Below, piece by piece: positions 1 through 49,830 of a stretch of 49,830 nt of DNA (position 1 is its first letter; the number at the start of each line of letters is the position of its first letter). Below the pieces are notes generated by a model, which ran no database searches, was not told the origin of the DNA, and saw only the letters and a list, made by a program, of their open reading frames with translations. Both the position numbers and the translations under genes were made by a program. This DNA is from Candidatus Ornithospirochaeta stercoripullorum (GTDB taxonomy: Bacteria > Spirochaetota > Spirochaetia > Sphaerochaetales > Sphaerochaetaceae): assembly GCA_017694595.1 (NCBI GenBank), contig JADIMT010000067.1, forward strand, positions 1-49,830. Reading direction: 5' to 3'.

Positions 1-1
1 C

Positions 2-193
2 AGTATACCTGTGATACTTGCCTCGTTTACTCATCTGTCCCTTCTCCTTCTGTTACCTCCTTTGGCTCTGTGGTACAGAAGGTGTTACCTAAATCGGGTT
101 CAGATCATCCGAACACACTTACAGACAAGCCCTGTCCCTTCACGGAAAATACATTGGACACTGATGCAAGAGGATGCTAACGATAAGGTATGA
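2..193 (+). CDS. C-terminal fragment of a membrane protein, function unknown
   Basis: The reading frame is open from the left edge and ends at a TGA that overlaps the next start (ATGA). It holds a leucine/proline-rich hydrophobic stretch (LSLLLLLPPLALW) followed at once by basic residues (YRRCYLNR). This looks like a last membrane segment with a short polar tail of about 35 residues. The rest of the gene lies outside the window, so neither family nor function can be named. The 4-bp overlap suggests translational coupling with the secreted protein that follows. Confidence 0.45.
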   Translation, partial: SIPVILASFTHLSLLLLLPPLALWYRRCYLNRVQIIRTHLQTSPVPSRKIHWTLMQEDANDKV

Positions 194-1005
194 AAAGAAT
201 CGCAATGCTCTTCTTCTCTTTCCTCTGCGTCTGTTCGCTCCATGCGGCATTAGATGCCAACGCAATAGCACAGCCATCTGCCGTCATCTTCAACTGGAAT
301 GAAGTGGATGGGGCTGAATATTATGATATATACAATGAAGATACATTTATAGTAAGGCTTCCTTACGATACGCTTTCATATAGAAAGGATAACTTACTTT
401 CCAATACCTCATACAACTTCTCTATCGCTGCCCGTGACAGTGAGAACAACACGCTAGATGCCTCGTTCCTGACAATCCATACAGACTGCTGGGACGGCAT
501 TTATGAATGGGTAAACAGAACTGACAAAGACAACAGAGGCAGAATGAAGAATCTCAGAGTCAGAGTTGAGACTGCTTATGATCCTGAGTTCGGCCAGTAC
601 CACAAGCTGTATATGCCCATGGATGATGGCAGCGAAACAAAGATCTTCCCGCTCTATGATTTCTCAGACCCACGTGCAGGAGAATGGGTGGATTATAAAG
701 ACAAAGGGGAAGCTGGCACATCATATAGAATCAATGCGGACAAGCTGAACACATCGGTATTCAATCCATCGAAATGGCGTCTGGATAAACTCACTATAGG
801 AAACGATTATGGATCTGCTTATGTGCAGTCACGTGCTTTGGGAATCACCGCAGATACAATCTCATCATATCATTTCTTCATAGAAGATGGCATGAAGAAG
901 ATGGAATACAGAACGGAAGGCAAAGGCATTGCGGCTTCCATTCTTTTCAAGAACCCAAATCCAGGCGAAGGAGGGTCTTTCATACTTGTGAACACTGCTT
1001 CATAG
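190..1005 (+). CDS. secreted protein with N-terminal fibronectin type III-like domain
   Basis: This 271-residue protein starts with a basic n-region and hydrophobic core ending near CSLHA, a plausible signal peptide cut around residue 19-20. No lipobox cysteine follows, so a soluble periplasmic or surface protein is likely. Residues about 28-95 read as a fibronectin III-like sandwich: a PSAVIFNWNEVDGAEYYDIY strand pair, then NTSYNFSIAARD. The remaining 170 residues are not recognised. Start is the ATG overlapping the previous stop. The 422-bp transposable element inserted 10 bp after the stop, and its left end supplies a terminator-like hairpin. A substrate- or surface-binding role is inference only. 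Confidence 0.7.
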   Translation: MKRIAMLFFSFLCVCSLHAALDANAIAQPSAVIFNWNEVDGAEYYDIYNEDTFIVRLPYDTLSYRKDNLLSNTSYNFSIAARDSENNTLDASFLTIHTDCWDGIYEWVNRTDKDNRGRMKNLRVRVETAYDPEFGQYHKLYMPMDDGSETKIFPLYDFSDPRAGEWVDYKDKGEAGTSYRINADKLNTSVFNPSKWRLDKLTIGNDYGSAYVQSRALGITADTISSYHFFIEDGMKKMEYRTEGKGIAASILFKNPNPGEGGSFILVNTAS

Positions 1006-1010
1006 AAGCT

Positions 1011-1015
1011 TTAAG
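1011..1015. repeat. 5-bp target-site duplication (left copy, TTAAG)
   Basis: TTAAG lies directly outside the left inverted end at 1016, and an identical TTAAG lies directly outside the right inverted end at 1438-1442. A matched 5-bp direct repeat is the expected scar of a transposase with 5-bp staggered cuts. Confidence 0.7.
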
Positions 1016-1033
1016 GGGGCTGTTCAAAAAGTC
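1016..1033 (+). repeat. left terminal inverted repeat of the MITE-like element
   Basis: Eighteen bases, GGGGCTGTTCAAAAAGTC, matching the complement of 1420-1437 at 17 positions. The GGCTGTTCAAAAAG type of end is familiar from full-length bacterial insertion sequences; the family assignment is not made here. Confidence 0.75.
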
Positions 1034-1057
1034 TAGGCTTTGAAGAACAGCTCTTTT
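1017..1057 (+). terminator. terminator-like hairpin at the left end of the element
   Basis: GGGCTGTTC (1017-1025) pairs with GAACAGCTC (1045-1053) in a 9-bp stem with one G-U pair, followed by TTTT and a T-rich stretch. The inserted element thus places a likely Rho-independent terminator 11 bp downstream of the secreted-protein gene. Confidence 0.5.
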
Positions 1058-1419
1058 ACTTTGTCTCCATCAGATGTACTACAGACAATAACTCTTTATA
1101 ACAAAAGCACTCATTGGGAATCGAACCCTCTGCGTGCCGTGGTAGAATGATGTTTGGAGACACATCTACCATGAATGAGTTTAGCACAAAACATGGTTTA
1201 TTGGCCTATTGCTTCAATATACAAGCGAAGGGAAAGGCAAAACCTGATGAAATCATTTACATTTGTAGGATTCGTTAATGTAGGTTGCTATAGTTATACA
1301 CAATGTGAGACAAGAATCATCATAATTGATAATTTTTTCCAACTATTAGAAATACAGAATACAAAGGCTTTTTTCTGATAGATATGAAATATAAGAGGGC
1401 TGCCCTCAAGTCATATACT

Positions 1420-1437
1420 GACTTTTTGAACAGCCTC
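1420..1437 (-). repeat. right terminal inverted repeat of the MITE-like element
   Basis: GACTTTTTGAACAGCCTC is the inverted counterpart of the left end with one mismatch. It is followed by the second TTAAG copy at 1438-1442. The glnN stop codon lies only 6 bp beyond, at 1444. Confidence 0.75.
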
Positions 1438-1443
1438 TTAAGC

Positions 1444-3516
1444 TTAATAGAAAAGAATATCAGAGTAAGTCGGGAACGGCCAGTATGACTTGTCCGTGAT
1501 GCTTTCAAGCTTATCGCTGAGCCCTCTCGCATCCTCCATCAGAGGGATGATGCAATCTGCAGCGTAGAATGCGGCCTTCTCTGTCCCTTCCGGGCTTTCT
1601 GCTATGCACTTGTCGAGTTCATCGCATTTCGAAAGAAGCTCATTGGCAAGAGAGCTGACACTACTGCATAGCGCTTTGTCAGCTTCGGAGGTAACTCCGA
1701 TCTCCTTCTTCACCTGCACAGAAGATGCGAGTGATGATGAGAAGCGAAGCACTGCAGGAAGAACCTGGCGGCGCAGGATTTCAAGCATCGTTGAAGCCTC
1801 GATATGTATTGCCTTCTGATACTCATCAAGAGAGATCTCGAGCCGGGACTCCATCTCCTCCCTTGTGTATATTCTATGACGGCTGAAGAGCGCGATATTC
1901 TTCTCATCGCAGTAGTGGACAAGCGCATCCGGAGTCCTCTTGTAATTCGCAAGTCCCCTTCTCTCAGCTTCTTCCTCCCACTCTTTACTATAGCCATTGC
2001 CGTTGAAAAGGATCCTTCTATGGGCTTTAAGCTCTCTTCTTATCAGAGCAGAAAGGGATGCATTGAAATCCGCAGCACCTTCCAGCTCATCACAGAACGA
2101 CGCAAGCGCATCTGCAACTGCTGTGTTAAGCATCACGTTCGTGCAAGCGATGTTGAAAGAGGAACCAGGCATACGGAACTCGAACTTGTTTCCTGTGAAT
2201 GCAAATGGACTTGTCCTGTTTCTGTCGGAGTTATCGCGGGCGAGCTTCGGAAGCACGCTTGTCCCGATATCCAATCTCATCGATGAGGTTTTGCCGCTCA
2301 GCGGCTTGTCATCGACGATGGAAGAGATGACGGACTCAAGCTCGTCTCCGACGAAGATTGAGACAATCGCTGGAGGTGCTTCATTAGCTCCGAGACGATG
2401 GTCATTGCCAGCGCTTGCCACGCTTATACGAAGCAGGTCCTGATACTCATCAACAGCTTTTATGATAGCCGTAAGGAAGAGCAGGAACTGAGCATTAGCC
2501 TCTGGAGTCCTGCCAGGATCAAGGAGGTTCTCACCGTCATCAGTGCTCAAAGCCCAGTTGTTATGCTTGCCAGAGCCATTGATGCCTTCGAAAGGCTTCT
2601 CATGCAGCAGACAGGCAAAACCATGACGCTCAGCAACCTTCTTCATCATCTCCATCGTGAGCTGATTAGCATCAGTTGCTTTATTCGCATTGTCATAGAT
2701 TGGAGCCATCTCATGCTGGCATGGGGCAACCTCATTGTGCTCTGTCTTTGCAGTTATTCCCAGCTTCCATAGCTCTTCATCAAGATCTGCCATAAATGCT
2801 TTAACACGGGGCCTGATGGAACCGAAGTAATGATCTTCCATCTCCTGTCCTTTTGCAGCTGCAGCACCGACAAGAGTGCGTCCAGTAAGCTTGAGATCAA
2901 GACGCTTTGCAAAATCATTCTTATCAATAAGGAAGTACTCCTGCTCTGCCCCGATAGTAGCATTCACTCTCTTCACGTTCTTTCCAAAGAGTGACAACGC
3001 CCTGACAGCTTCCTTGCTGATGACATCCATGCTTCGCAGAAGCGGTGTCTTTTTATCGAGAATCTGTCCTGTATAGGAGCAGAAAGCAGTGGGGATGCAC
3101 AATGTATCATCCTTTATGAACGCATAGCTTGTAGGATCCCAAGCTGTATATCCACGCGCTTCGAATGTAGCTCTAAGTCCACCGGAAGGGAATGATGATG
3201 CATCAGGCTCACCTTTGATCAGCTCTTTGCCTGAAAAATCCATGATGACGCTGCCAGACTTATCTACAGTCAGGAAGCTATCATGTTTCTCTGCAGTTAC
3301 ACCTGTCATCGGCTGAAACCAATGAGTGAAGTGCGTTGCACCTTTGCTGACAGCCCACTCTTTCATAGCAGCAGCTACGATATCTGCAACATCTTCATCG
3401 AGAGCTTTGCCTTCAACCATTGTATTCTTCAATGATTGATATACCTTTTTCGGAAGCATTTCTCTCATAATGTTATCATTAAAAACCATGGATCCGAACA
3501 TTTCAGGAACATTCAT
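1444..3516 (-). CDS. glnN: glutamine synthetase type III
   Basis: This 690-residue protein has the large size typical of GSIII (about 700 residues) rather than GSI (440-470). Recognisable motifs are the glutamate/metal segment IGAEQEYFLID, the EHNEVAPCQHEMAP box, the INGSGKHNNWALST loop, and RNRTSPFAFTGNKFEFRMPG. It makes glutamine from glutamate, ammonia and ATP in the cytoplasm. The ATG at 3516 is chosen because AGGAGGTG lies 5 bases upstream; an in-frame ATG eight codons earlier lacks such a site. It is last in the leftward operon glnA - ANTAR regulator - glnN, 10 bp after the regulator. Two glutamine synthetases in one operon is unusual, and the ANTAR gene between them suggests shared antitermination control. 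Confidence 0.95.
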   Translation of the reverse strand: MNVPEMFGSMVFNDNIMREMLPKKVYQSLKNTMVEGKALDEDVADIVAAAMKEWAVSKGATHFTHWFQPMTGVTAEKHDSFLTVDKSGSVIMDFSGKELIKGEPDASSFPSGGLRATFEARGYTAWDPTSYAFIKDDTLCIPTAFCSYTGQILDKKTPLLRSMDVISKEAVRALSLFGKNVKRVNATIGAEQEYFLIDKNDFAKRLDLKLTGRTLVGAAAAKGQEMEDHYFGSIRPRVKAFMADLDEELWKLGITAKTEHNEVAPCQHEMAPIYDNANKATDANQLTMEMMKKVAERHGFACLLHEKPFEGINGSGKHNNWALSTDDGENLLDPGRTPEANAQFLLFLTAIIKAVDEYQDLLRISVASAGNDHRLGANEAPPAIVSIFVGDELESVISSIVDDKPLSGKTSSMRLDIGTSVLPKLARDNSDRNRTSPFAFTGNKFEFRMPGSSFNIACTNVMLNTAVADALASFCDELEGAADFNASLSALIRRELKAHRRILFNGNGYSKEWEEEAERRGLANYKRTPDALVHYCDEKNIALFSRHRIYTREEMESRLEISLDEYQKAIHIEASTMLEILRRQVLPAVLRFSSSLASSVQVKKEIGVTSEADKALCSSVSSLANELLSKCDELDKCIAESPEGTEKAAFYAADCIIPLMEDARGLSDKLESITDKSYWPFPTYSDILFY

Positions 3517-3526
3517 AATACACCTC

Positions 3527-4078
3527 CTATGATAACTCACTGACTATGCTCATTGCCGCATCAGACAGGCTGATACGGTTATTCATCGCTTTTTTCTCTA
3601 TATATGCATGAGCTTCCTGCTCGCTCATAGCTTTGTTCTTGGCCAGAAGGCATTTAGCCTCAGTCAGAAGCTTCTCATTCTTCAGCCTTTCAAGAAGTTT
3701 CCTGTTCTTCTCTTCCGCCTTATGAACCTTTTCCCTGGCAACACGTACGGAGCGGAGAACGGAAGCAAAACCCTCACGACTGTTGCTGGAGACATAGATT
3801 CCGTACTTCCCCATCACCTCTGCCATGTTCCCAACGAAGCTGTCAGGAACAATCAAGATCGTGTCCACACCCTCCCCTGAAGCGAAGAGTGCAACCTCTT
3901 TCGCGGACCCTGCTGGAAGCGGAGAGACGACGATGACAAGAGAGAATGAGATATCAAGGATCTTCATCCTTGCCTCTTTGGCGTTCTCCGCCCTGATCAG
4001 CGTATAGCTTCCCAGTGCAAGCATTCTCTTGATTTCATCGCAAGCAGAACGTTCTGCAACCACCAGCACCGTTTCCAT
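3527..4078 (-). CDS. ANTAR-domain RNA-binding antiterminator with degenerate receiver domain
   Basis: This 183-residue protein has a response-regulator-like fold at residues 1-115, a coiled-coil linker (about 115-135) and a C-terminal ANTAR domain (about 135-180). The ANTAR signature is clear: LLTEAKCLLAKNKAMSEQEA, then AYIEKKAMNNRISLSDAA. ANTAR proteins (AmiR, NasR, EutV) bind leader RNAs with hexaloop hairpins and stop terminator formation. The receiver looks unable to take a phosphate: the acidic pair is absent (LVVAERS where VVDDE is usual), and the expected phospho-Asp position near residue 51 is LVIVVSPLP. Control by partner protein or ligand is therefore more likely. Start is ATG 4078 with GAGG six bases upstream. 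It lies between glnA and glnN; both divergent leaders carry candidate targets. Confidence 0.88.
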   Translation of the reverse strand: METVLVVAERSACDEIKRMLALGSYTLIRAENAKEARMKILDISFSLVIVVSPLPAGSAKEVALFASGEGVDTILIVPDSFVGNMAEVMGKYGIYVSSNSREGFASVLRSVRVAREKVHKAEEKNRKLLERLKNEKLLTEAKCLLAKNKAMSEQEAHAYIEKKAMNNRISLSDAAMSIVSELS

Positions 4079-4085
4079 AATGCCT

Positions 4086-5372
4086 CTATATAAAGCGGAA
4101 ATACCGTCTGAGCAGAGCCTCATGGCTCCTGCCTTCCTTTTCGCACTCCTCAGCATCTTCCGCTCTGTCAGAGAGGAATGTGCTGACTATCCGTTCAGGG
4201 ATCACGCTACGGATGAACTCGCTCCTCCTCGCTTCTTCCACCGCTTCAGAAAGGTTCTTGGGAAGCCTTTCTGAAAGCGGCGAGGAAAGCATGTCTCCAG
4301 TTGCCTCCGCAAAAGCGACCTGCCTTTCAGCGATGCCCTCGAAGCCCGCTGAGAGAAGGAGGGAAATAAGGAGGTACGGATTAGCAGCTGGATCAGGGCT
4401 TCTAACTTCCATACGTGACTCAGACCCCTCTGCATATGGTATGCGTACAAGCGTCGATCTGTTCTGATGGCTCCATGAGACTGTGGAAGGAGCTTCAAAC
4501 TGCCCAAAGCGCTCATAAGAAGAAACAAGCGGATTTGAAAAAACCGTAATCTCCTTCATGCGTCTCAGGATACCCGCCATGAATGACATAGCTTTTGCCT
4601 CTTCTTTCTCGAAAAGGTTTTCTCCATTCTCATAGAGAGATAGGTTTATATGAAGACCATTTCCACTCTCATTCTCTATAGGCTTAGGCATGAAAGAGGC
4701 ATAAAGCCCATGCAGCTGTGCAATAGCTTTCACAGCTGTCTTGAAAGTCATCAGATCATCTGCAGCTTTCAGCGGCGATGAACAGCGGAAGTCAACTTCA
4801 TTCTGACCAGGTCCATGCTCATGATGGCTACGCTCTGGCTTGATTCCCATATTCTCAAGAGCAAAGCAGATCTCCCTTCTGACATTCTCTCCTCTGTCGA
4901 GAGGAGCCATATCGAAATAACCAGCCTCATCGAATGGATTGAGTGTAGGATAGCCCTTCTCATCTGTCTCAAAAAGATAGAACTCGCATTCAGGACCTAC
5001 CAGGAATGAATAGCCTGCGCTGCGGCTGCTTTTCTCTATCTCAGAGAGCAGATAACGGCCATCACCTTCAAAAGGCCTCCTGTCAGGATAGGTGATATAG
5101 CAATAGAAACGTGCAACAGCCCTGTCTGAGGGTCTCCACGGAAGGATGGAAAAAGTATCCAGATCTGGGAAGAGAAGCAAATCTGATTCGCTTATGTTCA
5201 AGAATCCCCTGATAGCGGATGCATCGAACGAGACTCCATGCTCAACAGCATGTTCAAGCTCATCTGCCATAATCGCGATATTCTTCTGCCTGCCGGAAAT
5301 ATCGCAGAAAGCCAGGCGTATGAATTTAATCTCATATTCAGCCAAGAGCTGCTTGATACCCTCGAAGTCCAT
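4086..5372 (-). CDS. glnA: glutamine synthetase type I
   Basis: This 428-residue protein matches the short GSI class. Visible elements are the N-terminal beta-grasp (FIRLAFCDISGRQKNIAI), the catalytic EHGPGQNEVDF metal-binding motif, NGLHINLSLYENGENLF, NRSTLVRIPYA, and RMEVRSPDPAANPYL. It catalyses ATP-dependent glutamine formation. Start ATG 5372 is preceded by GGAGGAG two bases away. An in-frame ATG 22 codons earlier would run through the attenuator hairpin and is rejected. No clear adenylylation-type NLYDLP tyrosine motif is seen at the C-terminus, so GlnE control is unlikely. It is first gene of the leftward operon, controlled by the leader at 5373-5432. Confidence 0.93.
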   Translation of the reverse strand: MDFEGIKQLLAEYEIKFIRLAFCDISGRQKNIAIMADELEHAVEHGVSFDASAIRGFLNISESDLLLFPDLDTFSILPWRPSDRAVARFYCYITYPDRRPFEGDGRYLLSEIEKSSRSAGYSFLVGPECEFYLFETDEKGYPTLNPFDEAGYFDMAPLDRGENVRREICFALENMGIKPERSHHEHGPGQNEVDFRCSSPLKAADDLMTFKTAVKAIAQLHGLYASFMPKPIENESGNGLHINLSLYENGENLFEKEEAKAMSFMAGILRRMKEITVFSNPLVSSYERFGQFEAPSTVSWSHQNRSTLVRIPYAEGSESRMEVRSPDPAANPYLLISLLLSAGFEGIAERQVAFAEATGDMLSSPLSERLPKNLSEAVEEARRSEFIRSVIPERIVSTFLSDRAEDAEECEKEGRSHEALLRRYFRFI

Positions 5373-5389
5373 AACTCCTCCATTAACGG

Positions 5390-5424
5390 AAAAAGCGCCA
5401 CAGATATAACTCTGCAGCGCCTTT
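5390..5424 (-). terminator. attenuator terminator in the glnA leader
   Basis: On the minus strand AAAGGCGCTGCAGA and TCTGTGGCGCTTT form a stem of about 14 bp (with G-U pairs) around a six-base loop, followed by a run of T. It lies between the likely promoter and the glnA ribosome-binding site, 18 bp upstream of the start codon. Transcription should therefore stop before glnA unless the stem is prevented from forming. Confidence 0.8.
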
Positions 5425-5428
5425 GCTG
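5415..5428 (-). promoter_or_regulatory. candidate ANTAR-binding hexaloop hairpin, glnA leader
   Basis: On the minus strand CAGC-AAAGGC-GCTG forms a hairpin with a six-base loop having A at position 1 and G at position 4, the bases conserved in ANTAR target loops. Its 3' arm and loop use the first ten bases of the terminator's 5' arm, so the two structures exclude each other. A second, upstream hexaloop (P1) that usually pairs with this one was not found. Confidence 0.55.
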
Positions 5429-5437
5429 TACAGGCCA

Positions 5438-5467
5438 ATAGTAGGCATTTTCAGCTATGAACGTCAA
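5438..5467 (-). promoter_or_regulatory. likely sigma-70 promoter of the glnA operon
   Basis: On the minus strand TTGACG (5467-5462) and TACTAT (5443-5438) are 18 bp apart. The start point would fall near 5431, giving a leader of about 60 bases that begins just before the hexaloop hairpin. Confidence 0.55.
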
Positions 5468-5472
5468 GAGAG

Positions 5473-5522
5473 TTTATGCATAAAATTGCATTTTTATTCT
5501 GGTTATATTCTTTCATGCAATT
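5473..5522. promoter_or_regulatory. palindrome cluster between the divergent nitrogen operons
   Basis: TTTATGCATAAA (5473-5484) is a perfect 12-bp palindrome just upstream of the glnA -35 box. AATTGCAT (5484-5491) and ATGCAATT (5515-5522) form an 8-bp inverted repeat, the second touching the glt -35 box. The shared ATGCA core suggests a DNA-binding regulator of both promoters, but AT-rich sequence produces such palindromes by chance as well. Confidence 0.35.
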
Positions 5523-5550
5523 GACAAAGGATAAAAATATAACGTAAAAC
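5521..5550 (+). promoter_or_regulatory. likely promoter of the glutamate synthase operon
   Basis: TTGACA (5521-5526) is a consensus -35. The best -10 is TAAAAC (5545-5550) at 18 bp, which matches consensus at four of six positions. The heptamer AACGTAA is repeated in tandem at 5541-5554 across the -10 region. Confidence 0.5.
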
Positions 5551-5559
5551 GTAACGAAA

Positions 5560-5575
5560 GGAACAAGGACGTTCT
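5560..5575 (+). promoter_or_regulatory. candidate ANTAR-binding hexaloop hairpin, glt leader
   Basis: GAAC-AAGGAC-GTTC (5561-5574) forms a four-base-pair stem, extended by a G-U pair, with a six-base loop that has A1 and G4. Its loop and 3' arm coincide with the first bases of the downstream terminator arm (AAGGACG). This is the same arrangement as in the glnA leader on the other strand. Confidence 0.55.
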
Positions 5576-5605
5576 AAGAGAAGATCTTAGTGCGTCCTTT
5601 TTTTT
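5565..5605 (+). terminator. attenuator terminator in the glt leader
   Basis: AAGGACG (5565-5571) pairs with CGTCCTT (5593-5599), and inside it CTAAGA (5574-5579) pairs with TCTTAG (5585-5590). A run of eight T follows (5598-5605). It sits between the promoter and the ribosome-binding site GAGG of the first gene, 15 bp ahead of the start codon. It is a leader terminator, not the end of a gene. Confidence 0.85.
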
Positions 5606-5619
5606 ATTCAGAGGTCGAT

Positions 5620-6717
5620 ATGAAAAGAGAAGGAGAAGTACGAATCAGCTCAGGCTGTGCTATAAGCGGCATATTCTGCAGGGATGGCAAAAGGATTTCT
5701 GGAGAAGCTATCAGGAAAAGCATCGCTGTAATGCACAACAGATCCAACGGCTTGGGCGGAGGCTTCGCGGGCTATGGAATCTATCCGCAATACAAAGATT
5801 ACTATGCGTTGCATATATTCTACGATTCCCAATACGCAAGGGAAGAGACAGAGCGGTTTCTCGATAAACGCTTTGATATCATAAACCTCTCAAAGATCCC
5901 GACAAGGCAGATTCCCCAGATTTCAGATGTCCCCCTAATCTGGCGCTATTTCGTCTCACCGCTTCCGCATCTGCTTCAGGACAGCCAGCTGGACGAAGAT
6001 GAATACACTGCAAGGACGACGATAGCTATAAGCGACACGATCAATGGTGCCTATGTCGTCTCATGCGGCAAGGACATGGGAGTCTTCAAAGCTGTAGGCT
6101 ATCCTGAAGATGTGGCGAAGTTCTACAGGCTTGAGGAATATGAAGGATATTCATGGACAGCTCATGGCCGCTATCCGACAAACACTCCAGGCTGGTGGGC
6201 TGGCTCGCACCCATTCTCTCTCCTGGATCTCAGTGTAGTGCACAACGGTGAAATCTCATCATACGATGCCAACAGACGCTCTGTAGAGATGTATGGATAT
6301 TCTTGCAATCTGCTCACAGACACAGAGGTCATCACATATATTCTTGATTATCTGACAAGGAAGCAAGGACTATCGATGAAGGAGAGCTCCGAAGTGATTG
6401 CAGCTCCATTCTGGACGACTATCGCAATAAAGTCCGAGAAAGAGCATATCAGGCTCTCATACCTACGGAAGATGTTCTCATCATTTCTGATAACCGGACC
6501 TTTCTCAATTCTTGTGGGTTTCAAAGATGGCATGATGGCTCTCAATGACAGACTGAAGCTGAGAAGCCTTGTTGCGGCAGAAAAAGGCAGAACTGTCTAC
6601 TTCGCTTCAGAGGAAGCAGCCATAAGAGCGATTGAGGAGAACCCTGAAAGAATCTGGGCACCGCGCGGAGGAGAAGCCGTAATCGTGAAGCTTGATGGAG
6701 AGAAGACAAATGAATAG
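5620..6717 (+). CDS. glutamate synthase, class II glutamine amidotransferase subunit (archaeal-type split GOGAT)
   Basis: This 365-residue protein corresponds to the N-terminal glutaminase part of GltB as a separate chain. The class II amidotransferase signs are SGCAISGIF near the N-terminus (Cys13 as likely nucleophile), MHNRSNGLGGGFAGYG, AHGRYPTNTPGWW and VVHNGEIS. It releases ammonia from glutamine for the FMN subunit. The cysteine follows 12 residues rather than Met1, so a short propeptide would have to be cut off to expose it. Start ATG 5620 has GAGG six bases upstream; an earlier in-frame ATG lies inside the terminator stem. It overlaps the next gene by 8 bp and heads the operon. Confidence 0.85.
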   Translation: MKREGEVRISSGCAISGIFCRDGKRISGEAIRKSIAVMHNRSNGLGGGFAGYGIYPQYKDYYALHIFYDSQYAREETERFLDKRFDIINLSKIPTRQIPQISDVPLIWRYFVSPLPHLLQDSQLDEDEYTARTTIAISDTINGAYVVSCGKDMGVFKAVGYPEDVAKFYRLEEYEGYSWTAHGRYPTNTPGWWAGSHPFSLLDLSVVHNGEISSYDANRRSVEMYGYSCNLLTDTEVITYILDYLTRKQGLSMKESSEVIAAPFWTTIAIKSEKEHIRLSYLRKMFSSFLITGPFSILVGFKDGMMALNDRLKLRSLVAAEKGRTVYFASEEAAIRAIEENPERIWAPRGGEAVIVKLDGEKTNE

Positions 6718-8197
6718 AAGATATAGAATCAGGAAAGATGACAGCTGCATCTCCTGTCTGAGATGTGCAAGAGAATGCTCATTCGGCGCTATCGAAATCA
6801 ATAATGGCAATACGCTGTCATTTAAACACGACAAGTGTGTTGACTGCCAACGCTGCGTCTCTTTCTGTCCAACTGGTGCTATTTATATCACAGAGGATGA
6901 GAATCGATTCAGAACGAACTCCGTCTTCTCTGATAACGACATCAAGGAAATACTGCTGCAAGCAGAGACAGGTGGAGTGCTTCTATCTTCAATGGGGGCT
7001 GCAGGAAGCAATGTGCCAATCTATTTCGACAAGCTGCTTCTCAACGCAAGCCAAGTGACAAATCCATCGATAGATCCACTGAGGGAACCTATGGAGACTG
7101 CAGTATTTCTAGGACAGAGACCGGAGGGAATCGAGAGGGACAAGGACGGCAGTCTCATAGATAACCTTCCACCGCACTTGGAACTGAAGACTCCAATCAT
7201 GTTCTCCGCAATGAGCTATGGCGCTATCAGCTTGAATGTGCATAAAGCATTAGCAATGGCTGCAGAAACTTTGGGCACTTACTGGAACACGGGCGAAGGT
7301 GGTCTTCACGGGAGCCTCTACCCTTACAAGAAAAACACGATCGTGCAAGTCGCTTCTGGCCGCTTTGGTGTCCACGAGACTTATCTCAACACAGCTTCCG
7401 CGATCGAGATAAAAATCGGACAGGGTGCTAAGCCCGGCATCGGAGGTCATCTTACAGGAAAAAAGATCATCGGAGATGTCTCCAAGACGAGGATGGTACC
7501 GGAAGGCTTGGATGCTATAAGTCCAGCCCCACATCATGACATCTACTCAATAGAGGATCTTGCACAGCTTGTCATGTCGATAAAGGAAGCAACTGACTAC
7601 AAAAAGCCAGTGATTGTAAAAGTTGCTGCAGTGCATAATATCGCACCGATTGCTTCAGGTATCGCCAGAAGCGGTGCAGATATCATTTCAATCGATGGTT
7701 ACAGAGGTGGCACGGGCGCAGCACCAAAACGCATCCGCGACAATGTCGGTATTCCAATCGAGTTCGCGCTTGCTGCAGTGGACCAGAGACTGAGGGAAGA
7801 GAGAATCAGGGACAGAGTGAGCATCATCGCATCCGGAGGCATCAGGAACTCGGCAGATGCCATCAAAGCAATCGCGATAGGCGCTGATGCAGTCTCTATC
7901 GGAACAGCTGCCCTTTGCGCTCTCGGATGCCATATCTGCGCATCTTGCCATACAGGTAAATGCGCATGGGGCCTAGCTACGCAGGATCCAGAGCTGACAA
8001 AGCGGCTTGATCCGGAAAAGGGGGCGGAGAAGCTGGTCAACCTCGTCAATGCATGGACACGCGAGATGAAGGAAATCATGGGTGGCATGGGCATCAACAG
8101 CATTGAAGCGCTTCGTGGAAACAGGAGCGCTTTGAGAGGCGTCGATCTCAATGTCAAGGAGCTTGAGATACTCGGAATCAAATATGCAGGAGAATGA
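6710..8197 (+). CDS. glutamate synthase, ferredoxin-FMN synthase subunit (archaeal-type split GOGAT)
   Basis: This 495-residue protein begins with two 4Fe-4S ferredoxin motifs (Cys13/16/19/23 and Cys43/46/49/53). The FMN-binding, 2-oxoglutarate-reducing glutamate synthase core follows: FSAMSYGAISLNVHKALAMA, NTGEGGLH, GQGAKPGIGGHL, SIDGYRGGTGAAP, IASGGIRN. The cysteine cluster CALGCHICASCHTGKC near residue 410 should hold the 3Fe-4S centre. It joins ammonia to 2-oxoglutarate to make glutamate. The fused ferredoxin domain and the absence of a gltD-type NADPH subunit nearby suggest electrons come from ferredoxin or a distant partner. Start ATG 6710 overlaps the previous stop. Confidence 0.9.
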   Translation: MNRRYRIRKDDSCISCLRCARECSFGAIEINNGNTLSFKHDKCVDCQRCVSFCPTGAIYITEDENRFRTNSVFSDNDIKEILLQAETGGVLLSSMGAAGSNVPIYFDKLLLNASQVTNPSIDPLREPMETAVFLGQRPEGIERDKDGSLIDNLPPHLELKTPIMFSAMSYGAISLNVHKALAMAAETLGTYWNTGEGGLHGSLYPYKKNTIVQVASGRFGVHETYLNTASAIEIKIGQGAKPGIGGHLTGKKIIGDVSKTRMVPEGLDAISPAPHHDIYSIEDLAQLVMSIKEATDYKKPVIVKVAAVHNIAPIASGIARSGADIISIDGYRGGTGAAPKRIRDNVGIPIEFALAAVDQRLREERIRDRVSIIASGGIRNSADAIKAIAIGADAVSIGTAALCALGCHICASCHTGKCAWGLATQDPELTKRLDPEKGAEKLVNLVNAWTREMKEIMGGMGINSIEALRGNRSALRGVDLNVKELEILGIKYAGE

Positions 8198-8198
8198 T

Positions 8199-8915
8199 AT
8201 GAGGACTTTCGATATACGAAAAGACAGTTGGGATACAATCAGGAAGCATGAGAATGAGAATATAACAATCACAGGCTGCCTGGGAGAAAGATACATTGGC
8301 TGCGGGATGAAGGATGGTACCATCCACATTGAAGGGACACCTGGCAACGCGCTTGCAGCTTATCTCGACGGAGGCACAATCTACGTGGATGGCAATGCCC
8401 AGGATGCCACTGCTGATACAATGAATGCTGGTTTAGTCGCTATAAAAGGTTCTGCGGGCGACGCTCTCGCTTATGGCATGAGAGGCGGAAAAGTCTATGT
8501 ACTCGGCGATGCCGGCTACCGCGCCGGTGTGCACATGAAAGCATATGAAGAGAACAAGAGCATCCTCGTTATCGGAGGCAGGACTGGATCTTTTCTGGGA
8601 GAGTACCTTGCAGGTGGCATCATCGTCGTGCTAGGACTCGGGGATGAAGATGAGGATATCACAGGGTACTTCTGCGGCAATGGCATGTACGCGGGGACAA
8701 TCTATCTGAGAACCAACAAAACTCCATTGAATCTCTCCGATAAGCTTGTAAAGCGCGAGGTGACAGAAGAAGAGAAAAATCGCGTGCTCCACCCTATCAT
8801 CAGCGATTTCGCTTCTGTCTTCTCGCTCTCCCTGGAGCATTGTCTTTCATCTTCGTTCATTGCGATCGAAGCCGATAAGTCCAAGACGTATAGCCAGCTA
8901 TACGCAGCAGTTTGA
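8199..8915 (+). CDS. glutamate synthase, GXGXG-domain subunit (archaeal-type split GOGAT)
   Basis: This 238-residue protein is the C-terminal beta-helix part of GltB as a free chain. Its body is a run of glycine-rich turns spaced about 20 residues apart (YIGCGMKDGTIHIEG, AYLDGGTIYVDGNA, YGMRGGKVYVLGDA, GEYLAGGIIVVLG). In fused GltB this domain holds the subunits and ammonia tunnel together. ATG 8199 is chosen over ATG 8184 because GGAG lies six bases ahead; it begins right after the previous stop. The last 50 residues depart from the repeats and are unassigned. It ends three bases before asparagine synthetase. Confidence 0.88.
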   Translation: MRTFDIRKDSWDTIRKHENENITITGCLGERYIGCGMKDGTIHIEGTPGNALAAYLDGGTIYVDGNAQDATADTMNAGLVAIKGSAGDALAYGMRGGKVYVLGDAGYRAGVHMKAYEENKSILVIGGRTGSFLGEYLAGGIIVVLGLGDEDEDITGYFCGNGMYAGTIYLRTNKTPLNLSDKLVKREVTEEEKNRVLHPIISDFASVFSLSLEHCLSSSFIAIEADKSKTYSQLYAAV

Positions 8916-8918
8916 GAT

Positions 8919-10502
8919 ATGTGTACAATATTTGCTTATAAAGGCAAAGCTATAAGCCTTGCTGAGATTAAAGAATATCTGAAGAGAACGCACCGAAGGG
9001 GCCCTGATTGCGAAAGAATACTCGCGCTGGACAGTGACACTTTTCTCGCCTTCCAGCGTTTGTCGATTATGGGCATAGACGAAAGAGGCATGCAGCCTTT
9101 TGAATACAAGGGAATGTACAGCCTCACGAATGGTGAAATCTATGGATTCAGGTCCATCAGGAAAGAACTGGAGAAAGAAGGTTACCACTTTCATTCCGAC
9201 TCCGATTGCGAGACTGTCCTCTATCTTTACGACAAATATAAAGAGAAGATGTTCTCACTGCTCGATGCAGAGTTCGCAACAGTTATCTATGACAGAGAGG
9301 ATGGATTCATAGCAGCCCGTGACCCTATCGGAATCAGGCCGCTGTTCTACGGCTATGACAAAGATGGTTCGATTGCATTTGCAAGTGAAGCTTGCCTCTT
9401 ACCATTCTGCTCCACAGTCCTTCCATTCCCGCCAGGACACTATTACAAAGATGGTAAGTTTATATGTTACCGCGATATATCTGAAGTGAGAACCTACAGA
9501 TATGAAAGCGAGGAACAAGTAACAGATTCCATCAGAGAAAAGCTAATCGAGGCTGTTGGAAAACGTCTTGATTCAGACACGCCTGTAGGCTTCCTCCTAT
9601 CTGGAGGGCTTGACAGCTCCCTCGTCTCATCGATTGCGACAAGGCTGCTGAAGAAACCGATACGCACATTCTCGATTGGAATGGACAAAGACCCAATCGA
9701 TGCCAAGTATGCAGAAGAGACAGCAGTATTTCTCCATGCTGAACATACCCATGTCACGATGGATGCGAAGGAAGTCATCGAGGTTCTCCCTGAAGTAATC
9801 AACTCGCTAGCAACTTATGATATCACGACAATAAGAGCCAGCATCGGCATGTACATCCTCTGCAAATACATCCATAAACATACGGATATCAAAGTACTGC
9901 TTACTGGAGAAGTCTCTGACGAGCTTTTTGGCTACAAATATACTGATTTCGCGCCATCGCCAGAGGAATTCGAGAAAGAGAGCCAGAAGCGTGTGCGGGA
10001 GCTATATGCCTACGATGTGCTTCGCGCTGACAGATGTATCGCAGATAATAGCCTAGAAGCGAGAGTACCATTCGGAGACCTCGATTTCGTCTCATATGTG
10101 CTTTCAATAGATCCTAGAATGAAGATGAATCATTCAGGACATGGTAAGTATCTGCTGCGAAAGGCGTTTGAAAATGGAGACTGGCTTCCACATGATATCC
10201 TCTGGAGAGAGAAGGCGGCTTTCAGCGATGCTGTCGGACACAGCATGGTAGATGAGCTTAAAAAGCATGCCGAAGAGGTCTACAGAGGCAAGGATTTGCA
10301 AAAGGAATACATGAAGTATCCGGAAGATGGCAGGCCATTCACTCCCGAATCGCTTCTATATCGTGAGATATTCGAGAGCTACTACCCTGGGCAATACAGA
10401 ATGATACCTGGCTTCTGGATGCCGAACAAAGCCTGGAAGGGCTGTGATGTCAACGATCCATCAGCCAGAGTGCTCTCAAACTATGGCAAAAGTGGAGAGT
10501 AG
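8919..10502 (+). CDS. asnB: asparagine synthetase (glutamine-hydrolysing)
   Basis: This 527-residue protein has Cys2 as the class II amidotransferase nucleophile. It also has HRRGPDCER, SLTNGEIY, and a C-terminal ATP-pyrophosphatase domain with the PP-loop SGGLDSS (228-234). GEVSDELFGYKY and DRCIADNSLEARVPFGDLDFV are also typical of AsnB. It makes asparagine from aspartate, glutamine and ATP. Its length fits the family (about 500-550). It is the last gene of the glutamate synthase operon, so the operon both forms glutamate and spends glutamine nitrogen. The stop is two bases from the convergent beta-glucuronidase stop, with no clear terminator between. Confidence 0.92.
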   Translation: MCTIFAYKGKAISLAEIKEYLKRTHRRGPDCERILALDSDTFLAFQRLSIMGIDERGMQPFEYKGMYSLTNGEIYGFRSIRKELEKEGYHFHSDSDCETVLYLYDKYKEKMFSLLDAEFATVIYDREDGFIAARDPIGIRPLFYGYDKDGSIAFASEACLLPFCSTVLPFPPGHYYKDGKFICYRDISEVRTYRYESEEQVTDSIREKLIEAVGKRLDSDTPVGFLLSGGLDSSLVSSIATRLLKKPIRTFSIGMDKDPIDAKYAEETAVFLHAEHTHVTMDAKEVIEVLPEVINSLATYDITTIRASIGMYILCKYIHKHTDIKVLLTGEVSDELFGYKYTDFAPSPEEFEKESQKRVRELYAYDVLRADRCIADNSLEARVPFGDLDFVSYVLSIDPRMKMNHSGHGKYLLRKAFENGDWLPHDILWREKAAFSDAVGHSMVDELKKHAEEVYRGKDLQKEYMKYPEDGRPFTPESLLYREIFESYYPGQYRMIPGFWMPNKAWKGCDVNDPSARVLSNYGKSGE

Positions 10503-10503
10503 T

Positions 10504-12330
10504 TCACCTATCACCTTTGTAATCGAGAGGCATACTTTCCCATCTCTTCTTCAGCACGAAGGCTATATCCTTCGGCTGACGCTGGCGGGTAAAGATGCCT
10601 TTCTTGTTTCCGTTGACTCTCATCAAGCCTTCTGTCGTCTGGAAATCCGCGAATGCCCAAGCCTGCTCTCCACGTACGAAATCATAGGAGTCAAAGACTC
10701 GATGAAGCATCTCGAAGACTTCTATCTGATACTCCTGCGTCCACATCACTGATGGAAGCTTATGTTCCGAAGAGAGCGTGTCAGCACCATATTCAGAGAA
10801 GATGAACGGCTTGCCAAGATTGAGCGCTTTCCACTTCTCCATCTCTGCGACGAACTTAGCTTCTGCATCGCTTATCTCGTATCCACCGAGTATATACCAG
10901 CCGTAGTATCTATTGAGAGCGATGAAATCTGAAAGATGATAGCACTTGCATCTCTCAGGACTGGAGCTGACTTCCATAGCAAACGTCCTGGGCCTATGCT
11001 GCGGATCAAACCTCTTTGCAGCTTCAAAGAGCTTCTCGAAGTACGGGAGGCTATTCTCATCAGTCGATTCAGGTTCATTGAGCAAGCTCCATGCGACTAC
11101 CGATGGATGGTTCTTGTCGCGCACAATCATCTCTTCAATAGCTTTCAGATGCTTTTCGAGAAGTATTGGTGTGGTCGGCTTTGAGAAGAACGACTTAGCG
11201 CCTTTGCCCGTTCCTGCATCGAGGAAGTTTGACAAGCTCTCAAAGAGCCCTACCGCTGGCACCTCATCGATTATCATGAAGCCTTCTCTATCAGCTTCTC
11301 TGTATATTTCCTCGTCATATGGATAATGGGAGGTGCGGAAGGAATTCGCGCCAATCCATTTCATAAGCTCAAAATCCCTCTTCATCACCCCGATATTGAA
11401 ACCACGGCCTACGATATCGCTATCTTCATGCTTTCCAAAGCCTTTGAAGTAGATGGGACTGCCATTGAGAAGGATCTTTGTCCCTTCGATCTTCACTTCC
11501 CTGATTCCAATCGGCATCTCATAGACATCAAGAAGCTTATCGCCATCTCTCAGCTCTATTCTAAGCGTGTAGAGATAAGCGTTTCCAACCTGCCAGAGAT
11601 GAGCATTCTCAAGCTTAATCACCCCGCTCCCACCTTTCGAAGAAGCTTCTTTCTTTCCATCCTCATCGAAAAGAGAGAGAACAACATCTGCATCCCCGGT
11701 TGTCCTAATGGAGTATGTTATCTCAGCATGCTCACCATCGACTGCATAAGAGAGATCTACATCCTCGACAGCAATCTTCGGAAGAGAGAGAAGATAGACA
11801 GAACGCTGCAAGCCAGAATAGTTATAGAAATCAAAGTATGGCTTTGACATCTTCCTGCCATTTCCCAGCGTGATCGTCATGCCACAAGGAATATTCGTCT
11901 CGTTGAGCTCATTGTTGACTACGACAACGACCTTATTCTTCTTGCCATACACTGCCATCGTTGTGATATCCACCATGAATGGTAGATAACCACCTTCGTG
12001 CTCTCCAGCTTTCACGCCATTGAGATAGACAGTGGCCCTATGTGTCGTAGCGCCAAAGCGAAGATAGACGCGGTCTCCTTCCATGGCCGCAGGCACTATG
12101 ATATCCCTCTCATACCAGACATCGCCTGTAAACTCGCGGATGCTCTTCTCTGTATAGAAATCCTGGAAGGAAGCAGGTACAGGAATCGTATCGTGGCCAG
12201 GTATGCCAGCGCACCAGTTCAGGATTCCACCTTCCCCATTCCAATCGATAGCGAAACGCCACATACCATCAAGCTTCTGGGACAGACGTGTCTCACTGTA
12301 CTCCGGATAAAGCAAAGAGTATTCAAGCAT
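10504..12330 (-). CDS. uidA: beta-glucuronidase, glycoside hydrolase family 2
   Basis: This 608-residue protein is nearly the length of E. coli GUS (603). The jelly-roll N-domain (about 15-180), immunoglobulin-like middle and TIM barrel are all present. Expected catalytic residues are Glu419 as acid/base (SLLNEP) and Glu513 as nucleophile (FSEYGADT). NKKGIFTRQRQPK near residue 575 matches the Asn-x-Lys motif that reads the glucuronate carboxylate. No signal peptide is present, so it acts in the cytoplasm on imported glucuronides. AGGAGAGG precedes the ATG. It lies 17 bp after an acyl-CoA synthetase gene; no transporter is adjacent, so the substrate route is unknown. Confidence 0.93.
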   Translation of the reverse strand: MLEYSLLYPEYSETRLSQKLDGMWRFAIDWNGEGGILNWCAGIPGHDTIPVPASFQDFYTEKSIREFTGDVWYERDIIVPAAMEGDRVYLRFGATTHRATVYLNGVKAGEHEGGYLPFMVDITTMAVYGKKNKVVVVVNNELNETNIPCGMTITLGNGRKMSKPYFDFYNYSGLQRSVYLLSLPKIAVEDVDLSYAVDGEHAEITYSIRTTGDADVVLSLFDEDGKKEASSKGGSGVIKLENAHLWQVGNAYLYTLRIELRDGDKLLDVYEMPIGIREVKIEGTKILLNGSPIYFKGFGKHEDSDIVGRGFNIGVMKRDFELMKWIGANSFRTSHYPYDEEIYREADREGFMIIDEVPAVGLFESLSNFLDAGTGKGAKSFFSKPTTPILLEKHLKAIEEMIVRDKNHPSVVAWSLLNEPESTDENSLPYFEKLFEAAKRFDPQHRPRTFAMEVSSSPERCKCYHLSDFIALNRYYGWYILGGYEISDAEAKFVAEMEKWKALNLGKPFIFSEYGADTLSSEHKLPSVMWTQEYQIEVFEMLHRVFDSYDFVRGEQAWAFADFQTTEGLMRVNGNKKGIFTRQRQPKDIAFVLKKRWESMPLDYKGDR

Positions 12331-12347
12331 GATTCCTCTCCTAAAAC

Positions 12348-14093
12348 TTATTGATTGCCATCAATGGGGCTTGCTGCTACTTTGCCCCTCTTGATCTTTC
12401 TGGTAGTTGTCTCCTCCATTGGCTGATTGAGGATTGTGATCCTTTCAATTTTCTGGAAGCTTTCCAGATTCTTGTTGACAGATGAGACGATAGCTTCCAT
12501 CCGCTTCCTGACATCTTCATCAGACTTGCCTTTGAATGAATCGGGATCTGGATAGATTACAGCTTCAACGCTCTCACTAGGAACATCCCTGTTCTTCTGG
12601 AAACCTCTGATGAGAATCTGGCTGACTTCGCTCTCAAGCTGGAACATATCCTCAATCTCTTCTGGAAAGACGTTCTTTCCACCCTCAGTGACGATGATGT
12701 TCTTGGCCCTTCCTTTTAAAAAGACATAACCATCCTTATCCATATATCCCAGATCACCCGTTCTCATATAGCCGTCTTTGTCAAAAAGCGCACGGGTGTT
12801 CGCTTCATCTTTATAATAGCCTTTGCAGACATTTGGACCTTTGATCCGGATCTCACCGATATCATTTTTATCTTTATCGGCGATGATGAGATCGATGAAA
12901 GCCAGCGGATGGCCAATAGAAGCCGTCTTGAAGTGCTCTGGCGGATTGAGCGTTACAATCGGAGAAGCTTCAGTAAGCCCATAGCCCTGGATGAACTCAA
13001 GCCCCAGCCCATGGAAGTCCCAGACGACTTTCGGGGAGAGCGGACCGGCACCAGAGATGAGAAGACGGACTTTATCAAGCCCAACCTTTCCTGTAATGAC
13101 AGACTTGAAGAAACCGCTCAACGGCGATTTGCCAGTAACTTTATGAAGCGTGCTGTTGATATTCATCATCATGCGTATGAATGAATACGCGAGCTTACCC
13201 TTCTCCTTCACTTTTGCCATGATGCCAGCAAGCAGCTTGTTGTAAAGCATAGGAATTCCCATGAAGACTGTGACACCGCCACGTTTCAGGTCATCCAGCA
13301 TCCTGGAGACAGCAAAACCATGGCCAAAGAGGCACTCTGCACCGATTCTCACAGCTTCCAGGAGCACCGCTGTGCAGCAATAGCTGTGATGCAGCGGAAG
13401 CAGCGCATATGTGACGTCCCTGTAATCGAGCATACGTACTTCGTTTACAGTCATATAAACATCTGATGTTATGTTCTTATGAGACAGCTCAACGCCCTTC
13501 TCGTTGCCCGTAGTACCCGATGTGAAGAGTATGGCGGCTGTATCATCTTCGACCACGACAGGATAAGAAGAATACTCATCGGTGGCATCGGCAAGGCGCA
13601 TATAAGTATCATCGCTATCGAGCGTGAAAACACCGGAAAGAGAAGAAAACCACTCTTCATCCTCCTCTTTGAGAGCGTTGAGAATAGACCTGTCAGCGAT
13701 AACTGCCTTGACCTCTGCGAATTTTGCCAAACGCACGCATTTATCGCTTCTCATCTGACTGTCCATAGGCACAGCGATGCAATCAGCTTCGGGGACTGCG
13801 AAGTATGCAAGGGCCCAATCAGGGCTGTTCTTGCCCATGATCATGACTTTGTCGCCTTTCTTGAGCCCAAGATTTCTCAGATGCGCGCCTTCGTGACGCA
13901 CAGTCGAAAGCACCTGACTGAACGAAAGCACAATCTTCTCCTTGCCATGAAAGACGGAGAATGCTGGCTTGTCTCCATATTTGTCTTCCGAAAGCCTTAT
14001 CAGCTCCGGAAGTGTTGGCCATTGTCCTTTTACAAGAGTACCCCGGTATTCATCAAGCTCATCCCAAGGATGAGTGTCATAATCTCTTTTCAT
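12348..14093 (-). CDS. long-chain acyl-CoA synthetase (AMP-forming)
   Basis: This 581-residue adenylate-forming enzyme has the P-loop LFTSGTTGNEKGVELSH, the gate/linker YGLTEASPIV, the MRTGDLGYMDKDGYVFLKGR motif, and a C-terminal lysine in TTRKIKRGK. It should activate fatty acids as acyl-AMP and then acyl-CoA for lipid synthesis or recycling. The start at 14093 has no strong ribosome-binding site. A candidate promoter TATACT lies about 30 bases upstream on the minus strand. It is first of a two-gene leftward unit with beta-glucuronidase. The substrate chain length cannot be read from sequence. Confidence 0.88.
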   Translation of the reverse strand: MKRDYDTHPWDELDEYRGTLVKGQWPTLPELIRLSEDKYGDKPAFSVFHGKEKIVLSFSQVLSTVRHEGAHLRNLGLKKGDKVMIMGKNSPDWALAYFAVPEADCIAVPMDSQMRSDKCVRLAKFAEVKAVIADRSILNALKEEDEEWFSSLSGVFTLDSDDTYMRLADATDEYSSYPVVVEDDTAAILFTSGTTGNEKGVELSHKNITSDVYMTVNEVRMLDYRDVTYALLPLHHSYCCTAVLLEAVRIGAECLFGHGFAVSRMLDDLKRGGVTVFMGIPMLYNKLLAGIMAKVKEKGKLAYSFIRMMMNINSTLHKVTGKSPLSGFFKSVITGKVGLDKVRLLISGAGPLSPKVVWDFHGLGLEFIQGYGLTEASPIVTLNPPEHFKTASIGHPLAFIDLIIADKDKNDIGEIRIKGPNVCKGYYKDEANTRALFDKDGYMRTGDLGYMDKDGYVFLKGRAKNIIVTEGGKNVFPEEIEDMFQLESEVSQILIRGFQKNRDVPSESVEAVIYPDPDSFKGKSDEDVRKRMEAIVSSVNKNLESFQKIERITILNQPMEETTTRKIKRGKVAASPIDGNQ

Positions 14094-14207
14094 ATCTATT
14101 TAGGATTGTTTCCATAAGAACGTAGTATAGTCAACATTTAACAGCCCACCTTCTTGCCTGAAGTTGAAAGTGCCATTAAATTTAGCGTACTAAGGGGTAT
14201 TGTATAT

Positions 14208-16691
14208 ATGGATAGCAATGAAAATATAATCGAAGAAGGAAATATATTGCCGACAAGAGCAATCGTTCTTCCGCTCCTGGAAAGACCATTATTTCCTGAA
14301 ACATTCACAACACTGCTTGTTGGCAGGCCCCAGGATGTACAGACTATGACGAAGGTCATTGAAGGAGATGGCTACTTTGCAGCAATCCTTCAGGATCAGA
14401 CAAGCGGATACAAAACGATTGGAACGCTGGCAAAGGTTTCAAGATACATCAGGCTTCCTAACAATTGCATACATGTCTTCATCTCCACGCTGCAGAGAGT
14501 GAAGATTGAGCATATTGATATCGATGGACAGCTTACCTGGGCTGATTTCATCCCCGATCCTGACACTTCTCAAGAGACAGAGAAAGAGACAGCTTCATAT
14601 GTAAGGGTGCTAAGAGACACCATCACATCGCTGAGCCAGACGACGAATATGTTCTCGTTCGCAACAGATGTGAATGTCTCGAACATCACAGATGCATCAC
14701 TGCTCTCATTCTATGCAGCCAGTGCCATCAATGCGCCAGGAACATTTCTGGAAGAGATTCTCGAGACACACAGCGCGAAGGAAAGGATTGAGAAGCTGCT
14801 CTCATTCATCGCTGCAGAGAAGGATATCATCGACAAAGAGAATGAGATCAAACAGGAAATCTACAACAAAATGCGCAACCGCAACAGGGAGCAACTCTTA
14901 CGCGAGCAGATAAAAGCTCTCAATGGCGAATTGCAGCAAATCACAGGCCAGAGTGCCCCCGGCATAGATAACACAGGCGACGATCTCTGGACTCGTGCCA
15001 AGAACAAAAAACTTCCAGATGTCTATCGCAAGCAAGTCGACAAAGAGCTGGAAAAGCTCTCAGGGCTTGAGTCTATGAATCCAGAGTACGCAATGACTAA
15101 GCTCTACATCGAGACGATTCTCTCACTGCCCTTCTCATTCGAGGAAAAGGCTCCAGACTGGTCAATCACAAAAGTCAAGAAAGTGCTTGAGCATGACCAC
15201 TATGGCATGAAGGAAGTGAAACAGAGAATCCTCGAGTTCTTGGCATCGCGTCTGAAGGCCGGCAATGGCAAAGGTGCTATAATCTGCCTTTCAGGTCCTC
15301 CAGGAGTTGGCAAGACATCAATCGGATACTCTATTGCAAGAGCGCTTGGCAAGAAGATATTCCGATTCAGCGTGGGCGGCATGCGCGATGAAGCTGAGAT
15401 CAAAGGGCACAGAAGGACATATGTCGGAGCTATGCCAGGCAAGATCATACAGGCTATGAAAACTGTCGGCGTCTCAGATCCTGTGATCCTTATTGATGAG
15501 ATTGACAAGATGGGCGAAAGTTACCATGGAGATCCAGGTTCAGCGCTCTTGGAAGTGCTGGATCCTGAACAGAACACAAGCTTCCAGGATTTCTATATCG
15601 ACTTGCCTTATGACTTGTCTAATGTGCTCTTCATCGTAACAGCAAATGATCCATCACGGATTCCTGAGCCGCTTCTCGACAGGATGGAGATCATCGATCT
15701 CTCTGGTTATACACCAGAAGAGAAGATCCACATAGGCCATGATTATCTCGTGCCAAGATTGCTGAAGAAGAACGGTCTTTCAAAGAGTGAGATCAGGTTC
15801 GATGCGAAAGCTCTCTCCATGATAGCTGAAGAGTATGCACGCGAAGCTGGTGTCAGGAACTATGAGAAGTCCATAGACAAGATCATGAGGAAAATCGCGC
15901 TGGAAATTCTCGAGAAAAAAGAAGATCTGAAGCTTCCTGTATATGTGAAAGGCAAGAATGTCGAGAAGTATCTGGGTAAGCCTATCTTCCCTGCTGATGA
16001 TATAATCAAGGCGGACAAGCCTGGTACAGCTATCGGACTGGCATGGACCAGTATGGGCGGAGATGTTCTCTTGATTGAAGCAGAAGCGCTTCCAATGAAG
16101 GGCGAGATGAAAGTCACTGGCCAGCTTGGCTCAGTTATGCAGGAGTCTGTCTCAATTGCATGGTCTTCACTGAAGAAGGAAGCATACCTTAGAGGTCTTG
16201 ATCTCGACTTCTTCGACGAAGAGGCTGTGCACATCCACATACCAGAGGGTGCAACACCAAAGGATGGACCATCTGCCGGAATTACCCTCTTCTCAGCTCT
16301 TTGGTCAATGTACAGAGATGAACTCATCAAGCCACAGCTGGCAATGACAGGAGAGCTTACTCTGACAGGACACGTGATGCCGATTGGAGGACTGAAGGAA
16401 AAGATTCTTGCTGCCCGTCGTAACGGAATCAAGGAGATAATCATTCCAGAACGCAACAAGACGGATCTGGACAAGCTTGATAAAGAAGTCAAAGGCGATG
16501 TAGTCTTTCATACTGTCTCTGATATCTCCGAAGTGATTGCAATAGCATTCCCTGAAGAGTCTTCAAAGAGACTTTCCAAATCGATTCTCAAAACGCTTCA
16601 GGATGAACGCAAGAAGAAAGCTGAAGCAGAGAAGGAAAAGGAAACACTGAAACAGGCTGCTGCCTTCGAAAAGGCTATGAGATGGGAATAG
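14208..16691 (+). CDS. lon: ATP-dependent protease Lon
   Basis: This 827-residue protein has the full LonA layout: LAN substrate domain (about 1-210), coiled-coil region (about 220-300), AAA+ module with Walker A GPPGVGKTS and Walker B VILIDEIDKMG, and protease domain. The catalytic dyad is Ser689 in PKDGPSAG and the lysine in GGLKEK. It degrades misfolded and regulatory proteins in the cytoplasm. ATG 14208 is chosen because the family begins a few residues before the LPTRAIVLPLLERPLFP strand, and AAGGGG lies upstream. The tail after residue 800 is lysine- and glutamate-rich. It overlaps the U32 gene by 10 bp, so the two are coupled. Confidence 0.96.
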   Translation: MDSNENIIEEGNILPTRAIVLPLLERPLFPETFTTLLVGRPQDVQTMTKVIEGDGYFAAILQDQTSGYKTIGTLAKVSRYIRLPNNCIHVFISTLQRVKIEHIDIDGQLTWADFIPDPDTSQETEKETASYVRVLRDTITSLSQTTNMFSFATDVNVSNITDASLLSFYAASAINAPGTFLEEILETHSAKERIEKLLSFIAAEKDIIDKENEIKQEIYNKMRNRNREQLLREQIKALNGELQQITGQSAPGIDNTGDDLWTRAKNKKLPDVYRKQVDKELEKLSGLESMNPEYAMTKLYIETILSLPFSFEEKAPDWSITKVKKVLEHDHYGMKEVKQRILEFLASRLKAGNGKGAIICLSGPPGVGKTSIGYSIARALGKKIFRFSVGGMRDEAEIKGHRRTYVGAMPGKIIQAMKTVGVSDPVILIDEIDKMGESYHGDPGSALLEVLDPEQNTSFQDFYIDLPYDLSNVLFIVTANDPSRIPEPLLDRMEIIDLSGYTPEEKIHIGHDYLVPRLLKKNGLSKSEIRFDAKALSMIAEEYAREAGVRNYEKSIDKIMRKIALEILEKKEDLKLPVYVKGKNVEKYLGKPIFPADDIIKADKPGTAIGLAWTSMGGDVLLIEAEALPMKGEMKVTGQLGSVMQESVSIAWSSLKKEAYLRGLDLDFFDEEAVHIHIPEGATPKDGPSAGITLFSALWSMYRDELIKPQLAMTGELTLTGHVMPIGGLKEKILAARRNGIKEIIIPERNKTDLDKLDKEVKGDVVFHTVSDISEVIAIAFPEESSKRLSKSILKTLQDERKKKAEAEKEKETLKQAAAFEKAMRWE

Positions 16692-17911
16692 AACTGCTAT
16701 CACCTGCTGGCAACTATGACAAGCTTGCCACAGCATTCAGCTATGGTGCAGATGCGGCGTACATGGGAATGACAGAGTTCTCATTGCGCCGCAATGCAGG
16801 CAATTTCTCCGCAGAGGAGATAGAAAAAGTACGAGCGCTTAAGGAGAAGACGGGAAAACGCATCTATTGTACGATGAACATCCTCTTCCATCAGCGTGAC
16901 ATGGAACGCATACAGACCATGGCCGATGAAATCCGGTCATGGCCTTTTGACGCTTTCATCATCTCTGATATCGGACTCGTGCCATTCCTGCAAAAGAACT
17001 TTCCAGACAGGGAGATGCATCTCTCTACACAAGCTTCCTCACTCAACTCCGAGAGCGTGAAGATGTACAGAAGCATGGGATTCAAGCGGGTTATCCTCGG
17101 AAGAGAGGCTAGCCTTGATGATATAAAGAGAATCAAGGACGAAGTTCCAGATGTGGAGCTGGAAGCATTTGTTCATGGCGCTATGTGCATGGCCTACTCT
17201 GGACGTTGCATGCTTTCAGCATGTCTCTCTGGCAGAAGCGGAAACCAAGGAGACTGCGCACATACATGCCGCTGGAACTATAAAGTGCACTATGCACTGG
17301 AGGAAGAGGAAAGGCCAGGCCTCTACTACCCTATCAGCGAGCAGGATGGTTATACGACAATCCTCTCTTCCAAGGATTTATGCATGATTGACCATGTGAA
17401 GGAACTGGAAGACGCAGGGCTTTCATCGCTTAAAATCGAAGGCAGAATGAAATCAGTTTATTATGTAGCTGTTGTCACTAGGGCTTATAGGAAAGCTATT
17501 GACAATGCACCTGACTGGGAAAGATACAAAAGAGATCTTTTCGACGTCTCACATAGAGAGTATACGACAGGTTTCTTCTTCTCATCAGGTCCTACTGAGA
17601 CGGAAGCTGATGTCTCGCGTCCTACAAGCTATGGTTATGAGAGAAACTATCTCTTCCTTGGAATCGTGGGAAAGGAAGTTGAGAAAAATACATACGCACT
17701 CGATATCCGTAATCAAATCAAAGCTGAAGGTCTCGAATTCATCGGCCCCGATATGCCACTATTGCAGACAGATGAGATAGTCCTCTTGGATGAGAACATG
17801 AATGAGACTGATAAACTCGACCATGGGCATATAGGGTTTATCAAATCGGAAGTTCCTCTGGAAGAAGGCTGGATCATCAGGAAACTGGCAAATACGCAGA
17901 TTATCAAATAG
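16682..17911 (+). CDS. peptidase U32 family protein (TrhP/YegQ-like tRNA hydroxylation type)
   Basis: This 409-residue protein begins LLSPAGNYDKLATAFSYGAD, the usual U32 opening. It carries the family signature EAFVHGAMCMAYSGRCMLS with the cysteine series continuing in GDCAHTCRW. In E. coli YegQ (TrhP) and relatives this cysteine set holds an iron-sulfur cluster and the protein makes 5-hydroxyuridine in tRNA. A protease role for bacterial U32 members is older and less secure. Length is close to the TrhP type (about 400-450) and not the short RlhA/UbiU forms. It overlaps lon and abuts the next start directly. Confidence 0.82.
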   Translation: MGIELLSPAGNYDKLATAFSYGADAAYMGMTEFSLRRNAGNFSAEEIEKVRALKEKTGKRIYCTMNILFHQRDMERIQTMADEIRSWPFDAFIISDIGLVPFLQKNFPDREMHLSTQASSLNSESVKMYRSMGFKRVILGREASLDDIKRIKDEVPDVELEAFVHGAMCMAYSGRCMLSACLSGRSGNQGDCAHTCRWNYKVHYALEEEERPGLYYPISEQDGYTTILSSKDLCMIDHVKELEDAGLSSLKIEGRMKSVYYVAVVTRAYRKAIDNAPDWERYKRDLFDVSHREYTTGFFFSSGPTETEADVSRPTSYGYERNYLFLGIVGKEVEKNTYALDIRNQIKAEGLEFIGPDMPLLQTDEIVLLDENMNETDKLDHGHIGFIKSEVPLEEGWIIRKLANTQIIK

Positions 17912-18652
17912 ATGGAGTTGAAATTGAAACGATTGATCATGCTTTTACTGACTTCCCTGCTGCTTGCGGGCGCTATCTACGCATACACAGATTCATTCAG
18001 CGAGATGCAATCAGATCCCCTTTTCCTGCAGCTTCTGGATGCTGTAAAGAACGGAAAGAACGCTGAAGAGGCTGATGAAGCGTACACAAGTTACATGCAG
18101 TCAACCGCCAACCCGCTCTATCTGTCCCGTGCAGAATACCATATGGTCAGGTACTATATGGACATGGGAATGAAAGAAGAGGCAGAGGAGCATCTTGAAA
18201 AGCAGAAGGAATTTCTGAGCCTTGTTGATGATTCAGCAAGCGAAGTCGAGCGTTTAGTTGCCCAAGTCGACTCCACATCTTCCGAGTATTATGTTACAAA
18301 AAAGCTTGGAGCAGGTATGGAGAACAACAAGCTGGTTAAAGAGCTTTACAAGAAATACCCAGATGAATTCTATGCCGCGCTACAAGAAGGCTTCCGTCTG
18401 ATTTACGCACCTCCTATCGCTGGAGGTTCCGATAAAAAAGCTCTGAAGATCTTCTCTGATATAGAAAGCAACCAGGAGGGAATATCCCATCTCGATTACT
18501 ACTCGCTGCTTGTTGGCAAAGCAATGGCGCTTTCCGGACTTAAAGAATATGAAGAAAGCGAAGCCTATCTCGACAGGGCTTGTGAGATCTACAGCTTTGA
18601 TGTATCAGTGCCAGAAATCCGCAGCGATAACGCGAAAGGATTGAAGAAATAA
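17912..18652 (+). CDS. secreted helical-repeat (TPR-like) protein, function unknown
   Basis: This 246-residue protein has a cleavable signal peptide (basic start, LLLTSLLLAGAIYA, likely cut before YTDSF). The mature part is alpha-helical and acidic, with TPR-like pairs such as LYLSRAEYHMVRYYMDMGMKEEAEEHLE and the C-terminal ALSGLKEYEESEAYLDRACEIY. It should be a periplasmic scaffold or adaptor. The start codon follows the previous stop with no gap. The next gene, a glycosyltransferase, begins 10 bp after the stop, so a role in envelope glycan assembly is a guess from context. Confidence 0.6.
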   Translation: MELKLKRLIMLLLTSLLLAGAIYAYTDSFSEMQSDPLFLQLLDAVKNGKNAEEADEAYTSYMQSTANPLYLSRAEYHMVRYYMDMGMKEEAEEHLEKQKEFLSLVDDSASEVERLVAQVDSTSSEYYVTKKLGAGMENNKLVKELYKKYPDEFYAALQEGFRLIYAPPIAGGSDKKALKIFSDIESNQEGISHLDYYSLLVGKAMALSGLKEYEESEAYLDRACEIYSFDVSVPEIRSDNAKGLKK

Positions 18653-18662
18653 GGAACAACCA

Positions 18663-19808
18663 ATGGAACTATACCTTCGGATATTTGCACCAATAATGCT
18701 TTTCATCGGGATCTACGCCATAGTGACGACACTCCTGAATCTCCGACATTTCAGAAAACTCGGCAATGTTGAAGATAAAACCGAAGGTCCGCTTATCTCT
18801 ATCGTCATTCCTGCCAGAAATGAAGAAGCAACGCTTGGAAGACTTCTCGATTCCCTGATCAAGCAGACATACAGCAATATCGAAATCCTTGTCATCAATG
18901 ATCAGAGCAGCGACAGGACGGGAGATATCATCGAAGAGTATGTGAGAAAAGACCCGAGAATCCATGGCTACTCCACCGACAAAGAGAAGAAGCTTAACAA
19001 CAATGGCAAGATAAACGCTCTCCTGCAGCTTATTCCACATGCAACTGGAGAGTACATCATAACCACGGATGCAGATACTGAACACTCGACAGACTGCGTT
19101 GCACACGCCTACTCTGTCATCAGTGGTCATAATCTCGACATCATCTCGGGATTCCCTACAGAGAAGTGTCCAAGCTTCTGGGGGCTGGTCAGCATCTCTG
19201 CCATGATGTTCACAGATATCCTCATTCCGCATTTCCTTGTCTACAGATTCCCCATTCCATCAGCCTCTTTTGCCATCGGGCAATTCATCATGATGAAGAG
19301 AGAATCCTATATTGATTGCGGAGGTTACTCAGCAATAAAAGGGACTATATGCGATGATGTCGGCATAGTGAGGCTGTTTGTGAGAAAGAAGAAGCGCTAT
19401 GCGTTCATCTCTATAGCGAACTACGTGACATGCCACATGTATGGCAGTGCAAAAGAAGCGTTCCTGGGAATAGAAAGATCAATTGCAGGAGTCTTCCCTC
19501 CCAAAGTGACAATCATCCCTATAACCATCCTGCTTGCCATAGCTGTGCTTCATCTGGGGCTTTCCCCAATTCTTGCGCTTCTCTTCCTCGCTTTCAATGG
19601 AGCGGTCTCTGAATTCTGGATCCTGTTAGCAGGAATAGCTTTCTTCTTCATAGCATGGTACATCGGATGCAGAGCAGCGAACTGGAGAAAGAGAATCTCG
19701 ACAGCAGGTTCGTTAACGCTGATAGAAATCGCTGCAATGTATATCCACGGGCTCTACAAGGAGCTCTCAGGAAAAGGATTTGAGTGGAAAGGGAGAAATG
19801 TCAAATGA
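18663..19808 (+). CDS. membrane glycosyltransferase family 2
   Basis: This 381-residue protein has an N-terminal membrane segment (about 5-25), a GT2 catalytic domain and two or three C-terminal membrane segments (about 275-340). Catalytic motifs are SIVIPARNEEATLGRLLDSL, EILVINDQSSDRTGD and the metal-binding TTDADTEH. It resembles membrane GT2 enzymes of the CrtQ type, which pass sugars to lipid acceptors. Acceptor and sugar cannot be read from sequence. It is placed between two exported proteins, and its stop overlaps the next start (ATGA). This suggests a shared cell-surface task. Confidence 0.8.
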   Translation: MELYLRIFAPIMLFIGIYAIVTTLLNLRHFRKLGNVEDKTEGPLISIVIPARNEEATLGRLLDSLIKQTYSNIEILVINDQSSDRTGDIIEEYVRKDPRIHGYSTDKEKKLNNNGKINALLQLIPHATGEYIITTDADTEHSTDCVAHAYSVISGHNLDIISGFPTEKCPSFWGLVSISAMMFTDILIPHFLVYRFPIPSASFAIGQFIMMKRESYIDCGGYSAIKGTICDDVGIVRLFVRKKKRYAFISIANYVTCHMYGSAKEAFLGIERSIAGVFPPKVTIIPITILLAIAVLHLGLSPILALLFLAFNGAVSEFWILLAGIAFFFIAWYIGCRAANWRKRISTAGSLTLIEIAAMYIHGLYKELSGKGFEWKGRNVK

Positions 19809-21529
19809 GAAGGATCTTGATGTCATTGTTAATCTGCTCTGCGCTTGTGTCCCTTGCAGCCACTCCATCCCAAAGTGATTTCATTCCTCTTTCTTCTCAG
19901 TTCTACAGCGAGTTCGACACTTTGATGACAGCCATCGGCAAGGAAGTGAATATGACTCGCCCATATACATATGGAGAAGCGGGAAGGATGGTTGATTCCA
20001 TCGATCCATATTCTCTGAAACCAGCAGAGAAGAGGATCTACGATTACCTGCAAGAGGAAACAGAGGTCCTTGCCAGCGATGAGAAAGTATTCACATTTGA
20101 TGCTTTCATGACGATACAGCCGGAAATATATCTTCACAGCAATCCAGAAATCTTCAGAGATCCAATTGAAGAGACAGAGGACCAGAAACTAATCTACACA
20201 TATCAGAACAGAGACAAATACATGCTCTGGGACAGGGAGAAGCCACACCTTCTCGATGCGGACCTCTCGCTCTCAGTGAAAGACAGAGTAACACTGCTTT
20301 TCCGCGTGCCTGTCACTAACACAGTGCATACTGGCGTGCCGTCCGGTTCCAGCATATTCATGACAAACATCCCATTCCTGGCGTCTCCTCTTGATCTAAC
20401 AGCAGATGTCATCCAGGATTTCTCGATGAATTTCCCATATCGCGCATACATAAGCATTGCGGACAGCTGGTACAGCATCCAGATTGGAAGGGAACAGCTG
20501 AATTACGGAGCGGGAATTACAGGAAACTTCGTCATAGATTCCTCCCTGCCCTACCATAACGCGCTATCGCTCTCATTCTTCTCAGAGACATTCAAATACA
20601 CATTCCTGCTTTCATTCTTCCCGCATCCCTCACAGTACATCGTGACAGATAGTGCGCAGGATGGAAACATGCATGATACTGACTTGGTCTTTGACCAGAA
20701 CAAGAATGCTTTCACAGGAACAAAGATGTTCATGTCTCACCGTTTCGACTGGACGATGGGAAATGGCAGGCACAGAATGGCTATAACAGAAGGCATCATG
20801 TACCAAAATGACAAAGGCTTCCTGGATCTGCAGATACTGAATCCAATGATGTTCTTCCACAATATGTATATCGCAGGCAACTCCAATTCAATCCTCCAAG
20901 TCGAATGGGACATGGTACTGGCAAAGGGCATAAAGCAACATCTAGCACTCGCCATCGATGATTTCAACATACCATTTGAAGGTGAGGATGGCAGCAAACC
21001 AAGACCAAATGCTGTCGGATTGCAATATGGCATAAACACATCGCATGCGCTTGGCGATGGATTTATAGAGGGAGAGGCGGAAGTGACTTACATAAGTCCC
21101 TACTTCTACCTCAGAGACGGGAAGCTCGCCTCTGATTATCCTCTCGATTTCGTCGTCGCTATCAGGAACCAGAGATCAGGAGAAGGTGTATACGATTTGT
21201 ACTCAATCGGATATCCGAACGGCGGAGATCAGACTATCGCTCATATAGCCATCTCTTACAAAGTGCCTTTCAGCTATTCAGCCAAGCTCACTGGTGAGTA
21301 TCGCATGTTCGGAAAGAACAACCTCATGACAAAGTATGACTCAGAGGAAAGCGAGAACGCTGTGATGAGCCATATGCTCACTATTCGTGGCGAAGGCAGT
21401 TACTTCATCATGGAGAATCTGGAGATCATGGCAGGACTAGAAGGCAGGATGATTTTCGCATTTGACAACATAAAAGATAATTTCTGTTCAGATGTGCTTT
21501 TCTCGATAGGCATGAAGTACACGCTCTGA
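19805..21529 (+). CDS. predicted outer-membrane beta-barrel protein
   Basis: This 574-residue protein has a signal peptide (MRRILMSLLICSALVSLAA). A long mature region follows, with alternating polar and aromatic residues typical of beta strands (WYSIQIGREQLNYGAGI, YTFLLSFFPHPSQYI, KYTLL-type end). The general look, including the GREQ-x-x-x-GAGITGNFVID stretch, recalls Wzi-like capsule assembly barrels, but the match is by eye. The start is ATG 19805, overlapping the glycosyltransferase stop. It is the last gene of the lon-to-barrel run; no terminator is evident after it. Confidence 0.6.
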   Translation: MRRILMSLLICSALVSLAATPSQSDFIPLSSQFYSEFDTLMTAIGKEVNMTRPYTYGEAGRMVDSIDPYSLKPAEKRIYDYLQEETEVLASDEKVFTFDAFMTIQPEIYLHSNPEIFRDPIEETEDQKLIYTYQNRDKYMLWDREKPHLLDADLSLSVKDRVTLLFRVPVTNTVHTGVPSGSSIFMTNIPFLASPLDLTADVIQDFSMNFPYRAYISIADSWYSIQIGREQLNYGAGITGNFVIDSSLPYHNALSLSFFSETFKYTFLLSFFPHPSQYIVTDSAQDGNMHDTDLVFDQNKNAFTGTKMFMSHRFDWTMGNGRHRMAITEGIMYQNDKGFLDLQILNPMMFFHNMYIAGNSNSILQVEWDMVLAKGIKQHLALAIDDFNIPFEGEDGSKPRPNAVGLQYGINTSHALGDGFIEGEAEVTYISPYFYLRDGKLASDYPLDFVVAIRNQRSGEGVYDLYSIGYPNGGDQTIAHIAISYKVPFSYSAKLTGEYRMFGKNNLMTKYDSEESENAVMSHMLTIRGEGSYFIMENLEIMAGLEGRMIFAFDNIKDNFCSDVLFSIGMKYTL

Positions 21530-21561
21530 TGGCAAAATTTAGTCAATGAATATAGTTTCCT

Positions 21562-21590
21562 GTTGAAATTTCAACTCTTCATGATAGAAT
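21562..21590 (+). promoter_or_regulatory. promoter and palindromic operator of the histone-like gene
   Basis: TTGAAA (21563-21568) and TAGAAT (21585-21590) are 16 bp apart. The -35 box lies inside a perfect 14-bp palindrome, GTTGAAATTTCAAC (21562-21575), a plausible repressor site. Transcription would start near 21597, giving a leader of about 20 bases that contains the ribosome-binding site. Confidence 0.6.
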
Positions 21591-21616
21591 TCCTTTAATA
21601 ATGGAGGTAGGAGATA

Positions 21617-21796
21617 ATGTCATTACATGAAGAGTTAGTCGCTCAGTTCCAGACCTATATTGCAGAAAGCACGCGTTTCGAGGAGAAAGGTATAAAGGCC
21701 TCCGCAGCAAGAGCGCGTAAAGCTCTAGCTGAAATCTCAAAGCTATGCAAAGAGAGAAGAAAGGAAATACAGGACTCAAAAACAGCGGAAGACTGA
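21617..21796 (+). CDS. small histone H1-like (Hc1-like) DNA-binding protein
   Basis: This 59-residue gene is translated from ATG 21617 after a strong GGAGGTAGGAG ribosome-binding site. The core KASAARARKALAEISKLCKE is followed by RRKEIQ. It matches the pattern of short bacterial histone H1/Hc1-like proteins (GNKAAAxRARKAxxEIxKLxKExRKE), though GIKASAARAR differs slightly from GNKAAA. It is rich in lysine, arginine and alanine and strongly helical, as expected of a nucleoid protein. It has its own promoter and terminator, so it is a single-gene unit. A cysteine at residue 44 is unusual for a small basic DNA-binding protein. Confidence 0.75.
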   Translation: MSLHEELVAQFQTYIAESTRFEEKGIKASAARARKALAEISKLCKERRKEIQDSKTAED

Positions 21797-21800
21797 GATG

Positions 21801-21829
21801 AGACGACTGCCAAAGTCGTCTTTATTTTT
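21801..21829 (+). terminator. Rho-independent terminator of the histone-like gene
   Basis: AGACGACT (21801-21808) pairs with AGTCGTCT (21814-21821) around GCCAA, followed by TTATTTTT. It begins 5 bp after the stop codon. Confidence 0.9.
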
Positions 21830-21961
21830 CCGCTTTCATCGCAAAAATCCTAGCCATTATCATACGAGATTGCTATTATTGCTTGGAACCTTAAAAAACT
21901 TAAAAAAAACAAGGGGCTGGCATAGCCAGAGAATTTTCATGGAATAAAGGAACAGTAAGAG

Positions 21962-23311
21962 ATGGACAAGAAGCTGACAAACGAGTGGTTCATCGGGAGA
22001 CAGAATGACTTTGAGTCATCTGCCAGAAGTTATCCTAGGAAGTTCCCATTCGCTCTTAGCAAGGCGAAAGGATCTTGGGTTGAGGATGTTGAAGGAAACA
22101 GATACCTGGACTTCCTCTGCGGAGCCGGGACATTAGCATTGGGCCACAATGACGAGGAGGTCAGCAAAGCTATGATTGATCTCATCTCTTCTGGCGCGCC
22201 TTTGCACACACTGGATCTGACAACACCAGCAAAAGACAAATTCGTAGAGTCGATTTTCTCGATTCTTCCCGCACAAATGCAAGGCAATGTCAAAATACAA
22301 TTCTGCTCTCCTTCTGGAACTGACGCAACCGATGCTGCAATAAAGCTGTGCAAGACCGCAACTGGCAGAGGCACAGTAATAGCATTCAGCGGTGGTTATC
22401 ATGGGATGGGCCACGGTGCCATGGCACTGACAGGCAATCTTGCAGCGAAATCAAAAGTCCAGAACCTGATGCCCGGTGTGCAATTCATGCCATACCCCTA
22501 CTCTTACCGTTGTCCATTCGGACTAGGCGGAGAAGCAGGAACGGCTGCGGCTTCAGCATACTTCGAACGTACGCTCAAAGATCCAGAAAGCGGGATTCCA
22601 CGCCCAGCTGCTGTAATCATAGAGCCAATACAGGGCGAAGGCGGTGTCATCCCAGCTCCTGCCTCATTCCTGCAGACTGTACGCCGTGTCACAGAGGAGC
22701 TTGGTATCCCGCTCATCGCAGACGAAATTCAATGCGGAATGGGCAGAAGCGGCAATGTCTTCGCTTTCGAAGAAAGCGGCATTATACCAGATGTGATTCT
22801 GATGAGCAAAGCAATCGGCGGCAGCCAGCCAATGAGTGTCGTTGTCTACAAGAAGGATCTCGACAAATGGACTGCAGGAGCGCATGCTGGAACATTCAGA
22901 GGAAATCAGCTTGCAATGGTTGCAGGCACTGTCGTCATAAACCGTATATCTCAGCCTGAATTCCTTTCCGAAGTAAGACGCAAAGGAGCGAGAATCAAGA
23001 ATGCACTGCTTGAATTGCAGAAGGATGTGAGAATCATCGGAGATGTACGCGGACGAGGCTTGATGCTTGGCATTGAGTTTATCGATCCGAACGGAGAGAA
23101 GGATATCATGGGACATCCTGAAGCTTCCGGAACGATCGCAGCTGAGGTTCAGAAACGCTGTTTCAATAAGCATCTTGTCATGGAAAAGGGAGGCAGAAAC
23201 GGCAGCGTAATGAGATGTCTCTGCGCGTTGACTGTAAGTGACAGCGAAATCGATACAATGCTGGACATCTTTTCAGCAGTGGTGAGGGAGATTGATAGTG
23301 AACTCCACTGA
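21962..23311 (+). CDS. dat: L-2,4-diaminobutyrate:2-oxoglutarate aminotransferase
   Basis: This 449-residue class III PLP aminotransferase starts with the Dat-type ESSARSYPRKFPFALSKAKG. FLCGAGTLALGHNDEEV, FCSPSGTDATDAAIKL, IADEIQCGMGRSG and the PLP-lysine region VILMSKAIGGSQP follow. Dat makes 2,4-diaminobutyrate from aspartate semialdehyde with glutamate as donor. The next gene encodes the matching decarboxylase, as in Acinetobacter dat-ddc, which argues against a GABA or ornithine aminotransferase. AAAGGA lies upstream of the ATG. The 132 bp before it hold a short CTGGC/GCCAG hairpin near 21927 and no recognised riboswitch. The overlap with the next gene is 14 bp. Confidence 0.88.
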   Translation: MDKKLTNEWFIGRQNDFESSARSYPRKFPFALSKAKGSWVEDVEGNRYLDFLCGAGTLALGHNDEEVSKAMIDLISSGAPLHTLDLTTPAKDKFVESIFSILPAQMQGNVKIQFCSPSGTDATDAAIKLCKTATGRGTVIAFSGGYHGMGHGAMALTGNLAAKSKVQNLMPGVQFMPYPYSYRCPFGLGGEAGTAAASAYFERTLKDPESGIPRPAAVIIEPIQGEGGVIPAPASFLQTVRRVTEELGIPLIADEIQCGMGRSGNVFAFEESGIIPDVILMSKAIGGSQPMSVVVYKKDLDKWTAGAHAGTFRGNQLAMVAGTVVINRISQPEFLSEVRRKGARIKNALLELQKDVRIIGDVRGRGLMLGIEFIDPNGEKDIMGHPEASGTIAAEVQKRCFNKHLVMEKGGRNGSVMRCLCALTVSDSEIDTMLDIFSAVVREIDSELH

Positions 23312-24734
23312 TATTACTGTGCTCTCATCGCAGAAGGAAGCGAAAGAAACTTTCAGAGAAATGATATCGGAGACAGTGGATGCCATCCTTGAGACAATCG
23401 TGGATGACAATGCTTTCTCAGGCATTGATCCATATACGCTCAGAAAGGAAATAGAAGCTCTTCCGTTGCTGCCTGAAGCTGGAGATAGCTGGCAGAACGT
23501 CTTCTCATCACTGAAGGCGACAATACTTCCCAACCTGCTAAGGACATGGTCTCCATGCTACATGCCACATCTGCACTCACCTGCGCTGATTGAGTCGATT
23601 GCTGCAGAGCTTATCATCGCAGCATTCAACCAGTCGATGGATAGCTGGGACCAAGGGCCTGCCGCCACAGAACTGGAAGTGAAAATCATCAACGAACTCT
23701 GTACTCTCTTCGGTTACAGCGATGGTGACGGCACATTCACATCGGGTGGAAGCCAATCGAATATCTCTGCCCTGGTTGCTCTCCGCGACAAATATCTCCT
23801 TGAAAAAGGATGGGATGTGAAGAAGCATGGACTTCCTGATGATTGGAGAAAATTCAGAATCTACACATCGTCCATCTCGCACTTCTCCTTCGACAAAGGT
23901 TCACACATGGCAGGACTGGGATATGATGCAGTCGTGAAGTTGCCTGTCGATGGAAAAATGAGAATTGATATAAAGGAAGCTGAGAGAATCATCAGCGATG
24001 ATTACAACGCGGGACTGAAGCCTTTCCTGATTGTGGCGACTATCGGAACAACTGATTTCGGAAGCATCGATCAGGTTGATGAACTGAGAAGGATTGCCGA
24101 TGAATATGGCGCATATCTGCATGCAGACGCAGCATACGGCTCTGGTGCGATCCTCTCTTCATACTCATCAAGACTTGGCAACCTCTCGCTTGCCGATTCA
24201 ATCACAGTAGATTTCCATAAGATGTTTCTCCTGCCTATCAGCTGCAGCGCACTGTTAGTAAAGGACAAGAGCACATTAGAGACATTCCAGCTCCACGCTG
24301 ACTATCTGAATAGAGAGGAAGATGAAGAGGAAGGATATATAAATCTAGTGGGCAAGTCGATGCAGACAACAAGACGCTTTGATGCGCTCAAAGTCTACAT
24401 TTCCTTCCGCATGAGGGGACGGAGAGGCATGAAGCTCATCATGGACAAAGTGATTGAGAATGCTGAGTACTTCTATTCGAGAGTCTCCAGCGACAGCGCT
24501 TTTATCGCGCCATGCCCGCCTTCACTCAGTTCTGTTGTCTTCGCCTCCAATAAAGGCGATGAAACGAACAAAGCTATCAGGAAAGCATTGATGAAGGAAG
24601 GCATAATCATAGGCCAGACAGTGCTTGGTGATAAAGTAATGCTGAAATTCACACTCCTCAATCCACAGTTGACTCACGGGCATCTAGATCAGATTCTCTG
24701 GAGAATCAAAGAGCTGGCAGAGACACTTCAATAA
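23298..24734 (+). CDS. ddc: L-2,4-diaminobutyrate decarboxylase
   Basis: This 478-residue group II PLP decarboxylase has TWSPCYMPHLHSPALIESIAAE, FTSGGSQSNISAL, HADAAYGSGA and the PLP-lysine motif TVDFHKMFLLPISC. With Dat it would yield 1,3-diaminopropane, a precursor or relative of norspermidine-type polyamines. The GTG at 23298 is chosen because GAGGGAG lies seven bases before it; a TTG at 23292 is too close to that site. The gene overlaps dat by 14 bp and is followed by a terminator hairpin. No carboxynorspermidine genes are adjacent, so diaminopropane itself may be the end product here. Confidence 0.88.
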   Translation: MNSTDITVLSSQKEAKETFREMISETVDAILETIVDDNAFSGIDPYTLRKEIEALPLLPEAGDSWQNVFSSLKATILPNLLRTWSPCYMPHLHSPALIESIAAELIIAAFNQSMDSWDQGPAATELEVKIINELCTLFGYSDGDGTFTSGGSQSNISALVALRDKYLLEKGWDVKKHGLPDDWRKFRIYTSSISHFSFDKGSHMAGLGYDAVVKLPVDGKMRIDIKEAERIISDDYNAGLKPFLIVATIGTTDFGSIDQVDELRRIADEYGAYLHADAAYGSGAILSSYSSRLGNLSLADSITVDFHKMFLLPISCSALLVKDKSTLETFQLHADYLNREEDEEEGYINLVGKSMQTTRRFDALKVYISFRMRGRRGMKLIMDKVIENAEYFYSRVSSDSAFIAPCPPSLSSVVFASNKGDETNKAIRKALMKEGIIIGQTVLGDKVMLKFTLLNPQLTHGHLDQILWRIKELAETLQ

Positions 24735-24743
24735 TCGGAGCAT

Positions 24744-24776
24744 GGAGCCGGCAAAGCACCGGCTCCTTCTCTTCTC
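24744..24776 (+). terminator. terminator hairpin after dat-ddc
   Basis: GGAGCCGG (24744-24751) pairs with CCGGCTCC (24759-24766), followed by a pyrimidine stretch TTCTCTTCTC rather than a pure T run. It lies between the stop of ddc and the convergent stop of valS. Confidence 0.65.
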
Positions 24777-27426
24777 AGAATGATTTGAGAAGTTCTATAT
24801 GCTCTTTAGCTTTCTGGATCTTATCTTCGAATTCAGCTTTCTTTGAGCGTTCCTTCTCAACCGCCTCGGGCTTTGCGTGCTGGACGAAGTTCTCGTTGGA
24901 AAGCTTCTTCATGGAGCCTTCAAAAAGCTTCTCATTCTTCTCGATCTCACCTTGGAGCTTCTTGATCTCAGACTCCACATCGATTGCATCTCGCACGAAT
25001 ACGAACGCCTCGAAGCCATTGCCCGTAGCAGGAAGAGCACCCTTCACATCCTCGCTCTGAGTGCTGTCAATCACAACCGAAGATGCTGTCATGAAAACCG
25101 AGAGAAGACGCTCCTCCTCTCTCATGAATGAAGCGATGCGGTTTTCGGAAGCTGTACGGATAACAACTTTGAGCTTCTTCTCTGGAGCAATCTGCAAACT
25201 CGAACGTGCGGCTCTGACAAGTCTTGCAGCTTCCTGAAGCACAGAAACCAGTGAATCAGCTTCAGCATCATCGAGAGCTGGATCATAGACTGGATAAGAA
25301 GCTGTGATGACATCACCTTTATGGTTTGGAAGCTTCTGGTAAATCTCTTCAGTGATGAAGGAAAGGAATGGATGCATCAAGCGCATGCTTTTCTCAAGAA
25401 TATCCATGAGAATGGAGACCTGCAGATCTTTCTCCTCATCGCTTCCATTGAGAAGCTTTGGCTTAGATGCTTCGATGTACCAGTCACAGAAATCGTTCCA
25501 GAAGAACGAGTAGATAGTCTGGGCTGCATCGTTGAATCGATAATTATCCATTGCTGAAGCAATCTCACGAGCTGCATTGTTGAATCTTGAGTAAATCCAT
25601 CTGTCCATTATCGAAAGCCTGGATCTATCAATCTCAACAAGATTGCGTCCCCCTATATTCATCAGCAGATATCTTGTAGCGTTCCAGATCTTATTCGCAA
25701 ATCTTGAACCGAGGCGGAACGAATCCATGTCAATCATGACATCCTGCCCCTGCGCAGCAAGATAGCAAAGCGTGAATTTCATCGCATCCGCGCCATATTT
25801 ATCAATGACTTCAATAGGATCGATTCCATTGCCCAGCGACTTTGACATCTTCCTGCCCTGTATATCCCTTACAAGCCCCGTGATGACGATATCACGGAAA
25901 GGAGCTTTGCCAAGGAATTCCTCAGAAGCCATAATCATCCTGGAAATCCAGAAGAAGATGATGTCATACGCGGATACCAAGGTATTCGTCGGGAAGAATT
26001 TCTCAAGATCTGGAGTCTTATCAGGCCAGCCAAGCGTAGAGAATGGCCAGAGCCATGAAGAGAACCAAGTATCAAGGACATCATCATCCTGCTTGAGGTT
26101 ATGGCTATGGCAATCTGGACACTCATCAGGATCTGTTCTGGAGACAATCATCTTCCCACAGTCCTGACAATACCAGACAGGAATCCTATGCCCCCACCAG
26201 AGCTGACGTGAAATACACCAGTCACGGATAGTCTCCATCCAGTGGACATACGTATTTTCCCAGCGCTTCGGATAGAATACGATATCACCATGCTTCCAAG
26301 CTGCGAGAGCTTTATCAGCCAAGCTCTTCATGCTCACAAACCACTGCTCTGAAAGATAAGGCTCAACAGTTGTATGGCAGCGATAACAATGGCCTACATC
26401 ATGCGCATGGTCAGTTATCTTCACAAGATACCCACCCTTCTCAAGGTCCTCTACAACAAGGCTTCTTGCATCTTCAGCCATCATGCCCCTGTATTTCTCA
26501 GGCACGTTCTCATTGAGAGTTCCATCAGGATTGAGCAGATTGATAGCTTCAAGATTGTGCCTTCTGCCGCATTCCCAGTCATTAGGATCATGGGCAGGTG
26601 TAATCTTGACCATACCTGTTCCGAATTCCTTATCTACAAAGCTGTCAGTGATAATAGGAATCTTCCGGTCAGTGAGAGGAAGCAGAAGTTCCTTGCCTAC
26701 TATATCCTTGTATCTCTCATCCTCAGGATTCACAGCAACAGCAACATCGCCGAACATAGTCTCAGGACGCGTTGTAGCTACTGTAATATATCCAGAACCA
26801 TCAGCATACGGGTATCTGACATCATAGAGCTTGCCAGGAACATTCTCATACTCCACCTCATCATCAGCCAGCGCTGTACCACACTTAGGGCAGTAATTAA
26901 CGAGGTATTTGCCTTTGTAGATCAGCCCGCGCTCATAAAGCGTTACGAAAGCTTCTCTTACAGCTCTTGAAAGCCCCTCATCCATAGTGAAGCGCTCATG
27001 ATCCCAATCGCAGGAACAACCCATCTTTTCAAGCTGCTTCTTGATGATATCATGATGTTTTTCCTTGACTGTCCAGGTGCGCTCTACGAACTTCTCCCTT
27101 CCCAGATCCTGCCTTCTCAAACCTTCCTTCTGCAGCTGACGCTCAACGACATTCTGTGTAGCGATACCTGCATGATCAGTGCCAGGAACCCAAAGAGTTG
27201 GACGACCAAGCATCCTGTGATATCTTACGATTATATCCTGAAGACTATTGTTAAGCGCATGCCCCATATGGAGAATACCGGTAACATTCGGTGGTGGCAT
27301 AACAACAGAAAAATGCTCTTTATCAGAAGAGGAAGGTGCAAATTCCTTCTTCTCTTTCCACTCGGAATAAATACGTTCCTCAAAATCCTTTGGATCGTAA
27401 TTGCGCTGAAGTTCAACCGCTTCCAT
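24775..27426 (-). CDS. valS: valine-tRNA ligase
   Basis: This 883-residue class I synthetase has the HIGH box as HMGH (PPPNVTGILHMGHALNN) and the KMSKS box in GRKMSKSLGNGIDP. The editing domain between carries TTRPETMFGDVAVAV. Zinc-type CPKCG and CQDCG pairs are present. The C-terminal 65 residues form the coiled-coil arm typical of ValRS (ESEIKKLQGEIEKNEKL). It charges tRNA-Val. GGAGG lies eight bases before the ATG. It is divergent from glgA with about 127 bp between the starts. No T-box leader is evident in that gap. Confidence 0.97.
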   Translation of the reverse strand: MEAVELQRNYDPKDFEERIYSEWKEKKEFAPSSSDKEHFSVVMPPPNVTGILHMGHALNNSLQDIIVRYHRMLGRPTLWVPGTDHAGIATQNVVERQLQKEGLRRQDLGREKFVERTWTVKEKHHDIIKKQLEKMGCSCDWDHERFTMDEGLSRAVREAFVTLYERGLIYKGKYLVNYCPKCGTALADDEVEYENVPGKLYDVRYPYADGSGYITVATTRPETMFGDVAVAVNPEDERYKDIVGKELLLPLTDRKIPIITDSFVDKEFGTGMVKITPAHDPNDWECGRRHNLEAINLLNPDGTLNENVPEKYRGMMAEDARSLVVEDLEKGGYLVKITDHAHDVGHCYRCHTTVEPYLSEQWFVSMKSLADKALAAWKHGDIVFYPKRWENTYVHWMETIRDWCISRQLWWGHRIPVWYCQDCGKMIVSRTDPDECPDCHSHNLKQDDDVLDTWFSSWLWPFSTLGWPDKTPDLEKFFPTNTLVSAYDIIFFWISRMIMASEEFLGKAPFRDIVITGLVRDIQGRKMSKSLGNGIDPIEVIDKYGADAMKFTLCYLAAQGQDVMIDMDSFRLGSRFANKIWNATRYLLMNIGGRNLVEIDRSRLSIMDRWIYSRFNNAAREIASAMDNYRFNDAAQTIYSFFWNDFCDWYIEASKPKLLNGSDEEKDLQVSILMDILEKSMRLMHPFLSFITEEIYQKLPNHKGDVITASYPVYDPALDDAEADSLVSVLQEAARLVRAARSSLQIAPEKKLKVVIRTASENRIASFMREEERLLSVFMTASSVVIDSTQSEDVKGALPATGNGFEAFVFVRDAIDVESEIKKLQGEIEKNEKLFEGSMKKLSNENFVQHAKPEAVEKERSKKAEFEDKIQKAKEHIELLKSF

Positions 27427-27553
27427 AAAAAGGCCTCCAAACCTGTCCCATGAAGTTTAGCAAATTAGACGAAAACCAACAACAAGAAGAAAACTAAGGT
27501 ATGAATATCCGCGGAGAAAGGATATAATCATAGAAAACAGGGAGGCTAAGTTT

Positions 27554-29011
27554 ATGAAGAAGATTCTCTTTGCGGCATCAGAGTGTGTGCCGTTCGTCAA
27601 AACTGGAGGGCTTGCAGATGTCGTGGGAAGTCTTCCACAGGCTTTTGACAAAGATGAATATGATATCCGTGTCATCATACCCAACTACCACGCGATAAAG
27701 CCAGAATGGCGAGAGAAAGAGAAGTGTCTATATTACTTTCAGATGGACAATAGAGTTTATGTCGGCGTGCATATGCTCGAACATAATGGAATCACATATT
27801 ACTTAATTGACAATGAACAGTATTTCGGCGGCGTTGTCCCTTACTATGATCTCTATCAGGATCTGGAACGCTTCGCATACTTTTCCAAAGCAGTGCTTTC
27901 AGCTCTGCCACTCATCGGCTTCCGCCCTGACATCATCCACTGCCATGACTGGCAGACTTCGCTGATTCCAGTATATCTCAACACAGTATTCCAGGGAGAT
28001 CCCTTCTTCCGTGGCATTCGTACTGTTTTCACGATCCATAATATAAGATTCAAGGGCGAATGGGACGTGGGACACATCAAATGGGTGTCAGCACTGCCCG
28101 ATGAAGTCTTTGAGCCAGGTCTTCTAGTCAGCCCTTATCAGGATAGGTCAATTCCAAAGAATGACTGGAATTGCACGATGATGCGTGGAGGCCTTGTCTA
28201 CTCTGACTACATCACAACTGTCAGCAACAGCTATGCCTGGGAGATTCAGACACCTGAATTCGGTGAAGGACTGGAAGATATCCTAAAATGGAGGCATGAG
28301 AGGCTCTGGGGCATCATCAACGGTATCGATTACAATGTCTGGAATCCAGCAACCGATGAAAACATCAGTGCGAAATACACGAGTCGCGACAGAAAGTCAA
28401 AGAGAAAGAAGAATAAGACAGCACTTCAGAAAGAGATGGGTCTCAAAGAGAATCCAGATGTGCTGACTCTGGCAATCGTCTCAAGGCTTACTGATCAGAA
28501 AGGTCTGGATATCATAGATCAGGTAATGGATCAGATCTGCTCTCTTAATGTGAACATCATCGTGCTCGGAACAGGCAATCAATACTATGAGAACATGTTC
28601 AGATATTACCAAGGAAAATATCCTGACAAAGTCAGAGCAGCAATCACCTATTCCGATCCTCTCGCACACAGGATCTATGCAGGCGCAGATGCCATCCTTG
28701 TTCCATCAGCATTCGAGCCATGTGGCCTTACACAGCTTATCGCACTGCGTTATGGCATGGTACCAATCGTCCACGAAATCGGAGGCTTGAAGGATACAGT
28801 CAAACCATTCAACGAATATGAGGACAAAGGTACCGGCTTCTCCTTCCATAACTATACAGGAGGAGATCTGCTGGACAGAATCAAGCATGCTGAATGGATC
28901 TGGTACAACCGCCATGAGCTCTGGGATCGCATGCAGAAGCGTGGAATGGATGAAGACTGGTCATGGAAGAAATCCGCAGAAATCTACAAGGATCTATATT
29001 CCAGAATGTAA
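27554..29011 (+). CDS. glgA: glycogen synthase (ADP-glucose type)
   Basis: This 485-residue GT5 enzyme opens with FAASECVPFVKTGGLADVVG, which carries the KTGGL ADP-glucose-binding motif. HCHDWQTSLIP, NGIDYNVWNP and the C-terminal donor site PSAFEPCGLTQLIALRYG follow. It extends alpha-1,4-glucan chains, so the cell probably stores glycogen. GGGAGG stands nine bases before the ATG, and a TATAAT box at 27523-27528 marks the likely promoter. A terminator follows. No other glycogen genes are in the window. Confidence 0.95.
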   Translation: MKKILFAASECVPFVKTGGLADVVGSLPQAFDKDEYDIRVIIPNYHAIKPEWREKEKCLYYFQMDNRVYVGVHMLEHNGITYYLIDNEQYFGGVVPYYDLYQDLERFAYFSKAVLSALPLIGFRPDIIHCHDWQTSLIPVYLNTVFQGDPFFRGIRTVFTIHNIRFKGEWDVGHIKWVSALPDEVFEPGLLVSPYQDRSIPKNDWNCTMMRGGLVYSDYITTVSNSYAWEIQTPEFGEGLEDILKWRHERLWGIINGIDYNVWNPATDENISAKYTSRDRKSKRKKNKTALQKEMGLKENPDVLTLAIVSRLTDQKGLDIIDQVMDQICSLNVNIIVLGTGNQYYENMFRYYQGKYPDKVRAAITYSDPLAHRIYAGADAILVPSAFEPCGLTQLIALRYGMVPIVHEIGGLKDTVKPFNEYEDKGTGFSFHNYTGGDLLDRIKHAEWIWYNRHELWDRMQKRGMDEDWSWKKSAEIYKDLYSRM

Positions 29012-29036
29012 TGTCAAAATCTCTGAGATAAAAAAT

Positions 29037-29073
29037 GGAGCTGGAACAGAAAACAAATCCCAGCTCTTTCTTT
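29037..29073 (+). terminator. terminator of glgA
   Basis: GGAGCTGG (29037-29044) pairs with CCAGCTC (29060-29066) around a 15-base loop, followed by TTTCTTT. It lies 26 bp past the glgA stop. Confidence 0.65.
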
Positions 29074-29131
29074 GCCTATTACAACATGAATGTAGTTCCA
29101 ATTTGCTGAAAATTCAGAACACAAGCTTTTC

Positions 29132-29169
29132 AAAAAAAAAGATTCAATAAGCCGGGAGAGAACCCGGCT
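29132..29169 (-). terminator. terminator of the lipoprotein gene
   Basis: On the minus strand AGCCGGG and CCCGGCT pair around TTCTCT (29169-29150). A run of nine T follows after a nine-base gap (29140-29132). It lies 9 bp past the stop of the leftward lipoprotein gene. Confidence 0.6.
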
Positions 29170-29177
29170 CAGCTTAA

Positions 29178-30743
29178 TCAAAGCGAATCGATATTAATTA
29201 CCTGCTGTACATCTGTCTCATCGGTCATCAGAAGTCTTGGTTCTGCTTCCCTATCTATATTCCAGGCATATGTACCAACCTCATTGCTAGCCATATATTG
29301 CCAGTAAGTCACAGTACCATCATCACTCACATTGATTTCTGGACTTGCAATAGTCTTTCCCATCACATCACGTGATACGACTTCGCCCTTCTGGAAATCA
29401 ACATAGCATATTGCTGACTGACCGCTGAAAATGCTATCAGCCCAATATACACGCTCACCAGAAATTTCTACAGATGAGATATCATCATACTTAGAAGGCA
29501 GTGCAACTTCATCGATTTCAATATTCCCATCAGCACACTTCACCCTCAAAAGCTCTGTCTTTGTATCCCCGTAAAGCTTGAATATGCCAGCAACAGCATC
29601 ATTAACATACCCCATAGCCAACAACTCAATATTGTAAACATCATCGCTTTCCAACGGATATAGCTTATAATCCCCTTTCAGGATCTCATCGCCTGTATAG
29701 ACATAATCCATGACAAGAAGATTTCCATGGAAGATATCAAATGCATGGATGATGTTGCCATCAGCAAGCATCCGCTCAGTTGATGGATATGCATAATCAC
29801 TGTAATCAGCGCCAGTTGTCTCATCAGTCCAGTTGATTGTGAAATATCCTGGTTCGAATCTTGCTGGAGTCGATTCACGTGAAGAGCCTTGTACAAGTTT
29901 GTAGTACTGATCATTAGAGATATAAACCCCGAACATGACTAAATCATCGGAAGCAATATCAAGATATGGATAATTCATTACAGAGCTATTTGTCAAAGGC
30001 ACAAGCCCTGCTTGCAGATTGTCCTTGTCAGCAACATACAAGACAGATTTATCATCCGCATATGATCTCAATGCCATGTAAAGATTGTTCTGAGAGCTTA
30101 TTACAGTTTCATCGAAGATAGCAGTATCAACCCAGACGCCATTTTGCCAATCATTTGGATCCCGAAGCAGATATATCTCTTTGTTAGCTACATCAAATAT
30201 AGCGTCGTTCTGTCCATAATAATTGGTGAATTCTACCATCATCTCATATGGCTCATAAACCGTCTCTCCTGTTTTTTCATCAATGACGATTTCTCTATAG
30301 TGGACATCTGGAACATTCTTCACTCCAACGATATTATTGACGTGGCAGATATAATAACCTTCATCAATTTCATACAGAGAAGCATCCTCAAATATTACTT
30401 TCGTTCCTGAAGCACTCTCAAAAACAAGTGGCTGGAAGCCTATAGAGTCTGGGCTCATATATGACAGATATGATTGCCCATCAATTGGTACAGCTGGTAC
30501 AGTCTCGGATGGCTGAGCAGGTATTTCAACATAAGACAAAGATGAAACTCCGCTTGTACCCCCATACACATAAGGCGAAATCGAGGAAATATCCTCTGAA
30601 GCAACTGTCAAAACAGAAGACAGTCCCTCCTCTTCATCTACAGGGTCTTCACCAGTCGAAGGCTCTTCAACGGCTGAGTAAGAACATGCAAAATTGAGAA
30701 TCAAAAGCAAAGCAGTAAGAGCAACAGCTATTATTCTTTTCAT
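29178..30743 (-). CDS. predicted lipoprotein of unknown function
   Basis: This 521-residue protein starts at ATG 30743 (AGAGG upstream) with a signal peptide ending in the lipobox LNFAC, giving Cys20 as the lipid anchor. A proline-, serine- and glutamate-rich spacer follows. The body is beta-rich with recurring short blades (YVADKDNLQ, DLVMFGVYI, VYWADSIF), which would suit a beta-propeller; this is weak. It has its own promoter-like TTGATT-17-GATATT. The ECF sigma/anti-sigma pair lies just upstream but a terminator separates them. A surface or periplasmic sensor role is possible but unproven. Confidence 0.6.
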   Translation of the reverse strand: MKRIIAVALTALLLILNFACSYSAVEEPSTGEDPVDEEEGLSSVLTVASEDISSISPYVYGGTSGVSSLSYVEIPAQPSETVPAVPIDGQSYLSYMSPDSIGFQPLVFESASGTKVIFEDASLYEIDEGYYICHVNNIVGVKNVPDVHYREIVIDEKTGETVYEPYEMMVEFTNYYGQNDAIFDVANKEIYLLRDPNDWQNGVWVDTAIFDETVISSQNNLYMALRSYADDKSVLYVADKDNLQAGLVPLTNSSVMNYPYLDIASDDLVMFGVYISNDQYYKLVQGSSRESTPARFEPGYFTINWTDETTGADYSDYAYPSTERMLADGNIIHAFDIFHGNLLVMDYVYTGDEILKGDYKLYPLESDDVYNIELLAMGYVNDAVAGIFKLYGDTKTELLRVKCADGNIEIDEVALPSKYDDISSVEISGERVYWADSIFSGQSAICYVDFQKGEVVSRDVMGKTIASPEINVSDDGTVTYWQYMASNEVGTYAWNIDREAEPRLLMTDETDVQQVINIDSL

Positions 30744-30800
30744 AGCAACCTCTGCAACACAATATCTTTTTACTACAATCAAAAATCAAGCGCTAGATGC

Positions 30801-30826
30801 AAAACAGGCAGGAAAATCCCTGCCTG
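30801..30826 (-). terminator. terminator of the ECF sigma/anti-sigma operon
   Basis: On the minus strand CAGGCAGG and CCTGCCTG pair around GATTTT (30826-30805), followed by TTTT. It begins about 32 bp after the anti-sigma stop and insulates the lipoprotein gene downstream. Confidence 0.8.
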
Positions 30827-30857
30827 AACCATCTCCAATCCCCAATGGCCATGGTCT

Positions 30858-31400
30858 TTAGTTCTGAGCCGGTTCTGTTTCAAGCGGCTGCAGTCCTTTT
30901 ATCGATATATCTACATTATATCCCTTGCTGTCAAGATACTGGAGTATCTCCTCAAGCGTATAATTCTCCAATCCATCATTATCTGAAACATAATGGACAT
31001 TAGAGCTGTCCGCTTGCATAGCGAATGAGGGAAGGATATCTTTAGTCTGATCGGAGGATGTGCCAAAGAACATGAAACCTCCGATGAAGATGAAGACAAC
31101 AGCCGCTGCTGCAGTAACTAAGCTTGGGACTGAAACTTCCAGACGACGGCGCAGGAAGCTGATTTTCTTGCCTTTCTCAAAATATTTCTTATCGAGAAGA
31201 GAGAATATCTTATCTTTGTTCCTAAGAAGAATTTCATCGGAAAAAGAGGCTGCCTTGATTCTCTCATCCAGATCTTTCATATCACATAGATGCTTCCTGC
31301 AAGCCGGACAATGCTCAAGATGTTCTTCCACCTGAGTCTTGTACGGCTCCGGAAGCTCCCCGTCGAGATAAGCTGACAGCATCTGCGAATCAATACACAT
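30858..31400 (-). CDS. zinc-finger anti-sigma factor, membrane-anchored
   Basis: This 180-residue protein has an N-terminal zinc-binding anti-sigma domain (ELPEPYKTQVEEHLEHCPACRKH, the H-x3-C-x2-C pattern). A membrane segment at about 93-112 (VPSLVTAAAAVVFIFIGGFM) and an extracytoplasmic tail of about 68 residues follow. Such proteins hold an ECF sigma at the membrane until a signal releases it. The gene overlaps the sigma gene by 11 bp, the usual coupled arrangement. The outer tail (LENYTLEEILQYLDSKGYNV) is not a known sensor domain. Confidence 0.85.
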   Translation of the reverse strand: MCIDSQMLSAYLDGELPEPYKTQVEEHLEHCPACRKHLCDMKDLDERIKAASFSDEILLRNKDKIFSLLDKKYFEKGKKISFLRRRLEVSVPSLVTAAAAVVFIFIGGFMFFGTSSDQTKDILPSFAMQADSSNVHYVSDNDGLENYTLEEILQYLDSKGYNVDISIKGLQPLETEPAQN

Positions 31401-31923
31401 CCCTATCCTCCGTCATGAGGGCTTCCTCCAGCTTCTTTCTCGCTCTATATACCCTCACTTTAACATTCGTCTCGGAAATACCAAGCACTTTGGCTATCGA
31501 CTTATAATCGAGCCCGGAGTATTCCTTCAGCTGGATAACCATCCTCAGGTTCTCTGGAAGACTATCGACAGCGGCCCTGACAGCTCTTCTCTCGTCAGCT
31601 TCTACTGCGGACTCAGCCGCATCACGGCTTTCGAGAGAAGATGCAGGGTTGTGCCTGACTTTCTCAACCATCTCTATCTCACGCTTGTTTCGCCTTACAT
31701 GATTCAACGCGAGGTTCTTAGCTACTCTTATCAGCCAGTACTTCGCATCATCCTCCCCTGGAAAGGTCATATTCTTCAAATAGAACCTTTCAAAGGCTTC
31801 CTGCGTGAGATCCTCGGCGATTTCAATGTTATATACGATGTGCATAATCACCTGAACTATCAGATGATAATTTTCATCGTAGATGCGTCTGAAATCATCT
31901 CGGTCAGTGCTCTTAATCTCCAT
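31390..31923 (-). CDS. ECF-type RNA polymerase sigma factor
   Basis: This 177-residue protein has only the two ECF domains. Region 2 is at about 10-75 (YHLIVQVIMHIVYNIEIAEDLTQEAFERFY, with the DLTQEAF core). Region 4 is at about 115-170 (LPENLRMVIQLKEYSGLDYKSIA and GISETNVKVRVYRARKKLEE). It redirects RNA polymerase to stress or envelope genes and is paired with the downstream anti-sigma factor. An autoregulatory promoter is suggested upstream (31929-31955). The start is ATG 31923, directly against that -10, so the mRNA leader would be very short. Confidence 0.9.
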   Translation of the reverse strand: MEIKSTDRDDFRRIYDENYHLIVQVIMHIVYNIEIAEDLTQEAFERFYLKNMTFPGEDDAKYWLIRVAKNLALNHVRRNKREIEMVEKVRHNPASSLESRDAAESAVEADERRAVRAAVDSLPENLRMVIQLKEYSGLDYKSIAKVLGISETNVKVRVYRARKKLEEALMTEDRDVY

Positions 31924-31928
31924 CTTAT

Positions 31929-31955
31929 TAACACCTAAGCAGTGGAAAAGGTTAC
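31929..31955 (-). promoter_or_regulatory. possible ECF-type promoter of the sigma operon
   Basis: On the minus strand GTAACC followed by TTTT (31955 leftward) resembles the AAC-containing -35 elements of ECF sigma factors. GTGTTA lies 15 bp further on as a candidate -10, ending five bases before the ATG. There is no second copy in the window to compare with, so this stays tentative. Confidence 0.3.
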
Positions 31956-33355
31956 ACTATTTTTTCAAGAATAGCACCAGATGGCGTATCCTTCACGTTA
32001 TAACCACGTTTTTTGAGCTCTTCCCTTATCTCATCAGCTCGTTTGAAATCCTTGTTCTTCTTCGCTTCCTTGCGTTCTTCCACAAGTGCCCAGTCCTCAT
32101 CGCTGCCGACTCTCTCTTCGACCTTCTCGACTCTCTTATCGAGACGGAGTCCAAGAACTCCATCCATATAATCTGCAGCAATAAGCTTATCGGAAGCTGT
32201 AAGCGCCGAATCCTTGATCATCTTCCAGAGAATAGAAACAGCCTGAGGAGAACCAAGGTCATTTTCCATAGCATCATCAAAAGCTTTCATATAGCTCTTA
32301 GCTGCCTCAGAAGCTTCCTTCTGTGGCACAGCTTCAGATGCAAGCGCATCAAGACGCTCCATCAGACCTTTTCTGGCAGTTCTAGCAGCATCCAGAGCCT
32401 CAAATGAGAACTTCAGCTGACTTCTGTAGTGTCCAGTAAGGCAGAAATAACGATAGTCCAATGCGTCATAGCCTTCCTTCTCCAGCGATGGCAACGTGAC
32501 AAAGCCACCTGTCGATTTCGACATCTTCGCATTGCCCATCAGAAGGAATTCACCATGGCACCAGTAATTAACCCATGTCTTTCCAGTTGCAGCCTCTGAC
32601 TGGGCTATCTCGTTTGTGTGATGGACAGGAATTGCATCGATACCGCCACAGTGAATATCGAAATGCTCACCAAGATACTTCATAGACATAGCAGAGCACT
32701 CAATATGCCAACCCGGGTATCCACGGCCCCATGGAGAATCCCATATCATAGCCTGTCCTGCAAATTTTGAATTCGTGAACCAGAGCACAAAATCCTTAGG
32801 ATTCTTCTTGTTTGAATCAACTTCGATTCTCGCGCCGCTCTTCAAGTCATCGAGATTGAGACGCGCAAGCTTGCCATAATCATCAATCGAATCGATAGAG
32901 AAATAGACATTGCCACCGGCTGTATAAGTATGTCCACCCTCTTCCAGACGTTTGATGAGCGCTATCATATCCTGTATGTGATCAGTTGCTTTGCAAACAA
33001 TATCTGGACGGATTATGTTTAGCGCCTCTTCATCGCGGAAAAAAGCTTTAGTATAGAATTCTGCTATATCCCACACGCTCTTGCCACTTTCCCTGGCGCT
33101 TTTCTCCATCTTGTCTTCGCCATCATCGCCATCACCAGTCAGATGCCCGACATCTGTAATATTCATCACATGCTGGACGCTATAGCCAGCTCTCACAAGA
33201 GTCCTTTTGAGAGTGTCTTCGAATATATATGTCCTTAAATTTCCGATATGAGCATAGTTGTAGACTGTAGGGCCACAGCAGTACATCGAAACCTTTCCCG
33301 GTACAATCGGGACAAATTCCTCAACCTGCCTTGACATCGTATTATATAGCTTCAT
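31952..33355 (-). CDS. cysS: cysteine-tRNA ligase
   Basis: This 467-residue class I synthetase has the HIGH-type motif in MYCCGPTVYNYAHIGNLRTY, the zinc-site residues around GWHIECSAMS, HHTNEIAQSEAATG, and the KMSKS loop in GNAKMSKSTGGF. The C-terminal region ends with the typical KNKDFKRADEIREELKKRGY segment. It charges tRNA-Cys. AGGAGG lies four bases before the ATG. The length is standard. It faces away from murB across about 72 bp, and ends just before the ECF sigma gene with the possible ECF promoter touching its stop. Confidence 0.96.
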   Translation of the reverse strand: MKLYNTMSRQVEEFVPIVPGKVSMYCCGPTVYNYAHIGNLRTYIFEDTLKRTLVRAGYSVQHVMNITDVGHLTGDGDDGEDKMEKSARESGKSVWDIAEFYTKAFFRDEEALNIIRPDIVCKATDHIQDMIALIKRLEEGGHTYTAGGNVYFSIDSIDDYGKLARLNLDDLKSGARIEVDSNKKNPKDFVLWFTNSKFAGQAMIWDSPWGRGYPGWHIECSAMSMKYLGEHFDIHCGGIDAIPVHHTNEIAQSEAATGKTWVNYWCHGEFLLMGNAKMSKSTGGFVTLPSLEKEGYDALDYRYFCLTGHYRSQLKFSFEALDAARTARKGLMERLDALASEAVPQKEASEAAKSYMKAFDDAMENDLGSPQAVSILWKMIKDSALTASDKLIAADYMDGVLGLRLDKRVEKVEERVGSDEDWALVEERKEAKKNKDFKRADEIREELKKRGYNVKDTPSGAILEKIV

Positions 33356-33415
33356 AAGCCCTCCTCATCATATGATATTCCTAAACTGCTTCCTTTCTCA
33401 ATCCTTGGCAGATGA

Positions 33416-33430
33416 TATAATAATATTATG
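33416..33430 (+). promoter_or_regulatory. -10 box placed for leaderless murB transcription
   Basis: A perfect TATAAT (33416-33421) ends six bases before the murB ATG at 33428, so the transcript should begin at or next to the start codon. There is no ribosome-binding sequence and no clear -35. Confidence 0.5.
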
Positions 33431-34327
33431 AAACGTTCTTCAAGGCATCTGAGCGGCTTGATCATCACTGAAAACATGGACATGAAGCTCCGTTCATCAT
33501 TCTCCACTGGAGGCAAAGCTGAATACTATGCAGAGCCAAGAGGCATTGGAGATTGCATATACTTGCTTGAGACTGCATACAGAAAGAACCTGAAAGTCAC
33601 GATTATCGGTTCTGGAACGCACATCCTAGTCTCCGATTCAGGCATCCCCGGCCTTGTGATATCAACAGCGGGGATGAAAGGCATGAGCATCAAAGGCTCT
33701 TTGCTCATAGCATCTCCTGGAGAGACGCTGGACAACATCATCAACAAAGCTATCGACCATAATCTTGCAGGACTTGAGAAGCTTGGAGGCATCCCTGGCA
33801 CTATCGGAGGCGCACTGGCAGTCAATGCAGGTGCAAACGCAATGAATCTCGCTGACGTCTTCTTCTATGCGGACTATCTGACAGCTGATGGATCGCTGCA
33901 TAGACGGCCCCACTTTCACGATGCATTCTCTGAACAGGACTCGATTTTCAGCAAGCATTGCCTCGTCGTCTCCGTAGCGCTCAGGCTAAACCCAACAAGA
34001 GCATCAGCTGAAGCAAGGGAGAGAAAGGAGGAGTATGTCGAGAAGATGTATATCCCGCCTTCACGCCGTTTCTCAGGAGAGATCTTCCGAGACAGCGATG
34101 AGATGAAAGCCGCAGAAGCAATCAGGAAAGCAAGACTCACAGGTCCCAATGGCAGCCATGCAGAGTTCTCCGAGTATCAACCGAACTCGATACTCACCTA
34201 TCCCGGCTGTATATCAAGCGAGATATACAACCTCATCGAATACGCGCAAGAGACGATTAAAAAGAAACTAGGAGTTTCTCTTGTCCCATCAATAACCATG
34301 CTGGGGGCATTCAGAAGTCCGTCTTGA
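33428..34327 (+). CDS. murB: MurB-family FAD protein with substituted catalytic residues
   Basis: This 299-residue protein has the MurB fold signature. The FAD part shows GSGTHILVSDSGIPG and GGIPGTIGGALAVNAGA, and the substrate domain follows from about residue 200. MurB reduces UDP-GlcNAc-enolpyruvate to UDP-MurNAc with NADPH. Aligning by eye to E. coli MurB, all three catalytic residues are changed: Arg159 (GYRDSIF) is Gln170 in SEQDSIF, Ser229 (AGSFF) is Glu218 in SGEIF, and Glu325 (LEPEVRFIG) is Ser288 in LVPSITMLG. It may be a diverged but working enzyme or a repurposed paralogue. It overlaps the convergent envelope protein gene by 17 bp and seems leaderless. Confidence 0.75.
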   Translation: MKRSSRHLSGLIITENMDMKLRSSFSTGGKAEYYAEPRGIGDCIYLLETAYRKNLKVTIIGSGTHILVSDSGIPGLVISTAGMKGMSIKGSLLIASPGETLDNIINKAIDHNLAGLEKLGGIPGTIGGALAVNAGANAMNLADVFFYADYLTADGSLHRRPHFHDAFSEQDSIFSKHCLVVSVALRLNPTRASAEARERKEEYVEKMYIPPSRRFSGEIFRDSDEMKAAEAIRKARLTGPNGSHAEFSEYQPNSILTYPGCISSEIYNLIEYAQETIKKKLGVSLVPSITMLGAFRSPS

Positions 34328-35342
34328 TAGACAGCTCAAAAGAACCACCGGTGGAGATTGCTGCCCTGACTCTTGCTGAGAGCATCTCAATCTCCGCTTT
34401 GAATGAAACGAATGGAGAACCATCTTTCCAACCAAAGCTCATATGCTCATCTTTAAGTATTATAAAAATACCATCTTCGGTATCATATCCAAGCTCTATG
34501 ATATTACAGTTAAGTGAAAAACTTTCCCTGTGGTTCCGCCTTCCGCTTTTTGTGAAGCTGTACTCCATCTCTGTTGAGATTTCGAACAGACCGAAATCCA
34601 GAGCAGCATCCGCTGAAGCTTTCTTTGGAAGATACTCATCGCTGAAGACAGGCAAAGCTCCAAGCGAATATGAGAAGCTGTACCAGAACGCATCACGGCC
34701 AAAGCTGCCGGAGATACCGAATATCTCGTCAGAGCTATCTGGATAAAGAGCTATAAGCGATCCATAAGAGACAGAGAGTGAATAGCGATCTTTCTCCGCT
34801 TCCCCTCTCACCACACCCCTTACTCCTATGTCGGGAGAAAATGAGAGGACAGCAGAGAGCGTAAGATAAGGAAACGAAAGGCTTACTCCTCCATAGAGCG
34901 TTGCATACTCTGCGCTCATTCCCTGATCCACATGCAAACCCCAGTCTTCTTTTCCCTGATAAGCAAACGCAAAAGAAGCTGATATTATGCGACCGTTGTA
35001 AGCTAGTGCAGTAATAATTCTCTCATCCGTCGACCAGAGCACGCTGAACGGATTGATTGAGAGCACAAAGCCATCGCATCCCAATTTCCTCCCAGGTCTG
35101 GAAACTTCGGGCAGGAGCGAGAAAGAGAAAGAATGGGGGTCGGAGAGAGAATGCAAAAGACCGCTTCGCGCTATCTCGCCATATTCCAGTGGCCCGAAAC
35201 GGAACCAAGCCCGCCCAGATGAGAAGCTCAATGCGGCATCTGAGGATGAGAAGCTACCGCTTCCTGAGGCACTTTCCAAGGAAGCGGAGAAAAGCGGAAG
35301 CGTGATTATGCAGATAAGAAATAGCAAAAGTATTTTCCTCAT
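34311..35342 (-). CDS. predicted outer-membrane or envelope beta-barrel protein
   Basis: This 343-residue protein has a signal peptide ([18 protein letters not shown]) and a mature part made of serine-, tyrosine- and phenylalanine-rich alternating strands ([27 protein letters not shown]). It ends in a C-terminal phenylalanine (SIKTDF), the terminal aromatic typical of assembled outer-membrane barrels. Function is unknown. Its 3' end overlaps the convergent murB end by 17 bp. No strong ribosome-binding site precedes the ATG at 35342. Confidence 0.6.
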
Positions 35343-35445
35343 ACATAGTTATTCGCCGAAAAGCCTGTATTTATGTCAGCTTTTGATAGTGACTTTTCGC
35401 AGTTTTTCTGATACTGTTTCCCTTCGTAATCAGGAGAAATGTGAA

Positions 35446-36810
35446 ATGGTTATACTAACTCTGAACTGCGGCAGCTCATCTGCCAAGTACCAGGTCTATG
35501 ACTGGGACCAGAAAGACGTGCTCTGCGTTGGTGTTGTCGAACGCATTGGGCTTGAGTATTCAACGATTGAGCAGAAATCAATCGGCAAAGAGACATACAA
35601 TGAACGTTTCGTCTCACCTACACATAAAGAAGCAATAGAGCTCATCCTCAAAATGCTCGTAGATGAGAAGTACGGCTGTATCAAGTCGCTGTCAGAGATT
35701 GGAGCTGTAGGACACAGAGTCCTCCATGGCGGAGAGCTCTTCAAGAAATCCACACTCGTCACAGATGAAGTTGTCGAGCAGCTCAAGGAAATCATCCCGC
35801 TTGGACCGCTTCACATGCCTGCTAACATCATGGGAATCGAAGCTGCGAGAAAGCTCATGCCGAATGTTCCACATGCTATTGTCATGGATACAGCATTCCA
35901 TCAGACAATGCCAGAAGAAGCATTCATGTATGCAGTTCCATATGAGTGGTACACAAAATACAATGTACGCCGCTATGGCTTCCATGGCACAAGCCACCTC
36001 TACTGTGCAAAGCGTGCAGCACTTCTCTTAGGCAAGAAGAATGAGGATACGAACGTCATCATCCTCCACATCGGAAACGGAGCTTCAGCCTGTGCTGTAA
36101 AAAATGGCGTATGTGTAGAGACTTCAATGGGACTTACCCCGCTTGAGGGTCTTGTAATGGGTTCAAGATCCGGTGATATCGATCCTGCTATCATTCCTTA
36201 CATCTGCAACAACACAGGTCTTACAGCTAGCGATATGGATACATATCTCAACAAGAAGTCAGGCCTTGTCGGCATCTGTGGCATGTCGGACAGACGCGAT
36301 GTCCATCAGGCAGCACTCAATGGAGACAAGAAAGCACAGCTTGGCGTGAATATGGAAATCCACAGAATCAAGAAGTACATCGGAGCTTATGCAGCTCTCC
36401 TTGGAAGAGTTGATGCTATAGTATTCACAGCTGGTGTCGGCGAGATGGGCGAGCATATCAGATATGGCGCATGCGAAGGACTCGAGAATCTGGGAATCAT
36501 CATCGACAAAGAGAAGAACGACCTCTCCCATTGCCGCAACGCAGAGACATGCATCTCCGCAGATGACAGCCCTGTGAAGATTTTCGTCATTCCAACGGAT
36601 GAAGAGCTTGTAATGACTGAAGATGCATATGCGCTGATGAATGGCACTTATGACATCCATACAAACTTCCACTATACATTCGAGAACCCTGACTACGTGA
36701 ACAAAGCACGTGCACGCGCTCTCAAAGAGCAGCTGAAGAAGAAGCCTGAGCTGGAGAGAATCATCGCGATTCCACCTGCAAAGACATCCTGCTCTGTTTC
36801 AGGCTGCTGA
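35446..36810 (+). CDS. ackA: acetate kinase
   Basis: This 454-residue protein begins with the phosphate-binding [55 protein letters not shown], the nucleotide-site [20 protein letters not shown] and [13 protein letters not shown] follow. It interconverts acetyl phosphate and acetate with ATP formation, so mixed-acid or acetate fermentation is implied. The ATG at 35446 is chosen from AGGAG nine bases upstream and the match to family N-termini. The length is above the common 400; the extra is mostly a lysine-rich C-terminal tail of about 50 residues ending in CSVSGC. No pta gene is adjacent. Confidence 0.95.
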
Positions 36811-36815
36811 TTTAA

Positions 36816-36842
36816 GGTCCGGTTAAAAGCCGGACCATTTTT
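36816..36842 (+). terminator. terminator of ackA
   Basis: GGTCCGG (36816-36822) pairs with CCGGACC (36830-36836) around TTAAAAG, followed by ATTTTT. It begins 5 bp after the ackA stop. Confidence 0.9.
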
Positions 36843-36878
36843 CTGACATTTCTCTTCGCTTTCCGCGTATATCTATAT

Positions 36879-38264
36879 GTGATTGACAACACTGAACTGA
36901 AAAGACGATTTGGAATCTCCTACTTACGGCCATGGCAGGAACTTGTGATAACAAGGATCCTTGAACTTGAAAGTGAAGGTAATGGCAAGATACTATGCAT
37001 ACTCCCAACTGGGAGCGGGAAATCGCTCTGCTTCATGTATCCGATAGCGATGCTTGGAAAGCATTCAATACTCATCTATCCACTGCTTTCCCTGATGAAT
37101 GATCAAGCAAAAAGATTCGAGGAGGCGGGAATACCATATATAGTTCTCAAGGGTGGAATGACGAGCGATGAGAGGAAAGCGAAACTGAGGAAGATAAAAG
37201 ATGGAACCGCAACAGCAATCATCACTAATCCCGAGATGCTACTGGCTATGGAGAAGTGCAATGAACTCAGAGCAATCAAGCACCCTTCTCTTCTAGTCGT
37301 CGATGAAGTGCATACAGCTGTCACATGGGGAGAAGAATTCAGGCCATCCTATCTAGAAACAGGAAGATTGATCAAAGTACTTGAGCCCAGTTCCACACTT
37401 GCGTTCACTGCCACGGCTGATGAAAGGATAACGCAAGGAATCATAGAACATATTTTTTCAGGAGAAAGACCTTATACCGTAAGGGACTCAAGCGATAGAG
37501 ATAATATCTTCTACCACTCGCTCATAAGCTTATCCAAGATTGCTGACATCAAAGCTATTCTTGCACCGCCATCTTCTCGGCCTGCTGTGGTCTTCTGCCA
37601 CTCGAGAAAGGAAACAGAAGAACTCGCGTCCGTTCTAGGCGCGTGTTATTATCATGCCGGACTTTCCACTGAGGAACGGAAAGAGAAAGAGGCGTGGTTC
37701 TCATCATCCACTTCTGGCGTAATGACAGCGACATCTGCCTATGGCATGGGAGTCGACAAGAAGAACATAAGGACGGTAATACACACATACTTGCCTGAAA
37801 GCGTTCCAGATTTCCTCCAGGAAGCAGGAAGAGGTGGCCGGGACGGGGGAAGGATGGATTCTTGGGTACTGTGGTATGGAACAGAAAATAGCCCACTGAA
37901 ACCAATCTTCATGGGTGGCAAATGCATACGTCACGCACTGCTCTCACAGATGGGAGAAGAAAGCGCTGATGAATGCCTTGGCTGTTCTGTCTGCGTGCCT
38001 GACAACTATAAGAGGGCTGGAGAAGATGAGATAATAAGATGGGTGAAGTGGCATCCTGGGCACACGATTGAAAGCGCTGCTAGGAATATAACGACAAAAG
38101 CAATCTTCTCTAAATCGCGGTCGATGAACACTTGGAAGAAGGAAGATGCTGAAAAAGCCATAAGAACATTGATCAACGAGAAGCATCTTGTGCTTTTTCT
38201 TTCTCGTCTCTTTTGTCCTCTGCGGCCAATTTGTGATAGAATCAAAGCAAAAGGAGTTTCTTGA
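36879..38264 (+). CDS. RecQ-like DNA helicase, short form
   Basis: This 461-residue superfamily 2 helicase has the RecQ motif 0 RFGISYLRPWQ, Walker A LPTGSGKSLCF, and a DEVH box followed by TAVTWGEEFRPSY (RecQ usually has DEAH). TAFTATA and the C-terminal helicase motifs VGVDKK-type YGMGVDKKNIRTVIH and QEAGRGGRDGG are present. The zinc-binding cysteines appear as GGKC then CLGCSVC. After that only about 85 residues remain, so there is no HRDC domain and at most a partial winged helix. It should unwind DNA in repair. The GTG start at 36879 lies five bases after a TATATC box with no ribosome-binding site, which suggests a leaderless mRNA. Confidence 0.82.
   Translation: MIDNTELKRRFGISYLRPWQELVITRILELESEGNGKILCILPTGSGKSLCFMYPIAMLGKHSILIYPLLSLMNDQAKRFEEAGIPYIVLKGGMTSDERKAKLRKIKDGTATAIITNPEMLLAMEKCNELRAIKHPSLLVVDEVHTAVTWGEEFRPSYLETGRLIKVLEPSSTLAFTATADERITQGIIEHIFSGERPYTVRDSSDRDNIFYHSLISLSKIADIKAILAPPSSRPAVVFCHSRKETEELASVLGACYYHAGLSTEERKEKEAWFSSSTSGVMTATSAYGMGVDKKNIRTVIHTYLPESVPDFLQEAGRGGRDGGRMDSWVLWYGTENSPLKPIFMGGKCIRHALLSQMGEESADECLGCSVCVPDNYKRAGEDEIIRWVKWHPGHTIESAARNITTKAIFSKSRSMNTWKKEDAEKAIRTLINEKHLVLFLSRLFCPLRPICDRIKAKGVS
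38213..38242 (+). promoter_or_regulatory. galactokinase promoter inside the helicase 3' end
   Basis: TTGTCC (38213-38218) and TAGAAT (38237-38242) are 18 bp apart, giving a start near 38249, just before the AAGGAG ribosome-binding site at 38251-38256. It lies within the coding end of the RecQ-like gene. Confidence 0.5.
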
Positions 38265-38265
38265 T

Positions 38266-39516
38266 ATGATTGAACAGCTTCACAAGCTTTATCCAGCTCT
38301 ATATGGAAAGGAATATGATGAGAAAGAGATGGATAATCGCTTTCAGCACCTTGTCCAGAAGCACAAAGAGATTTTCGGCGAAGATGATCCTGCCATCTTC
38401 TCAGCAGCCGGCAGAACAGAGATCGGCGGAAACCATACAGACCACAACCTCGGAAAGGTCATCGGCGGCTCTGTGAATCTTGATACCATCGGTGCTGTCA
38501 CAAAGCGTTCTGATAACCGTGTAATCATCGCCAGCGAGGGCTTCCCTGTTGTTGATGTCGATATCTCAGACCTCTCTGTGAAAGATGGCGAGAAAAATGG
38601 CACGGACAGCCTTGTCAGAGGCATTGCAGCAGCTTACAAGGATCGCGGCATGAAGATAGGCGGATGGCAAGCAAATACAACTACGAAAGTGCTTGGAGGC
38701 TCAGGACTCTCCTCCTCTGCTGCCATTGAAGTGCTCATCGCTAAGATCTTCGATAATCTCTACAACGATGATGCTCTAGAACCCATCGAAATCGCGAAGA
38801 TGGGAAAATATGCTGAGAACAAGTACTTTGGAAAGCCGTCAGGACTTCTCGATCAGGCATGCTGCGCACAAGGCGGAATTGTCGGCATCGATTTCAAAGA
38901 CAATGACAACCCTGTGCTCACGCCTGTTAATATTTCATTCGAAGATTATGGCTACACGATGATCATAACAGACACAAGAGGTTCTCATGCTGATCTCACT
39001 GGCGAATACGCAGCAGTGCCTCCAGAGATGAGGGAAGTCGCAGCATATTATGGCAAGAAAAATCTGAGGGATGTGGATTTCCAGGCTTTCATCAGAGACA
39101 TGAAAGACATCAGAGAGAAGCTAGGCAACGACAGAGCACTGCTGAGAGCCTATCATTTCTTCACGGAGAATATCAGGGTGGACTACATGCTCCAGACTCT
39201 CAAAGAAGGCGATATCGATGGATTCCTGGGATTTGTGAATGAATCTGGCAACAGCTCTTTCCGCTTCTTGCAGAATGTCTATCCATCCTCTTCCCCGAAA
39301 AACCAGGGGCTTGCTCTTGCTATCGCGCTCTCAGAGCATATATTGCAAGGAGATGGCGCAGTACGCGTCCATGGCGGTGGTTTTGCAGGCACAATCCAGG
39401 CATATGTTCCACAGGCTCTCGTAGGAAAATATATCAGCGGAATGGAGTCTCTCTTCGGCTCCGGATGCTCGATGAAGATTGCTATCAGACAGCTTCCAGT
39501 AACAAGACTGATTTAG
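38266..39516 (+). CDS. galK: galactokinase (divergent GHMP-kinase class)
   Basis: This 416-residue GHMP kinase has the galactokinase opening as AAGRTEIGGNHTDHNLGKVI (classical form GRVNLIGEHTDYNDG) and the phosphate-binding GGSGLSSSAAIEVLIA. GKPSGLLDQACCAQGG and the C-terminal VRVHGGGFAGTIQAYV complete the set. It makes galactose 1-phosphate from galactose and ATP. The GNHTDH variant belongs to a divergent galactokinase group seen in gut anaerobes; sugar preference is inferred. ATG 38266 is set by AAGGAG nine bases upstream. No galT or galE is adjacent. Confidence 0.85.
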   Translation: MIEQLHKLYPALYGKEYDEKEMDNRFQHLVQKHKEIFGEDDPAIFSAAGRTEIGGNHTDHNLGKVIGGSVNLDTIGAVTKRSDNRVIIASEGFPVVDVDISDLSVKDGEKNGTDSLVRGIAAAYKDRGMKIGGWQANTTTKVLGGSGLSSSAAIEVLIAKIFDNLYNDDALEPIEIAKMGKYAENKYFGKPSGLLDQACCAQGGIVGIDFKDNDNPVLTPVNISFEDYGYTMIITDTRGSHADLTGEYAAVPPEMREVAAYYGKKNLRDVDFQAFIRDMKDIREKLGNDRALLRAYHFFTENIRVDYMLQTLKEGDIDGFLGFVNESGNSSFRFLQNVYPSSSPKNQGLALAIALSEHILQGDGAVRVHGGGFAGTIQAYVPQALVGKYISGMESLFGSGCSMKIAIRQLPVTRLI

Positions 39517-39555
39517 CCCTTCCAATTCATTGAATGGCAAGTTATACTCCCTCTC

Positions 39556-40926
39556 GTGAAAGCGCACACTATCAACAGCAATGGAATCACGGAGGGAGTA
39601 ATCTGGAAGCAGATTATCTCTTTCTTCTTCCCGATTCTTCTAGGAACGTTCTTCCAGCAGCTCTACAATACGGCTGACGCTATCATTGTAGGCCAGTTTC
39701 TTGGAAAAGAAGCATTAGCAGCTGTCGGCGGTGGAACAGGTACAGCCATCAATCTCCTAATAGGTTTCTTCACAGGACTCTCCTCGGGAGCGACTGTTGT
39801 CATTTCACAGCACTTTGGAGCGAAGAATGAGGAACGAGTCGAGAAAGCTATCCACACAGCAATAGCTCTTGCTCTTGTGGGAGGTCTGATCATCTCCGTT
39901 CTTGGCTATGTCTTCACTGTGCCTCTTCTTGATGTGATAGGCACTCCTGATGATGTAATGCCTCTGGCTGTCAGCTACATGCACATCTACTTTCTGGGAG
40001 GAATTCCAGTCGTGATGTACAACATGGGTGCTGGAATCTTCCGCGCTATGGGAGACAGCAGAAGCCCCTTCTATTTCCTTCTCGCAAGCTGTATGACGAA
40101 TATCGTCCTCGATATTCTCTTCGTAGGCTTCTTCCACACTGGTGTCGAAGGCGCAGCGATCGCGACTGTCATCTCCCAGCTGCTGTCGATGGTACTGATC
40201 TTCATCACGCTGATGAGAAGAAAGGACAGTGCAAAGCTGAGGATAAGAAAGATAGCTTTCGACAGAAGATTGCTCACGCAGATGCTGATGATAGGCTTCC
40301 CTGCGGGTATCCAGTCCATCATGTATACCATCTCAAATCTCATCATACAGGCTGCTATCAATCAATTCGGCACAGACACTGCAGCGGCATGGGCAGGCTG
40401 GTCAAAGCTTGATCAAATCTTCTGGATGTTCATCAACGCGTTCAGCATCTCCATCACTACATTCGTCGGACAGAATTATGGTGCAGGAAAGATAGACAGA
40501 GCAAAGAAAGGTGTAAGGACTGTCACGCTCATGGCAGCTGTATCTACATTCGTCATCGAAGCCGGATACTTCCTCGTCGGACGCTATGGACTGATGCTCT
40601 TCATCACAGATAGCGCAGTACTGGAAATCGGTGTGGAGATCATGCGTTTCATCGTTCCATGGTACATCACATATATTGCAATAGAAATACTCTCTGGCGC
40701 GATAAGAGGAGCTGGAAAATCAATGATACCGACCATCATTTCGGTAGTCGGTATCTGTATACTGAGGATTGTCTGGATTTACATAGTGCCGCTTTTCGAC
40801 ACTTCGATAATAGGAGTCCTCTTCTCCTATCCATTCTCTTGGATCCTGACATCAATCCTTTTCATCATCTACTACTTCAAGGGCAATATCTACTCCGTAG
40901 CAAGCAATCAGAAGAGATTGCGATAA
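39556..40926 (+). CDS. MATE-family multidrug/sodium antiporter
   Basis: This 456-residue membrane protein has about 12 hydrophobic segments in two similar halves, the MATE layout. Both halves show family sequences: PILLGTFFQQLYNTADAIIV with AAVGGGTGTAINLL in the first, and IGFPAGIQSIMYTISNLIIQ with FVGQNYGAGKIDRAKKG in the second. It would export cationic compounds in exchange for Na+ or H+. The start is GTG 39556, seven bases after a TATACT box (39543-39548) with no ribosome-binding site, so a leaderless transcript is likely. Its end overlaps the convergent threonine synthase by 19 bp. Confidence 0.9.
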   Translation: MKAHTINSNGITEGVIWKQIISFFFPILLGTFFQQLYNTADAIIVGQFLGKEALAAVGGGTGTAINLLIGFFTGLSSGATVVISQHFGAKNEERVEKAIHTAIALALVGGLIISVLGYVFTVPLLDVIGTPDDVMPLAVSYMHIYFLGGIPVVMYNMGAGIFRAMGDSRSPFYFLLASCMTNIVLDILFVGFFHTGVEGAAIATVISQLLSMVLIFITLMRRKDSAKLRIRKIAFDRRLLTQMLMIGFPAGIQSIMYTISNLIIQAAINQFGTDTAAAWAGWSKLDQIFWMFINAFSISITTFVGQNYGAGKIDRAKKGVRTVTLMAAVSTFVIEAGYFLVGRYGLMLFITDSAVLEIGVEIMRFIVPWYITYIAIEILSGAIRGAGKSMIPTIISVVGICILRIVWIYIVPLFDTSIIGVLFSYPFSWILTSILFIIYYFKGNIYSVASNQKRLR

Positions 40927-42161
40927 TCAGGAGCGATGCTCTTAGCTCTGGATTCGGAATGCATAATCTCATAGAGATTGGCGGGGATAGCGATTTCCCT
41001 GCCAATTTCTTTCTCAACTATATCGTTGAATTTTGCAGGATGCGCTGTAGAGACAACGACAGAATGCTCATCCTCAACCCTATCACGCCTTACGCGCTCA
41101 GCACAGGCTGTATGTGGACAGATGACATATCCCGAATCCTCATAGACTTCCCTGATAGTCCTCCTGATCTCATCATCGGAGATGGAATAAGCTTCCACAT
41201 TGGCTTTGAAGCTCTGCCAGTCCGGGAAGAGGGAGAAAAGTCTCTCGATATTCGAAGGAGCACCAACATCCATAGCATTCGCCAGCGTCTTGATAGATGC
41301 TCTCGGCTCATAACTTCCGCTCTCAAGGTAATCTGTAAGCGGCTTGTTGGCATTGCATGCAAGGACAATCCTTTTTATCGGAGCACCCATAGCTTTTGCC
41401 CAGTACGCACCTGTGGCATTACCGATGTTTCCAGAAGGTATTACAAATACAGCTTCCTCACCATATTTAGCTTCATACATAGACGAAGCATATACGTAGT
41501 ACGCCATCTGGGGCAGGAGCCGTCCAAGGTTGATTGAATTAGCGCTGGAGAGATTGGAGAGGGATGTATCCATGAAAGCTTCTTTAACCATTCTCTGGCA
41601 ATCATCGAACGTGCCATCGACTTCATAGCTTGTGACATTTCCATCCCAGCCTGTCAGCTGCATCCTCTGCCTCTCCGCAACTCGTCCCTTCGGGAAAAGT
41701 ACTTTGACAGAGAGATGATTCCTTCCATGGAAAGCGGAAGCGACTGCTCCTCCTGTATCGCCTGAGGTCGCGACAAGTATCGTCAGGTCCTCATTTCTCT
41801 TCTCCAGAAGCTTCTCCATGGAGAATGCAAGAAAGCGCGCGCCGAAGTCCTTGAAAGCCGCAGTTGGACCGAAATATAGCTCAAGCGTATCCTTGCCATG
41901 CTCTGTATGGAAGGGTACTGGGAAAGAGAAAGCGTTCCTGCAGATCTCTTCCAGATCATCGCTGAGCTCATCCCCATCGAAGTATGGCAACAGTGCCTGA
42001 TACATAGCGTACCATGCACCTTTAGTCAGGGTAAAAGTCTCAGGAATGCGGGGAAATGACTGAGGGATAAAGAGTCCTCCATCTGGAGCAAGACCTTTGA
42101 GTATTGCCTCCGATGCCGTGATTGATTCTTCGTTTGCTGCTCTTGTGGAAATGTATCTCAT
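40908..42161 (-). CDS. thrC: threonine synthase
   Basis: This 417-residue PLP enzyme carries the lysine motif GPTAAFKDFGARF, the phosphate-binding ATSGDTGGAVASAF, SINLGRLLPQMAYY, and PSGNIGNATGAYWAKAMG. It converts O-phosphohomoserine to threonine. AAGGAGG stands eight bases before the ATG at 42161. It lies 12 bp after thrA in a thrA-thrC unit. Homoserine kinase (thrB), which should make its substrate, is not in the window. The length is that of the shorter bacterial/archaeal class rather than the long plant-like form. Confidence 0.95.
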   Translation of the reverse strand: MRYISTRAANEESITASEAILKGLAPDGGLFIPQSFPRIPETFTLTKGAWYAMYQALLPYFDGDELSDDLEEICRNAFSFPVPFHTEHGKDTLELYFGPTAAFKDFGARFLAFSMEKLLEKRNEDLTILVATSGDTGGAVASAFHGRNHLSVKVLFPKGRVAERQRMQLTGWDGNVTSYEVDGTFDDCQRMVKEAFMDTSLSNLSSANSINLGRLLPQMAYYVYASSMYEAKYGEEAVFVIPSGNIGNATGAYWAKAMGAPIKRIVLACNANKPLTDYLESGSYEPRASIKTLANAMDVGAPSNIERLFSLFPDWQSFKANVEAYSISDDEIRRTIREVYEDSGYVICPHTACAERVRRDRVEDEHSVVVSTAHPAKFNDIVEKEIGREIAIPANLYEIMHSESRAKSIAPDYRNLF

Positions 42162-42173
42162 CCAATTTCCTCC

Positions 42174-44573
42174 TTATACTTTTGAACCAAGATAAGCGCT
42201 GAGACGCAGGATATCTGCAAAGACACCACCCGCTGTAACCTCTGGCCCCGCTCCTGGTCCCTTGATCACTAATGGCTGCTTGTCATAACGCATCGTCCGG
42301 AATGATATCACATTATCTGTGCCTTTTGCCTGCGAGAATGGATGATCCAGCGGATATTCAGCCAAAGCAACTGAGCACTTGCCATTTTCAACGCGTCCGA
42401 CATATCTAAGCTTCATGTTCCGGCTCGCTGCATCTTTATACAATTTGAGCATATGCTCATCTATTTCAGAAAGACGCACAAGGAACTCATCAATCGAGAG
42501 CTCTCTCAGATGCTCTGGAACGAGTGATTCCACAGCTATATCATCAGTTTCAGTGCTGTATCCCAGCTCACGGGCAAGGATTACAGTCTTTCTCGCTACA
42601 TCCATGCCAGAGAGATCATCCCTTGGATCCGGCTCTGTATAGCCCAGGCTCCTGGCTTTCTTTACAAGCTCAGAGAAAGGCACAGTGCCATCATACTCAG
42701 AGAAAAGCCAGCAGAGTGTACCGGAGACCATACCCTCAACGCTGATGACCCTGTCTCCAGTCTCCCTGAGGTCTTTAAGCGTGCAGATAACAGGAAGACC
42801 TGCTCCTACTGTTGTCTCATAGAGGAACTTGCGTCCAGTCTTCATCGTGCTTGCCATCAGCTCTTTATAGTAACTATATGGCCCCGATCCAGCTTTTTTG
42901 TTGGGGGTTATCACATGGAAGCCACTCTCAATGAACTTCTTATACTGCATCGCTCTCGCTTCAGATGATGTGCAATCGATGATGACTTTGTGCGGATAAT
43001 ACTGCGCAGAGATATGTGAGAGGAAGATATCTTCATTGTATGTCACAGCTTCCTTTTTGAATTTCTCATGCCATTCACGAAGATCGATTCCTTCCTCGGA
43101 AAGGAGCATCTTCTTCGATGTGGCTATGCCTCTCACTCTGATATCCAGATCGAACTCCCTTTTCAGCCTCTCGCTTTCCTCAGCTAGCTGATCGAGAAGT
43201 GTTCCTCCGATATTTCCCGGTCCGAAAAGACCTACTGAAAGCGTCTGCTGCGAGAGGAAGAAGACTGAGTGAAGCGCACGGAGAGCTCTTCCGCTCTCGT
43301 CTGCTTTTATCACTGCACTGATATTCCTCTCCGATGAGCCTTGCGCAATTGCCCTGATGTTTATGCCAGCACGTCCAAGGGATGAGAGGAAGGCACCAGC
43401 AGTGCCTACGTGTCCAGGCATTCCCTCACCGACAGCCGCAATGATAGCTAAATCATTCTCGCTATCTATTGCGGAGATTCCCTTCTCCTGTATCTCATGC
43501 GAGAACTCTGCCCTGATAGTCTTTACAGCATCTCCCACCTGGCGTTGCGGCACACAGAAGCAGATGGAATACTCCGATGAAGCCTGAGAGATGAGGATTA
43601 CAGATATCCTCTCATTTCTCAAAGACGTGAAAAGCCTAGACGAAAAGCCTGGAACTCCAGACATTCCAGAACCTTCGACGTTGATCATAGCAACGTTCCT
43701 GACGACGGAGAACGCCTTGACAGAGAGTCCTTCATCAGGATTCTCATCGGAAATAAGCGTACCTTCCTCATCCATATCGAGCCAGCAGCGAAGCGTGATA
43801 GGGATATGAGCATCTGCAGCGCTCTGGAAGGACTGCGGATGGATGATAGGTGCTCCGAAGAATGAAAGCTCAGTCGCTTCGCTGTATGTCAGATAGCGTA
43901 TCACTTTAGCAGAAGGCACATCCTTGCGGCTTGCTGTACACAGAGGAGAACGTGAGTTCCAGAATGTAAGAGGCACTTTATGGCTGGAAGCGATCAGAGA
44001 AGCTGTATACTCGCTCTCACCTTCCCTCCTGGGTTTTCCTGCCGCATCCGTTGATGCTGGAATCATGAAAAGTTCCCCTGTAACAAATACAGCGCCTTCA
44101 GGGAATTCCGGAACGTCGATTGCCTCGCGCGGAGTCATGATCACAGAAGGAATCGACTTTGATGCGAAAGAGGCTGAAAGTATCCATGAAAGGAATGTAG
44201 ATGTACAGCTATCGAAATAACGGAAAGCTGAGTCCGGAGCCGCTTTCATGATCCATACAGCTCTCAGCACTTCCTCGATATCGGAAAATGACTGATTGAT
44301 CTGTTCCTGGATCTGTGAACTATCGGAAAGCGCTGATTCAGCCAGCTCATTCCAGATACTCTGGCTTTTCTCAAGCCTGCTCCATAGCTTCTCTTCGTTA
44401 TCAGCGGCGAGAGTCAATAAGCCATCCAGCTGATAATCCTGGCTCCTGACAGGGGAAAGGACAAAGACATCAGTCTTCTCCTCACTCTTTTCTGACAACG
44501 CAATAAGCTTTCTTATTCCCTGATGGTGAGAAAGCATCGATCCTTCTAGCGCGTGGATACGGACTGAATCCAT
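42174..44573 (-). CDS. thrA: aspartokinase-homoserine dehydrogenase fusion with degenerate kinase domain
   Basis: This 799-residue protein aligns by eye along nearly all of E. coli ThrA (820). The homoserine dehydrogenase half is well kept: GLFGPGNIGGTLLDQL (448-463), ITPNKKAGSG (555-564), TEPDPRDDLSGMDVARK (646-662). The ACT region is also kept (ISVILISQASSEYSICFC, about 323-340, and INIRAIAQGSSERNISAV). The kinase half is not: the N-terminal KFGGTS motif reads ALEGSM (8-13), GRNGSDYSA reads RREGESEYTA, and TDVDGVYTCDPR reads NSRSPLCTASRK (206-217). Aspartate kinase activity is probably lost, leaving a regulated dehydrogenase. AGGAG precedes the ATG. It is followed by thrC. Confidence 0.88.
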   Translation of the reverse strand: MDSVRIHALEGSMLSHHQGIRKLIALSEKSEEKTDVFVLSPVRSQDYQLDGLLTLAADNEEKLWSRLEKSQSIWNELAESALSDSSQIQEQINQSFSDIEEVLRAVWIMKAAPDSAFRYFDSCTSTFLSWILSASFASKSIPSVIMTPREAIDVPEFPEGAVFVTGELFMIPASTDAAGKPRREGESEYTASLIASSHKVPLTFWNSRSPLCTASRKDVPSAKVIRYLTYSEATELSFFGAPIIHPQSFQSAADAHIPITLRCWLDMDEEGTLISDENPDEGLSVKAFSVVRNVAMINVEGSGMSGVPGFSSRLFTSLRNERISVILISQASSEYSICFCVPQRQVGDAVKTIRAEFSHEIQEKGISAIDSENDLAIIAAVGEGMPGHVGTAGAFLSSLGRAGINIRAIAQGSSERNISAVIKADESGRALRALHSVFFLSQQTLSVGLFGPGNIGGTLLDQLAEESERLKREFDLDIRVRGIATSKKMLLSEEGIDLREWHEKFKKEAVTYNEDIFLSHISAQYYPHKVIIDCTSSEARAMQYKKFIESGFHVITPNKKAGSGPYSYYKELMASTMKTGRKFLYETTVGAGLPVICTLKDLRETGDRVISVEGMVSGTLCWLFSEYDGTVPFSELVKKARSLGYTEPDPRDDLSGMDVARKTVILARELGYSTETDDIAVESLVPEHLRELSIDEFLVRLSEIDEHMLKLYKDAASRNMKLRYVGRVENGKCSVALAEYPLDHPFSQAKGTDNVISFRTMRYDKQPLVIKGPGAGPEVTAGGVFADILRLSAYLGSKV

Positions 44574-44613
44574 ATATTTCTCCTAAAATAGGGACAAAAC
44601 CCATATATTCTGG

Positions 44614-44633
44614 AAAAGCTCCCTTTCGGGAGC
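44614..44633 (-). terminator. terminator of rpmB (bidirectional-looking)
   Basis: GCTCCC (44618-44623) pairs with GGGAGC (44628-44633) around TTTC, with AAAA before and TTTTT after on the plus strand. Read leftward it ends rpmB with a TTTT tail. Confidence 0.75.
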
Positions 44634-44657
44634 CTTTTTCCGGATGCTGCAGCGGTG

Positions 44658-44888
44658 TTATACCACTTTCTCGATCTTGCCGCTTCTGAGGCAGCGTGTG
44701 CATACCTTGATAGTTCTCGGTGTGCCATTGATGAGTGCCTTTACGGAAACAAGATTAGGCTTGAAAGTACGCTTTTTGGTCACGCCGATATGCTGACCGA
44801 CACCACCCTTCTTCTTAGCCTGTCCCTTGCGGGGTACGATGCATCCCGAGATAGTTCCCTTGCCGCAGATATCACATCTTCTTGCCAT
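44658..44888 (-). CDS. rpmB: 50S ribosomal protein L28
   Basis: This 76-residue protein starts MARRCDICGKG and shows the L28 body HIGVTKKRTFKPNLVSV and TIKVCTRCLRSGKI. Two CxxC pairs (CDIC, CTRC) mark the zinc-binding form of L28. It is a component of the large ribosomal subunit. The ATG at 44888 is chosen from family N-termini; an in-frame ATG four codons upstream lacks a better site. A terminator separates it from thrA. Confidence 0.95.
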   Translation of the reverse strand: MARRCDICGKGTISGCIVPRKGQAKKKGGVGQHIGVTKKRTFKPNLVSVKALINGTPRTIKVCTRCLRSGKIEKVV

Positions 44889-45017
44889 GTTATCATCCAC
44901 CTTATACTGTTGTCTGAAAGAGAGGCTTCCTCAGCGGAATGCCAGTCACAGCTAAGAGACTATACCCGAAGAGAAAACCTTTGTAAATAGCCCCACGATT
45001 GCTTATATTATTTCCCG

Positions 45018-45443
45018 ATGAAGATTACAGTGCTCACGCTTGACGAAAAGCCAAGGCTCGAATGGAGAAAAGCCTTGACAGAATATTACAGAAAGACTGG
45101 AGACTGGACCGTCTATCGTCTTTTCCCATGCATTATTATTGCGTATGAAGATATCTTCGACAGCCATATCGCCATCGGAGATGGAAAACTCGAGCTCTCC
45201 AGGATATCAATCAACGATGGACACTACTCCGTTCTGCCTGTGTCCAATGGAATAGGAGGTCTGTTCGTCTCTTCCCAAGATACAAAAGGCTATCGTTTCC
45301 CCTCTATCGCGACTTCAATATGCGGCGCCGCGCTCATTGAGGCAACTGAAAATGGCTTTAAAGTGCTTCGTTTCAGACGTTTGCAGAAGGACAAAGCGAT
45401 GAAAGCTGGCACTGGGAACAAAGTGGACGTGGGCGGCAGATGA
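45018..45443 (+). CDS. hypothetical protein
   Basis: This 141-residue protein is not recognised. It is soluble with mixed alpha/beta character (MKITVLTLDEKPRLEWRKAL; GLFVSSQDTKGYRFPSIATS) and a basic tail. The ATG at 45018 lies six to eight bases after a TATATTAT stretch with no ribosome-binding site, so transcription and translation may start together. Its 3' end overlaps the convergent endonuclease III gene by 71 bp, an unusually long overlap. That could mean the true stop or the identity of the last 20 residues deserves a check. Confidence 0.6.
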   Translation: MKITVLTLDEKPRLEWRKALTEYYRKTGDWTVYRLFPCIIIAYEDIFDSHIAIGDGKLELSRISINDGHYSVLPVSNGIGGLFVSSQDTKGYRFPSIATSICGAALIEATENGFKVLRFRRLQKDKAMKAGTGNKVDVGGR

Positions 45444-45984
45444 CTCTGCCATGCAGGTTCACGACCATCGACATTCGGCTCCACACATCTTCCGGGAATC
45501 TTTCTCTTATCTCCGCGGCAGCTTTGCTTCTATCGTCTGTATCTGTAAATCCTAGACGTTTTGCGACGCGCACAAAATGTGTATCACAGATGACTGATGG
45601 AAGATGCAGCACGTGCTCTTTGTAACATTCAGCTGTCTTCTCACCTATTCCAGGCAACGCGATAAGCTCTTCAGCATCCGATGGCAATCCTTTCTCTGCA
45701 ATATACCGGGAAACCGCGATAATCCTTGGAGCTTTTGTCTTTGAAAGCCCTGCTGATTTTATCAAAGCTTCTACATCCGCTACCGAGGCGCAAGCCACAC
45801 TAGCAGGATCCGGATAGCGCGAGAACAAAGCCGAAGCAGCTTTCACAGCTTGTTTGTCAGTCGTAGAAGCACTCAGCATGACTGTGATCAAGAAACGCCA
45901 GGGATCCTTTTCGTCGATGAAGGAAATCCGCTCAGGATAAATTTTTTCAAGATAATTCCAAATAGTGTTGACCGTCTTATCCAT
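45373..45984 (-). CDS. nth: endonuclease III (DNA glycosylase/AP lyase)
   Basis: This 203-residue HhH-GPD protein has the hairpin LPGIGEKTAECY with the catalytic Lys in EKTA, and the Asp in VICDTHFVRVAKRLGF. A C-terminal iron-sulfur cysteine set CRPRPLCSQC then QLSSLC follows. It removes oxidised pyrimidines from DNA. The spacing is C-x5-C-x2-C-x5-C, one residue shorter in the first gap than the usual x6. ATG 45984 is chosen by family length (about 210). Upstream in-frame ATGs would run antisense through the tRNA gene. The start overlaps the tRNA-Pro promoter on the other strand. Confidence 0.9.
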   Translation of the reverse strand: MDKTVNTIWNYLEKIYPERISFIDEKDPWRFLITVMLSASTTDKQAVKAASALFSRYPDPASVACASVADVEALIKSAGLSKTKAPRIIAVSRYIAEKGLPSDAEELIALPGIGEKTAECYKEHVLHLPSVICDTHFVRVAKRLGFTDTDDRSKAAAEIRERFPEDVWSRMSMVVNLHGRVICRPRPLCSQCQLSSLCPSANV

Positions 45985-45996
45985 TTTGCTTACAAT
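45968..45996 (+). promoter_or_regulatory. promoter of tRNA-Pro
   Basis: TTGACC (45968-45973) and TACAAT (45991-45996) are exactly 17 bp apart, placing the start near 46003, five bases before the mature tRNA. Confidence 0.8.
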
Positions 45997-46007
45997 ACTC
46001 GACCGTA

Positions 46008-46080
46008 CGGGATGTCGCCTAGCGGCTATGGCGCCTGCTTTGGGAGCAGGATATCGATGGTTCGAGTCCATTCATCCCGA
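46008..46080 (+). tRNA. tRNA-Pro (anticodon TGG)
   Basis: The acceptor arms CGGGATG (46008-46014) and CATCCCG (46073-46079) pair fully, followed by discriminator A. The anticodon stem CCTGC/GCAGG (46034-46038, 46046-46050) holds the loop TTTGGGA with anticodon TGG at 46041-46043. The T arm has GTTCGAGTC. CCA is not encoded. The gene is 73 bases, with its own promoter and terminator. Confidence 0.97.
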
Positions 46081-46083
46081 TAG

Positions 46084-46110
46084 CCCTCATCGCTGATGAG
46101 GGTTTTTTTT
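46084..46110 (+). terminator. terminator of tRNA-Pro
   Basis: CCCTCATC (46084-46091) pairs with GATGAGGG (46095-46102) around GCT, followed by eight T (46103-46110). The T run ends at the stop codon of the convergent coiled-coil gene. Confidence 0.95.
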
Positions 46111-46574
46111 CAGTTGCCCTCATCTACATCAATCACTTCAGCATCAGTTGGCTTCGCGATATGGCGCTTGATGAATGGAAGAAAACCAGAATAGACTTTC
46201 TTGAACTCTTCCTCACTTTCTCTCATTGCAGCTTGCCAAGCAGGCGCGAATCCAGGACTGTTGAGGCTCAGACGCTCTACAGCCTTTTGCATAATCTGCA
46301 GCATCTCCATCTCCTTCCTGCCTGGTTTATCGCGGAAAGCGAGAAGAGAGACGCGGAGATTCTCATTGGCTTTCTTCAGCTCTTCATTCTCGCTTCGGAT
46401 CTTCGCGATACCATCCGTCTCAAGCTCCATACGTTCAGCAAGCATGTTCTTATACTTCTGAATTTCTTTATCTTTCTTCTTCAATGATGCCTTAGAGGCA
46501 AGCCAAAGCCCCAGAAGAAGCAACACGACAGCAATAACCAAACCTGAAACAAGCCCTGTGACTACATTATTCAT
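46110..46574 (-). CDS. membrane-anchored coiled-coil protein
   Basis: This 154-residue protein starts at ATG 46574 directly before a single membrane segment (about residues 6-30, VSGLVIAVVLLLLGLWLASK). A long charged coiled coil follows (KKKDKEIQKYKNMLAERMEL... NEELKKANENLRV, about 35-80). The C-terminal third is helical and basic. No family is recognised. The layout recalls small cytoplasm-facing membrane tethers. An upstream in-frame ATG 34 codons earlier would put a polar stretch before the membrane helix and has no ribosome-binding site, so it is rejected. Confidence 0.65.
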   Translation of the reverse strand: MNNVVTGLVSGLVIAVVLLLLGLWLASKASLKKKDKEIQKYKNMLAERMELETDGIAKIRSENEELKKANENLRVSLLAFRDKPGRKEMEMLQIMQKAVERLSLNSPGFAPAWQAAMRESEEEFKKVYSGFLPFIKRHIAKPTDAEVIDVDEGN

Positions 46575-46657
46575 ACCTGAAAGATAACCAATATTTCCGG
46601 CCTCTTCCACCCTTGTGAAAACTATGTTAGAATCAGTGTACCTATAGAACGGCTCAT

Positions 46658-46686
46658 CTGAAGCCTCTTGGAGCAAACCATATAAT
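46658..46686 (+). promoter_or_regulatory. promoter of the structured RNA
   Basis: A perfect TATAAT (46681-46686) follows CTGAAG (46658-46663, three of six matches to TTGACA) at 17 bp. The start would fall at about 46691-46693, right where the closing stem of the RNA begins. Confidence 0.65.
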
Positions 46687-46690
46687 CGGG

Positions 46691-46812
46691 GTCCGGTATA
46701 GCTTTAGCGGCATTGCTCCCCTTCGTGGGGAACAGAAAGCGGGCAACAAAGATCCCTCCCTTGAACAATAGTTCAAGAGCAACCAGCTGCCGTATCTATA
46801 GGACTTTTCTTT
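46691..46812 (+). ncRNA. ssrS: structured small RNA resembling 6S RNA
   Basis: Closing stem: GTCC (46691-46694) and TATAG (46697-46701) pair with GGAC (46801-46804) and CTATA (46796-46800). Above it GCGGCA (46707-46712) pairs with TGCCGT (46788-46793), and TTGCTC (46713-46718) with GAGCAA (46777-46782). Two inner hairpins follow: CCCC/GGGG (46718-46730) and CTTGAAC/GTTCAAG (46760-46777). The sequence ends in a T-rich TTTTCTTT. The 3' half (CCTTGAAC, GTTCAAG, CAGCTGCCG) resembles the 3' strand of enterobacterial 6S RNA (CCTTGAAC, GTTCAAG, CAGCCTGCGGCGGC). 6S RNA binds the housekeeping RNA polymerase. At about 120 bases it is short for the family (about 180), so another RNA class is possible. 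Confidence 0.5.
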
Positions 46813-46823
46813 GCAGAGGACAT

Positions 46824-48107
46824 ATGGACAAGCAAGAGAGCCTCAGACAAATACGATACATCAAAGTACCTGACGGAATGAGAATAGAGAGCGATACGTT
46901 CCGCCTCGATTCCAACGTAATGCTTCCCGTGCTGCTGCAGCCGGGACAGAACAAGCTGACAGCTGACTCAGTTTCACTAGAGTCTATCGTCTCTGGAATG
47001 CTCACCTTGATAGCTTATGATGAGAAACACAGAGATTGCTCGTACTACAAGGATTTCGTGCTCACTGTAGACCCCATGCTCCCAGACAAGCTCACAAAAG
47101 CAGCAATTGCAAAAGAGGAGCAGAAAGATTACGACTTCTCTGAAGAGCTTTTCCTGGCAGCGTACCATCTGATGCCGGAATCGGCCAGCTGCATAAACCT
47201 CGCGACGCTCTACTCATATAGAGCTGTATATGAACGCGACAATGGGGATGAAGAGAAGGAAGATGAGTATCTTATCAGAGCAAAGCAGACACTGAAAGAT
47301 GGTCTTTCACGCTTTGGAGAGGATGCTGATGTGCTTTCGGAGATTGCTTCATTCGAGGCATTCACTGGCAATCTCGAGGAAGCTAAGGACTACCTTGACA
47401 GGTATATGAGCATCGCGGGAGAGGGAGAAAAGAAGCAAGAGATGAAGAAGCTTCTTGCACGCATCGACCTGCAGCTTGAGAATGATGAAGAAATCAAAGA
47501 AGCTTATGACTTCATCATGCTGAACGAGAATGACAAAGCGATTGCAGCTGCTACAAGCTTCATCTCAAAGAACCCTGAAGTCTGGAATGGATACTTCCTC
47601 CGCGGCTGGGCATTGAGGAAAGCTCAGAGATACGAGGAAGCGAAAGATGATCTGCTCAAGTGCCTGAAGCTCGGTGAGCGCTCTGCTGATATCTATAATG
47701 AGCTTTCCCTGGCTGAACTGGAGACAGGAGACAGAGAGCTTGCAAAGACTTATCTAGAGACAGCGGCAGATCTGGATCCAGATAATCTAACAGTCACATC
47801 CAACCTTGCCTATCTTTATCTGAGAGACTCACAGTTCGATGAAGCCAGAGAGTATCTGGAAAAATCACGATATCTTTCCGGAGATGACAGCATAGTCAAG
47901 AATCTCATCGAAGAGTATGAGAAGATGACTGGTGAGAAGATCGGAACGCTGATCCATGAAGAAATCGTACACAATGACACAGAGAAAGAAGATGACGATG
48001 ATGATGCTTATGCCGCTGAGATTGCTGAGATAGAGAAAGACAGAATTCCTGAAGAGCATGAGTGCCACTGTGGACACCACCACCATCATCACGAGGAGGA
48101 GCTATGA
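46824..48107 (+). CDS. TPR protein with natural histidine-rich C-terminus
   Basis: This 427-residue cytoplasmic protein starts at ATG 46824 (GAGG upstream). An earlier in-frame ATG runs through the structured RNA and is rejected. After an unassigned N-terminal domain (about 1-80), at least six TPR-like helix pairs are visible, e.g. AEETG-type ELETGDRELAKTYLETAADLD and NLAYLYLRDSQFDEAREYLEK. The C-terminus is very acidic (a run of Asp/Glu) and ends CHCGHHHHHHEEEL, a likely metal-binding tail. Function is unknown. It overlaps tsaE by four bases (ATGA) and may be co-transcribed with the tRNA t6A genes. Confidence 0.75.
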   Translation: MDKQESLRQIRYIKVPDGMRIESDTFRLDSNVMLPVLLQPGQNKLTADSVSLESIVSGMLTLIAYDEKHRDCSYYKDFVLTVDPMLPDKLTKAAIAKEEQKDYDFSEELFLAAYHLMPESASCINLATLYSYRAVYERDNGDEEKEDEYLIRAKQTLKDGLSRFGEDADVLSEIASFEAFTGNLEEAKDYLDRYMSIAGEGEKKQEMKKLLARIDLQLENDEEIKEAYDFIMLNENDKAIAAATSFISKNPEVWNGYFLRGWALRKAQRYEEAKDDLLKCLKLGERSADIYNELSLAELETGDRELAKTYLETAADLDPDNLTVTSNLAYLYLRDSQFDEAREYLEKSRYLSGDDSIVKNLIEEYEKMTGEKIGTLIHEEIVHNDTEKEDDDDDAYAAEIAEIEKDRIPEEHECHCGHHHHHHEEEL

Positions 48108-48532
48108 TTTCTTGCAGCGAGAAAGAGACAGAGGAAGCTGGCTTCAAGCTAGGTTCTACACTCAGACGGGGCGATGTCATCACTCTCACAGGCTCGCTGG
48201 GGGCTGGAAAGACAGTGCTAGCCAAAGGCATTGCCAGAGCGCTTGGCATCAAAGAAGCAATAGTCTCCCCTACCTTCACGCTTGTGCAGGAATATGAAGG
48301 ACGGGAGAAGCTATATCATCTCGACCTCTACAGGCTCTCTGGAGAAGATGAGTTTGAATCGATGGGAGGAGAAGAGTTTCTCTATCCGGACGGGATAACA
48401 CTCATCGAATGGGCAGAGAAAATCGGCTCGATGCTTCCTGATGACGCGTTCCATGTCGATATTGAAATCATGAATGACGGAAAAAGGGAGATATCCATAA
48501 CAGGAGGTTGCCATGAATGTTCTCTTAGCTGA
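48104..48532 (+). CDS. tsaE: tRNA t6A biosynthesis ATPase TsaE
   Basis: This 142-residue protein has Walker A GSLGAGKTVLAKGIA, SPTFTLVQEYEG, LYHLDLYRL and the acidic ITLIEWAEKIG motif, all standard for TsaE. It is the ATPase that drives the TsaB-TsaD complex making threonylcarbamoyl-adenosine at position 37 of ANN-reading tRNAs. ATG 48104 has GAGGAGG five bases upstream and overlaps the previous stop. It overlaps tsaB by 20 bp. Confidence 0.95.
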   Translation: MISCSEKETEEAGFKLGSTLRRGDVITLTGSLGAGKTVLAKGIARALGIKEAIVSPTFTLVQEYEGREKLYHLDLYRLSGEDEFESMGGEEFLYPDGITLIEWAEKIGSMLPDDAFHVDIEIMNDGKREISITGGCHECSLS

Positions 48533-49235
48533 CACTTCAACGCAGATTCTCTCCATCGCTCTCCTGACGGAAAACACATATGAGGAACGCCTTATTGATG
48601 GTAATTTCTCGCACTCTGAGGATCTCCTGCCTGAGATTGAAGCTCTGATAAAAAGAAGCTGTATAAAACTGCAGGACCTGGAGCTTCTGATTGTGGCGAA
48701 GGGGCCTGGTTCCTTTACAGGCCTGAGAATTGGCATGGCATCCATGAAAGGACTTGCTTCCGCCCTCGCGATTCCTCTTGTATCAGTACCGACTCTAGAT
48801 GCCATCTCAGAAGTTGTAGGAATATATCCGGGAGCTATTCTCTCTGTCATCGATGCAAAGAAGAAACGATTCTATCTATCGATGAAGAAGAACGGCGAAA
48901 CGATAATCCCAGACAGGGATGGAAACGCAGAGGATGTCATTCCTTATCTGAAAAAAGAGGAGATGCCTGTCTTGGTAACAGGTCCTGATGCACTGCTTTT
49001 CTGTGAGAATATAGCCAAAATCGATGAGGCAATAGCGCTGCGTCCAGATCCAGAAGCTCCTAGAAATATCGCGAAAGCTCTTTTGGCGCTTGGCCTGGAG
49101 AAATACAGGACAAAAGGCCCTGATGATATCGGGGAAGGACCTGTTTACATCAGACGTTCAGATGCAGAAGAAGCTCTGGAGAAAAGAATGATGGAAAGAA
49201 AAGAAAACGAAAAGGAGAAGCACAGTGAAGTGTGA
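48513..49235 (+). CDS. tsaB: tRNA t6A biosynthesis protein TsaB
   Basis: This 240-residue ASKHA-fold protein shows LLADTSTQILSIALL, HSEDLLPEIEALI, and the hallmark VAKGPGSFTGLRIGM, which is diagnostic for TsaB. It pairs with TsaD, whose gene is not in the window, and TsaE to form t6A. AGGAGG stands six bases before the ATG, inside the end of tsaE. The C-terminus is a lysine- and glutamate-rich tail. The last bases overlap the start of the thioredoxin reductase gene. Confidence 0.95.
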   Translation: MNVLLADTSTQILSIALLTENTYEERLIDGNFSHSEDLLPEIEALIKRSCIKLQDLELLIVAKGPGSFTGLRIGMASMKGLASALAIPLVSVPTLDAISEVVGIYPGAILSVIDAKKKRFYLSMKKNGETIIPDRDGNAEDVIPYLKKEEMPVLVTGPDALLFCENIAKIDEAIALRPDPEAPRNIAKALLALGLEKYRTKGPDDIGEGPVYIRRSDAEEALEKRMMERKENEKEKHSEV

Positions 49236-49830
49236 CATACTAGTAATAGGCTGTGGTCCTGCAGGCCTTTCAGCTGCCGCATATGGAGCAAGAGCAGGCT
49301 ACAATGTAGTAGCAATCGATGGCCTCGCACCCGGTGGACAGCTGCTGTATATAGATGAGATAGAAAACTACCCTGGCATGGAGAGCACATCTGGCTATGC
49401 ACTTGCTGAAAGCTTCGAAAAGCAAGCGACGCAGTTCGGAGCCAGGATCGAATTCTGGGAAGCAAAATCAATAACGAAGAAAGATGGCATTTTTATCGTT
49501 GAAACAAACAACGAAAGCATCGAAGCAAAAGCTGTCATTCTCGCTTCTGGCGCCAGACATAGGCATCTCGGCGTTCCCGGAGAAGAGGAATACCAAGGCA
49601 AAGGCGTCAGCTATTGTGCAACTTGCGATGGTCCATTCTTCAAAGGAAAGACTATTGCAGTAGTCGGAGGAGGAGACACAGCACTGACAGATGCGCTTTA
49701 TCTCTCAAAGCTCGGAAAGGAAGTACATCTCATCCATCGCCGTGACCAGTTCAGAGGACAGAAAGCACTTGAAGACAGAGTCAGAGCAAAAGAGAACATC
49801 GTCCTTCACCTGAGCATGAATGTGAAAAGC
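49225..49830 (+). CDS. trxB: thioredoxin reductase (N-terminal part, runs off the window)
   Basis: The visible 202 residues start with the FAD-binding LVIGCGPAGLSAAAYGARAGY. GGQLLYIDEIENYPG, ASGARHRHLGVPGE, the redox-active CATC in VSYCATCDGPFFKG, the NADPH-binding VVGGGDTALTDALYLS and HRRDQFRGQK follow. TrxB reduces thioredoxin with NADPH. The start is GTG 49225 with AAGGAG eight bases upstream. It overlaps the tsaB stop by 11 bp. The dinucleotide motif reads GCGPAG where GGGPAG or GAGPAG is usual. The remaining third lies beyond the right edge. Confidence 0.95.
   Translation, partial: MKCDILVIGCGPAGLSAAAYGARAGYNVVAIDGLAPGGQLLYIDEIENYPGMESTSGYALAESFEKQATQFGARIEFWEAKSITKKDGIFIVETNNESIEAKAVILASGARHRHLGVPGEEEYQGKGVSYCATCDGPFFKGKTIAVVGGGDTALTDALYLSKLGKEVHLIHRRDQFRGQKALEDRVRAKENIVLHLSMNVKS

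Follow-up and report, generated by a model that had tools for sequence, protein, structure and literature searches.

The ANTAR protein encoded in the glnA operon of Candidatus Ornithospirochaeta stercoripullorum is, with a probability of roughly 0.8, a NitR-like antiterminator of a glutamine/ammonium regulon. It would act on single hexaloop hairpins at the 5′ ends of its target transcripts; RNA binding, antitermination and the signal are the putative parts of this reading. The anatomy of the leaders, their conservation, the composition of the regulon, the co-occurrence with the ANTAR gene and the absence of the hairpin P1 are supported by computation.

Two Divergent Nitrogen Operons and Their Leaders

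The analyzed stretch of 49,830 nucleotides, called the window here, is one entire contig of a draft genome of 2.0 Mb, which is 83% complete. The leftward operon consists, in this order, of glnA coding for a type I glutamine synthetase (4086..5372, minus strand, start at 5372; Pfam Gln-synt_C/N), the gene of a NitR/AmiR-like ANTAR regulator (3527..4078, minus strand), and a type III glutamine synthetase gene (GSIII; 1444..3540, minus strand; Pfam GSIII_N and Gln-synt_C). The regulator comprises a receiver-like domain without the phospho-acceptor Asp, a coiled coil and an ANTAR domain. The rightward operon on the plus strand contains the three genes of a split glutamate synthase (glt), which encode the amidotransferase subunit (5620..6717; Pfam GATase_2), the FMN/ferredoxin subunit (6710..8197; Pfam Glu_synthase, Fer4) and the GXGXG subunit (8199..8915, start approximate; Pfam GXGXG), followed by asnB coding for a glutamine-dependent asparagine synthetase (8919..10502; Pfam Asn_synthase). 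Directly behind asnB, a glycosyl hydrolase family 2 gene (10504-12330, minus strand) was identified by Pfam, and several relatives have, near asnB, a pyrG gene preceded by a hexaloop leader. That the leftward operon encodes an ANTAR protein had been proposed from the sequence and was validated by a profile search, in which the protein 3527-4156 (minus strand) matched Pfam ANTAR (PF03861) with 45.7 bits at a curated cut-off of 27.3. This gene is the only one over the cut-off in the window's genome.

The glnA leader (5385..5431, minus strand) has its predicted 5′ end near 5431. Its antiterminator hairpin P2 (5428-5415) is formed by the stem CAGC (5428-5425), the loop AAAGGC (5424-5419) and the stem GCTG (5418-5415), and is overlapped by a terminator helix at about 5423-5390 (-20.9 kcal/mol for 5433-5385). 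The glt leader (5557..5607, plus strand) is predicted to start near 5557. Here, P2 (5560-5575) consists of the stem GGAAC (5560-5564), the loop AAGGAC (5565-5570) and GTTCT (5571-5575), overlapped by a terminator at about 5565-5600 (-21.3 kcal/mol for 5556-5607). Both hexaloops, CAGC[AAAGGC]GCTG for glnA and GAAC[AAGGAC]GTTC for glutamate synthase, are closed by a C-G pair and carry A at position 1 and G at position 4 (A1/G4). In both leaders the strong intrinsic terminator draws its 5′ arm from the P2 loop and 3′ arm. The earlier note had claimed an intrinsic terminator before the first gene of each operon and an alternative A1/G4 hexaloop hairpin overlapping it; both elements hold at these coordinates, and the hairpins go beyond chance in the terminator controls given below.

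Folding of the full leaders led to the terminator in both cases, and RNA ending at the terminator loop (5433-5400 and 5556-5592) contained the hexaloop hairpin in its minimum-energy structure, again in both. P2 is a weak hairpin. A 25-nt glnA piece by itself folds into a different hairpin (-7.0) and not into P2, and the z-scores of short leader pieces are weak (-0.6 to -1.8).

Using a sigma-70 matrix, promoters were predicted for the glnA operon (5438..5467, minus strand; -35 TTGACG 5467-5462, -10 TACTAT 5443-5438) and for the glutamate synthase operon (5521..5550, plus strand; -35 TTGACA 5521-5526, -10 TAAAAC 5545-5550), each with a spacing of 18. All start sites in this study were predicted in the same way. 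A search of the whole window against Rfam at the gathering threshold returned tRNA only, so that no curated family fits these leaders.

Conservation of the Hexaloop

The hexaloop leaders were found to be correctly observed and more frequent than expected by chance. Of 311 terminators in the window and 32 relative loci, 47 start in a C-G-closed hexaloop with A1/G4; two of these 47 appear to be accidental and were left out of a later step. The six other combinations of positions 1 and 4 that were tested gave counts of 4, 3, 1, 1, 0, and 0. The window's own glnA leader was missed by this detector, probably via its terminator rule. When leaders were chosen by their downstream gene only, a C-G-closed A1/G4 hexaloop with at least 3 bp was present in 26 of 27 glnA, 17 of 19 glt and 9 of 10 GSIII leaders, a count which omits operon-internal genes, weak hits (bits ≤80) and hits starting after residue 15. 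For glt, the leaders without it are those of L061 and L063, and for glnA that of L058. In L052, L043, and L057 the script chose a different hairpin though the expected one is present.

Both hexaloops also recur in 15 relatives (L032-L046), which were fetched by their ANTAR gene irrespective of their leaders; in L044 the stem of the glnA leader has only 3 bp. The glt loop alternates between AAGGAC and AAAGGC, with the terminator 3′ arm changing along, and at position 3 of the glnA loop all four bases occur. In more distant members the stems differ (GAC/GTC, CAAC/GTTG, AGAC/GTCT, and AAAGGC/GTCTTT) and the loop rule is unchanged. The relatives were also inspected for terminators that persist after loss of the hexaloop, and the hexaloops were found to persist with varying stems.

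The leader alignment (alignment A1) and the covariance model R1 were built from leaders preselected for A1/G4, a closing C-G pair and at least 4 bp of stem (plus the window's glnA leader), hence the pairing in them and the recovery of such leaders are given by construction. More independent evidence is provided by the gene-only leader set, the genomes outside the training set and the clostridia. Among 142 leaders picked by the model, which itself favors G4, G4 is present in 142, A1 in 139 (three G) and A2 in 141.

Since the loop bases also lie in the terminator 5′ arm, part of their conservation serves the terminator. The hexaloops might therefore be a by-product of sequence constraints on terminator and promoter, with some other signal controlling the attenuators. 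This is very improbable in view of several observations. The P2 stems vary on both sides, with 46 double-changed cells versus 18 in shuffled data, counted in rows selected for a 4-bp stem. Among the 142, 113 leaders were scored for the terminator partner of loop position 4, which is C in 78 of them and U in 35; 26 were unscorable and 3 lacked a U run under the rule of the script. G4 is kept also in the 35 with U, so that terminator pairing alone does not account for it. Moreover, the leaders co-occur with the ANTAR gene, and three ANTAR-less genomes have no matching leader before GSIII, as described below.

In the leaders L050 (G016), L142 (G004), and L118 (G002), position 1 of the loop is G and G4 is kept, which fits the reported lack of a contact by A1 in the structure of EutV.

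Absence of P1 and Predicted Position of the RNA 5′ End

The leaders of EutV, AmiR, and NasR are described with two hairpins, P1 and P2 (PMC3369931, PMC3369936). EutV requires both of them in vivo, and induction is lost on deletion of P1 (PMC3369931), while a lengthened linker abolishes its antitermination in vitro (PMC8934654). Canonical dual-hexaloop antitermination would apply to the leaders studied here as well if P1 were degenerate or located further upstream and transcription started earlier than predicted, a reading which draws on these descriptions and on the start sites being predictions. We consider it improbable. No P1 was found upstream of P2 in the two window leaders, as the earlier note had observed, and P1-like hairpins (at least 3 bp, A1/G4, linker up to 20) are not enriched across the genus, with 9 of 110 non-redundant leaders versus 7.2 ± 2.6 in shuffled sequences; for C-G-closed ones the values are 1 of 110 versus 0.6.

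The same detector does find P1 in a positive control, the locus L185, and at two of four hexaloop-terminator candidates at a Listeria eut regulator gene, where the record is unannotated and the other two candidates were taken as accidental. The Listeria control came from a plasmid search, of which the best 40 of at least 5000 matches were mostly ordinary response regulators, and Listeria alone was used. L185 (5632, minus strand) belongs to a spirochaete of another family and combines a EutV-like ANTAR gene with a dual-hexaloop attenuator, in contrast to the single type.

The predicted promoters argue in the same direction. The best promoter lies 3-16 nt from the P2 stem in 101 of the 110 leaders versus 30 ± 5 in shuffles, and in 37 of 41 clostridial AA.G leaders versus 10.9 ± 2.8. 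With transcription taken to start about seven bases after the -10 box, the RNA is predicted to start 0-10 nt before the P2 stem (in two cases one base inside it), which places the beginning of P2 within about 10 nt of the RNA 5′ end.

Genes Preceded by Hexaloop Leaders

In the window's genome, model R1 found the glt leader (E-value 6.1e-8), the glnA leader (8.1e-6) and a third match (2.7e-4), and the next one, at 0.49, is noise. The third match precedes a gene with ammonium-transporter and P-II domains, as confirmed by Pfam. This gene (L124 3-1655, minus strand, contig C27) encodes an ammonium transporter with the P-II domain fused C-terminally; a nitrogen sensor domain thereby belongs to the regulated set.

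Across 48 genomes of the genus, with the matches listed completely up to an E-value of 0.1, 119 of the 125 matches at E ≤ 0.01 precede glt (37), glnA (29), pyrG (20), GSIII (16), asnB (9) or amt (8), and 6 are other or unassigned. The amt assignments are based on a short sequence match, and one, in the window's genome, is Pfam-confirmed. In three more distant relatives of the Treponema family, candidate hexaloop-terminators were identified before carA, carB and a gene for SAICAR synthetase (Pfam names). Taken together, the regulon covers the uptake of ammonium, the synthesis of glutamine and glutamate, and enzymes which spend glutamine or ammonia.

In many relatives, e.g., at L032 17912 (minus strand) and L058 6727 (plus strand), the same hexaloop attenuator precedes pyrG, the gene of CTP synthase, and this ties a glutamine-consuming nucleotide enzyme to the nitrogen regulator. 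Hexaloop-terminator matches are also located about 150-260 bases before genes of putative secreted proteins in L121 (G026), L153 (G033), L148 (G018), and L154 (G028); the gene downstream in L121 had no Pfam match at 1e-10.

The earlier note had suggested that one RNA-binding protein controls glutamine synthesis and glutamate synthesis together from the same intergenic region. The single regulator for both syntheses is in line with the conserved leaders, and its set is wider than two operons, as it includes amt, pyrG, asnB, and GSIII. That the shared intergenic region is essential is not supported, because other genomes of the genus keep the leaders at separate loci. A dependence on the divergent arrangement was likewise rejected, as in other members of the genus the targets are placed on separate contigs or arranged differently.

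The arrangement also bears on a mode of binding in trans, in which the two ANTAR domains of a dimer would hold the hexaloops of two nascent RNAs, e.g., those of the divergent glnA and glt operons. In favor of it, the two domains of the EutV dimer hold hexaloops of separate RNA molecules in the crystal of the EutV-RNA complex (PMC8934654), and in the window as well as in 14 of the 15 relatives L032-L046 a common intergenic region of about 250-350 bases separates the divergently oriented glnA and glt. Binding in trans nevertheless has hardly any probability, as Walshe et al. deem it unlikely on timing (PMC8934654) and other genomes of the genus have the targets on separate contigs or elsewhere.

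Co-occurrence With the ANTAR Gene

One ANTAR gene over the cut-off was found in 42 of the 48 genus genomes. A leader match at E ≤ 0.01 is present in 39 of these 42, and the remaining three (G013, G031, and G060) have a leader match at 0.011-0.045. Of the six genomes without the ANTAR gene, four (G020, G021, G027, and G066) lack a match at E ≤ 0.01. The other two, G005 and G070, do have one with no ANTAR gene found, and their assemblies are 76-78% complete. G020, G021, and G027 keep GSIII, and the 260 bases upstream of it show no hexaloop-terminator leader by eye.

In G070, the glt leader and operon are kept without the adjoining glnA-ANTAR-GSIII cassette (L346 12239-14080, contig C7): in the 16-kb stretch examined, glnA, ANTAR, and GSIII are not beside glt, and part of the assembly is missing. 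Close to it in L346, and inverted, is a relative of the window protein 190-1005.

At the level of the class, 40 of 297 genomes have both leader and ANTAR gene, 2 the leader only (G202 and G309), 12 the ANTAR gene only and 243 neither, which corresponds to a leader in 42 (E ≤ 0.02) and an ANTAR gene in 52 genomes. This association has a Fisher p of 2.5e-36, with shared ancestry ignored. Five of the 12 ANTAR-bearing genomes without a leader match at E ≤ 0.02 show hexaloop attenuators at their ANTAR loci by eye, namely G302, G315, G323, G326, and G093 (dual), and at the ANTAR loci of the others none was seen by eye. The ANTAR gene itself is located directly after glnA in 67 of 74 relatives tested, comprising spirochaete and clostridial loci.

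The ANTAR Protein

An AlphaFold2 model of the window protein (pLDDT 93.2) consists of a receiver-like domain, a long coiled coil and a three-helix ANTAR fold. Its best fold matches in the PDB are EutV bound to RNA (6ww6, TM 0.71, E-value 1.8e-8), Rv1626 and AmiR, and its best PDB sequence match is AmiR. In the phospho-acceptor column, the window protein has Val, L185 has Asp, and relatives have Asp, Asn or Glu. A search of the phylum with the EutV-like protein gave mostly receiver-only matches.

With the EutV numbering transferred by residue pattern and the contact list taken from PMC8934654, the RNA contact positions K143, K149, E160, M172, N173, and R175 are kept in the window protein, and five others are changed (R142 to E, K147 to E, Y164 to H, R168 to E, and R177 to S). 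Inspected by eye, an alignment of 25 rows shows Lys149, Glu160, and Met172 as invariant, Tyr164 replaced by His or Gln except in L185, and Arg168 replaced by Glu in 23 of 25. Since the pattern H[RS][YH]IEKx[AS]M guided the contig scan, the His/Glu conservation in alignment A4 is partly a matter of selection; that in alignment A2 is not. In the cases seen, proteins of the His/Glu type go together with a single hexaloop and those of the Tyr/Arg type with a dual one, the latter type being represented by L185 and EutV only, and AmiR has His at EutV position 164 in the alignment, yet is reported with a dual leader.

Because the window's receiver has no phospho-acceptor Asp, the signal probably arrives by protein contact. 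Together with the adjacency of glnA, this suggests glutamine synthetase as the signal partner of the ANTAR protein.

The Same Arrangement in Clostridia

The single-hairpin arrangement is common to the related spirochaetes and to clostridia. Of 30 clostridial genomes, picked for such an ANTAR protein and hand-chosen as 30 of 80 loci, 27 were matched at E ≤ 0.05 by the model trained on spirochaetes. GSIII is the commonest downstream gene among the 30 clostridial loci, and candidate hexaloop-terminators also precede an asnA and a nifH gene (Pfam names). In 80 clostridial and spirochaete loci collected by ANTAR similarity, 54 of 1246 terminators start in a C-G-closed A1/G4 hexaloop, and the next most frequent loop combination was counted 9 times; some of the 54 with other loops or inside genes look accidental. 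A P1-like hairpin of at least 4 bp accompanies one of the 54.

Comparison With Known Systems

ANTAR control of nitrogen genes is established (PMC3369931, PMC3369936). NitR of Clostridium saccharobutylicum (Stutz et al. 2007) is an ANTAR antiterminator which induces GS/GOGAT genes upon nitrogen limitation (PMC6316151), and in C. thermocellum an ANTAR gene tracks the expression of the GS-GOGAT cluster (PMC4676874). The kind of system is therefore already known, and the one described here is probably of the NitR type. The likeness lies in a nitrogen-assimilation cluster with glnA, and the two were compared by function and gene neighborhood. The spirochaete regulon, the targets pyrG, asnB, and amt, and the 5′-terminal single hairpin come from the present analysis.

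With EutV of Enterococcus faecalis (Ramesh 2012; Walshe 2022) the window system shares the A1/G4 hexaloop overlapping an intrinsic terminator and the receiver-coiled-coil-ANTAR architecture, with 6ww6 as the best fold match. It differs in the missing P1, the location of the hairpin at the predicted RNA 5′ end, the missing phospho-acceptor Asp, and H for Y164 and E for R168. One hexaloop at the predicted 5′ end, unlike in EutV, makes it a variant of ANTAR antitermination. AmiR of Pseudomonas aeruginosa, which is held by AmiC, also has a pseudo-receiver without phosphorylation and His at the position of EutV Y164, but its amiE leader is reported with a dual hairpin (PMC3369931, PMC3369936). The actinobacterial ANTAR-target RNAs follow the same A1/G4 hexaloop rule, but a dual stem-loop was demanded by the search for them, and many are located near ribosome binding sites or start codons (PMC8164766).

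Among the open-access titles and abstracts listed, none dealt with leader attenuators based on a single ANTAR hexaloop or with regulation by ANTAR proteins in spirochaetes. Closest among them is the work of Walshe et al. (2022), who named one hexaloop as the minimal ANTAR site, with P1 still needed for recruitment because transcription leaves little time, and called for a bioinformatic study of single-hexaloop sites (PMC8934654).

Proposed Mechanism and Implications

According to the mechanism proposed here, the ANTAR protein from the glnA operon would be an RNA-binding antiterminator of the glutamine/ammonium regulon, whose target transcripts would start, within about ten nucleotides of the 5′ end, with a C-G-closed hexaloop hairpin (AANGNN). 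With no active protein present, the nascent RNA would refold from the hexaloop hairpin to the intrinsic terminator, and the operon would be off. Under nitrogen shortage, the protein would grip the single hexaloop, mainly via G4, and stabilize the hairpin, so that RNA polymerase reads through. The signal would probably be transmitted by protein contact, with the usually adjacent GlnA as the prime suspect.

Beyond this, we lean toward a separate mechanistic class in spirochaetes and clostridia, in which one hexaloop at the 5′ end would do both recruitment and antitermination, and the protein would belong to a His/Glu subfamily of ANTAR domains, judged by the positions of EutV Tyr164 and Arg168. 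Such a class would have glutamine synthetase as its likely partner and an output spanning the uptake of ammonium, the formation of glutamine and glutamate and enzymes that consume glutamine, and it would be invisible to the published dual-hairpin searches as described.

The leaders look like natural attenuators which dispense with P1, and this opens the requirement of EutV for two hairpins to a direct test with short RNAs and purified proteins. For the organisms themselves, the analysis points to a probable circuit of nitrogen control in clostridia and in a group of spirochaetes.
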